Assembly (NCBI GenBank): GCA_009835325.1
Contig: VXWP01000022.1
Coordinates: 1-39,396 of the forward strand
Length of the DNA stretch: 39,396 nt
Origin: Gemmatimonadota bacterium
Lineage (GTDB): Bacteria > JAAXHH01
Direction of reading: 5' to 3'
Shown here: piece after piece, positions 1 through 39,396 of the stretch
How positions within the stretch are numbered: the stretch's first letter is position 1
Layout of the letters: every line of letters begins with the position of its first letter
Translations under genes and position numbers: made by a program
The notes under the pieces: model-generated
Told to the model about the DNA's origin: nothing
What the model saw: the letters and a program-made list of their open reading frames with translations, nothing else
Database searches by the model: none

Positions 1-91
1 CAAATATATAGTATATCGGTCTGGATGAATCCCATTTAAACAATGAGGGTTTCTTCGATCCATTGCGATATTTGGACGAGAGGAGCAATGA

Positions 92-1018
92 ATGCACACC
101 GCCTACACCGGGAACAGCCACTACTGTTACAGCAACAGCCTTCACATGTGTCTGGAGCACGCCGGCATGGCCGATCTGCCGGAACCCGGCCTGCTGGAAT
201 GCATGACAGGCATGCCGTTCGGCGCGCTGTTCCTGCAGTTTGAAACTCCCCTGTTCTTCCCAAGCCACGCCGACCTGAATCCAAACAGCGGGATGTCCCG
301 TGCGCTCAGCATTCTGGGTTGGACGTGTACACAGTGGGAGGGCGACAACGTTGAATCGGCGCTTGAAGCACTAGAGGCTAACCTGAAGAACGGTCCGGTA
401 CTGCTTGGTCCCCTGGACCTGGGTTTCCTGCCCTATGACCCGAATCACCGGCTGAAACGTGGCGGAGATCATTTCATTGTAGCCCTGAAGCTCGAAGGTG
501 GCCGCGTGCAGGTGCATGACCCGCAATTCTATCCATTCGCGGTACTGCCGGTCGATGACCTAATGCGTGCGTGGAATGCCACTGACCTCGGCTACGCAAC
601 AAGTGCATACACCCTGCGCGGCGATTTCCGGGAAGATCGCCCGGTTTCGACCGAAGACATGCTGAAGGCTACGCTGGAAAACGCACGAGAACTGATTCAC
701 GCCGCCCCCTCCGGCCCGGTCTTTTTTGGAGGTTCGCAGGCGTTCCGGATGGCCGCCGAGGTGATTCGTGGTGGCCCTCCGAAGGCCTTCGCGGGGTTGC
801 TGGTTCACTTCGTCCTGCCGATCGGCGCCCGTCGTTGCCTCGATGCGGCCAATCTCATGAAGTCGGCAGACCAGGCTGAAACCGCGGAATGGTTAGTTAA
901 AAAAGCCGAGTCATACGGACTGGCGCAGTACTATGCCACGCAGGAAGACTGGAATCGCGCAAAAGGTCTGTTCGAAGCGTTGGCTGAGATTGAAGACCGC
1001 ATCGTTGAATGCATATAG
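92..1018 (+). CDS. BtrH-like / C39-like papain-fold protein
   Basis: A 308-residue protein that resembles the butirosin BtrH N-terminal / C39-like cysteine-peptidase fold. The N-terminus carries a candidate nucleophile, Cys12, in HYCYSNSL. A later GGDHFIV (His127) and VHDPQ (Asp143) supply the His and Asp expected of a papain-like triad, with the usual spacing for a His strand followed by an Asp-Pro. BtrH-like proteins transfer acyl groups from carrier proteins, while C39 relatives cleave peptides; which applies here cannot be told. The last 100 residues are helical and unassigned. The start at 92 is preceded by AGGAG at 80-84; a competing ATG at 88 is in another frame. There is no signal peptide, so it should be cytoplasmic. 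The fold call is by motif only and the substrate is unknown. Confidence 0.6.
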   Translation: MHTAYTGNSHYCYSNSLHMCLEHAGMADLPEPGLLECMTGMPFGALFLQFETPLFFPSHADLNPNSGMSRALSILGWTCTQWEGDNVESALEALEANLKNGPVLLGPLDLGFLPYDPNHRLKRGGDHFIVALKLEGGRVQVHDPQFYPFAVLPVDDLMRAWNATDLGYATSAYTLRGDFREDRPVSTEDMLKATLENARELIHAAPSGPVFFGGSQAFRMAAEVIRGGPPKAFAGLLVHFVLPIGARRCLDAANLMKSADQAETAEWLVKKAESYGLAQYYATQEDWNRAKGLFEALAEIEDRIVECI

Positions 1019-1063
1019 GAAACGACATTGGGCGGCGTACACAACTTCCAGGGGAGTTTACCC

Positions 1064-1582
1064 ATGAAGTCGGCTCTGTTGGTTATTGATGCCCAGGTAA
1101 ATATGTTCGAAACCGGGATGTCCGTTCGAAACGGTCATCAACTACTGGATACAATAAGTCGCGTGACTACCCAGGCGCGTGATGTACAGATTCCCGTCAT
1201 TTACGTACAACACAACGGAAAACCGGGCGACCCGGATGAGACGGATTCACCAGGATGGCATATACACGAACGGGTTTCCCCGCGGGAGGGAGATATTGTC
1301 GTTCAGAAACGAACTCCGGATGCGTTTTACGAAACTCAGTTAGCATCTATTTTGAATGAAAAGGAGATCGGCAGGTTAATAATTACGGGCGTTCAAACCG
1401 AGAACTGTATCAGCTCGACATGCCATCATACTCGTATTGCGGGATATTCGATAACGCTAGTCAAGGATGGACACAGTACTTTCGATTCCGATGTACTAAC
1501 AGCAGAGCAGATTATCGCTCACTATAATGATATCCTCGGTGACTTCGCAGACGTGACACCTGCGGGCCAGGTTCGGTTTTGA
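1064..1582 (+). CDS. Cysteine hydrolase, isochorismatase family
   Basis: A 172-residue isochorismatase-like hydrolase. The family triad is complete: Asp9 in LLVIDAQVNMF, Lys82 in VVQKRTPDAF, and Cys115 in TGVQTENCISSTC, which follows the characteristic cis-peptide Gly-Val. Members hydrolyse amides or vinyl ethers (nicotinamidase, N-carbamoylsarcosine amidase, isochorismatase); the TENCISSTC variant is typical of general cysteine hydrolases and does not fix a substrate. The ATG at 1064 with GGGGAG upstream (about 1052) is preferred over an in-frame TTG at 1028, because the core strand starts right after it. The reading frame looks clearly AT-richer than the 60% GC genes further right, as does the next gene, which may mean a transferred segment. 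Confidence 0.9.
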   Translation: MKSALLVIDAQVNMFETGMSVRNGHQLLDTISRVTTQARDVQIPVIYVQHNGKPGDPDETDSPGWHIHERVSPREGDIVVQKRTPDAFYETQLASILNEKEIGRLIITGVQTENCISSTCHHTRIAGYSITLVKDGHSTFDSDVLTAEQIIAHYNDILGDFADVTPAGQVRF

Positions 1583-1606
1583 AATTACGCCGTGGAGGGT
1601 GCAGCA

Positions 1607-1930
1607 ATGAAACGAGTTGACCACAACAAGCTTGTTCGGGACAGGATTCCCGATATCATTGCTGCTGCGGGCGATCGTCCGACGACCCGAGTTCTCGACA
1701 GGGCCGAGTATATTCATGAACTCAGACGCAAACTTGTGGAGGAAGTCGGGGAATTCAACTCTTCCAATGACGCCGAGGAGTTAATTGATATCCTGGAGGT
1801 GGTATACGCAATTGCGTCTCGAATGGGAATTGATCCGATACAACTCGAGAAAATGAGAAACGCGAAGAAGGAGAAAAGAGGAGGATTTGAAACGAAGGTC
1901 TTTCTTATCCATACTGAATCGCGTGAATAA
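1607..1930 (+). CDS. MazG / PRA-PH-like nucleotide pyrophosphohydrolase
   Basis: A 107-residue all-alpha NTP pyrophosphohydrolase-like protein. It begins with the signature KLVRDRIPDII seen in the phosphoribosyl-ATP pyrophosphohydrolase-like branch of the MazG superfamily. Magnesium ligands are visible as EExxE (Glu45, Glu46, Glu49) and ExxD (Glu58, Asp61) on two helices. Such proteins hydrolyse nucleoside triphosphates to monophosphates and pyrophosphate, often as house-cleaning enzymes. The ATG at 1607 was chosen over the GTG at 1592 because GGAGGG at about 1594-1599 sits 7-8 nt before it. The gene follows the cysteine hydrolase by 24 nt and may be cotranscribed. It is AT-rich like that neighbour. 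Confidence 0.8.
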   Translation: MKRVDHNKLVRDRIPDIIAAAGDRPTTRVLDRAEYIHELRRKLVEEVGEFNSSNDAEELIDILEVVYAIASRMGIDPIQLEKMRNAKKEKRGGFETKVFLIHTESRE

Positions 1931-1986
1931 TGCAATGCTTGTGAGCGTTCTGCAGATTACACACCCATATAGAGTCGCATCGCCAT

Positions 1987-2406
1987 ATGCAGATCAAACA
2001 CCTTTCCATTACGGCATCGAACCCGGAACGAGCAGCGGGAATCCTGGCGGAATTGACGGATGGATCTGTGTTCCCCTTCACCTCGAAGACCATGGAAGGC
2101 GCCTGGGTATGCGCATGGGACCGTCAGTCCGGTGAGATGATCGAATTTATCCCGAACAACTACCTGCTCTGCCCCGGAAAACACGCCGCGGAATTCAGGC
2201 CGGCCGAAGAAGTACAGAATTTCAATTCGACCCACTTTCTGCTCGAAACAAAACAAAGCCTCGACCATTTGAAAGCGGTGGCGGAATCGCATGGACTTCA
2301 CCACCGCTTTCGGCCGAGGCTAGGCGGACCGCTCTACGAAGTCTGGCTGGAAACCCAGATCCTGGTCGAATTCGTATCCGACGAAATCAGGAACCTGGCG
2401 TCCTGA
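1987..2406 (+). CDS. VOC (glyoxalase-like) superfamily protein
   Basis: A 139-residue protein built as two beta-alpha-beta-beta-beta modules, as in vicinal-oxygen-chelate proteins. Module one begins MQIKHLSITASNPERAAGIL, the strand-helix opening typical of the family; module two contains STHFLLET and ends in ILVEFVS. Metal ligands expected at the strand ends could be His5, Glu or His84 (THF) and Glu near the C-terminus, but this is inferred. There is no close functional assignment: glyoxalase, dioxygenase and antibiotic-binding proteins all share the fold. The ATG at 1987 lacks a strong Shine-Dalgarno sequence, so the start is moderately certain. It is 57 nt after the preceding gene. Confidence 0.6.
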   Translation: MQIKHLSITASNPERAAGILAELTDGSVFPFTSKTMEGAWVCAWDRQSGEMIEFIPNNYLLCPGKHAAEFRPAEEVQNFNSTHFLLETKQSLDHLKAVAESHGLHHRFRPRLGGPLYEVWLETQILVEFVSDEIRNLAS

Positions 2407-2469
2407 CGTCAACTTCGCTTCGTAAACTCTACCTCAATCTAACTTCATCTCGACTTCAAAACCGACTTG

Positions 2470-3045
2470 CTACCCTTCGATCATACCCAGGATCTCCACC
2501 AGGCTGTCGGTCGACGGCCGGTCGAAGGGATCCGATCCCACGTACTTGAACCGAAGGATGCCTTCCTTGTCGATGATGAAGGCCGTGGGAATGACTTCCG
2601 TTCCCTTGTCGGTCGCTTTCTGGATCTTGAACTTGGTGGGAATGGCCCGATCCGGGTCGGCTAGCACGGGGAAGGAAAGCGCCTCCCTGGTGACTTTCGA
2701 CTTGGCGACGAAGTCCCTGGTCTGGTCGAGATCTTCGGGATTGATGAAGAGTAGTTCCGTGTCGAGTGCTGCTATGCGATCGTAATCGGATTGCAACTGC
2801 CCCAGTTGCCGTAAGCAAAGGGGTCACCAGTAGCCTATCCAGCCGCGGTCGACGACCACAAGCAGGTTCTTGCTGCCCTTGTAATCGGCGAAGTTGACGG
2901 TCTCGCCGTTAACGTCCTGCAGGCTGAACTCCGGTGCGGCCTCACTCAGCCTCGGCGCCAGGTTACGGGGTTGCGCGTCGGCAAACTCCGTCACCAGGCC
3001 GACCAGGGCCAGGGCGAAGCACCACCGCGCCAGTGTATGAATCAT
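2470..3045 (-). CDS. Probable selenoprotein, exported peroxiredoxin-like (AhpC/TSA) protein, Sec74
   Basis: Reading through one in-frame TGA (2824-2826) gives a continuous 191-residue thioredoxin-fold protein. Residues 1-24 form a signal peptide ending near FADA, so it acts outside the cytoplasmic membrane. The domain opens with EAAPEFSLQDVNG, then LLVVVDRGWIGYW, then U-P-L-C (Sec74, Cys77), followed by LRQLGQLQ. This matches the PRX-like arrangement (WCPYC..QL..LQ) in which the TGA replaces the redox Cys. The fold continues with FPVLADP and the cis-proline loop VIPTAFIIDKEG (Pro153). A SECIS-like hairpin lies just after the TGA. The ATG at 3045 has a strong AGGAGGA. Expected role: thiol peroxidase or disulfide reductase with a Sec-Cys pair. 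Conventional gene callers would split or truncate it. A nonsense mutation is the main alternative. Confidence 0.85.
2793..2809 (-). promoter_or_regulatory. Candidate bacterial SECIS hairpin
   Basis: In the mRNA the hairpin is GCAACU-GGGGC-AGUUGC: a perfect 6-bp stem with a 5-nt loop that begins GG, starting 14 nt after the UGA. The distance from UGA to the first loop G is 20 nt, inside the range known for bacterial SECIS elements, which need a G in the first two loop positions to bind SelB. It lies entirely in coding sequence, as bacterial SECIS elements do. It is inferred from sequence only. Confidence 0.7.
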
Positions 3046-3099
3046 GGTCTTCCTCCTCGTTTCAGATGCAGCGCAATTCACTTGCGTTTTGTTACTTAT

Positions 3100-3128
3100 A
3101 ATATAACCTACCCCGACACGACTGTTAA
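3100..3128 (-). promoter_or_regulatory. Sigma-70-type promoter of the selenoprotein gene
   Basis: On the minus strand, TTAACA (3128-3123) and TATATT (3105-3100) are separated by exactly 17 nt; each matches consensus at 5 of 6 positions. The -10 lies 55 nt before the ATG at 3045. It is in the 149-nt divergent gap shared with the isomerase gene starting at 3195, which otherwise shows nothing obvious. Confidence 0.5.
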
Positions 3129-3194
3129 CTTCAAAATTACCGCCGTCCGCAACGATTTCATGTGCCAGCAACGATTCCAAGGAGCCGCCTCCCC

Positions 3195-3986
3195 ATGAAG
3201 CCAGGCATCACGCAACTCTGTCTCGCCCGCCAGGATCTCGAAGCGGATCTCTCGAAGGCCCGGGATCTGGGCTACGAGGCCATCGAACTGGTTTTCTCCG
3301 ACCAGGGTTCACCGGACATAGACGCCTCTACCTCGGAGATTGCCGCCGTGGGGGAGGCCTGCAGGAATCATGGACTCGAACTGTGTTCCATGATCGCCAT
3401 CCGCAGTGATGCCGGATCCCTGTTGTCGCCGTCCGCGGAAGAACGGGCGAAGCGGGTTGCCATCCTCGAGCGCGGCTTCGAAATCGCCGAGATCCTGAGT
3501 GTAGACGCCCTCCTCCTGCATCCCGGAGCGCTCGATCCGGCGAGTTCCTACGGGACGACCTGGGACAACTTCCGCGACGCCCTGCGTGATCTCGCGCCCG
3601 AGGCGGAACGCCGCGGCACACGGATCGGCATCGAGAACGTGTGGAACCAGTTCATGCTGAGTCCCCGGGAAGCCCGCCAGCTCGTCGACGAGGTAGGATC
3701 GCCCGCCGTCGGGATCTACCTGGACACAGCCAACATGATCCTCTACGGCTATCCCGACATGTGGATCAAGGAACTGGGCCGACGGATCTTCAAGGTGCAC
3801 GTGAAGGATTTCCGGCGCGGGGAAGGCGCCTGGGTCCAGCTGATGGACGGCGATACGGACTGGCCGGCGGTCATGGCTGAATTGCGCGGCATCGGGTTCG
3901 ACGGTGCCCTGGTGAGCGAGGTTGGCGGCGACGACGACACCATGCGGGAAACCGCCGAGCGCATCCGGCGGATCATAGCCCTGTAG
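3195..3986 (+). CDS. Sugar phosphate isomerase/epimerase, xylose isomerase-like TIM barrel
   Basis: A 263-residue AP-endonuclease-2/xylose-isomerase-like TIM barrel. The barrel strands are recognisable: GYEAIELVF, LLLHPGAL, RIGIENVWNQF, VGIYLDTANM, FKVHVKDF and GALVSEVGG. The usual divalent metal ligands are present as Glu in GIEN, Asp in LDTAN, His in VHVKD and Glu in SEVG, so the enzyme is probably active on a ketose, aldose or cyclitol. The substrate is not determined. The ATG at 3195 with AAGGAG 10 nt upstream is preferred over the upstream in-frame start at 3162. It is transcribed divergently from the selenoprotein gene and converges on the MltB gene 41 nt downstream. Confidence 0.88.
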   Translation: MKPGITQLCLARQDLEADLSKARDLGYEAIELVFSDQGSPDIDASTSEIAAVGEACRNHGLELCSMIAIRSDAGSLLSPSAEERAKRVAILERGFEIAEILSVDALLLHPGALDPASSYGTTWDNFRDALRDLAPEAERRGTRIGIENVWNQFMLSPREARQLVDEVGSPAVGIYLDTANMILYGYPDMWIKELGRRIFKVHVKDFRRGEGAWVQLMDGDTDWPAVMAELRGIGFDGALVSEVGGDDDTMRETAERIRRIIAL

Positions 3987-4027
3987 GGCAGAAATCCGAC
4001 CTGTTGGATCCTGCTTTCTGGCAGTTA

Positions 4028-5023
4028 TTATCGGGCGGCCGAGATGGCTTCGGCGTACTTGATGACGCCGTTTACGTAGGAGTCGATGGGGTTGTAGCTG
4101 AAGATGGCGTTGCGGCGCGCGGCATCGGCGGTGCCGTACTTGCCCCGTTCGTTGAGGTACTTTGCCACACTCATGATGGCGTCCGGCCACGAATGCAGGT
4201 TGATTTCGCCATCCCCGTCTCCATCGGCGGCATGGGGCATGCTGGCCGGCATGAACTGCGGGTACCCGATGGCGCCGGCCCAGGAACCGTGGAGCGAAAG
4301 TGGGTCCACGCCGGTGGCTTTGCTATGGCGCAGGAGCGCCACCAGGTTGCCGACGCACCTGCGGCGGATTTTCGCGAAGCGTTCCTGCTGTCTTTCGGCT
4401 ACCGCGGCCGAGGCGAGCGGATCGGCTTCACCCCCTGCCTTAATCCGTCGCACGGCTGCCTGCTGCGCCTCCTCCAGGTATAACAGCTGCGCGACCAGGA
4501 CATTGAACACGCGGTATTTGCCCGTGAACTCGCCCAGGCCGGATTCCCACATCAGGATGGACACGATGTCCTTCGGGGCCACCCCGTAGGTCCGCTTTGC
4601 CCGGCCCAGCAGGTCTTTCTTCTCCTCGAGGAACGCAACACCCCGCTTCACCCGCTTATCCGTCAGGAATACGCGCGAGAAATCCTCGTGGGCCTTGTTC
4701 TGAATCGCGACGCTCCGGGGCGTGGCCACCTTGATCAACTGGTTGTTGTAGACCTCGCGGCTTTCAGGCCGGTCGAACAGAGCCAGGAACTCCGCCTCGG
4801 ACACGGGCGACCCCCCGCCCTGCCCAGACGCTAGGCGCTTGATCAGATCGGGCAGGTAAGACGCCGCCGGATGGGTCCGGGGCAGGTCGATAATCGTGGA
4901 TTTGCGCAGTTCCCAGGATTGCGGGGCATCCAGCGCGGCGACCGGGTCCGGTGCGATCAGCAACAGCGAGACCAGACCGGCAAGAAGCACTGACCTTTTC
5001 CACGACCTGAACGGGTTTTTCAT
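4028..5023 (-). CDS. MltB-family lytic murein transglycosylase
   Basis: A 331-residue periplasmic lytic transglycosylase, which cleaves the MurNAc-GlcNAc bond of peptidoglycan with formation of 1,6-anhydroMurNAc. Residues 1-30 are a signal peptide (KRSVLLAGLVSLLLIAP) without a lipobox, unlike lipoprotein MltB. The catalytic acid is Glu160 in MWESGLGEFTGKY; the family motifs SWAGAIGYPQFMPAS, DGDGEINLHSW and DAIMSVAKYL follow in order. There is no peptidoglycan-binding domain at the C-terminus. The start at 5023 begins directly with the basic n-region of the signal peptide and has GAGGA about 11 nt upstream; a longer form to 5074 is less likely. The 110 nt upstream, to 5134, holds nothing recognisable. 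Confidence 0.9.
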   Translation of the reverse strand: MKNPFRSWKRSVLLAGLVSLLLIAPDPVAALDAPQSWELRKSTIIDLPRTHPAASYLPDLIKRLASGQGGGSPVSEAEFLALFDRPESREVYNNQLIKVATPRSVAIQNKAHEDFSRVFLTDKRVKRGVAFLEEKKDLLGRAKRTYGVAPKDIVSILMWESGLGEFTGKYRVFNVLVAQLLYLEEAQQAAVRRIKAGGEADPLASAAVAERQQERFAKIRRRCVGNLVALLRHSKATGVDPLSLHGSWAGAIGYPQFMPASMPHAADGDGDGEINLHSWPDAIMSVAKYLNERGKYGTADAARRNAIFSYNPIDSYVNGVIKYAEAISAAR

Positions 5024-5134
5024 CTGACGGATCCTCGTGATTGGTTGGCGATGCGCAATTAAAATCCATTGCATATTTACGGCATGCAGCCGGGCCTGTC
5101 AAGGTCAGGAAGGGCATTTACGGTCCATCATATT

Positions 5135-6829
5135 TCAGAACACCAGTTTCTTCAGCTCGTGTTTCTTCGTGAAGTAGACGCCGTCCCCGTACATCGGACC
5201 GGGAGTCTGGAAGGCGGTCGGCGCTTCGAGAATCGTGGTCACGACGCCGGCGGCGGAATCGAAACGGTAGAAACAGTCGGTCGTGAATCCGTATATACCG
5301 CCATCCGGACCGTTCTGTATTCCTCCGTCCAGGGCTCGCCCGCCCGGTAGGGAAGCCAGGTGCACGAACCGCCGGTCATCGGCATCGAAAACGAAGAGGA
5401 TGGATCCGGATTCTACGCGAGCCGTCCCGCACAGCAGGGAGCCGTCCATGACGACCAGCGCGTTGACGGCCGTAACCTCGACCGGTAGCCGGCCCTCCCA
5501 CACCTTTTCCTCCTTCTCGTAGTCCCAGAGGAACAGCGACGCCTGGTCTACCCGCGGCTGCGTGCCGGTGCCGCCATCGATCGTCGTGCCGACGGCCAGC
5601 AGGCCATGGGCTTCCAGCCAGGCCAGCGACCAGCAACTTGCGTCCCCGGCGATATCGCGATAGGTACCGAATGCATCCGCGACCGGATCGTACCAGGACA
5701 ACGGTCCTCCCCACATGCCGTAGTTCGGCACGGAGGCCGTCCACACGCGGCCCAGGGGACCGGCGACCATGGAACGCGGCCGATAGGAAATCTCGTCCAT
5801 GCGACCTAGGTCGCGGGGGTTGCTGCCCGTGTCTTTCCCGAAATGGTAGGGTCGGGCGGGATCGTAGACGGACAGCACGGCACCCGGGTAGGAGCAGATG
5901 TAGAGCTTGCCGTCCATGTTGGCCATGGAATAGGCTTCTCCGGTGGCGGTGGTACATATGCCCAGGTCGTCCATGGCGCCGGTAGACGGATCATGGCGGA
6001 AGAAGTGAAGCGGCAGGATGCTCGAGCCATACAGGTTGTCGTCGGGTCCGCGATGCACCAGGAAGATCTCGCTGCCCGAGGATTCATAGGCTACGGGCAG
6101 GGTGCGCGTCCCGTCGGATTCCGGCCGGGTAATGGCCATCTTGCGGTACATCTGGATTTCCCGGTCGGCGAAATCCGCCGTGGATCCGTCGGACATCGTC
6201 AGCGGCGGCGCCGGATCCGGAAGATCTGCCACGGGCTCGGCTTTGAAACCGTTCAGTCGGTAATCGCCTGTGGTCGACCGAATGTAAAGTTGCCCGTCCC
6301 CCGCCCGGTACAGGTTCAGCGATCCCCCGTCCTCCGTGACCACCACGGGCCCCACGGTCTCGCGCCGGCCCGACGCCGGATCGTAGACGACCACATGCGG
6401 ACGGGTCATCCTGATGTGGCAGGCGATCGTGCCCCCCGCGCCGACGTGGGGATAGCAGTACATGTCGGTCTCGTCCATCCGCCCGTGGCGGGTGAAGGCA
6501 TCGGCCGCGGGGTTGTAGCTCGTCAGGCCGGCCGACCCGTAGCACCCGATCCAGATCACGCCGTTTTCGTCTTCATCCAGGTTACAGGGGAAGGTATCGC
6601 CGGGCAGGTTGATGGCGCCCAGGTCGTCCAGCCGTTCCGTCGCGGGATCGTAACGGTAGAGATGACCGGCGTAGGCGGCCCCGACGTAGATTCGTCCGTC
6701 GCGGGTGCGCAGTGCGCCCGTGGGGAAATTGGCGGTGGGATCGGATGAAGTCACCTGGGAGGTCGTGCCCGTGGCCGGATCGATTTTCACGACGGTGAAC
6801 CCCGCCGCCTGCTGACCCATCACGGCCAC
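5135..6829 (-). CDS. Beta-propeller protein (Vgb/Kelch/NHL-like repeats)
   Basis: A protein of about 565 residues made of repeated four-stranded blades. Recurrent elements are short Tyr-Asp-Pro turns (LYRYDPAT, VVVYDPASG, FFRHDPSTG, LSVYDPARP, LSWYDPVAD) each followed by a strand, plus lines of the type DGRIYVGA, NGVIWIGC and DGGIYGF. This is the pattern of WD/NHL/virginiamycin-B-lyase-like propellers. No catalytic residues can be assigned, and a binding or lyase role is open. There is no signal peptide at this start. Protein-like sequence in frame (for example GIPVRSVNWVRVFP) extends upstream to about 6918, next to the stop of the dehydrogenase gene, but contains no ATG, GTG or TTG; 6829 (GTG) is the first canonical start, with GTG 6823 and ATG 6820 just after. 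The true start is uncertain. Confidence 0.75.
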   Translation of the reverse strand: MAVMGQQAAGFTVVKIDPATGTTSQVTSSDPTANFPTGALRTRDGRIYVGAAYAGHLYRYDPATERLDDLGAINLPGDTFPCNLDEDENGVIWIGCYGSAGLTSYNPAADAFTRHGRMDETDMYCYPHVGAGGTIACHIRMTRPHVVVYDPASGRRETVGPVVVTEDGGSLNLYRAGDGQLYIRSTTGDYRLNGFKAEPVADLPDPAPPLTMSDGSTADFADREIQMYRKMAITRPESDGTRTLPVAYESSGSEIFLVHRGPDDNLYGSSILPLHFFRHDPSTGAMDDLGICTTATGEAYSMANMDGKLYICSYPGAVLSVYDPARPYHFGKDTGSNPRDLGRMDEISYRPRSMVAGPLGRVWTASVPNYGMWGGPLSWYDPVADAFGTYRDIAGDASCWSLAWLEAHGLLAVGTTIDGGTGTQPRVDQASLFLWDYEKEEKVWEGRLPVEVTAVNALVVMDGSLLCGTARVESGSILFVFDADDRRFVHLASLPGGRALDGGIQNGPDGGIYGFTTDCFYRFDSAAGVVTTILEAPTAFQTPGPMYGDGVYFTKKHELKKLVF

Positions 6830-6927
6830 CAGGCAGTCCCGGCCGGCCCCGTCCAGCGTGGGGAAGACCCGGACCCAGTTGACGCTGCGGACCGGAATGC
6901 CGATGGTGTGGATCGAAGGGATGGCGC

Positions 6928-7848
6928 TTACCCTTTCCCGGATTCGCGTGCCCGCCGCCGCGCCTCGTCCGCGAAGATGGCCACCGTTTCCTCCAGTGTG
7001 CGGTTGCGGTCCACGGTCTCGGGCCGTTCGTGGCCGATGGGACTCTCGGCGATGAGGCGGAAAATGTGTTCGGCGCCTTCGTGAAAACCGGGCGACACCC
7101 CGGCCCGGTCGTAGGTCGCCGCGATCTCCTGCATTTCGCCGATCCAGCGGAAGGCCTTGGCCGACAGGCTGTTCACGCCGCCCATAGCCTTGAGCCGCTG
7201 CCCCTGGCTTTCGGCGAACTCCGCCAGCAGTTCCTCCCCTAGTCCCATGACTTCGGCGGCGGTGAGCGCCGCGGCATGGAGGGCGGAGGACCCCTTGGTG
7301 ACCGAGGCATAGCACATCTTGATGCCCGACGCCCGGCCCACTTCGCCGCCCAACGGCCGGACGAGGATGCCGTGGCCGTCCAGTTGCGAAAGTACGGTCT
7401 CGTGGGGCCCGGAAGCGTAGAATCGGGTCTTCTCGTCTGCGCCCGGTGGGCCGCCGATGATGCCGGCGTCGATGAAGCGGCCTCCAGCGGCGGTGATAAC
7501 CCGGTCGATCTGCCGCGCTGAATCCGGGGAGATGGCGTTGCAGTCGGCGTAGGCCGGCGGGGACCCGGCCCGTCTCGAGGACGCGGTCCGTTTCATCGCC
7601 TCCGCCACCTGGCCGGCGAGGGCCCGGGCCTGGTCGGGTACCAGGATGGCCAGGATCAGGTCCGCGTCCCGCACTAGTTCGTCCAGGTCCGGCTCGTCCC
7701 GGATGCCCGCGGCCGCCGTCAGCGTGCGGGTCCGTTCGCTCCGGCCCGTCAGGCAGGTGCCCACGTCGAAACCGCCCGCCAGGAGGCACCGCCCCACGGA
7801 ATGGCCCATCTCTCCCGGGCTCAATATGGCAATTTGTTGTACCTGCAT
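6928..7848 (-). CDS. NAD(P)-dependent 3-hydroxyisobutyrate dehydrogenase-like enzyme (DUF1932 type)
   Basis: A 306-residue beta-hydroxyacid dehydrogenase relative. The Rossmann fold begins QQIAILSPGEMGHSVG, with the Gly-x-x-Gly segment of the family (residues 12-15), and the cofactor domain runs to about residue 165. GGPPGADEKTRFYASG corresponds to the family substrate-binding segment, and Lys177 in ASGIKMCY is at the position of the conserved catalytic Lys. The C-terminal helical domain resembles DUF1932 (6-phosphogluconate dehydrogenase-like, C-terminal). The reaction would be NAD(P)-linked oxidation of a 3-hydroxy acid; the substrate is unknown. The ATG at 7848 has GGGGAGA just upstream, better than the TTG at 7872. 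The propeller gene follows almost directly. Confidence 0.85.
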   Translation of the reverse strand: MQVQQIAILSPGEMGHSVGRCLLAGGFDVGTCLTGRSERTRTLTAAAGIRDEPDLDELVRDADLILAILVPDQARALAGQVAEAMKRTASSRRAGSPPAYADCNAISPDSARQIDRVITAAGGRFIDAGIIGGPPGADEKTRFYASGPHETVLSQLDGHGILVRPLGGEVGRASGIKMCYASVTKGSSALHAAALTAAEVMGLGEELLAEFAESQGQRLKAMGGVNSLSAKAFRWIGEMQEIAATYDRAGVSPGFHEGAEHIFRLIAESPIGHERPETVDRNRTLEETVAIFADEARRRARESGKG

Positions 7849-7864
7849 GCTGGTCTCCCCGCCT

Positions 7865-7909
7865 GATCTCAACTGGCCGGACCTCAGCTGGCCGGATCTC
7901 AGCTTCGGT
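7865..7909. repeat. 15-bp degenerate tandem repeat, three copies
   Basis: Three consecutive 15-bp units start at 7865, 7880 and 7895: gatctcaactggccg, gacctcagctggccg and gatctcagcttcggt. The array lies in the gap between the dehydrogenase start and the methyltransferase end and covers the methyltransferase stop codon at 7899-7901. Confidence 0.8.
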
Positions 7910-8516
7910 TTCTTCTGGCCACCATGCGCCTGATCACCCGGTGGCCTTCATCCACGTCCTCTTCGTGCAGCACGGTAAACTCGCCGGCGGGTAGCCGGCT
8001 TGCCGGTTCATCCGCCTTGAAGCACCAGTCCGGGTTCTGCGCGGGCCGGTACCGCAGGTGATCCAAAGTAAAGCCCTGCCAGGCGATAAGTCCGCCATCG
8101 GCGACCACGGGCCAGGCATAGTCGAAGACCGCCTCCTCCCAGTACATCACGCAGATCACGAGGGCGAATTTCAGGCCGGCGGGCGGACGCCAGGAAACCA
8201 GGTCCGCTTCCACGCAGGTCAGACGAGACCCGATGCCCCGTTCCGCTGCCTCCGTACGCAGACGGTCCAGGGCCACGTTCGATATGTCGACGGCAAGCAC
8301 CTCGCGGCCGTCCTCCGCCAGGGCGAGGGCCTGGTCCGACAGGCCGCAGGCGAGTTCCAGCACGGGACCGTCCGGAAATCCCAGGGCCGTCGCCCGGTCG
8401 TACAGCGGGCAGAAACCCCTGGGCGCCAAGCGCTTCGGCGCCAGGTACCTTGCGTTCCACTTCAGCCGGTCTGGATGGTCTTCGAGTCGTTGCGTGCGGG
8501 GCTCCGTGTTTTTCAA
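7899..8516 (-). CDS. Class I SAM-dependent methyltransferase
   Basis: A 205-residue Rossmann-type methyltransferase. Motif I is VLELACGLSDQAL (residues 52-64), with Ala-Cys-Gly in place of the more usual Asp-x-Gly; motif II ends in VLAVDISN, giving the acidic ribose ligand; VEADLVSW is the adenine loop and VICVMYWEEAV the motif IV strand. The layout resembles TehB-like small-molecule methyltransferases. The substrate is not evident. It is the middle gene of a minus-strand run, 17 nt downstream of the deacylase gene, and its stop is inside a 15-bp tandem repeat. The initiating ATG at 8516 has AGGAGGAAT-like sequence nearby on the minus strand only weakly, so the start is reasonable rather than certain. 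Confidence 0.82.
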   Translation of the reverse strand: MKNTEPRTQRLEDHPDRLKWNARYLAPKRLAPRGFCPLYDRATALGFPDGPVLELACGLSDQALALAEDGREVLAVDISNVALDRLRTEAAERGIGSRLTCVEADLVSWRPPAGLKFALVICVMYWEEAVFDYAWPVVADGGLIAWQGFTLDHLRYRPAQNPDWCFKADEPASRLPAGEFTVLHEEDVDEGHRVIRRMVARRNRS

Positions 8517-8533
8517 TTCGATTAGGAGGAATC

Positions 8534-9568
8534 TTACCGCGCCGGGTATTCCTGGGCCACGACCAGGATGTGGCTGCCCTGTCTGACCGGCTGACGGAAT
8601 GACTGCGACAGCACGTAGCCGTCCACGCCCGCGCGCACCGGCCAGGGCAGATCGTCCACGCGGTAGAAATCGTGCAGGTTTCCCACGATCTGCCCCGCCG
8701 CCACCGGCGCGCCGCAGGCCATGAGCGGTTCGTAGTGACCCGGGAAAGGTGCGGGCACGTAACAGGCCCGGTCGATGATGGCCGTCAGTATCTGGGTGCC
8801 GTCGGCGTGATGGGCGATGGGTTGAATGTCACCGGCAAGCTGGCCGTGGTGGATGGCGGCGGCCCGTATGCCGTGCCGCGCGTACCGTACGCCGTTCGGA
8901 TTGACCGACTCTCCCCAGCCCAGTTCGGTACCGATGGTGATCTTTCCCAGCCGCTCGGCTTCGCTGACCATCAGTCCGGGAGTTTCGTTCTGGTAGACCA
9001 TCACGAAGGGCGTGCCGAACCAGCGTGCCGTATCTTCGATGACGGCGGCCTGTTCCAGGTCATCCACCTCGTGATAACTGGAACACTGGGCGAAATCGAG
9101 CTCGGCGCCACCGGAATGGATGTCCGTGACGACGTGCACGCGGGGCCAGAGATGTTCCCGCACGAACTGGGCGATCCGATGGGTGATGCCCGCGAGGGCC
9201 GGCGAGGTGCCGGCGCCGTCCACGAAGGCCCGGTTCAGGTTGACTCCGTCGTCGGCGTCGCTCGCCCGTCGGCCCGCGTGAAAGGCCGCGGGATTGAGCA
9301 CGGGAATGAAGATCAGCCGCCCCTTGACGGCTGCCAGCTCGATCTCCTGAAGCAGTCCCTTGACCGCCACCGGTCCTTCGTATTCGTTGCCGTGGTTGGA
9401 ACCTGTGGCGAGAAGACCTTCGCCTTCGCGCACGTCGGGTCCGACCATGACCGTCAGGGGGATGAGATGGTCCGCCCAGAGGGAATCGTGTTCGAGGGCG
9501 ACCCAGTAGTCCCTGCGCCCGGGCGAATCGAGATCGAGTTTGTCGGGCCGGACGACTTCACGAGGCAT
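8534..9568 (-). CDS. Succinylglutamate desuccinylase/aspartoacylase-family zinc deacylase
   Basis: A 344-residue M14-type zinc deacylase that removes an acyl group from an N-acyl amino acid. The zinc ligands are His59 and Glu62 in GSNHGNEYEGP and His151 in TDIHSGGAE; NLNRAF (Arg113) is the carboxylate-binding Arg of the family, and the Glu in IGTELGWGE is a candidate general base. The C-terminal third contains a biotinyl-lipoyl-like beta barrel (GAPVAAGQIVGNLHDF), as in DoeB/ectoine-degradation deacetylases, but other ectoine genes are absent. The ATG at 9568 begins a well-formed protein; the longer GTG start at 9628 would fall inside a 9-bp inverted repeat and is disfavoured. It is followed after 17 nt by the methyltransferase gene. 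Confidence 0.85.
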   Translation of the reverse strand: MPREVVRPDKLDLDSPGRRDYWVALEHDSLWADHLIPLTVMVGPDVREGEGLLATGSNHGNEYEGPVAVKGLLQEIELAAVKGRLIFIPVLNPAAFHAGRRASDADDGVNLNRAFVDGAGTSPALAGITHRIAQFVREHLWPRVHVVTDIHSGGAELDFAQCSSYHEVDDLEQAAVIEDTARWFGTPFVMVYQNETPGLMVSEAERLGKITIGTELGWGESVNPNGVRYARHGIRAAAIHHGQLAGDIQPIAHHADGTQILTAIIDRACYVPAPFPGHYEPLMACGAPVAAGQIVGNLHDFYRVDDLPWPVRAGVDGYVLSQSFRQPVRQGSHILVVAQEYPAR

Positions 9569-9601
9569 GAGGGTCTCTAATGGAATGTGTTCGCTTAAAT
9601 G

Positions 9602-9640
9602 AAGTGCACTTAACGGCCTTTGAACCACGTATTCAAAGGC
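9602..9640. promoter_or_regulatory. Palindrome and 9-bp inverted repeat upstream of the deacylase gene
   Basis: AAGTGCACTT (9602-9611) is a perfect 10-bp palindrome. GCCTTTGAA (9616-9624) and TTCAAAGGC (9632-9640) form a perfect 9-bp inverted repeat with a 7-nt spacer. They lie 34-72 nt before the deacylase start and just after the protease gene end (9683). No T-run follows on either strand, so this is more likely an operator or leader structure than an intrinsic terminator. Confidence 0.45.
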
Positions 9641-9682
9641 TTAGCTCACCGGTACTGACGACCCACCCATGAAGTTTAACCA

Positions 9683-10747
9683 TCATTCAGGAAAAGGTTG
9701 GTAAGTCGCATACGGGTACAGTGACGAACTTGCTGCTTTTCTGACCCTCGTCGGGCTATTGTAGACCGGCGGTATCAATTCATGAAGTGCGTCAACCCGG
9801 ATTGCGTAACTGGCATTCGCTGTATTGAGCCTTATGGTATCACCCGCTGCGTCAACAAATTCACGACCCACATGACTTGCATGGTTAATTCCTATGATGA
9901 ATCCCAGATGATCAAAAACCGGACTGCCGGAAGTTCCGCCTGTTGTAGTTAAGTTATACTGAAGCATGCGGCGGTTTTGTACTCCAGTGTTCAACGACAG
10001 GAACCTACTCAACGTACCAGGCTTGAAGGTAGGAGAGACAACTTGCTCCGGCCCTGTTACATCCGTCAACTCACCAGGGAAACCCAAGGTTCCCACGGGT
10101 TGCCCCTCCCTCAGACTGTCGGCAAATCTCTCAGGTAGTAGGGAGGGCAGAAGTTCGTGCCTGAAAGGCTCGTCTTGGAAAATAAAGGCGGCTACATCCT
10201 CGCTGTTCGTCGTCCCGTCATAGTCTGGATGGACGATAAAGCGGACGTCATCTAAGACCATTTGTGATGGCCTCGACCGATCAGCCCACGCCGTACCTGA
10301 CCTTCGAACTAAGGCGACTTCAAAATCGAATGCCTTTACGCCCGGCCTTTCAAACAAAGCATAAACTACGTGAGCATTCGTCCATAAAACGTTAGAAAAG
10401 CCTGCAGCGAATCCAGTCCCAATAAACCTGACATAGCGAGTACCTTGTGGAACGTAATATATGGCGTAGATGTTATCATAGAGATTCCCGCTGTCTATTA
10501 CGTCCGCCCAGTTGAGACCGGTCGTTGACGGATTATAAACTCCAGTAGAACCACCGGTTCCCGGCGTCTGGGCAGTTCCTGTAATATCATTAGTCAGGGC
10601 TGGTCCAGCGGTACCATCGGTACCTGATTGCCCTAGTGCAATGTTAGGTATCGTATCTGTTTGTTGTTGGGGTCCCGTCGGACCGTCGTTTGAGCCACTA
10701 CAAGCAGTAATGACAAGAAGTATCAGGGCTAATCCACATATACGCAT
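9683..10747 (-). CDS. Trypsin-like serine protease lipoprotein
   Basis: A 354-residue exported protease. The N-terminus is a lipoprotein signal peptide, ICGLALILLVITAC, with the lipid-modified Cys at residue 16 followed by Ser. A low-complexity Gly/Thr/Pro linker runs to about residue 80. The chymotrypsin-fold domain shows the full triad: His126 in WTNAHVVYA, Asp184 in SEDVAAF and Ser274 in GGTSGSPVF, followed by GFIIGINHASH. No PDZ domain follows, so it is not a typical DegP. The ATG at 10747 has GGAGG 9 nt upstream and starts the signal peptide exactly, unlike the longer frame to 10816. The sequence appears markedly AT-richer than both neighbours, which suggests recent acquisition. Confidence 0.88.
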   Translation of the reverse strand: MRICGLALILLVITACSGSNDGPTGPQQQTDTIPNIALGQSGTDGTAGPALTNDITGTAQTPGTGGSTGVYNPSTTGLNWADVIDSGNLYDNIYAIYYVPQGTRYVRFIGTGFAAGFSNVLWTNAHVVYALFERPGVKAFDFEVALVRRSGTAWADRSRPSQMVLDDVRFIVHPDYDGTTNSEDVAAFIFQDEPFRHELLPSLLPERFADSLREGQPVGTLGFPGELTDVTGPEQVVSPTFKPGTLSRFLSLNTGVQNRRMLQYNLTTTGGTSGSPVFDHLGFIIGINHASHVGREFVDAAGDTIRLNTANASYAIRVDALHELIPPVYNSPTRVRKAASSSLYPYATYQPFPE

Positions 10748-10800
10748 AGAAACAACCTCCGCTATGAATATGCGTGAGATATGATATTTGACCGTTGCGC

Positions 10801-10829
10801 AATATTTTACGATCACTCATATCTGTCAA
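10801..10829 (-). promoter_or_regulatory. Promoter of the protease lipoprotein gene
   Basis: On the minus strand a perfect TTGACA (10829-10824) is followed after 17 nt by AATATT (10806-10801, 4 of 6 matches). The -10 element is 54 nt before the ATG at 10747. The gap back to the dehydratase gene end (10880) also contains a short inverted repeat, ATTCT/AGAAT, at 10837-10849. Confidence 0.45.
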
Positions 10830-10879
10830 GCCCTGTATTCTCTTAGAATCTAACTGGACTAAAGAAACCAATATCATCT

Positions 10880-13639
10880 TCACACCGAGACGCCGAGGAG
10901 TCCGCGCGTTATCTGGAAATCCGTGTTGCCGACGACCGCAGCCCGCGGCGCATGCCGCCGGGCGGCCGTATGCCGGATCAGGTCCAGCACGCCCTGGCGG
11001 CGATCCACCGGTTCCCCGGTCAGGATGTGATCCACGTCTTCACGGAAGGGACCGGGCAAGTCGTCCGCGGCGACCTGCAGCACCGGGATCATGGGATGGC
11101 CGGGCAGGGGGTGGCCGTCGACGCCGGCGACGACCAGCTCCACGCCGGCCGCGCCCAGACCGGTCAGGCTCTCCACCCAGTGGGCCGTCTGCGTCTCCAT
11201 TACGTGCAGTCCGGGTACCGAAGCGGGCTCGCCATAGGACAATGTCGGGGATATGGTTCCATCCTCCTGGCGCCGCAGGAAAGCCGGATATCCGAGCAGC
11301 GCGTCGTTGTCCGGCACGACGACGGTTCCACCCGCGTCTACGACGTCGAAGATCAACTGCGACAGTGCTTCGGAAACGTCATCGGAAACCGGACCGGCCG
11401 TGGTAGCCGGGCACGCAGAGGTGGCCGGACCGGCTGAGGTAGTGTGACCAGCCGTGGCCACCCCCAACCTGAGGGTAGACAGGCCGGCTTCGACGGCGAC
11501 CGGCCCCTCACAATCGTCCAGGGTCCCGTTAAACCATTGCTCTATGCGATCGATGACCTTCTCGATGCCGCCGTCAAGCTGCACGCTGGCCCAGCCGAAA
11601 CTCGCGGGATCCAGGCCGCGGTCGACCAGTTGCTGGCGGTAGAAATCATTGTGCGTGCGTTCGCATCCGTGTTCCAGGAGCAGGGCGGCCGCCGTCATCG
11701 GGTGGGTCAGGTAACCGGTCATGGTGCGGATGTACATTTCCTCCGAGACGCCGCCCGAGACACCGCATCCCTCGGTGTGTACCAGGGCGACGAAACGAGA
11801 TATGCCGGCGCCGCGGCCCACGCCTTTTTCGCTCAACCGTTCCGCAGCCATGCGGGCGATCTGGCCGGAGCACAGGCTGGTGGGAAGAATAAGACCGATG
11901 CGGTCGGTGGCGCGCGACCCGTTCGATTCGAACACGGGCAGCCTGAAGGTCGGCGGGGGCGTCGAACCCCCGTTCGACCGGACCTCCAGCGGCCTGCCCG
12001 CCGGCGGGGGACGTTCGTGCAGGTCCTGCAGCCGGCTTCCGTCGGTCTGCCGCCAGTCGCGCCAGATCTGGGTTTGGCTGTGGCCCGCCCGCTCGCCGCG
12101 GGTCATCTCACCCGACGCCGCGCGCAGCGTCAGATCGAGTGTCTGCCCGCCAAGTTCCTCCATGGACACGCCGTCCAGGTAGGCCCCGGCGTTCACGTCC
12201 ATTTCCCCAGAGAGCATCTCGTACCGCTTCGTGGTCGTTACGAACTTGATCGTCGGCACGAAGGGGAAGTTGGTAATGGATCCGTTCCCGGTGATGAAGA
12301 AGATAAGATTGCCGCCGGACGCCACCTGGCCCGCGATGGCTTCCAGGTCGTTGCCCGGACTGTCCATGAAGTAGTACCCCGGTTCCTTCATCGGGACCGC
12401 GTAGTCAATGGCGTAGTCGAGGCGTACGTCCGGGTGTCGCTTACGGGCCGCGCCGATGGACTTGAGCACGATATTGTAGATCCCCCGGAGCTTGTTGCCA
12501 CCGGACGGATTGGCGTCCACCGACTGGCCGTGCCACGCCGTGCGTTCCTGGAACCGCTCGATCATATGGAGGAAGGTGCGGGCCGTCTCGATGTCCCGCA
12601 CGTTGTCCAGCACGTAGGGCTCGCCGCCGATGAGCTCGTCCGTCTCCGCGAGATTGGCCTTCCCGCCGAAGCGGATGATCTCCCGGGCCACGAGCGCGGC
12701 CAGGGGATTGCCCGATATGCCCGAAAAGGAGTCTGAACCGCCGCATTGAAGCACGATGTTGAGATGAGAAGCGGATACCGGTTTCCGCGAAACGCGGTTG
12801 ACCGGCTCGAACCAACCGGTGACGATCCCCGTGCAGCGCTCCAGGTCTTCTTCGAACGCGCCCTTGAGCGTTTCGAACCGGTGCGGCACGTCGTTCAGTG
12901 GATAGCGATTGAGCCGCATGTAGTTTTCCAGCATCCGGTCCGAGACGAACTCGGTGCCGCGGTCCACCGCAAGCACCGCCCCGACATTGGCATGGACCAT
13001 GAAACCCGCCAGCGTCCGCAGCACCAGTTCCCGGTTGTTGGGATCCACGCCCGAGCCGCCCTCGGTATGGGCTACCGCCACCACACCGTCGATGTTCGGG
13101 TACCGATTCACCTGGTCCTTCAGCAGCGATTCCAGTCGCCGAACGAAACCCGCCGTCTGCGACGTAATGCCCAGCAAAATGATATAGTTTCGGGTCCCGA
13201 CACCTCGCGCCGGACCGCGGTCAAATCCCTCGAAAGTCGGCGGATTATCGATAAGCGGAGTCTGTTCACCGGGCGTGAAGGAGGACTCCTTCAGTTCGTA
13301 GGGCACAACGCGGTCTTCGAAGTTGGGCTGGTCCGGGAGGGCGAAATCGACTTTTCGGACGCGGAGCGCGTCGAGGATGTCGGCGTTGCAGATATAGTCG
13401 CCGGGTGCGATATCCCGGGTCGCCCGGCCGAAGGGCAGGCCCCAGGACAGGACGGACTCCCCGGCGCGTATGGGCTGGACGGCGAAGCGGTGCCCTTCCA
13501 GCAGGGTATGGGCGAGGGAAAAGGACGCGCCGGCGTCGTCTCTCACGTCCGTTCCTGCTTCCAGCCGTCGGGAGACGATGGCCACGTTGTCGCCAGGTTC
13601 GGCCAGGCGCGCGATGTCTTTCAACCGGCAGACGGGCAC
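10880..13639 (-). CDS. Double-length UxaA-family (altronate/galactarate dehydratase-like) protein
   Basis: A 919-residue protein, about twice the usual length of altronate dehydratase. Residues 1-100 resemble the SAF domain. Residues 140-500 form one dehydratase copy: GVGTRNYIILLG, AHTEGGSG (190-197), LQCGGSDSFSGISGNP (297-312), PGNDLEAIAGQ and FITGNGS. Residues 578-900 look like a second, diverged copy: RIGLILPTSLCSGQIAR, HTEGCG (621-626), LLEHGCE, then GGTVVVPDNDALLG. Copy one lost the N-terminal Cys residues (HTEGG, RGTE) while copy two keeps them; copy two lost CGGSDSFSG and carries an Ala/Thr-rich insert (729-750). The two halves may share one composite active site. Dehydration of a sugar acid is expected from the family. 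The start is a GTG with AAGGAA upstream. Confidence 0.82.
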   Translation of the reverse strand: MPVCRLKDIARLAEPGDNVAIVSRRLEAGTDVRDDAGASFSLAHTLLEGHRFAVQPIRAGESVLSWGLPFGRATRDIAPGDYICNADILDALRVRKVDFALPDQPNFEDRVVPYELKESSFTPGEQTPLIDNPPTFEGFDRGPARGVGTRNYIILLGITSQTAGFVRRLESLLKDQVNRYPNIDGVVAVAHTEGGSGVDPNNRELVLRTLAGFMVHANVGAVLAVDRGTEFVSDRMLENYMRLNRYPLNDVPHRFETLKGAFEEDLERCTGIVTGWFEPVNRVSRKPVSASHLNIVLQCGGSDSFSGISGNPLAALVAREIIRFGGKANLAETDELIGGEPYVLDNVRDIETARTFLHMIERFQERTAWHGQSVDANPSGGNKLRGIYNIVLKSIGAARKRHPDVRLDYAIDYAVPMKEPGYYFMDSPGNDLEAIAGQVASGGNLIFFITGNGSITNFPFVPTIKFVTTTKRYEMLSGEMDVNAGAYLDGVSMEELGGQTLDLTLRAASGEMTRGERAGHSQTQIWRDWRQTDGSRLQDLHERPPPAGRPLEVRSNGGSTPPPTFRLPVFESNGSRATDRIGLILPTSLCSGQIARMAAERLSEKGVGRGAGISRFVALVHTEGCGVSGGVSEEMYIRTMTGYLTHPMTAAALLLEHGCERTHNDFYRQQLVDRGLDPASFGWASVQLDGGIEKVIDRIEQWFNGTLDDCEGPVAVEAGLSTLRLGVATAGHTTSAGPATSACPATTAGPVSDDVSEALSQLIFDVVDAGGTVVVPDNDALLGYPAFLRRQEDGTISPTLSYGEPASVPGLHVMETQTAHWVESLTGLGAAGVELVVAGVDGHPLPGHPMIPVLQVAADDLPGPFREDVDHILTGEPVDRRQGVLDLIRHTAARRHAPRAAVVGNTDFQITRGLLGVSV

Positions 13640-13803
13640 GATGCCAGGTTCCTTGTCGAATAGAAAACGTACGAGGGATTCGGCTCACTACACGGACTGC
13701 CAAGGTAACATCCGTCGCGATTCCGTGTCAAAGGTAATTCGGTGGTTGCGGGGCGACTCGCCGGTACGGTTGACGGCGATGAAGTTCGATGTACATTGTC
13801 TTC

Positions 13804-13854
13804 CGGGTCTGGTCCATCTGGCTCGGCCAGGCCTGGCCTGGTCGGGTCTGGTCC
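13804..13854. repeat. 12-bp direct repeats in the divergent gap 13640-13940
   Basis: CGGGTCTGGTCC occurs at 13804-13815 and again at 13843-13854, separated by GGCCAGGCCTGGCCTGG-like low-complexity sequence. The 301-nt gap between the divergent dehydratase and dimethylformamidase-like genes otherwise shows a minus-strand TTGACA (13731-13726) with no good -10 partner, and no gene that I can support. Confidence 0.6.
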
Positions 13855-13940
13855 TCAGCGCAACCAGACACCATGCAAGCCCGCAATGCTCACAACGGCC
13901 GGAAACCGTGCCGGAACATCCGCCAGCCGGAGGTTCAAGA

Positions 13941-15533
13941 ATGCTTGTCGGATATGTCAGTGACGAACGCTACGTCGCTATTCCCGAAGTCCTGTTGGAG
14001 TTCGAAGCCGGCGGAGCGTCCATCGAGGCGCGCTCGCGGGCCACGGGGGCGGTCTACGCGGACGTAATGCCAGGCCGGGAGTACAGGGTCACGCTGGCTG
14101 GCAGGGATTTCGGATACAAGAGCGTGTACATGACCCCGTGCGAGGACGAGCCGTACCATTTCCGGTTGCTGCGGGACGGCCTGCTGGGGTACATGTGGCC
14201 CAAGTGGGTCCGGTCCGGGGAGAAATCGGAGTTCCGCGTGCACGCGGTGGAGGCTTACCAACTCGAACTGTACCGCTATGGGTGGAAGAAGGAATTCGTC
14301 CGGAACATCGGCTGGTATGACGAGCACGGCCCCCGCGCCACCATGCAGATCACGCCCGACGGCGACTATACCCGGACCGGCGTGAAGTGGAATACCCAGG
14401 GCTATACGAATCCCGCACACAAACAGTACATCGAGGCGCCGGAACGGTCCGGCCTGTACTATCTCCACGCTTCAACGGAGACCGGCGGTTTCTTTTCCTT
14501 TCCCTGGATCGTCGCCCCGGCCACGCCGACGGCCGACGTCGCCGTACTGGCCGCTAACATAAATTGGAATGCCTACAACAACTTCGGGGGGCGCAGCAAC
14601 TACATCCACACCGACGAATTTCCGCCAACTCCCACAGTCAACGCCAGGTACGACCTGAAGCGGTACACAGATTCGGAGCACCGGATGTACAGCGCCGACG
14701 ACTACGCGCCGCTCTCCTTCGACCGGCCCGAGCCCATCAACCACGTCCCCGAAGACGTCGAAGCCACCGACATGATCCGGGGCCGCGCGGCCTGCCACGT
14801 GGCGCCCGCCGAGTGGCGGTTCCTGGCGTGGATGGAGCGAGAGGGATTCGGCTACGACCTCTACGCCGAGACGCAGTTCCACGACGGCACGCTGCCCTTG
14901 GACCGGTACCGGGTGCTCATCACTACCACCCATCCGGAATACTGGTCGCGGGACATGTACTACCGGCTCAAGGACTGGGTGTTCGAATCCGGCGGACGGC
15001 TCATGTACCTGGGCGGCAACGGCTTGAACTGCGAGGTCGAGTTCGTCGACGAGTACACGATGAAGGTCAGGAACGGCAACATCGATTCGCTCGACCGGCC
15101 CTGGGAGGGCATCGAAAGCCGCTTCAACATCTACAACGAATCCGAGGCGAACCTCCTCGGCGTGGCCTTCACCCGCACGGGGATCATGACCAGCGCGCCC
15201 TACCGCGTGATCGACGCGGACCACTGGGTCTTTGAAGGCACCGGCGTCGCGGAAGGCGAAATCTTCGGCGAAGCAAGCCTGCACGAACGGGTGCCCGGCG
15301 GGGCATCGGGACACGAAACCGACAAGATCACGCCCAATTCACCGGCCAACACCCAACTGATCGCCAAGGGATCCAACGTGGACGACGGCGGCGCCGAGAT
15401 GGTCGTCCATGAGACGGACAGCGGCGGGATGGTGTTCTCGGCGGGATCGATCACCTACCCGTCATCGATCCTCGTGGACGACGTGGTTTCCAGAGTCACG
15501 TCCAACGTGCTGAAGCGGTTTCTGAGGGACTGA
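13941..15533 (+). CDS. N,N-dimethylformamidase beta-subunit-like protein
   Basis: A 530-residue protein similar in pattern to the large (beta) subunit C-terminal region of N,N-dimethylformamidase. The N-terminal 150 residues are beta-rich (GYVSDERYVAIPEVLLEF, TLAGRDFGYKS), consistent with an immunoglobulin/lectin-like domain. The second part has family-like segments: ANINWNAYNNFGGRSNY, LTTTHPEYWS-type ITTTHPEYWSRDMYYRL, and GGRLMYLGGNGLNCEVEF, a glutamine-amidotransferase-like fold. The genuine enzyme uses a mononuclear iron held by two Tyr and a Glu; I cannot place these with certainty. No small subunit gene is nearby. The ATG at 13941 has GGAGG 9 nt upstream. Its stop abuts, with zero spacing, the stop of the convergent coaA. 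Confidence 0.75.
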   Translation: MLVGYVSDERYVAIPEVLLEFEAGGASIEARSRATGAVYADVMPGREYRVTLAGRDFGYKSVYMTPCEDEPYHFRLLRDGLLGYMWPKWVRSGEKSEFRVHAVEAYQLELYRYGWKKEFVRNIGWYDEHGPRATMQITPDGDYTRTGVKWNTQGYTNPAHKQYIEAPERSGLYYLHASTETGGFFSFPWIVAPATPTADVAVLAANINWNAYNNFGGRSNYIHTDEFPPTPTVNARYDLKRYTDSEHRMYSADDYAPLSFDRPEPINHVPEDVEATDMIRGRAACHVAPAEWRFLAWMEREGFGYDLYAETQFHDGTLPLDRYRVLITTTHPEYWSRDMYYRLKDWVFESGGRLMYLGGNGLNCEVEFVDEYTMKVRNGNIDSLDRPWEGIESRFNIYNESEANLLGVAFTRTGIMTSAPYRVIDADHWVFEGTGVAEGEIFGEASLHERVPGGASGHETDKITPNSPANTQLIAKGSNVDDGGAEMVVHETDSGGMVFSAGSITYPSSILVDDVVSRVTSNVLKRFLRD

Positions 15534-16484
15534 TCACAACTTCCGCTGGTACACCCCGGTCACACGGTGGTTCGTGCCCTTCTCGAGGATCAGGTCCGCC
15601 CGTTCGCGCGTCGGAATGATGTTCTCCCGCAGGTTCACGAGGTTGATGTCCCGCCAGATCCCCCGAGCTGTTTCCACGGCCTCTTCCGTGCTCAACCCCG
15701 CATAGTGATGGAAGTAGGACTCCGGATTCTGGAAGGCGGTGTCCCGCAGCCTGAGGAAGCGATCGACGTACCACTGCTCCAGGTCGTGTTCCTCCGCCTC
15801 CACATAGATCGAGAAATCGATGAAATCGGAGACGAAGACGCGGGGAGACGCGTCGCCGGTCAGGTGATGGCCGGTTTGCAGGATGTTCAGCCCCTCGAGT
15901 ATGATGATGTCCGGCTGGGTGATCGTCTTTTCGACGCCCGGCACGATATCGTAGATCAGGTGTCGGTACACCGGAACGGTAACTGATTCGCGGCCCGACT
16001 TCACGTCCGCCATCGTCCGCACCAAACGCCGGAGATCATAGCTTTCCGGAAAACCCTTCCGCTGCATGAGCCCCCTTTCCTCCAGGACCCGGTTGGGGAA
16101 CAGGAACCCGTCCGTCGTGACCAGGTCCACCCGGGGATGGTTCGGCCAGCGGCTCAGCAGGGCCTGCAGGATACGGGCCGTCGTGCTCTTGCCCACCGCC
16201 ACGCTGCCGCCGATGCCGATGACGTAGGGCACCTTGGCAGCCGGCTTGCCGAGGAAAGTATCCATAACCCGGTAGAGGTGCTGGGCTGCGCCCACGTGCA
16301 GGTTGAGGAACCGGGACATGGGCAGGTACACCTCGGCGACCTCGTCGAGGGAGACCATCTCGTTGATGCCGTGCAGTTCCTTCAGGTCTTCCTCGGACAG
16401 CGTCAACGGCGTCGCGGCGCGAAGCTGCGACCACTCCTCGCGGGACATGTGGTTGAAGGGAGAAAGGGATGATGATGGGGACAT
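15534..16484 (-). CDS. coaA: Type I pantothenate kinase
   Basis: A 316-residue bacterial pantothenate kinase, the first enzyme of coenzyme A synthesis (pantothenate + ATP to 4'-phosphopantothenate). The P-loop is [15 protein letters not shown] (residues 90-104), followed by [54 protein letters not shown] and [14 protein letters not shown], all in the order and at the length of E. coli CoaA. Its start region [15 protein letters not shown] also matches the CoaA N-terminus, supporting ATG 16484. It lies 63 nt downstream of the enolase-superfamily gene on the same strand and may be the last gene of that operon; it ends directly against the convergent gene. Confidence 0.97.
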
Positions 16485-16547
16485 GGTTTTGGTTCCGCTT
16501 ACGGGTTTTGTTGGCCACCTGGTCGGACCGGCGCGCTCAGACCGCGT

Positions 16548-17663
16548 TCATGATCCGTCTATTACGGCCCGGTCGATCGTTTGCTGTTCGAGCAGTTCGG
16601 GAACGGGTTCCGCGCCAGCCCCAGGCGTATCGCTTAAAACCATCTGCGACGGACCCGACAGTTCCAGCGGCGGCGCGCTCAGGTCCCTTTCGTAGAATCG
16701 CGTACTCGGGAAGACATCCGACGGGTACATCATATTGGGCAGCGTCGCCAGCGCCATGCAGAACGACGCGCCGAGGGCCGATTCCAGCATGCCGCCCGTC
16801 CAGCAGGGGATCCCTTCCTCCTCGCAGACCCGGTTCGTTTCCAGCGCCAGGGTCAACCCGCCGACCCTTGCGGGCTTGATGTTGATCCAGCGGGCCGCGC
16901 CGATACGGATCGCCTTGCGGGCCTTCGCGGGGGACGTAATGCTCTCATCCAGGCAGACCGGCGTCTCTATCTGACGCTGCAGTTCGGCATGGTCGACCAG
17001 GTCGTCCCGCATCAGGGGTTGCTCGATCATGGCCAGGTTGTACCGGTCCAGTTTTCTGAACATTGGCAGGTCGTCCAGCGTGTAACCGCTGTTGCAGTCG
17101 ATATGGAAGACCGGGTCCGGAAAGGCCGAACGGACCGCGGCGATCATGTCGAGGTCCCATCCCCGGCTGTACTTCAGCTTGATCCGCTTGAATCCCGCCT
17201 TCACGGCCTGCTCGATGTTGCCCAGCAGCATGTCGATGCTGTCCTGCACACCGAAGTCGGCCCCGACGTCAATGACCGGCCCCTTGCCGCCGATCGTTTG
17301 CCAGAGCGGCTTGCCCTCCAGCCGGGCGTGCAGGTTCCACCAGGCCGCATCCAGGCCGCCCTTGGCGAAGAAGTTGCCGGCGACCCAGTCGCATGCCTCG
17401 TGAAGATCCCGGCCACTGTCGATCCGCTTGCCGACCAGCAGCGGTGCGAGGACGTCCCGGGTCACCGCGAAGACGCCGGCCGTGTATTCTGGGCTGTAGG
17501 TCGGCTTCGCGAGCGGGGTCGTCTCTCCCCAGCCCACGGCATCTCCTGCGTGCATCTTTACGAGGACGCTTTCGATGACGTCGTCGCTGCCGTAGGCCGT
17601 GCGCCACGGGTAGATCAGGGGCATGGCGACGTGATAGAGCTCGACCGCGTCGATGACGGGCAT
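16548..17663 (-). CDS. MenC-like enolase-superfamily enzyme (OSB synthase / N-acylamino acid racemase)
   Basis: A 371-residue muconate-lactonizing subgroup enolase-superfamily enzyme. All catalytic residues are seen: Lys162 and Lys164 in RIKLKY, metal ligands Asp189 (IDCNSGY), Glu214 (MIEQPL) and Asp239 (CLDESI), and Lys263 in NIKPARVGG. The sequence EGIPCWTGGMLESALGA is characteristic of the MenC type 2 / N-succinylamino acid racemase family. No other menaquinone gene is in the window, so racemisation of an N-acyl amino acid is as likely as o-succinylbenzoate synthesis. It starts 6 nt after the stop of the Tm-1-like gene, which implies cotranscription and a shared pathway. Confidence 0.88.
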   Translation of the reverse strand: MPVIDAVELYHVAMPLIYPWRTAYGSDDVIESVLVKMHAGDAVGWGETTPLAKPTYSPEYTAGVFAVTRDVLAPLLVGKRIDSGRDLHEACDWVAGNFFAKGGLDAAWWNLHARLEGKPLWQTIGGKGPVIDVGADFGVQDSIDMLLGNIEQAVKAGFKRIKLKYSRGWDLDMIAAVRSAFPDPVFHIDCNSGYTLDDLPMFRKLDRYNLAMIEQPLMRDDLVDHAELQRQIETPVCLDESITSPAKARKAIRIGAARWINIKPARVGGLTLALETNRVCEEEGIPCWTGGMLESALGASFCMALATLPNMMYPSDVFPSTRFYERDLSAPPLELSGPSQMVLSDTPGAGAEPVPELLEQQTIDRAVIDGS

Positions 17664-17669
17664 GGCGCC

Positions 17670-18881
17670 CTACCCCTTCAGATCGGAGAGAAGCCGTCCG
17701 GTGACCGCTTCCGCGAATGCCGGATCGTTGATGTTGCAGTCCAATTCCGTCACCGACACATCGGCGGATACGTTGGTCTTGATGGCGTTGTACAACGCCT
17801 GATCGGCCTCGGGCCACCAGAACTCGTTCCCCGGGCTGTCGAGGATGGACACGCCCTTCAGGGGCAGAAAGATGGACACCGGCCCGCTCGAAGCGTTGGC
17901 CTTCTCCGCAATGATCTGACCGAGGCGGGCGTTCTCCTCAACGTTGGTCCGCATCAGCGTGATGTTCGGATTCCACTTGTGCAGCCTGCGGTCGCGGTAT
18001 TGCTCCGGCACCGTGTCCGGCGCCCAGAAGTTCACCATGTCCAGGCAGCCCGGCACGATCACCTGGGGGATGCCCGCCCTGCCGGCCGCGTCCATGCGTT
18101 CGGGGCCAGCGGTCAGCACGCCACCGGCCAGTTCGTCGGCCCATTCCGTGGTGGTGATGTCGAGCACGCCCTCGATCAGGCCCTCGTCGATCAGGCCCTC
18201 CATGGTCCGTCCACCGGCACCGGTGCAGTGGAAGACGAGTACCTCATAGCCCGCTTCCTCCATGATGGCCCGGGCCTGGTCCACGGCCTCGGTGGTGTTG
18301 CCGAACATGCTGGCGGTTATGAGCGGCTTGTCTTCCGCCGCTTCCTGCACCTCGGTTTCCACCATGCCGGAGATCGCGCCCGCGGCATTGGCGAAGATCC
18401 TGCGGCTGATGCGGTTGATGCCGGCCACGTCCACGACGGAGGGGATCATCGACACGTCCTTGATCCCCACGTAATTGGTCGTGTCGCCCGCGGCCACCGT
18501 GGACACCATCACCTTGGGCACGCCCACGGGCAACGCCCGCATGGCGCTCGTCCCCACCGCGGTGCCGGCCGATCCGCCCATGCTGATGATCCCGTCGAAC
18601 ACGCCGGCTTCATACAGGCCCTGCACGATCTCCGCGACACCGGCCGCCATGGCATCGATGGCCTCGCCGCGGTCGCCTCGCTTCTTCAAGGCGTCGATCG
18701 TCGTACCGGCGGCTTCGGCAACCTGTTCCCGGGACACGTCCGCTTCGACGGATGAGTCGCCAATGACGCCCGTATCGATGATCAGCGTTCCGTGTCCTCG
18801 TCGTTCGATCTCGCTTTTAACGAAGGCGAATTCATCGCCCTTGGTATCCAGTGCGCCTACGATGGCAATGGTTTTTGGCAT
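17670..18881 (-). CDS. Tm-1-like ATP-binding domain protein (UPF0261)
   Basis: A 403-residue protein of the UPF0261/Tm-1-like family. It begins KTIAIVGALDTKGDEF, the family signature, followed by LIIDTGVIG, IISMGGSAGTAVGTSAM, MVSTVAAGDTTNYVG, ITASMFGNTTEAV, VFHCTGAGGRTMEGL, ITTTEWADEL and IVPGCLDMVNFW, covering both Rossmann-like domains. The family is named after the tomato Tm-1 resistance protein; the bacterial function is not settled, although ATP binding by the N-terminal domain is expected. The ATG at 18881 follows AAAGGGAT and matches the usual N-terminus; a longer frame to 19106 is rejected. It is the first gene of a likely operon with the MenC-like gene and perhaps coaA. Confidence 0.9.
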   Translation of the reverse strand: MPKTIAIVGALDTKGDEFAFVKSEIERRGHGTLIIDTGVIGDSSVEADVSREQVAEAAGTTIDALKKRGDRGEAIDAMAAGVAEIVQGLYEAGVFDGIISMGGSAGTAVGTSAMRALPVGVPKVMVSTVAAGDTTNYVGIKDVSMIPSVVDVAGINRISRRIFANAAGAISGMVETEVQEAAEDKPLITASMFGNTTEAVDQARAIMEEAGYEVLVFHCTGAGGRTMEGLIDEGLIEGVLDITTTEWADELAGGVLTAGPERMDAAGRAGIPQVIVPGCLDMVNFWAPDTVPEQYRDRRLHKWNPNITLMRTNVEENARLGQIIAEKANASSGPVSIFLPLKGVSILDSPGNEFWWPEADQALYNAIKTNVSADVSVTELDCNINDPAFAEAVTGRLLSDLKG

Positions 18882-18909
18882 GATGATCCCTTTTACGACT
18901 GCGCATTTT

Positions 18910-18915
18910 ATTATA
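18910..18915 (-). promoter_or_regulatory. Candidate -10 element of the Tm-1-like operon
   Basis: A perfect TATAAT lies on the minus strand at 18915-18910, 28 nt before the ATG at 18881, in an AT-rich stretch. No convincing -35 hexamer is found 16-18 nt upstream, so the promoter may need an activator. The remaining gap to 19078 shows nothing else. Confidence 0.3.
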
Positions 18916-19078
18916 CTTTCGATTGTATCTGGCGATGCTGTTCGAATCCTCAAGTTACCCACACCTAAATGCATTGTACACAGGTTTATACCGGAGGATA
19001 TCGAGCGATGCGCAGTGGCAAGTCCCTGCCGTGGGGGATATCTTGACGACCCATACCGATTGCGGTATACTCCACCGG

Positions 19079-19303
19079 ATGCTTCGACGAGTCCCTCCCT
19101 GCCCATCCTGCGGAGGACAACTGCGCCACGTCCGGGGCGCCCGGTTTAGCTGCACGTCCTGCCGGGAAGATTACGGCCTGTTCCGAAAACGCGCTCCGTA
19201 CACGGGCTTGCATTGCGTCCGGCTTCAGTCGCCCGCCCAGGTCAAACAGGCCGAGGAGGAGCAGTCGCCGGCCCAGGTCAAACAGGCCGAGGAGGAGCCG
19301 TAG
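19079..19303 (+). CDS. Zinc-ribbon miniprotein with duplicated C-terminal peptide
   Basis: A 74-residue predicted protein. It starts MLRRVPPCPSCGGQLRHV and continues RFSCTSCREDYG, giving two CxxC pairs 14-15 residues apart, the layout of a rubredoxin-like zinc ribbon. The C-terminus consists of two 12-residue copies of QSPAQVKQAEEE, encoded by two 36-bp direct repeats that run up to the stop codon. It is divergent from the Tm-1-like gene and ends 34 nt before the flippase-like gene, so cotranscription with the latter is possible. There is no strong Shine-Dalgarno sequence before the ATG at 19079; an upstream start at 18923 would put non-protein-like residues in front. The role is unknown. Confidence 0.55.
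   Translation: MLRRVPPCPSCGGQLRHVRGARFSCTSCREDYGLFRKRAPYTGLHCVRLQSPAQVKQAEEEQSPAQVKQAEEEP
19226..19297 (+). repeat. 36-bp tandem duplication at the 3' end of the zinc-ribbon gene
   Basis: Two adjacent copies (19226-19261 and 19262-19297) differ at one base. Each encodes QSPAQVKQAEEE; the stop codon follows one codon later. Confidence 0.95.
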
Positions 19304-19337
19304 CGGGAACCGGGCCTAACCGTTACCCGCGTTCAGA

Positions 19338-20360
19338 ATGAACCTGCTCAAGAAGGCCTGGGGATGGCTCCGGTGGCTTGTCGCGTTGGGCATCCTCGCC
19401 TACCTGATCTATCTCTACCGCGAACAGTACGTCGACTTCATCCGCCGCGAAATCGACTTCACCTTCCTGGGCATCGGCGTCGTGCTGGCCACGACGGCGA
19501 CCGTACTGGCCTTCTTCCGCTGGTACCTTCTCGCCCGGGGCCAGAAACTGGTGCTGGGATTCCGCGAGGCCGTCCGCCTGGGATTCGTCAGCAACCTGTT
19601 CAACTACCTCGCGCCCGGGACCGCGGGCGGCGACATCGTCCGTGCCGTGGGCATCGCGCGGCGCCAGAAGTCGAGGCGGACCGTCGCCGCGGCCACAGTG
19701 CTGCTCGACCGGTTGATCGGCATGCTGGCGCTGCTGATCGTCGGATCGGCGGCCGCGCTGCTGAACCAGGACCTCTGGCATCACCGGGAGATCATGGTCG
19801 CCGTCCTGGTCTTCTGGGGCGGCGCCCTGGCCGGACTGATCTGCGTGGCGGTTTCCCTCCGTTTTCGCCTGCTGAACTGGACCTTCTTCCAGCGGCTAAC
19901 CCGTCTTAAGTTCGTCGGACCGTTCTTCGCCGAACTGGCGGGCAGCCTGGAACTCTATCAGACGCGGCGCAGCGCGCTCACCGAAGCTTTGCTCATCGGC
20001 CTGGCCGGCCAGTTCTTCATGCTGTCGGCCTTCTATTGCTGCGCGATGGCGCTCCTGCCCGGTGCGGCCGCGCCGGACTACTGGGCCCACCTCATGCTGA
20101 TCCCCGCGGCCGAGATCATCGGCACCTTCGCGCCGGTACCGGGAGGCGTCGGCGCGCTGGAAGGCGCGGTCATCTATATCTACCACCTCGTCAGCACGAC
20201 CGCCGACGGATCGGTCCCGGGTACGGTCGCCCAGGCCACGGGACTGGCCGCCGCTCTGACGTACCGGATCGTGCGGGTCACTGTCGCCGCCGCAGGCGCG
20301 CTGTACTACATGGTTACGGATAGAAACTGGAAGGAAAGACTGGGGCTGGAAGAGGCCTGA
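19338..20360 (+). CDS. Flippase-like membrane protein (LPG synthase TM / UPF0104 family)
   Basis: A 340-residue integral membrane protein of the lysylphosphatidylglycerol-synthase transmembrane family (YbhN-like). Hydrophobic segments are visible near residues 12-26, 43-60, 125-145, 153-175, 215-240, 250-275 and 300-325. Conserved family features include RWYLLARGQKL, LFNYLAPGTAGGDIVRA (the family's Pro-Gly-x-x-Gly-Gly-Asp loop) and PVPGGVGALEGA. Relatives are thought to move or help move lipid-linked intermediates across the inner membrane; the cargo is unknown. No synthetase domain is fused, unlike MprF. The ATG at 19338 starts right before the first transmembrane helix. Confidence 0.88.
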   Translation: MNLLKKAWGWLRWLVALGILAYLIYLYREQYVDFIRREIDFTFLGIGVVLATTATVLAFFRWYLLARGQKLVLGFREAVRLGFVSNLFNYLAPGTAGGDIVRAVGIARRQKSRRTVAAATVLLDRLIGMLALLIVGSAAALLNQDLWHHREIMVAVLVFWGGALAGLICVAVSLRFRLLNWTFFQRLTRLKFVGPFFAELAGSLELYQTRRSALTEALLIGLAGQFFMLSAFYCCAMALLPGAAAPDYWAHLMLIPAAEIIGTFAPVPGGVGALEGAVIYIYHLVSTTADGSVPGTVAQATGLAAALTYRIVRVTVAAAGALYYMVTDRNWKERLGLEEA

Positions 20361-20371
20361 CCGGAGGAACT

Positions 20372-20403
20372 CTGGCGGGAATGGGCCCTGGCGGGAATGG
20401 GCC
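20372..20403. repeat. 16-bp tandem duplication after the flippase gene
   Basis: Two adjacent identical copies of CTGGCGGGAATGGGCC occupy 20372-20387 and 20388-20403, beginning 12 nt after the flippase stop codon. Confidence 0.9.
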
Positions 20404-20542
20404 CGGCCGGACCAGACCTGACCGTACGGGCACGGAGAAGGTGCCGGGCCTCCCCGGCGTATCCCCGCACCCGGTCAGGGCCTAACCCCGGGTACTTTAT
20501 TCCCCGGTGTCCGGCGGTTTTTGATAGGCTGGTTCACAACAT

Positions 20543-20561
20543 CGGGCGTTCCGGCCGCCCG
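20543..20561. terminator. Hairpin between convergent flippase and nrdJ genes
   Basis: CGGGCG and CGCCCG form a 6-bp GC stem with a 7-nt loop, followed on the plus strand by TTTCC. It lies 12 nt beyond the nrdJ stop. A second weak hairpin, CCGGTGTCCGG, at about 20505-20515 precedes TTTTT. Either could end transcription of the plus-strand genes; the T-tracts are short. Confidence 0.3.
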
Positions 20562-20572
20562 TTTCCACTATC

Positions 20573-23404
20573 TCACGAACAACCACTCGTCGATCCACAC
20601 TCACGGCACACGTAGCAGGAACCGTTGCGGGTCATCAGGCTGCCGCAGTCCGAACAGGACGGCGCGTCGGCCTGGGCAACGTAGACCTCGTGCTCCTGGT
20701 TTTCCTGCGCGGTCATGGTCTGGTCCATGGCGTTCGAGTGCATGGTGTTGTCCATGTCCTGGTCCGCCACGATCTCGGAATGGCTGTCCTCGGGCAGGAA
20801 CTTCACCGCGAGCCACCGGAAGATGTAATCGGTGATGGACTTGGCGATGGGCACGTCCTTGTTGCCCGTCATCCCGGCCGGCTCGAACCGCATGTGGCTG
20901 AACTTGCGGATCAGGCTCTCCAGGGGCACGCCGTACTGCAGCGACACGGAAATGGCCGTGGCGAAGGCGTCCATCATGCCGGATACGGTGCTGCCTTCCT
21001 TGGACATGCGCAGGAAGATCTCGCCCGGCTGGCCGTCTTCGAAGAGTCCGACGGTCAGGTAGCCTTCGTGGCCGGCGATGCTGAACTTGTGCGTGACCGC
21101 CTCGCGCTCGTCCGGCAGCCGGCGGCGAACGGGTTGGACCTCGGCGGCCTCTTCCTTCTCCGACGCCTTGGTACTGAGCGGCTGGGTGCGTTTCGACCCG
21201 TCGCGGTAGATGGCCAGGGCCTTGAGCCCCAGTTCCCCACCCTTCAAATAGACGTTCATGACGTCTTCGACCGTCGCCTCGTTGGGCAGGTTGACCGTCT
21301 TGGATATGGCGCCCGAAATGAAGGGCTGCGCCGCGGCCATCATCTTCACGTGGCCCATGTGGTGGATGGAACGGCTTCCGTTTTCGGTCCGGAACGCGCA
21401 GTCGAAGACCGGCAGGTGTTCCTGGAGCAGGTGGGGCGCGCCTTCGATGGTCCCGTGCTCGTCGATGTAATGGACGATCCGCTCGATCTGCGGCTTGGAG
21501 TAACCCAGCTTCTCCAGGGCGGAATAGACGGTGCGGTTCACGATCTTCATGGTCCCGCCGCCCACCAGGCGCTTGTACTTGACCAGGGCGATGTCGGGCT
21601 CGATGCCCGTCGTGTCGCAATCCATCATGAAGGCGATGGTCCCCGTGGGCGCGAGCACCGTGGCCTGGCTGTTCTTGTACCCGTGCATCTTGCCATTGGC
21701 GAGTGCGTTGTCCCACGCGGTGCGCGCGGCGTCCAGCAGGTTCTTGTCCACCATCTCCGCCTGGATGTCGTCCACGGCGTCCCGGTGCTTCTGCATCACC
21801 CGCAGCATGGGCTCGCTGTTGACGTCGTAGCCGGCGAAGGTGCCCAGGTACTCGGCGAGTTCCGAGGACCGGTAGTATCCCTGGCCGGTCATCAGCGCCG
21901 TGATGGCGCCGGCGAAGGCGCGGCCCCCGTCGCTGTCGTAGGGCAGGCCCATGGCCATGAGCAGCGCACCTAGATTGGCGTAGCCCAGTCCCAGTTGCCG
22001 GAAGGCGCGGGCGTTCTCGCCGATCTTCTCCGTGGGGTAGCTCGCGTTGTCGACGATGATGTCCTGTGCCATGATCATGATGTTGACCGTGTGGATGAAT
22101 CCCACCACGTCGAAGGTGCCTTCGTCGGTCAGGTACTTGAGCAGGTTGATCGAGGCCAGGTTGCACGCGCTGTTGTCCAGGTGCATGTACTCGGAACAGG
22201 GATTGCTCGCGTTGATGCGGTCCGTGTTGGCGCAGGTGTGCCAGTCGTTGATGGTCGTGTCGTATTGCATGCCCGGGTCGCCGCACTGCCACGCGGCTTC
22301 CGCGATCCAGGACATGACGTCCTTCGCCTTAAGGTTTTCCACCGGCTTCTTCTTCGTGACCGACTGCAGCGTCCATTCACCGTCATTCTCCACCGCGTCC
22401 AGGAAGTCGTCCGTCACCCGCACGGAGTTGTTGGCGTTCTGGAACTGGATGGAGCTCCACGCGTCGCCGTTCAGGGTCATGTCCCAGCCGGCGTCACCGA
22501 GGGCGTAGGCCTTGCGCTCCTCGTTCGCCTTGCACCAGATGAACTCCACGACATCCGGATGGTCGATGTCCAGGACGACCATCTTGGCCGCCCGCCGGGT
22601 CTTGCCGCCCGACTTTATGGATCCGGCCACCGAATCGGCCGCCCGCATGAAGGAGACCGGCCCGGAGGCCTGGCCGCCCGAGGAGAGGATTTCTTTGGAG
22701 GAACGGATCCGGGACAGATTCACCCCGGCGCCCGAACCGCCCTTGAAGATCATGCCTTCGACCTTGCACCACTCGAGGATGGACTCCATGGAGTCGTCGA
22801 CCGAAAGGATGAAGCACGCCGAGCACTGGGGCGTGTCCTCGACGCCCGCGTTGAACCACACCGGACTGTTGAACGTGGCCCGCTGATGGAGGATGATCTG
22901 CTTCAGTTCGTTCTGGAAGGCATCAGCGTCTTCCTCCGAGGCGAAGTAACCCTGCGCGCGCCCCCAGCCCGCGATCGTGTCCGCCACGCGGTTGATCATG
23001 TGCTTGACGCTGTTCTCGCGCTTCGGGGTGCCCAGGGGTCCGCGGAAGTACTTGGACACGACGACGTTGGTGGCCAGCTGCGACCAGTCGACCGGGATCT
23101 CCACGTCCTTCTGCTCGAAGACGACTTCGCCGCCGTCCCCGGCTATGGTGGCCGTCCGCTTCTCCCACTCCACGCCGTCGTAGGGATCATGGCCGGGATT
23201 GCTGTACAGCCGCTCGACGGAAAGTCCGCCGGATGCGGCAGGCACTTCGATGGGCGCGTCGTCAGGTGCGTCGACTGGCGCGTCGACTGAGGTCGCGTCA
23301 TCGACGGACACTTCGGCAGACCCTCCGGCCGCAGATTCCTCCGTCTCTTCCATCAGGAGATCGTGAGTTTCTTCCAGATTCAATTCTAGTTTGTCTTCAG
23401 CCAT
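20573..23404 (-). CDS. nrdJ: Vitamin B12-dependent (class II) ribonucleotide reductase
   Basis: A 943-residue adenosylcobalamin-dependent ribonucleoside reductase, which makes deoxynucleotides independent of oxygen. Family segments in order: FNSPVWFNAGV, QCSACFILSVDDSMESI, IFKGGSGAGVNLSRIR, SGGKTRRAAKMVVLDIDHPD, NPCSEYMHLDNSACNLASINL, TGTIAFMMDCDTTGIEPD and a C-terminal zinc-ribbon-like tail CSDCGSLM...CYVCRECG that carries the redox cysteines. No ATP-cone is visible at the N-terminus; instead the first 60 residues are acidic and low-complexity (VDAPVDAPDDAP), probably a disordered lead-in. The start at 23404 is the only ATG before that tail. nrdR lies upstream on the same strand, separated by a terminator-like hairpin. 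Confidence 0.96.
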   Translation of the reverse strand: MAEDKLELNLEETHDLLMEETEESAAGGSAEVSVDDATSVDAPVDAPDDAPIEVPAASGGLSVERLYSNPGHDPYDGVEWEKRTATIAGDGGEVVFEQKDVEIPVDWSQLATNVVVSKYFRGPLGTPKRENSVKHMINRVADTIAGWGRAQGYFASEEDADAFQNELKQIILHQRATFNSPVWFNAGVEDTPQCSACFILSVDDSMESILEWCKVEGMIFKGGSGAGVNLSRIRSSKEILSSGGQASGPVSFMRAADSVAGSIKSGGKTRRAAKMVVLDIDHPDVVEFIWCKANEERKAYALGDAGWDMTLNGDAWSSIQFQNANNSVRVTDDFLDAVENDGEWTLQSVTKKKPVENLKAKDVMSWIAEAAWQCGDPGMQYDTTINDWHTCANTDRINASNPCSEYMHLDNSACNLASINLLKYLTDEGTFDVVGFIHTVNIMIMAQDIIVDNASYPTEKIGENARAFRQLGLGYANLGALLMAMGLPYDSDGGRAFAGAITALMTGQGYYRSSELAEYLGTFAGYDVNSEPMLRVMQKHRDAVDDIQAEMVDKNLLDAARTAWDNALANGKMHGYKNSQATVLAPTGTIAFMMDCDTTGIEPDIALVKYKRLVGGGTMKIVNRTVYSALEKLGYSKPQIERIVHYIDEHGTIEGAPHLLQEHLPVFDCAFRTENGSRSIHHMGHVKMMAAAQPFISGAISKTVNLPNEATVEDVMNVYLKGGELGLKALAIYRDGSKRTQPLSTKASEKEEAAEVQPVRRRLPDEREAVTHKFSIAGHEGYLTVGLFEDGQPGEIFLRMSKEGSTVSGMMDAFATAISVSLQYGVPLESLIRKFSHMRFEPAGMTGNKDVPIAKSITDYIFRWLAVKFLPEDSHSEIVADQDMDNTMHSNAMDQTMTAQENQEHEVYVAQADAPSCSDCGSLMTRNGSCYVCRECGSTSGCS

Positions 23405-23475
23405 ACGTGCCCCCTAAAATCACCTACGTCGAATTGTAACGTCGAAATGATGTGGATATTATGTCAACAAAAATA

Positions 23476-23501
23476 CCTGGTCCTGCAAAACGCGGACCAG
23501 G
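23476..23501 (-). terminator. Terminator-like hairpin between nrdR and nrdJ
   Basis: On the minus strand CCTGGTCC and GGACCAGG form a perfect 8-bp stem with a 10-nt loop, directly followed by TATTTTTG. It starts 16 nt after the nrdR stop. A minus-strand TTGACA (23467-23462) follows just after and may belong to a separate nrdJ promoter, although no good -10 sits 16-18 nt from it. Confidence 0.6.
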
Positions 23502-23517
23502 CACCTAAATTTCTGAA

Positions 23518-24009
23518 TCAGCCCTGATCGGGCTGGTCCTTGACGACCGCAGCCAGCTCCTGCTTCTCCAGTTGTTCGAGCTCATCCGCGAACTCGCTCC
23601 TGTCCTTGAAATCCCGGTAGACCGACGCGAAACGCACGTAGGCCACTTCATCGATCTTTCGCAGTTCCCGGATGATGAATTCGCCGATCTTGTCGGAGGA
23701 GACCTCGCGTTCGCTCAGGTTGCTTACGTGGTACACGACACGGTCCACAAGCTCGTGAAGTTGATCTGCGGAAACCATGCGCTTCGTGCACGCCAGCTTC
23801 AGACCTCGCATGATCTTTCCGCGGTCGAAGACTTCCCGCCGGCCATCGGATTTCACCACCATCAGTTCTTCTTCTTCGATGGCTTCGTAGGTCGTGAATC
23901 GCTTGGTGCAGGACAGGCACTCGCGGCGGCGGCGGATCGTTCTACCGCTCTGGATGGTTCGGGAGTCTACAACGTGGCTGTTGAGCGTGCCACACGCAGG
24001 ACATCGCAT
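23518..24009 (-). CDS. nrdR: Transcriptional repressor NrdR
   Basis: A 163-residue NrdR, the zinc-ribbon/ATP-cone repressor of ribonucleotide reductase genes. The zinc ribbon is MRCPACGTLNSHVVDSR with CLSCTKRFTTYE (four Cys in two CxxC pairs, Arg-rich stretch RTIRRRRE between). The ATP-cone begins VVKSDGRREVFDRGKIMRGL and continues to VAYVRFASVYRDF, the canonical end. The protein senses the ATP/dATP state and binds paired NrdR boxes. The ATG at 24009 gives the standard N-terminus. It is placed upstream of nrdJ on the same strand, so autoregulation together with nrdJ is plausible. Confidence 0.97.
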   Translation of the reverse strand: MRCPACGTLNSHVVDSRTIQSGRTIRRRRECLSCTKRFTTYEAIEEEELMVVKSDGRREVFDRGKIMRGLKLACTKRMVSADQLHELVDRVVYHVSNLSEREVSSDKIGEFIIRELRKIDEVAYVRFASVYRDFKDRSEFADELEQLEKQELAAVVKDQPDQG

Positions 24010-24096
24010 CTGCGGCGGATCTCCGATTGTAATTGATTGATAATTTAAGAATTAAGAATCACTAGGTGTAGTGGTGCAAAGACACGTAGCAAACAA

Positions 24097-24120
24097 GATA
24101 TTGTATAGTATACTGTATAG
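24097..24120 (-). promoter_or_regulatory. 12-bp tandem repeat upstream of nrdR, possible operator
   Basis: The minus strand reads CTATACAGTATA followed immediately by CTATACAATATC, two 12-bp units with 10 identical positions. They lie 88-111 nt before the nrdR ATG in a strongly AT-rich island (about 24045-24180). Partial dyad symmetry (AGTATACT) and TATA-like hexamers suggest a promoter/operator. It does not match a standard NrdR box pair well. Confidence 0.35.
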
Positions 24121-24156
24121 CAAGTATGTTTTTGTAACTTTTTTTCTGACAAAACA

Positions 24157-24170
24157 CACACCAACGTGTG
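24157..24170 (-). terminator. Weak terminator-like hairpin after the permease genes
   Basis: On the minus strand CACAC-GTTG-GTGTG forms a 5-bp stem followed by TGTTTTG. A GC hairpin, CCCGC-AGG-GCGGG (plus-strand reading), lies at 24186-24198. Both follow the last permease stop (24251), so one may end that operon; the T-tracts are poor. Confidence 0.25.
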
Positions 24171-24250
24171 CAATATAGCGAGATTCCCGCAGGGCGGGGC
24201 TCTACGACATTTGTAATTTTTAATGCACCTGGAAGCGATATCGTACGAGC

Positions 24251-26686
24251 CTACTCCATCCGCAAGGCCTCGACCGGATTCGCGGCAGCGGCCCGCACGG
24301 CCTGGAAACTGACGGTGAGCAGGGCGATCGCCATGGCGAGGGAACCGGCGAGGATGAAGGTGGTCCAATCCAGGCTGACGCGGTAGGCGAAACCTTCGAG
24401 CCAGGCGTTCATCGCGAGGTAGGCTACGGGCCAGGCCACCACGATGGCCGCGATCACTAGCCGGAAGTATTCGCCGGACAACAGTGCGATCAGACTGGGG
24501 GCAGATGCGCCAAGGACCTTGCGGACTCCGATTTCCTTCGTGCGCCGTTCCGCGGTGAAGGAGGACAGCCCGACGAGCCCGAGGCAGCCGATGATAACGG
24601 CCAGTACGGCGAAGCTTACGAAGATCCTGGCAAAACGCTCCTCGGCTTCATGCAGGCGCGCAAAGGTGTCCTCCACGAAGAAGTATTCGAGAGCCCAATC
24701 GGGATTTACTTCATGCCAGGCTTCCTCGATCGCCGAAAGCCCTTCGGACATGCGGCCGGCATCTATTTTGATCATGGCGTAACCGCCCGGGTAGTTCGGA
24801 AACAGCACCAGCGGTTCAATGGGTTCGTGTAATGCGGCGTAATGGAAATCCCTGACCACGCCAACGATCGACGGCCGTAATTCACCGCGCTCATTGGAAT
24901 CCGTAATCAGTTCCTGCAGCCCTTCGATCTCCTTGCCCAACGCTTCGCCGGCGGATGCATAGCCAAGCCGGTCAACGGCCGCTTCGTTGATGACCACCGC
25001 ACCCGTCGCCGTCCAGTCGCCGGGGAACGCGGAATCGAAGTTCCTACCCGCCACCAGTTCGATGCCGAAAATCTCGATGAAATCATCGTCCACCCAGGCC
25101 TGGTACATATCGATCGTCGATGATTCGTCCTGGCTCCGTCCGCGCGCCTTGATCGGCGCCGCGGCGTTCTTGTGCCCGGGAAGCAGGAAATTCATCGAGA
25201 CGATCGTCACCGCAGGTATTTCCTTCAGCCGTGCTTTGTAGACGCCGGATTTTACGACCACCGGCGCGAAGGTCTGAGGCACCGCGACGACCTGGTCGGA
25301 ATTGAGCCCCATGTTTCGTGCGCGTATGAAATCGAGCTGGCTGTAGACCACGCCGGTGCAGATGATCAGGGCGATCGAAATCACGAACTGTCCCACGACC
25401 AGGATCCGGCGGATGGCAGTATTTCCGGCGCCCATGGAGCGCAGGCCGCTCAGCGCGTGGACCGGTGCGAGCCCGGACAGGTAAAGGGCCGGATAGCTTC
25501 CCGCGGCAAACCCCACCACGGCGCCGATCGCCACGACGGCGCCCAGGGCGAACCACACAGTCCCCGCGTCCAGGGATATGGTTTTTCCCGTTATCACGCT
25601 AAACCACGGCAGGCTCAGCAAGGCAAGCAGGAGGGCAACGCCAACCGCAATCCCGGTCATGAGCATGGACTCGCTGATGAACTGCCGGATCACCTGGCTT
25701 CTGGCCGCGCCGAAGGTCTTTCGCAGGCCGATTTCCCCGGCCCTTCCCGCGGACCGCGCGGTGGCCAGGTTCATGAAGTTGATACACGCGATGAGGATGA
25801 TGAATACGGCGATGGCGCCGAAGAGGTAGACGTACCGGATATCGCTGTTCGGGGTCAATTCCCGCTCGAGACGAGAGTGAAGATGAATATCCGTGACCGG
25901 CTGCAGCCTCAAGGTCAATGTCGAAGAATCACCGTCATATCGGTCGCCCACGTACTTCTCCACGAAGTCGGGCAGCCTGGCTTCCAGTTCACCCGGATCG
26001 CTGCCCTCGCGAAGCAGGACGTAGCTGTACGACTTGCGCCAGTCCCACACGTCGGCTGATTTATCCGCGTAGTGCTCCTGGATCCGGAACGCCGCGAGGA
26101 TGTCGAATCCGAGGTGCGTGTTGGCAGGCAGGTCCCGCATGATTCCGGTCACCTCGAAGTGGAAGGATCCTTCGGCGTCCAGGATCTTGCCTATTGGGTT
26201 TTCGTCGCCGAAGTACTTCCGGGCGATGGACTCCGACAGGACGACTTTGTCGATTCCGGCCAGGGCCGTACGGGGATCGCCGGCTATCAGCGGCACGTCG
26301 AACACGTTGAAGACCGACGAGTCGGCCAGGTAGAAGTTCCGTTCGTAAAAGCCCCGGTCCCCGTACTTGATCATCCAGGCGTTGCCGGGCGGATTGAAGC
26401 GCACCATGTCTTCCACTTCGGGGAAGTCTTCGCGCATGAATTTGACCGTGGGCATCATCACTTCTGCCGTGCGGACCACCTGGTCGCCGTCGCGCTCTTC
26501 CGAGATTACGCGGTAGATACGGTCAGCCTTCTCATGGTACCGGTCGTAACTAAGCTCGTCGCGGATGTATAGAAGGATGAGGAGCGCGCACGCGATCCCG
26601 AGCGCAAGGCTCATCACGTTGATGGACGCGTAGCCCTTCTGGCGGTTCAGATGGCGCACGGCCACCGTCAGGTAGTTACGGAACAT
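24251..26686 (-). CDS. FtsX/MacB-type ABC transporter permease (copy 3 of 3 in transcription order)
   Basis: An 811-residue permease with an N-terminal transmembrane helix (INVMSLALGIACALLILLY, about 22-41), a MacB-like periplasmic domain to about residue 280, three transmembrane helices around 285-405, a fourth at about 430-452, a second periplasmic region and three final helices. Two FtsX cores are marked by ARSAGRAGEIGLRKTFGA and SSFTAERRTKEIGVRKVLGAS, each preceding a helix pair. Such proteins couple to a LolD/MacB-type ATPase and use mechanotransmission for lipoprotein or peptide export rather than classical transport. No ATPase gene is in the window. It is the last gene of a tandem trio, 7 nt after its neighbour. 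Confidence 0.92.
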   Translation of the reverse strand: MFRNYLTVAVRHLNRQKGYASINVMSLALGIACALLILLYIRDELSYDRYHEKADRIYRVISEERDGDQVVRTAEVMMPTVKFMREDFPEVEDMVRFNPPGNAWMIKYGDRGFYERNFYLADSSVFNVFDVPLIAGDPRTALAGIDKVVLSESIARKYFGDENPIGKILDAEGSFHFEVTGIMRDLPANTHLGFDILAAFRIQEHYADKSADVWDWRKSYSYVLLREGSDPGELEARLPDFVEKYVGDRYDGDSSTLTLRLQPVTDIHLHSRLERELTPNSDIRYVYLFGAIAVFIILIACINFMNLATARSAGRAGEIGLRKTFGAARSQVIRQFISESMLMTGIAVGVALLLALLSLPWFSVITGKTISLDAGTVWFALGAVVAIGAVVGFAAGSYPALYLSGLAPVHALSGLRSMGAGNTAIRRILVVGQFVISIALIICTGVVYSQLDFIRARNMGLNSDQVVAVPQTFAPVVVKSGVYKARLKEIPAVTIVSMNFLLPGHKNAAAPIKARGRSQDESSTIDMYQAWVDDDFIEIFGIELVAGRNFDSAFPGDWTATGAVVINEAAVDRLGYASAGEALGKEIEGLQELITDSNERGELRPSIVGVVRDFHYAALHEPIEPLVLFPNYPGGYAMIKIDAGRMSEGLSAIEEAWHEVNPDWALEYFFVEDTFARLHEAEERFARIFVSFAVLAVIIGCLGLVGLSSFTAERRTKEIGVRKVLGASAPSLIALLSGEYFRLVIAAIVVAWPVAYLAMNAWLEGFAYRVSLDWTTFILAGSLAMAIALLTVSFQAVRAAAANPVEALRME

Positions 26687-26693
26687 GGCGCGT

Positions 26694-29141
26694 TTACTCG
26701 GTTCGCAGGGACTCGACCGGATTGGCCGTGGCCGCCCGCACGGCCTGGTAACTCACCGTCAGGAGGGCGAGGACGATGGCAAGGGCGCCGGCCAGGACGA
26801 AGGTCATACCGTCCAGGTCGACGCGATACGCGAAATCGTCGAGCCAACGATTCATCGCGAAATAGGCGGCCGGCCAGGCGATTACGTTGGCCACGATCAC
26901 GAGCCGGACGAATTCCCCTGACATCAACCCGATCAGGTTCGGCGTGGACGCGCCGAGGACCTTGCGCACTCCGATTTCCTTCGTGCGCCGTTCCGCGGTG
27001 AAGGAGGAGAGGCCCACGAGACCGAGGCAAGCGATAAACACGGCCAGTGCGGCGAAACTGACGAATATCCTGCCGAAGCGCTGCTCGGCTTCGTAGAGGC
27101 GCGCATAGGTATCTTCGACGAAAAAGTACTCGAAGGCGAAGTCGGGGTTTGTGTCGCGCCACGCTTCCTCGATCGCCGAAAGCCCTTCCGAAAGTTGATT
27201 GGCGCTGATCTTGACGACCACGTGGCTGCCGTCGGATTCGGGAAAAAGCACCAGAGGTTCGATGGGTTCATGCAGCGAAGCGTAGTGGAAGTCTTTCACG
27301 ACACCGACGATACTGCGCGGTTCCGCGGTTTCCTCATCGAAACCGTGTCGCTCGTCAAACACCCAGTCAAACTGACCATCCAGGGCTTCCTCGGCGGAAC
27401 CGTAACCCAGCCGGGAAACGGCGGCTTCGTTTAATATCGTCCCGCCGCCCGCTCCATACCAGTCGGCGATGTACGCGCGATCGAAGAACCTGCCGGCGGC
27501 CAGTTCCATGCCGAACGTTTCGAAAAACATGTCGTCCGTCCAGGCCTGGTTCATTTCGATCTTGGCGTTATCATCTTCGCCCAATCTGCGCACCACGGCG
27601 GTGATCACGGCGTTCTTGTGAAAAGGCAGGATAAAGGTAGCCGTGGCATCCTCCACGTGCGGACTTTCCCTCACCCGCTGCCTGTATAGTCGCGCCTTTT
27701 CAATGACCGGGGTAAACGTCAGCGGCACGGCGACGAGCCGTTCCGTGTCCATACCCAGATTCCGGTTTCGGATGTAGTCGAGCTGGTCGTACACGACGCC
27801 TGTACAGATGATCAGGGCGATCGAGATTACGAACTGGCCCGCGACCAGCGTTCTGCGCATACCCACGTTGCCGGCATCCCCGGACAACGCGCCCTTCAGG
27901 GTATCGATCGGAGCGAGTCCGGACAGGTAAAGCGCGGGATAGCTTCCCGATATCAGCCCGACAACGATGCCGGTCACCGCCGCGGAGCCCAGGATGAACC
28001 ACGCGGTATCCGCGCCCAGTGAAATGGTTTTGCCTGATACCAGGCTGAACCAGGGCAACCCAATCACCACCGACAGCACCGCGATACACGCCCCCAGGCC
28101 GCTCATGATCAGAGATTCGCTCAGGAACTGCCGCATCACCTGGCCCCGGCCTGCGCCGAAGACCTTGCGCATTCCGATTTCCCGGGCCCTTCCCGCAGAC
28201 CGTGCGGTTGCCAGGTTCATGAAGTTGATGCAGGCGATGAGGATGATGAACACGGCGATAGCGGCAAAGAGATACACGTACCTGATGTCGCTGTTCGGCG
28301 TTAGTTCCCGCTCGAGCCGGGAATAAAGGTGGATGTCCGTCACGGGCTGCAGCCGGTAGGTCAGCGATGACGATTCGCCGTCGTAGATATCGCCGACGTA
28401 CTTCTCCACAAAAGCGGGCAACCTGGCTTCCAGTTCGGCCGGATCGCTTCCCTCCCGGAGCAGGACGTAGCTGTACGACTTTCGCCAGCCCCAATCGTCG
28501 AGTGACTGCTCTGTAAACGCCTCATGGATCCGGAATGACGCAAGAATGTCGAATCCGAGGTGCGTATTGGACGGCAGGTTCGCCATGACGCCGGCCACTT
28601 CCAGGTGAAAGGTCCCTTCGGCGTCCAGGATCTTTCCCAGGGGGTTCTCGTCGCCGAAATACTTCCGGGCCACAGACTGGGACAACACGACCCGGTTCCT
28701 TCCGCTCAGCGCGGTCCGGGGATTGCCTGCCAAAAGCGGGACGTCAAAGACATTAAAGACCGAAGAGTCGGCCAGGTAGAAATCGCGTTCGTAGAATCCC
28801 CGGTCGCCGTACTTGACCATCCAGGCGTTCACGGGCGGGTTGAGACGTACCATGTCTTCCACTTCGGGGAAGTCTTCTCGCATGAACCTGGCCGTGGGCG
28901 TCATGACTTCCGCGGTCCGTATGGTCCGAATAACTCCGCCGCCCTGGCGTTCCTCGGCGATCACGCGGTAGATGCGGTCCGCTTTGGCGTGATAACGGTC
29001 ATAGCTCAGTTCGTCCCGGATATACAGCATGATGAGGACGCAGCACGCGATCCCGAGCGCCAGGCTCATCACGTTGATGAACGAGTAACCCTTCCTGCGG
29101 CTCAGATGCCGGAGGGCAACCGTGACGTAGTTTCTGAACAT
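26694..29141 (-). CDS. FtsX/MacB-type ABC transporter permease (copy 2 of 3)
   Basis: An 815-residue paralogue of the flanking permeases, with the same eight-helix, two-FtsX layout. Shared segments include SLALGIACCVLIMLYIRDEL, FNVFDVPLLAGNPRTAL, ARSAGRAREIGMRKVFGA, SGSYPALYLSGLAPI and RTKEIGVRKVLGAS. Differences concentrate in the second periplasmic region (about 460-690), where this copy carries a longer loop (DWVFDERHGFDEETAEP), so ligand or partner specificity may differ. It is separated by only 7 nt from the downstream copy and 41 nt from the upstream copy, so the three form one transcription unit. The start ATG is shared in context with the other copies (MFRNYVTVALRHL). Confidence 0.92.
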   Translation of the reverse strand: MFRNYVTVALRHLSRRKGYSFINVMSLALGIACCVLIMLYIRDELSYDRYHAKADRIYRVIAEERQGGGVIRTIRTAEVMTPTARFMREDFPEVEDMVRLNPPVNAWMVKYGDRGFYERDFYLADSSVFNVFDVPLLAGNPRTALSGRNRVVLSQSVARKYFGDENPLGKILDAEGTFHLEVAGVMANLPSNTHLGFDILASFRIHEAFTEQSLDDWGWRKSYSYVLLREGSDPAELEARLPAFVEKYVGDIYDGESSSLTYRLQPVTDIHLYSRLERELTPNSDIRYVYLFAAIAVFIILIACINFMNLATARSAGRAREIGMRKVFGAGRGQVMRQFLSESLIMSGLGACIAVLSVVIGLPWFSLVSGKTISLGADTAWFILGSAAVTGIVVGLISGSYPALYLSGLAPIDTLKGALSGDAGNVGMRRTLVAGQFVISIALIICTGVVYDQLDYIRNRNLGMDTERLVAVPLTFTPVIEKARLYRQRVRESPHVEDATATFILPFHKNAVITAVVRRLGEDDNAKIEMNQAWTDDMFFETFGMELAAGRFFDRAYIADWYGAGGGTILNEAAVSRLGYGSAEEALDGQFDWVFDERHGFDEETAEPRSIVGVVKDFHYASLHEPIEPLVLFPESDGSHVVVKISANQLSEGLSAIEEAWRDTNPDFAFEYFFVEDTYARLYEAEQRFGRIFVSFAALAVFIACLGLVGLSSFTAERRTKEIGVRKVLGASTPNLIGLMSGEFVRLVIVANVIAWPAAYFAMNRWLDDFAYRVDLDGMTFVLAGALAIVLALLTVSYQAVRAATANPVESLRTE

Positions 29142-29182
29142 GGTGAAATGTTACCGCTATTAAAAGGAACGAGCGATGCGAT

Positions 29183-31624
29183 CTACTCGGCCCGCAGCGA
29201 CTCCACCGGATTGGCGGTGGCGGCCCGGGCAGCCTGGAAACTCACGGTCAGGAGGGCGATCGCCATGGCCAGGACGCCAGCCAGAATGAAGGTGGCCCAA
29301 CCCAGGTCGACGCGGTAGGCGAAGTTGTCCAGCCATCGGTTCATCACCAGGTAGGCCGCCGGCCAGGCGAAGATGTTGGCCACGATCACGAGCCGGACGA
29401 ATTCGTTGGACAGCAGGCGAAACAGGTTCGGTATGGAAGCGCCCAGGACCTTGCGTACCCCTATTTCCTTCGTCCGCCGTTCCGCGGTGAAGGAGGAGAG
29501 GCCGACGAGACCGAGGCAGGCGATCAGCACGGCCAGGGCGGCGAAACTGACGAATATCCTGCCGAATCGCTGTTCGGCCTCATACAGGCGCCCGAAGATG
29601 TCTTCCACGAAGAAATACTCGAAGGCGAACTCCGGGTTCACTTCCTGCCATACGTCTTCGATCATTTCAAGGCCTTCAGACAGGGATTCCGGCTTGATCT
29701 TGATGACGACGTGACCGCCCTGGTAGTCGGCGAACATGACCAACGGTCCTATGGGCTGGTGCAGCGACGTGTAGTGAAAGTCCTTCACAACGCCGACGAT
29801 CCTGCGCAGTTGCCTGCCTTCCTCCTGCCATCCCTGCCGCAGTTCCCGCACCCAGTTCAATTCCTTGCCTACGGCGTCTTCCGGAGAATCGAATCCCAGC
29901 CTCATTACGGCGGCCTCGTTCAGAACGGCCCCGCCTCCCGCAGTCTCCCAACCCCAGTCGCTGACGAAGGAAGTGTCGAAGTAGCGGCCCGTGACGAGCT
30001 CAATGCCCAACGTCTCGACGAAGTCTTCATCCGTCCAGGCCTGGCTCATATCGATCTTCTCGAATTCGCTTTCGCCCGTCCGCTGTAACGTGATGGGTAT
30101 CACGGCGTTCTTGTGACCGGGAAGGATGTACGTGGAGGTGGCGTTAGTAATGTACGGACTTTCCTTCACGCGTTGTTTGTATATCCTCGCCGTCTCCTGG
30201 ACCGGGTCGAAAGTCAGGGGGACGGCCACGACCAGGTCCGTGTTCAGCCCCATGTTTCTCTTCTGAATGAAATCCATCTGGCTGTAAACCACACCGGTAC
30301 ATATGATCAGGGCGATTGAAATGACGAACTGGCTTACGACCAGCACCCGGCGCATGCCGGCCGTGCCGGAACCGGACGCGAGCGTTCCCTTGAGCGTCTC
30401 GATCGGCGCCAGACCGGACAGGTATAGTGCGGGATAGCTGCCCGATACGCACCCGACGATGACACCGATGACCACTACGGCGCCGAGGGCAAACCAGGCG
30501 GTTTCAGCATCCAGGAACATGGTCTTGCCCGTGAGCAGGTTGAACCACGGCAGGCTGATCCACGCGAGCATCAAAGCGAGCAACACGGCCAATCCGCTCA
30601 TCAGCAGCGATTCGACGAGAAACTGCCGCGCCATCTGGTACCGGACTGCGCCGAAAACTTTTCGGAGGCCGATTTCCCTGGCCCTGCCCGCGGACCGGGC
30701 GGTCGCCAGGTTCATGAAATTGATGCAGGCGATGACGATGATGAAGACCGCGATGGCGATGAAAAGGTAAATGTACCTGATATCGCTGTTAGGCGTCAGT
30801 TCCCGTTCCAGGCGCGAATGGAGATGGATGTCCGTTACCGGCTGCAGCCTGTATGTCAGTGTGGCTTCACCGCTTTCGTAGCGGTTTCCAAGGTGTTTTT
30901 CCACGAAAGCGGGCAGCTTGGCTTCCAGTTCGGCCGGATCGGTGCCCTCCCGGAGCACGATGTAACTATGGGCCGTGCGCCATCCCCACTCGTTGACATT
31001 CCTGGAGTAGGCTTCCTGGATCTTGAAGGACGCGAGAATATCGAATCCGAGGTGGGTATTGGCGGGCAGGTCCGGCATGATACCGGTCACTTCGAGGTGA
31101 AAGGTCCCTTCGGAGTCCAGGATCTTACCCATGGGGTTTTCGTCGCCGAAGTACTTCCTGGCAATGGATTCGGACAGCACGATCTTGTCGTTCCCGGTCA
31201 GCGCCGTCTTTGGATTGCCCGTAAGCAGGGGAACCTGGAACACGTCGAAAACCGTCGTGTCGGCCAGGTAGAAGTTCCGCTCGTAGAAACCCTTGTCGCC
31301 GTACTTGACCATCCAGGCGTTGCCGGGGGGGACGAGGCGGACCATGTCCTCGATTTCCGGGAAGTCCTGGCGCATGTACCAGACCGTGGGCCTCAGGACA
31401 TCGGCGGTACGAACGACCTCGCCTCCCTGTCGTTGTTCGGCCGTTACGCGGTAGGTTCGGTCCGAGCGGTCATAATAACGGTCATAGCTCAGCTCGTCCC
31501 GGATGAAGAGCAGGATGAGGAGGCAGCACGCGATCCCAAGCGCCAGGCTCATGACGTTGATGAACGAATAGCCCTTCTGGCGGTTAAAGTGACGGAACGC
31601 TACCGTGAAGTAGTTGCTGAACAT
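29183..31624 (-). CDS. FtsX/MacB-type ABC transporter permease (copy 1 of 3)
   Basis: An 813-residue permease, first in transcription order. It begins MFSNYFTVAFRHFNRQKGYS, followed by the first helix, a MacB-like periplasmic domain with YLADTTVFDVFQVPLLTG and SESIARKYFGDENPMGKI, then the helix triplet with ARSAGRAREIGLRKVFGA, and the C-terminal FtsX unit with RTKEIGVRKVLGAS. Overall it is closely similar to the next two genes, as expected after tandem duplication. The 173-nt gap to the divergent rarA contains an inverted repeat 25 nt upstream of this start and a candidate rarA promoter. An ATPase partner must be encoded elsewhere. Confidence 0.92.
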   Translation of the reverse strand: MFSNYFTVAFRHFNRQKGYSFINVMSLALGIACCLLILLFIRDELSYDRYYDRSDRTYRVTAEQRQGGEVVRTADVLRPTVWYMRQDFPEIEDMVRLVPPGNAWMVKYGDKGFYERNFYLADTTVFDVFQVPLLTGNPKTALTGNDKIVLSESIARKYFGDENPMGKILDSEGTFHLEVTGIMPDLPANTHLGFDILASFKIQEAYSRNVNEWGWRTAHSYIVLREGTDPAELEAKLPAFVEKHLGNRYESGEATLTYRLQPVTDIHLHSRLERELTPNSDIRYIYLFIAIAVFIIVIACINFMNLATARSAGRAREIGLRKVFGAVRYQMARQFLVESLLMSGLAVLLALMLAWISLPWFNLLTGKTMFLDAETAWFALGAVVVIGVIVGCVSGSYPALYLSGLAPIETLKGTLASGSGTAGMRRVLVVSQFVISIALIICTGVVYSQMDFIQKRNMGLNTDLVVAVPLTFDPVQETARIYKQRVKESPYITNATSTYILPGHKNAVIPITLQRTGESEFEKIDMSQAWTDEDFVETLGIELVTGRYFDTSFVSDWGWETAGGGAVLNEAAVMRLGFDSPEDAVGKELNWVRELRQGWQEEGRQLRRIVGVVKDFHYTSLHQPIGPLVMFADYQGGHVVIKIKPESLSEGLEMIEDVWQEVNPEFAFEYFFVEDIFGRLYEAEQRFGRIFVSFAALAVLIACLGLVGLSSFTAERRTKEIGVRKVLGASIPNLFRLLSNEFVRLVIVANIFAWPAAYLVMNRWLDNFAYRVDLGWATFILAGVLAMAIALLTVSFQAARAATANPVESLRAE

Positions 31625-31649
31625 GGGATGCCTTGAATCAGTCTATCGG

Positions 31650-31691
31650 CCAATCGGGACCATCGAAAAGTACTCGTTTTCTCCCAATTGG
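31650..31691 (-). promoter_or_regulatory. Long inverted repeat in the leader of the permease trio
   Basis: On the minus strand CCAATTGGGA and TCCCGATTGG pair over 10 bp (one T-G wobble), and GAAAA/TTTTC pair inside. The element begins 25 nt before the first permease start. On the plus strand the wobble becomes a C-A mismatch, so the structure is better formed in permease mRNA. It is a candidate operator or 5' leader hairpin. Confidence 0.4.
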
Positions 31692-31714
31692 GGATGCATC
31701 AGCACCTTATTCCC

Positions 31715-31744
31715 TTAACCCTGGCAGAAGTACAACTGTATAAT
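31715..31744 (+). promoter_or_regulatory. Candidate rarA promoter
   Basis: TTAACC (31715-31720, 4 of 6 matches) and a perfect TATAAT (31739-31744) are separated by 18 nt; the -10 lies 53 nt before the rarA ATG. Confidence 0.35.
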
Positions 31745-31797
31745 AACGCTGTGGCGCACGAACTGCACCCATCTTTCCACCCTTGTGCAAGTTTACC

Positions 31798-33132
31798 ATG
31801 ACCGATCTCTTCTCCGACCAGGCCGAAAAGCAACTGCAACGGGAAGCGCCGCTGGCCTCCCGCATGCGGCCCGATTCGCTGGAGGGTTTCCTGGGCCAAC
31901 GGGGGCTGGTCGGCCGGGGACGCCTCCTGAACGAGTCCATCGAGCGGGACACGCCCTTTTCGATGATCCTGTGGGGGCCGCCGGGATCGGGCAAGACCAC
32001 CCTGGCCTTCATCATCGCCCGTTCCACGGATTCGCATTTCGTCGCGTTGAGCGCCGTGAGCGCCGGCGTGAAGGACCTGCACAAGGCGACCGCCGAAGCC
32101 CGGGACCGGCTGGGCATGCACGGCAAGCGGACCATCCTGTTCATCGATGAGATCCATCGCTTCAACAAGCTGCAACAGGACGCCGTGCTGCCGACCGTGG
32201 AGAACGGCACGCTGACCCTCATCGGCGCGACCACGGAGAACCCGTCCTTCGACGTCAACAACGCCCTGCTGTCCCGCTGCCGGGTACTCCGCCTGGAGCC
32301 GCTTTCGGAGGAGGATCTGCAAAGTATCGTTCGCAACGCGCTGGAGGACGAAGAACACGGACTGGGCGGGCGGAACATCGAGTTGGACGACGAGGCGGCC
32401 GCGCACCTGGCTGCCGTGGCCGGCGGCGACGCCAGGATCGCCCTGAATACGCTCGAAGTGGCGGCCATGACCACGCCGCGCGGCGACGGGAACCGGATTC
32501 GGCTGACCGTGAAGGAGATCGACGAAGCCCTGCAGCACCGTTCGCCGCACTACGACAAGGGCGGGGACTGGCACTTCGACGCCATTTCGGCCCTGCACAA
32601 GAGCGTGCGGGACTCCGATCCGGACGGCGCCCTCTACTGGCTGGCCCGGATGCTCATCGCCGGCGACGACCCCCTCTACATTGCGCGCCGGGTCATCCGC
32701 ATGTCCGTGGAAGACATCGGACTGGCGGACCCCTTCGCGCTGACCCTGACCACCTCCGCCCAACAGGCGGTCCATTTCGTGGGCCAGCCCGAAGGCGACC
32801 TGATGCTCGCCCACGCGGTGGTGTACCTGGCCACCGCGCCGAAGAGCAACGCGGTCTACGCGGCCTTTTCGAAGGCACGGCAGGACGCGGAGCAGACGAG
32901 CGACGAGCCGGTGCCCATGCACCTGCGCAATGCCCCGACCCGCCTGATGAAGGAAATGGGCCACGGCAAGGGATACAAGTACGCCCACGACTACGACGGG
33001 GCGTCCGTGGACCAGGAGCATCTGCCCGAATCCATCAAGGGGCACCGCTACTACGAACCCACCGACCGGGGCCGCGAAGAGAAGATCCGTGTGTGGATGG
33101 AGAAGATGCGGAAGGCCAGGGACGGCGGCTGA
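31798..33132 (+). CDS. rarA: Replication-associated recombination protein A (AAA+ ATPase)
   Basis: A 444-residue RarA/MgsA protein, the clamp-loader-like AAA+ ATPase that acts at stalled replication forks. It opens with PLASRMRPDSLEGFLGQ, then Walker A WGPPGSGKTTLA, Walker B ILFIDEIHRFNK, sensor 1 IGATTENPSF with arginine finger LLSRCRV, and the tetramerisation part HYDKGGDWHFDAISALHKSVR and YWLARMLIAGDDPLYIARR, ending in GYKYAHDYDG. Length and motif order are standard for the family. The ATG at 31798 is preferred over the TTG at 31783 because MTDLFSDQAE is a typical start. It is divergent from the permease trio. Confidence 0.97.
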   Translation: MTDLFSDQAEKQLQREAPLASRMRPDSLEGFLGQRGLVGRGRLLNESIERDTPFSMILWGPPGSGKTTLAFIIARSTDSHFVALSAVSAGVKDLHKATAEARDRLGMHGKRTILFIDEIHRFNKLQQDAVLPTVENGTLTLIGATTENPSFDVNNALLSRCRVLRLEPLSEEDLQSIVRNALEDEEHGLGGRNIELDDEAAAHLAAVAGGDARIALNTLEVAAMTTPRGDGNRIRLTVKEIDEALQHRSPHYDKGGDWHFDAISALHKSVRDSDPDGALYWLARMLIAGDDPLYIARRVIRMSVEDIGLADPFALTLTTSAQQAVHFVGQPEGDLMLAHAVVYLATAPKSNAVYAAFSKARQDAEQTSDEPVPMHLRNAPTRLMKEMGHGKGYKYAHDYDGASVDQEHLPESIKGHRYYEPTDRGREEKIRVWMEKMRKARDGG

Positions 33133-33175
33133 CAGGCCGGTCCGCCCGGTCCTCGCGCGACCGGTACAAACTCTG

Positions 33176-33751
33176 TTACGCGATCGCCTTGCGGTAACAG
33201 TAGTCGAAGAGGAGTTCCCATTCGCGCTGCTGGATGCCGCGGCAGAGATCTCCGGCCGGGACGCCGCCCACGTTGGCACCTTCACACAAATCGATGAAAG
33301 CGTAAGGATCCCAGGAGGACTGGGACATGAGGTACGCTGCCTCGCTCGGCAGGTTGTCCGTACCGGACGCGATGGTCGCCGCCTCGTCTCTCAACTCGGG
33401 GTAGACATCGTGGTCGCCGACGCGCCCGAACCAGTACTTCCCGTTGGGATAATCCGGTTCGCGGCGGTGCATGATGCCGTGCCAGTAGCTGCCCGTGGGC
33501 GTGGTGATCTGCTGGCTGATGGTGTGCGAGGTGACCAGAAAGTCGTGGTAGAGCCACAGGGCGGACCGGCAGCCCTCGGCCATCGTCCGGTCGCTGATGC
33601 AGTTCGGCGCGAAAGCCTCGTCCAGGTCCAGGGCTTCCAGGCCGACCTTCGCAGGTGTGTTCTCTTCGCCCGGGTCCAGCGCCATGATGCGGGGCGTCTT
33701 GAGCAGTTCCGCGAAAACGGATCCGTAGGCGGTGGGGTCGAAGGCAGACAT
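33176..33751 (-). CDS. Protein of unknown function, 191 residues
   Basis: A well-formed 191-residue soluble protein I cannot assign to a characterised family. Distinctive features are LWLYHDFLVTSHTISQQI, TGSYWHGIMHRREPDY, GKYWFGRVGDHDVYPEL, and a C-terminal Trp/Tyr-rich segment CRGIQQREWELLFDYCYRKA. The several His and Asp residues in SYWHGIMHRREPD and GRVGDHDV could bind a metal, but this is inference. No signal peptide or transmembrane helix is visible, so it should be cytoplasmic. The ATG at 33751 has AAAGGACC upstream. It lies on the minus strand after larE with a 104-nt gap containing direct repeats, and converges on rarA. Confidence 0.75.
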   Translation of the reverse strand: MSAFDPTAYGSVFAELLKTPRIMALDPGEENTPAKVGLEALDLDEAFAPNCISDRTMAEGCRSALWLYHDFLVTSHTISQQITTPTGSYWHGIMHRREPDYPNGKYWFGRVGDHDVYPELRDEAATIASGTDNLPSEAAYLMSQSSWDPYAFIDLCEGANVGGVPAGDLCRGIQQREWELLFDYCYRKAIA

Positions 33752-33788
33752 GATCGGTCCTTTCGTAATGCGGGTGCGAAACAGGTCG

Positions 33789-33874
33789 CGGGGTCACGAG
33801 GTCAGGGAAGCGCAGGCCCCGGTGTCGCGGGCTTCGGCGGGCACCGGCTACGGGGTCACGAGGTCTCGGCGGGC
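33789..33874. repeat. Imperfect direct repeat across the larE stop codon
   Basis: CGGGGTCACGAGGTC occurs at 33789-33803 and again at 33851-33865; TCGGCGGGC follows at 33834-33842 and 33866-33874. The second copy looks like the first with an internal deletion of about 30 nt. The larE stop codon (33856-33858) is inside the second copy. Confidence 0.8.
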
Positions 33875-34806
33875 GCCGCTTTCCGTTTCTTCAGCACCTC
33901 GTTCATGCTCCCGGTGCGGTATCCTTCCAGGTCCAGCGTGACGTAGTTATAGCCGATTTCCTTCAAGTACGCCGCGATCTCGTCGTGGTGCTCGATTACC
34001 TTCGCGAGATCGGCGGGCTCCGTCTCGATGCGGGCCATGTTTCGGTGGTGCCGCACCCGGAACTGCTTCAAGCCCAGGCCGCGGATGAAGGCTTCGGCCC
34101 GGCCGACTTGTTCAAGGGCTTCAATCGTGATCGGATCGCCGTAGGGAAAGCGCGACGACAGGCAGGCCAGGGACGGCTTGTCCGCCGTGGGCAGGCCGAG
34201 TTTCTCCGACAGCGCGCGGACGTCGACCTTGGTGAACCCGGCGTCCTTCAGCGGGCTGCGCACGCCGTGTTCCCGGATGGCCAGCATGCCCGGGCGGAAG
34301 TCGCTTATGTCGTCCAGGATGCTGCCTTCGCAGATGAAAGCGGCGCCTTCTTCCCGGGCGATCACCTCGAGGCGCGAATACAATTCATCCCGGCAGAAAT
34401 AGCACCTCCGCGGATTGTTCTGCATGTACTCCGCGTTGTGGATTTCCTCCGTGTCCACGTAGCGGTGGCGGGCGCCCATCCATTCGGCCAGTTCGGCGGC
34501 CTCGTTCTTCTCCTCCTCAGGCAGCGACTCGGACACGCCGGTTACGCCCAGGGCGCGGTCCTCCAGCACGTCGGAGGCGACCTTCAGCAGCAGCGTGCTG
34601 TCCACGCCGGCGGAGTAGGCCACCAGGACGCTGCCCATGGCGCGCAGATCATCGCGTAGCGACTGGTATTTTTCGTCCAGCGTGGAGGTCTGGTTCCGGC
34701 TCAAGTCCAGCTCCCCGATAAACCCGAATTCACCGTAGGCGAGTTCCGGTATCGATCCCGGCTGAAACGCCTTCACGGCACGCGCCGGCAAGGGAACGCC
34801 CACCAT
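33856..34806 (-). CDS. larE: ATP-dependent sacrificial sulfur transferase LarE
   Basis: A 316-residue LarE, which donates sulfur to build the nickel-pincer nucleotide cofactor of lactate racemase. The PP-loop is VLVAYSAGVDSTLLLKV (residues 60-76), with Ala in place of the usual second Gly (SGGVDS). RRCYFCRDELY (Cys135, Cys138) and PSLACLSSRFPYG (Cys215, at the position of the sulfur-donating Cys) are family hallmarks, and RVRHHRNMARIE is in the C-terminal domain. About 45 extra N-terminal residues precede the core, so the start (ATG 34806, weak ribosome site) may be too far upstream. larB, larC and a racemase gene are not in the window. It is divergent from trpS. Confidence 0.92.
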   Translation of the reverse strand: MVGVPLPARAVKAFQPGSIPELAYGEFGFIGELDLSRNQTSTLDEKYQSLRDDLRAMGSVLVAYSAGVDSTLLLKVASDVLEDRALGVTGVSESLPEEEKNEAAELAEWMGARHRYVDTEEIHNAEYMQNNPRRCYFCRDELYSRLEVIAREEGAAFICEGSILDDISDFRPGMLAIREHGVRSPLKDAGFTKVDVRALSEKLGLPTADKPSLACLSSRFPYGDPITIEALEQVGRAEAFIRGLGLKQFRVRHHRNMARIETEPADLAKVIEHHDEIAAYLKEIGYNYVTLDLEGYRTGSMNEVLKKRKAAPAETS

Positions 34807-34972
34807 GATTTCGCTTGACAGAAAGGGGGTTCCGCCGCAATTTAACACGTCTGTTTTTAGTAGGTTAAAGATAGGGCGGATACGGATTCGAGACAACGGT
34901 TTTTTGCGGTAAATCGCAGTGATCGAAGGGGCCGGGAGGTCCTTACAGGCACGCAACGGAGCACGATCAGGC

Positions 34973-36028
34973 ATGAATCTGGACGAAAGGACGCAGTCCA
35001 TCGCTTCGGCGGGCAATGGTTCGGAGAACGGATCGAGCAACGGTTCGAGCGAACCGACCCGGCTGTACAGCGGCATCCAGCCAACCGGCGACATCCACAT
35101 CGGGAACTATCTCGGCGCCGTGGCCAATTGGGCCAAGCTCATCCCGAAGTACGACTGCATCTACTGCGTCGTGGACTACCACGCCATCACCATCAAATAC
35201 GACCCGGACACCATGCGGGACGCCGTGCTGGACACGGCGACCATGGGCATCGCCTGCGGCCTCGACCCGGAACGCTGCACCTTCTTCGTGCAGTCCCACG
35301 TATCCGAAACCATGGAGCTGGCCTGGATCTTCAGCACGGTCACCGCACTGGGCGCCCTGGAACGGATGACCCAGTTCAAGGACAAGGCCGCCCAGCACAA
35401 GCAGAACATCAACGCGGGCCTGTTCACCTACCCCGTGCTCCAGGCGGCAGACATCCTGGGTGTGAAGGCCGACGGCGTGCCCGTGGGCGACGACCAGTCC
35501 CAGCACCTCGAGCTGACGCGCGAGATCGCCCGGCGGTTCAACCACCTGTACGGGCCGGTGTTCCCCGAGGCCAGGACGCTCTACAGCCCCGCGCCGCGCA
35601 TCCTCGGCCTGGACGGCCAGTCCAAGATGAGCAAGAGCCAGGACAACTACATCGCGATGAAGGACCGGAGCGACACGGTCAGGAAGAAGCTCAGCACCGC
35701 TTATACCGATCCGAACCGGCTGCGGAGATCGGACCCCGGTAACCCGGACATCTGCAACATCTTCACGCTGCACAAGTCCTTCTCCAGTCCCGACGAAGTG
35801 GCGGCCATCGATACGGAATGCCGGAGCGCGGGCATCGGATGCGTCGACTGCAAGAAGAAGCTGGGCGACAACATGGAAACCGCGATGACGCCGATCCAGG
35901 ACAAGTACGAAGACCTGACCGCCCGGCCCGACGACGTGCGGGACGCCCTCGCCACGGGCGCCGACCGCGTAAGGACGCTGACGTCGGACACCATGTCGGA
36001 GGTCCGGGAAAACCTGGGATTGCGGTAG
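34973..36028 (+). CDS. trpS: Tryptophanyl-tRNA synthetase
   Basis: A 351-residue class I aminoacyl-tRNA synthetase charging tRNA-Trp. The core begins TRLYSGIQPTGDIHIGNYLG, with the HIGH-type motif HIGN at 42-45, then DYHAITIKYDP, FVQSHVSE, TYPVLQAADILG and VGDDQSQHLELTREIARRFN, all specific for TrpRS; the KMSKS motif is present as SKMSKSQDNYI. A 28-residue N-terminal lead rich in Asn, Gly and Ser (NGSENGSSNGSS) precedes the core and is unusual for bacterial TrpRS; it is encoded by short repeated bases. The ATG at 34973 is chosen over a GTG at 34919. No T-box or leader peptide is seen upstream. Confidence 0.96.
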   Translation: MNLDERTQSIASAGNGSENGSSNGSSEPTRLYSGIQPTGDIHIGNYLGAVANWAKLIPKYDCIYCVVDYHAITIKYDPDTMRDAVLDTATMGIACGLDPERCTFFVQSHVSETMELAWIFSTVTALGALERMTQFKDKAAQHKQNINAGLFTYPVLQAADILGVKADGVPVGDDQSQHLELTREIARRFNHLYGPVFPEARTLYSPAPRILGLDGQSKMSKSQDNYIAMKDRSDTVRKKLSTAYTDPNRLRRSDPGNPDICNIFTLHKSFSSPDEVAAIDTECRSAGIGCVDCKKKLGDNMETAMTPIQDKYEDLTARPDDVRDALATGADRVRTLTSDTMSEVRENLGLR

Positions 36029-36175
36029 GCTGGGAAGCGTATACCGACGGCGCAGGCCGACGGCGAGCGGATGGTACCAGACGCTACTATGTATCTACAC
36101 CGGGTGGAACCCCTTGCCCTTCACCGCGTTCATTACAACGTGATGGTATATCCTCCCCGCCCATAAGAATCATGC

Positions 36176-37315
36176 ATGGATATTTACTCGAAAGAATACG
36201 CCCACCATTCCCGGCTCCTGGGACGGACCGTAACCTTTCGCCGCAGTACGGCCAAGAACCTCCTGATCGCCTTCGCGGCCGCCGGGCTGCTCCATAGCCT
36301 TTTCCTGGTGGTCCTCCTGGCCACCGGCCTGCTCGAAGACAAGAACATGATCGAGCTCACCCTCGCGCCCTATGAGCGCCTGGAGCAGCTCGAACAGGCC
36401 TATATGGAAATGCAGAACCCGCCGACCCTGGTCGACGTGCCGGAAGAAGCGCGCGTGGAGGAACCCCCGGACGACCCCGACGCCGACGTGGCGGACAAGA
36501 ATGCCGCCGCGAGCGATCTGCTGGAGGATACGGAGCTGCCCGAGGGGTTGGCTTATTCTGAGGGCGACCTGGAAATCAGGACGATGGAGGATTCCGAAGA
36601 AGAGGAAGATCAACAGCACGACCCCTTCGCCGGCGGCGTACCCCTCACTCCCCGGGCGGGCGGCATCGAGGACTTCAACGAACTGGTAGACCCGCCGATG
36701 TGGACCTCCGACATGATCATCCGGCCCGAATACCGGGGCCGGGGCGGTCGGGAAGGCCGCGGTGAAGGCGGGATGGAAGGGGAGGTCATTGCTTCGGCGC
36801 CCCGGCCTACCGGTCCGGAAGCCCCGGTCTTCATTCCCCAGGACGACCTGAACGAACTGGCCCAGGAATCCCGGCAACCCGCGTACGAGCGGCACCGGCG
36901 CTTCGGATTCGGATTCGGGAGTACCGGGCCGCGGGTGCCCAGGACAGATAACCGCCACACCTCGGTCAGGGACTACGGCGATTTCTCCCTCAGCACCTAC
37001 GCCTGGGACTACGCGCCTTACCTGTACATCCTCCGCGAAAGGGTGAGACGGCGCTGGTTCGCCCCGGAGGCCTTCAACCTCGGCCTGGTGAGCGGGCGGG
37101 TCATCATCCGGTTCAAGATCATGCCCGACGGCGCGCTGCGCGACCTCGAGGTCCTGTCCTACCGGGACAACGACATCCCCTACCAGTCCCTCGTGGCCTC
37201 GAGCCGCAACGCCATCGAGTCGGCCAGCCCCTTCCCGCCGCTTCCCGCCGATTTCCTCCATCCATTCCTGGAAATCACCGGCACTTTCTACTACCAGATC
37301 CTGCGTGCGAGGTAA
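36176..37315 (+). CDS. TonB-like periplasmic energy transducer
   Basis: A 379-residue protein with one N-terminal transmembrane anchor (KNLLIAFAAAGLLHSLFLVV, about 28-50) and a long periplasmic part. Residues 70-160 are strongly acidic rather than the usual Pro-Glu/Pro-Lys repeats, followed by a Gly/Arg-rich stretch (RGRGGREGRGEGG). The C-terminal 100 residues carry the TonB pattern: a helix with LRERVRRRWFAPEA, then GRVIIRFKIMPDGALRDLEVLS and ASPFPPLPADF. It should span from the inner membrane to outer-membrane receptors. exbB and exbD are absent nearby. The 147-nt gap after trpS holds no clear promoter. Its stop is directly followed by the ATG of the channel gene. Confidence 0.82.
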   Translation: MDIYSKEYAHHSRLLGRTVTFRRSTAKNLLIAFAAAGLLHSLFLVVLLATGLLEDKNMIELTLAPYERLEQLEQAYMEMQNPPTLVDVPEEARVEEPPDDPDADVADKNAAASDLLEDTELPEGLAYSEGDLEIRTMEDSEEEEDQQHDPFAGGVPLTPRAGGIEDFNELVDPPMWTSDMIIRPEYRGRGGREGRGEGGMEGEVIASAPRPTGPEAPVFIPQDDLNELAQESRQPAYERHRRFGFGFGSTGPRVPRTDNRHTSVRDYGDFSLSTYAWDYAPYLYILRERVRRRWFAPEAFNLGLVSGRVIIRFKIMPDGALRDLEVLSYRDNDIPYQSLVASSRNAIESASPFPPLPADFLHPFLEITGTFYYQILRAR

Positions 37316-38236
37316 ATGAGGTCAACGTTGCAAGCGCAAATCGGTAGACTCGTCGATTCGAAGGCGTTTCAGCACACCGTACTCGGGGTGATCACGGCGG
37401 CCGCCATCCTGGTGGGGCTTGAAACCTCTCGGGAAATGGTGGCCCGGTACGGCGACTGGCTGCACCGGCTCGACCAGTTGGTCCTGCTGTTCTTCATCGT
37501 GGAAGCCGTGCTGAAGATGGCGCGCCACGGCCGTCACTGGTACCGGTATTTCGGCGACCGCTGGAACGTGTTCGATTTCCTCATCGTGGTGGCCTGCCTG
37601 ATGCCCGCGGGAGGACAGTACGCGGCGGTGCTGCGCCTGGCCCGGGTGCTCCGGGCGCTGCGGCTGGTGACCGCGGTGCCGAAACTGCAACTGCTGGTCA
37701 ACTCGCTGCTCAAGTCGGTCACTTCGCTGGGATACGTCGGCCTCCTGCTGGCCGTGCTGTTCTACGTCTACGCGGTGCTGGGCGTCTACCTCTTCCGCGG
37801 CAACGATCCGGTGCACTTCCAGGACCTGGCGACGGCGCTGCTGACCCTCTTCCGGGTCGTGACCCTGGAGGACTGGACCGATGTGATGTATATCCAGATG
37901 TACGGCAGCGACGCTTATCCGAATTACGCTGACTTCGCCCAGGCCCACCTCCGCGAAGCCTCCCGGGCCATGCCCGTCCTCGGCGCCGCCTTCTTCGTTT
38001 CCTTCGTGATGCTCGGCACCATGATCATGCTGAACCTCTTCATCGGAGTCATCATCAACTCCATGTCCGAAGCCCAGGCCGACCGGGAGTCGGAGGAAAG
38101 GCGCAGGCACCTGGAGCGGGACGGACGGATCAGCGTGGGGGATGAAATCGGGTTGATCGAGGAAGAGATCCAGAAACTTTCGAGACGACTCAAGTCTCTG
38201 CGCGGGCGGGCGGATGCAGACAGCAGGGATGGCTGA
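37316..38236 (+). CDS. Voltage-gated cation channel (bacterial Nav/Cav-like)
   Basis: A 306-residue, six-helix, single-domain ion channel. S1-S3 cover about residues 20-98; S4 is LRLARVLRALRLV with Arg every third position (107, 110, 113, 116); S5 spans about 135-160; the pore helix and filter are FRVVTLEDWTDV (filter 183-189); S6 is FFVSFVMLGTMIMLNLFIGVI-like around 227-248; and a C-terminal coiled coil runs from about 250 to 300 (ESEERRRHLERD, EEIQKLSRRLKSL), as in NaChBac relatives that assemble as tetramers. The filter TLEDWTD has more acidic side chains than sodium-selective TLESWSM, so calcium permeation is likely. Its ATG abuts the preceding stop codon. Confidence 0.9.
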   Translation: MRSTLQAQIGRLVDSKAFQHTVLGVITAAAILVGLETSREMVARYGDWLHRLDQLVLLFFIVEAVLKMARHGRHWYRYFGDRWNVFDFLIVVACLMPAGGQYAAVLRLARVLRALRLVTAVPKLQLLVNSLLKSVTSLGYVGLLLAVLFYVYAVLGVYLFRGNDPVHFQDLATALLTLFRVVTLEDWTDVMYIQMYGSDAYPNYADFAQAHLREASRAMPVLGAAFFVSFVMLGTMIMLNLFIGVIINSMSEAQADRESEERRRHLERDGRISVGDEIGLIEEEIQKLSRRLKSLRGRADADSRDG

Positions 38237-38330
38237 CGCGTACCGGCGATGGCTGACGTGTGCCGGTGGTGGTTGGCTCGTGCTGCGACGCTCAACGCGT
38301 GCCGGCGGTGGGTGACGCGTACCGGCGCGG
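38231..38330. repeat. Degenerate 20-bp repeats across the channel stop codon
   Basis: GGCTGACGCGTACCGGCGAT (38231-38250) recurs with changes as GGCTGACGTGTGCCGGTGGT (38251-38270), as a rearranged AACGCGTGCCGGCGGTG unit, and as GGTGACGCGTACCGGCGCGG (38311-38330). The first copy contains the channel stop codon (38234-38236). The array ends just before the cupin stop. Confidence 0.75.
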
Positions 38331-38338
38331 CCCGGCAT

Positions 38339-38680
38339 TCAGATCTGATCGCCGCCTTCCGGCCCGTAGAAGATGACCCAGGTGGTCATCGACTCGCCGA
38401 AATCGAGGAACCGGTGCTCGACGCCCGCGGGCACGAAAAAGAAATCCCCTGCCTCGAAAGGCACCACCTCTCCCCCCATTTCGAACTTCCCCTGCCCTTC
38501 GACGATCACGTAGCACTCGTCTCGGTCATGGGGTTTCTGAGCGTCCACGCCCCGGGGCATGTACAGCTCGATCTCCAATTCGCCGCGCTCCAGGGCGACG
38601 TGGAACCGGTCCCCGTTCGGGGCGGGAATCTTCGCGGCGACTTCTGCGGGGGTGATGCGTTTGCAGGTGTGTCTGTTCAT
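38339..38680 (-). CDS. Cupin-domain protein
   Basis: A 113-residue single-domain cupin. The first cupin motif is the segment PHDRDECYVIVEGQGKF, with His and Glu as likely metal ligands and Gly-x-Gly in the turn; the second is GDFFFVPAGVEHRF, with the third His. Such small beta barrels act as dioxygenases, isomerases or sensors; nothing here narrows the role. The ATG at 38680 is preceded by AGAGGAAT, a good ribosome-binding site. It is a lone minus-strand gene between the channel gene and the toxin-antitoxin pair. Confidence 0.85.
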   Translation of the reverse strand: MNRHTCKRITPAEVAAKIPAPNGDRFHVALERGELEIELYMPRGVDAQKPHDRDECYVIVEGQGKFEMGGEVVPFEAGDFFFVPAGVEHRFLDFGESMTTWVIFYGPEGGDQI

Positions 38681-38837
38681 ATTCCTCTTCCAACCAGGTG
38701 AAGTGTATATTCAGTTGAATTCCGTTTACCTTCGTAGGACCCATTCAACACATGATGGCATGTAATGTCCCAACGTACCGAAGTGACCTACAAATGGCCA
38801 CGAATTTGTACTATGGAATTAGCAAAAGGAGTCGCCG

Positions 38838-38916
38838 TTGACACCTACCGGGCACCCTATTAACTTGATCTGGACACTACAAGACGAACTGGTGCTGCCA
38901 AACGGTACCGATCGGT
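38838..38916 (+). promoter_or_regulatory. Promoter and palindrome upstream of hicBA
   Basis: A perfect TTGACA (38838-38843) is followed after 17 nt by TAACTT (38861-38866, 3 of 6 matches). Downstream, ACCGATCGGT (38907-38916) is a perfect 10-bp palindrome, 47 nt before the hicB start, and a candidate operator for HicB autoregulation. The rest of the 283-nt gap (38681-38963) shows no gene. Confidence 0.35.
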
Positions 38917-38963
38917 CCTGCGCCTGGAGCCGTGACGTCCGATTCTAAACCGTGGAGGTCCTG

Positions 38964-39185
38964 ATGGCTAGATTATGGACGGCGATTATAGAGCGAGAAG
39001 GCGATGGTTATGTCGCTTTGTGTCCCGAATTGGATGTCGCCAGTCAGGGTTCGAGCGTGGCCGAGGCCCGTGAAAACTTGAAGGAAGCCCTGGAGTTATT
39101 CTGCGAAACAGCTTCGGGTGACGAATTAAACCGTCGTCTCCATGCGGAAATCTATGTAACACAAGTTGAGGTGCCTGTTGGCTAA
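38964..39185 (+). CDS. hicB: HicB-type antitoxin
   Basis: A 73-residue HicB antitoxin-fold protein. It has the partial RNase H-like pattern WTAIIEREGDGYVALCPEL, followed by GSSVAEARENLKEALELF, a hallmark of HicB (UPF0150) proteins. HicB neutralises the HicA RNase. No C-terminal DNA-binding domain is obvious in this short form, so repression may rely on another arrangement. The ATG at 38964 has GGAGG 5 nt upstream, better than the GTG at 38952. Its stop overlaps the downstream hicA start by 8 nt, a translational coupling usual in such pairs, here in the order hicB-hicA. The gene looks AT-richer than its surroundings. Confidence 0.88.
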   Translation: MARLWTAIIEREGDGYVALCPELDVASQGSSVAEARENLKEALELFCETASGDELNRRLHAEIYVTQVEVPVG

Positions 39186-39396
39186 ACTTCGTGTGCTTTC
39201 CGGCCGGAAAGTTTGCGATATCCTGTCGAAAAACGGGTTCGTCGAGGTAAGGAGAAGGGGAAGTCATATACTTATGCAAAAGACTGGTCCAAAAGATGGA
39301 ACCGTCACAGTTCCGGTTCCAGATCACAAAGAGTTGTATTTAGGTACTCTACGATCGATCATTCGCCAATCCGGTCTGCCACGGACGTTATTTGAG
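39178..39396 (+). CDS. hicA: HicA-type toxin, cut by the window end
   Basis: An open frame without stop from a TTG at 39178 to the window end, 73 codons. It reads LAKLRVLSGRKVCDILSKNG, then FVEVRRRGSHILM, then TVTVPVPDHKEL and LRSIIRQSGL. The Gly-Ser-His in RRGSH is the HicA catalytic His motif, and the double-stranded-RNA-binding-like fold order is complete, so only a few C-terminal residues can be missing. HicA is an mRNA interferase that cleaves translating messages. The TTG start overlaps the end of hicB, with GAGG upstream. Confidence 0.88.
   Translation, partial: MAKLRVLSGRKVCDILSKNGFVEVRRRGSHILMQKTGPKDGTVTVPVPDHKELYLGTLRSIIRQSGLPRTLFE

Follow-up and report, generated by a model that had tools for sequence, protein, structure and literature searches.

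The window analysed here is the whole 39,396-nucleotide stretch of DNA (contig VXWP01000022.1) of an uncultured bacterium, placed in Latescibacterota or Gemmatimonadetes by public records. It carries, on the minus strand, a gene whose reading frame contains a single in-frame TGA at codon 74, in the context GWIGYW-U-PLC-LRQLGQLQ. The gene and the features around it are the following:

2470..3045, minus strand: probable selenoprotein gene, AhpC/TSA-like (thioredoxin fold), 191 aa, stop TAG; translated with TGA=U; PF00578 at 85.2 bits; 15 orthologues
2587..2589, minus strand: Pro153 in IPTAFIID, at the thioredoxin cis-Pro position; invariant in the orthologue alignment, opposite the Arg of 2ywn
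2793..2809, minus strand: bSECIS-like hairpin, GCAACTG-GGG-CAGTTGC; assigned from conservation, codons -2 to +11 being invariant in 11 genus copies
2815..2817, minus strand: TGC, Cys77, the partner Cys of UxxC; invariant across the aligned orthologues
2824..2826, minus strand: TGA, probable selenocysteine 74; TGA in 15/15 orthologues
2974..3045, minus strand: probable signal peptide, MIHTLARWCFALALVGLVTEFADA, followed by Q; judged by eye
3052..3057, minus strand: Shine-Dalgarno AGGAGG, 6 nt 5' of the ATG; from the sequence, position kept in the genus
3100..3128, minus strand: sigma-70-like promoter, TTAACA-17-TATATT; consensus match only
3162..3986, plus strand: AP_endonuc_2 TIM-barrel gene, divergently transcribed from the gene above

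The first-pass annotation, made from the window alone, had described an otherwise intact thioredoxin-fold gene interrupted by TGA at W-U-P-L-C, with its expression and export signals in place, and this description holds: the match to Pfam AhpC-TSA extends over residues 36-167 of the translated stretch and so runs across the TGA (Redoxin, also from Pfam, is matched as well), the proposed ribosome site and cis-Pro loop are present, and the promoter agrees with the consensus at 10/12 positions, with 0.3 such sites expected in shuffles. Since the N-terminus has the appearance of a signal peptide (a judgement made by eye, as is the finding that the cleavage site is similar in all lineages, including three distant orthologues), the protein is probably exported, that is, located outside the cytoplasm. 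Apart from Cys77, the only further Cys is C9, a non-conserved residue of the signal peptide. The AP_endonuc_2 neighbour, which is kept within the genus and, outside it, in one genome belonging to another family (L040), gives no redox link.

Orthologues were found in 15/16 genomes of the phylum (12 in one genus, the window's own counted, and three from other genera and families, four genera in all), and each has exactly one internal TGA, at the position of codon 74. The three orthologues from outside the genus share about 45-50% protein identity, and no Cys form at position 74 occurs among the orthologues in these 16 genomes. It is in distant homologues from other phyla that a redox Cys stands at this position, either in CPLC/CPFC (cyanobacteria) or as the first Cys of CxxC (ResA-like), so that the comparison of position 74 with AhpC/TSA homologues, which had been proposed as a check, points to a redox residue. 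Selection on the protein is nearly the same on the two sides of the TGA: among 11 genus copies, the mature part 5' of it has a pN/pS of 0.134 and the part after codon +11 one of 0.117, from which it follows that the sequence beyond the TGA is translated and constrained. Between these two regions, codons +1 to +11 show neither synonymous nor nonsynonymous changes in the same 11 copies (pS 0, versus 0.23 before and 0.30 after). The longest invariant run of the gene extends over 14 codons, from -2 to +11, the next longest being 6 (permutation p = 0.0003), and as a sequence pattern this is what would be expected from an RNA element overlying the coding sequence.

The constrained stretch is closed by the hairpin at 2809-2793, which the first-pass annotation did not mention. 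Its stem has 7 bp, and the loop (GGG) lies 21 nt after the UGA. According to the published bSECIS model, the loop has 3-9 nt, the stem has 4-16 bp, a G occupies one of the first two loop positions and the distance from UGA to loop is 16-37 nt (PMC13188914); the hairpin agrees with this model in 4/4 points. All seven stem pairs are kept in every aligned copy (100%), including a copy with an altered loop (L041) and another (L039) with a compensatory change from G-C to C-G in the stem, which also replaces Gln by Glu. This covariation concerns one pair only and is equalled by 50/500 shuffles. The folding energy does not differ significantly from that of shuffled sequences (z about -0.4 to -1.1), and thermodynamic folding of a 52-nt stretch starting just before the UGA yields a different, competing fold, itself not significant. 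In the window, about 2% of TGA trinucleotides are followed by a stem of like quality, and the weight of the hairpin therefore rests on its conservation and not on its energy.

The genome to which the window belongs (3.68 Mb, 95% complete) contains the four sel genes whose absence, in the first-pass annotation, would have spoken against a selenoprotein. SelA (496 bits), SelB (345 bits over the whole frame) and SelD (246 bits, a Cys form with CAGCGAK) all score above their NCBIfam cut-offs, and selC, whose tRNA-Sec (anticodon TCA) scores 70.6 bits, lies directly behind selB. Across the phylum, SelB is above its cut-off in 14/15 genomes and tRNA-Sec is present in 13/15. One of the two genomes without a tRNA-Sec is G013, in which selB abuts the contig end (C27:18-1907, minus strand), and this may be the reason why selC is missing there; the other, G014, is 85% complete and in 1170 contigs. 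A further TGA lies in the window's genome in a SelW-like gene of the Rdx family (L160, G000:C68:19091-19306, minus strand), in the motif YCADU (CxxU); on its sequence this gene is a candidate for a second selenoprotein, and would be an independent sign that a known selenoprotein family makes use of UGA here. Among the 11 AhpC/TSA matches in the genome there were no further TGA-interrupted genes, and the single DsbA-like match is without TGA. We also observed that this selD, with its CxxC (L016 1-1178, G000:C116), starts at a contig end, and could be the C-terminal part of a NADH dehydrogenase-SelD fusion; such fusions are reported to carry CxxC (PMC2398784).

Taken together, the sel genes, the conserved UGA, the SECIS-like hairpin and the selection beyond the UGA make it highly probable that codon 74 is decoded as selenocysteine and that the gene encodes a selenoprotein. 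A lone in-frame stop within an otherwise intact gene is also what a pseudogene or a sequencing error would leave, if a TGC or TGG codon had mutated or been misread. We give this reading practically no chance: all 15 orthologues, which come from independent assemblies, share the position of the TGA, and this refutes it and rules out chance as well, purifying selection is equal on either side of the UGA, and the machinery for selenocysteine exists in the genome. Coding selection on both flanks of the UGA would equally be produced by its reading as Trp or Cys, through a near-cognate or suppressor tRNA or a reassigned code. Against this, TGA terminates 13/22 of the long ORFs of the window (picked mechanically), so that no global reassignment is needed, as had been argued earlier from the stops of other genes, and a complete Sec system is present, with the CxxU SelW-like gene sharing the use of UGA; reading as Trp or Cys is thus very improbable.

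It is just as hard to accept that the UGA is a true stop, separating a short signal-peptide protein from a second, downstream ORF. An ORF with a TTG start is indeed available there (2470-2796), but the thioredoxin fold extends across the UGA, the TTG lies 3' of the active site, and the UGA junction tolerates no variation, which leaves this arrangement a very small probability. With selenocysteine as the preferred reading, the hairpin just downstream would recruit SelB with its Sec-tRNA(Sec) to serve the ribosome at the codon-74 UGA, and selenocysteine would be inserted there; the N-terminal signal peptide would then direct the product to secretion.

With respect to its family, selenoproteins with a PF00578 domain and UxxC, the "Prx-like thiol:disulfide oxidoreductases", are included in lists of prokaryotic selenoproteins (PMC13188914, PMC9312934), and the Global Ocean Sampling study counted 225 members of "Prx-like 1" (PMC2398784). 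The existence of such a class had been mentioned in the first-pass annotation, correctly. The protein described here has the defining features of the class, namely the PF00578 domain and U74-P-L-C77, with U and C invariant, and on domain and motif it is very probably a lineage-specific addition to it. What it shares with the class are the Pfam domain, UxxC (the class comprises UxxC and UxxU) and bacterial Sec insertion, whereas the apparent signal peptide, the W-U-P-L-C context, and its occurrence here in the Sec form only, in one phylum, set it apart. No NCBIfam model reaches its cut-off on the protein, and a PHROGs search gave no match. By E-value, the best NCBIfam match is the model for SelL-related redox proteins (NF040769, residues 37-146), but this family was rejected, as the score of 62.8 bits compares with a curated cut-off of 120 and the UxxU motif is lacking. 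The ResA/TlpA/DsbE thiol-disulfide oxidoreductases have a similar cis-Pro loop, and the nucleophile of their CxxC stands at the position of U74; they use Cys, however, and not Sec, and the ResA model scores 47 bits here versus a cut-off of 170. Cyanobacterial CPLC/CPFC redoxin-like proteins (e.g. L052 and L059) have a Cys in place of U in a like PLC motif, but at about 24-29% identity the likeness is one of motif and does not imply orthology. A literature search by title and abstract found no paper on selenoproteins of Latescibacterota or of sponge symbionts.

The AlphaFold model of the protein has a middling pLDDT of 72.7 (below 50 in the active-site loop, residues 71-73), and in structure comparison it matches Bcp/PrxQ, AhpC and ResA; the product would be expected to adopt an AhpC/TSA-TlpA-type thioredoxin fold. 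The catalytic Thr and Arg and the peroxidatic Cys of peroxiredoxins, the CxxC of ResA and the cis-Pro of thioredoxins all have well-established roles. In the alignments, U74 coincides with the first Cys of the CxxC of ResA, the best solved relative by sequence, and sits three residues before the peroxidatic Cys position of peroxiredoxins, at the Thr of TxxC, while the peroxidatic Cys of true peroxiredoxins aligns with C77. Pro153 faces the catalytic Arg of peroxiredoxins (alignment with 2ywn) and fits the thioredoxin cis-Pro. The strict peroxiredoxin signature (PxxxTxxC/U with catalytic Thr and Arg) is consequently missing, with U at the Thr and Pro153 at the Arg, and a true peroxiredoxin was rejected as an assignment. 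As regards exported oxidoreductases of the ResA/TlpA type, with their signal sequence or anchor, CxxC-type motif and cis-Pro, UxxC and Pro153 are present here, a signal peptide is suggested by eye, and the score is below the ResA model cut-off. Judged from these aligned residues, the active site is of the thiol-disulfide oxidoreductase type (ResA-like UxxC with cis-Pro) and not that of a true peroxiredoxin. The name "peroxiredoxin-like", used in the first-pass annotation, is therefore apt for the fold but probably not for the chemistry.

Because U74 aligns both with the Thr of peroxiredoxins and, in thiol-disulfide oxidoreductases, with the N-terminal Cys, reductase or oxidase chemistry appears likelier than that of a classical peroxidase. 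The likeliest activity would be an exchange of the thiol-disulfide type, in which Sec74 makes the nucleophilic attack and the intermediate is resolved, as a selenenylsulfide, by Cys77, the one conserved redox residue besides Sec74. The protein would act in this way as a thiol/disulfide (or peroxide) oxidoreductase outside the cytoplasm. The same Sec gene might instead encode a true peroxidase which, like peroxiredoxins, reduces H2O2 or alkyl hydroperoxides, by means of Sec74 or Cys77. This is suggested by the best fold matches, which are peroxiredoxins of the Bcp/PrxQ and AhpC types (overall fold alike, TM-scores about 0.65-0.8; Sec forms of peroxiredoxins have TxxU), and by the matches to AhpC-TSA and Redoxin; given, however, that the catalytic Thr of TxxC is exchanged for U and the catalytic Arg for Pro, and that there are just two redox residues, at UxxC spacing, we regard a peroxidase as rather unlikely. 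Elsewhere, stops at the peroxidatic position of Prx-like proteins were seen in a Betaproteobacteria MAG (L120, TDT*TTE) and in a Bacillota MAG (L122, TPV*GAQ), both of which, in sequence, resemble the known TxxU type of Sec peroxiredoxin.

A further observation concerns SelA. In three genera of the phylum, the only SelA above the cut-off is one without the N-terminal domain (L001 1456-2724 in G000:C61, L162 and L163), which for the window's genome counts as a point against the selenocysteine reading; the profile match starts at model position 70-72, and the active-site stretch SGDKL[LM]GGPQAG is intact. In other organisms, the N-terminal domain of SelA binds tRNA-Sec. It is conceivable, as a tentative proposal that we would not yet favour, that the phylum retains an exported, obligately Sec-dependent UxxC oxidoreductase with no Cys alternative, whose selenocysteine is made by a SelA without this domain; if true, the short SelA would imply another way of recognising tRNA-Sec.

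The class of UxxC selenoproteins is already known, and the protein described here is one more member of it. What the present analysis adds is a well-supported, lineage-wide selenoprotein, which standard gene callers would split or label as a pseudogene, and for which all NCBIfam models stay below their cut-offs, thereby documenting the use of selenocysteine in a poorly studied phylum, probably outside the cytoplasm.
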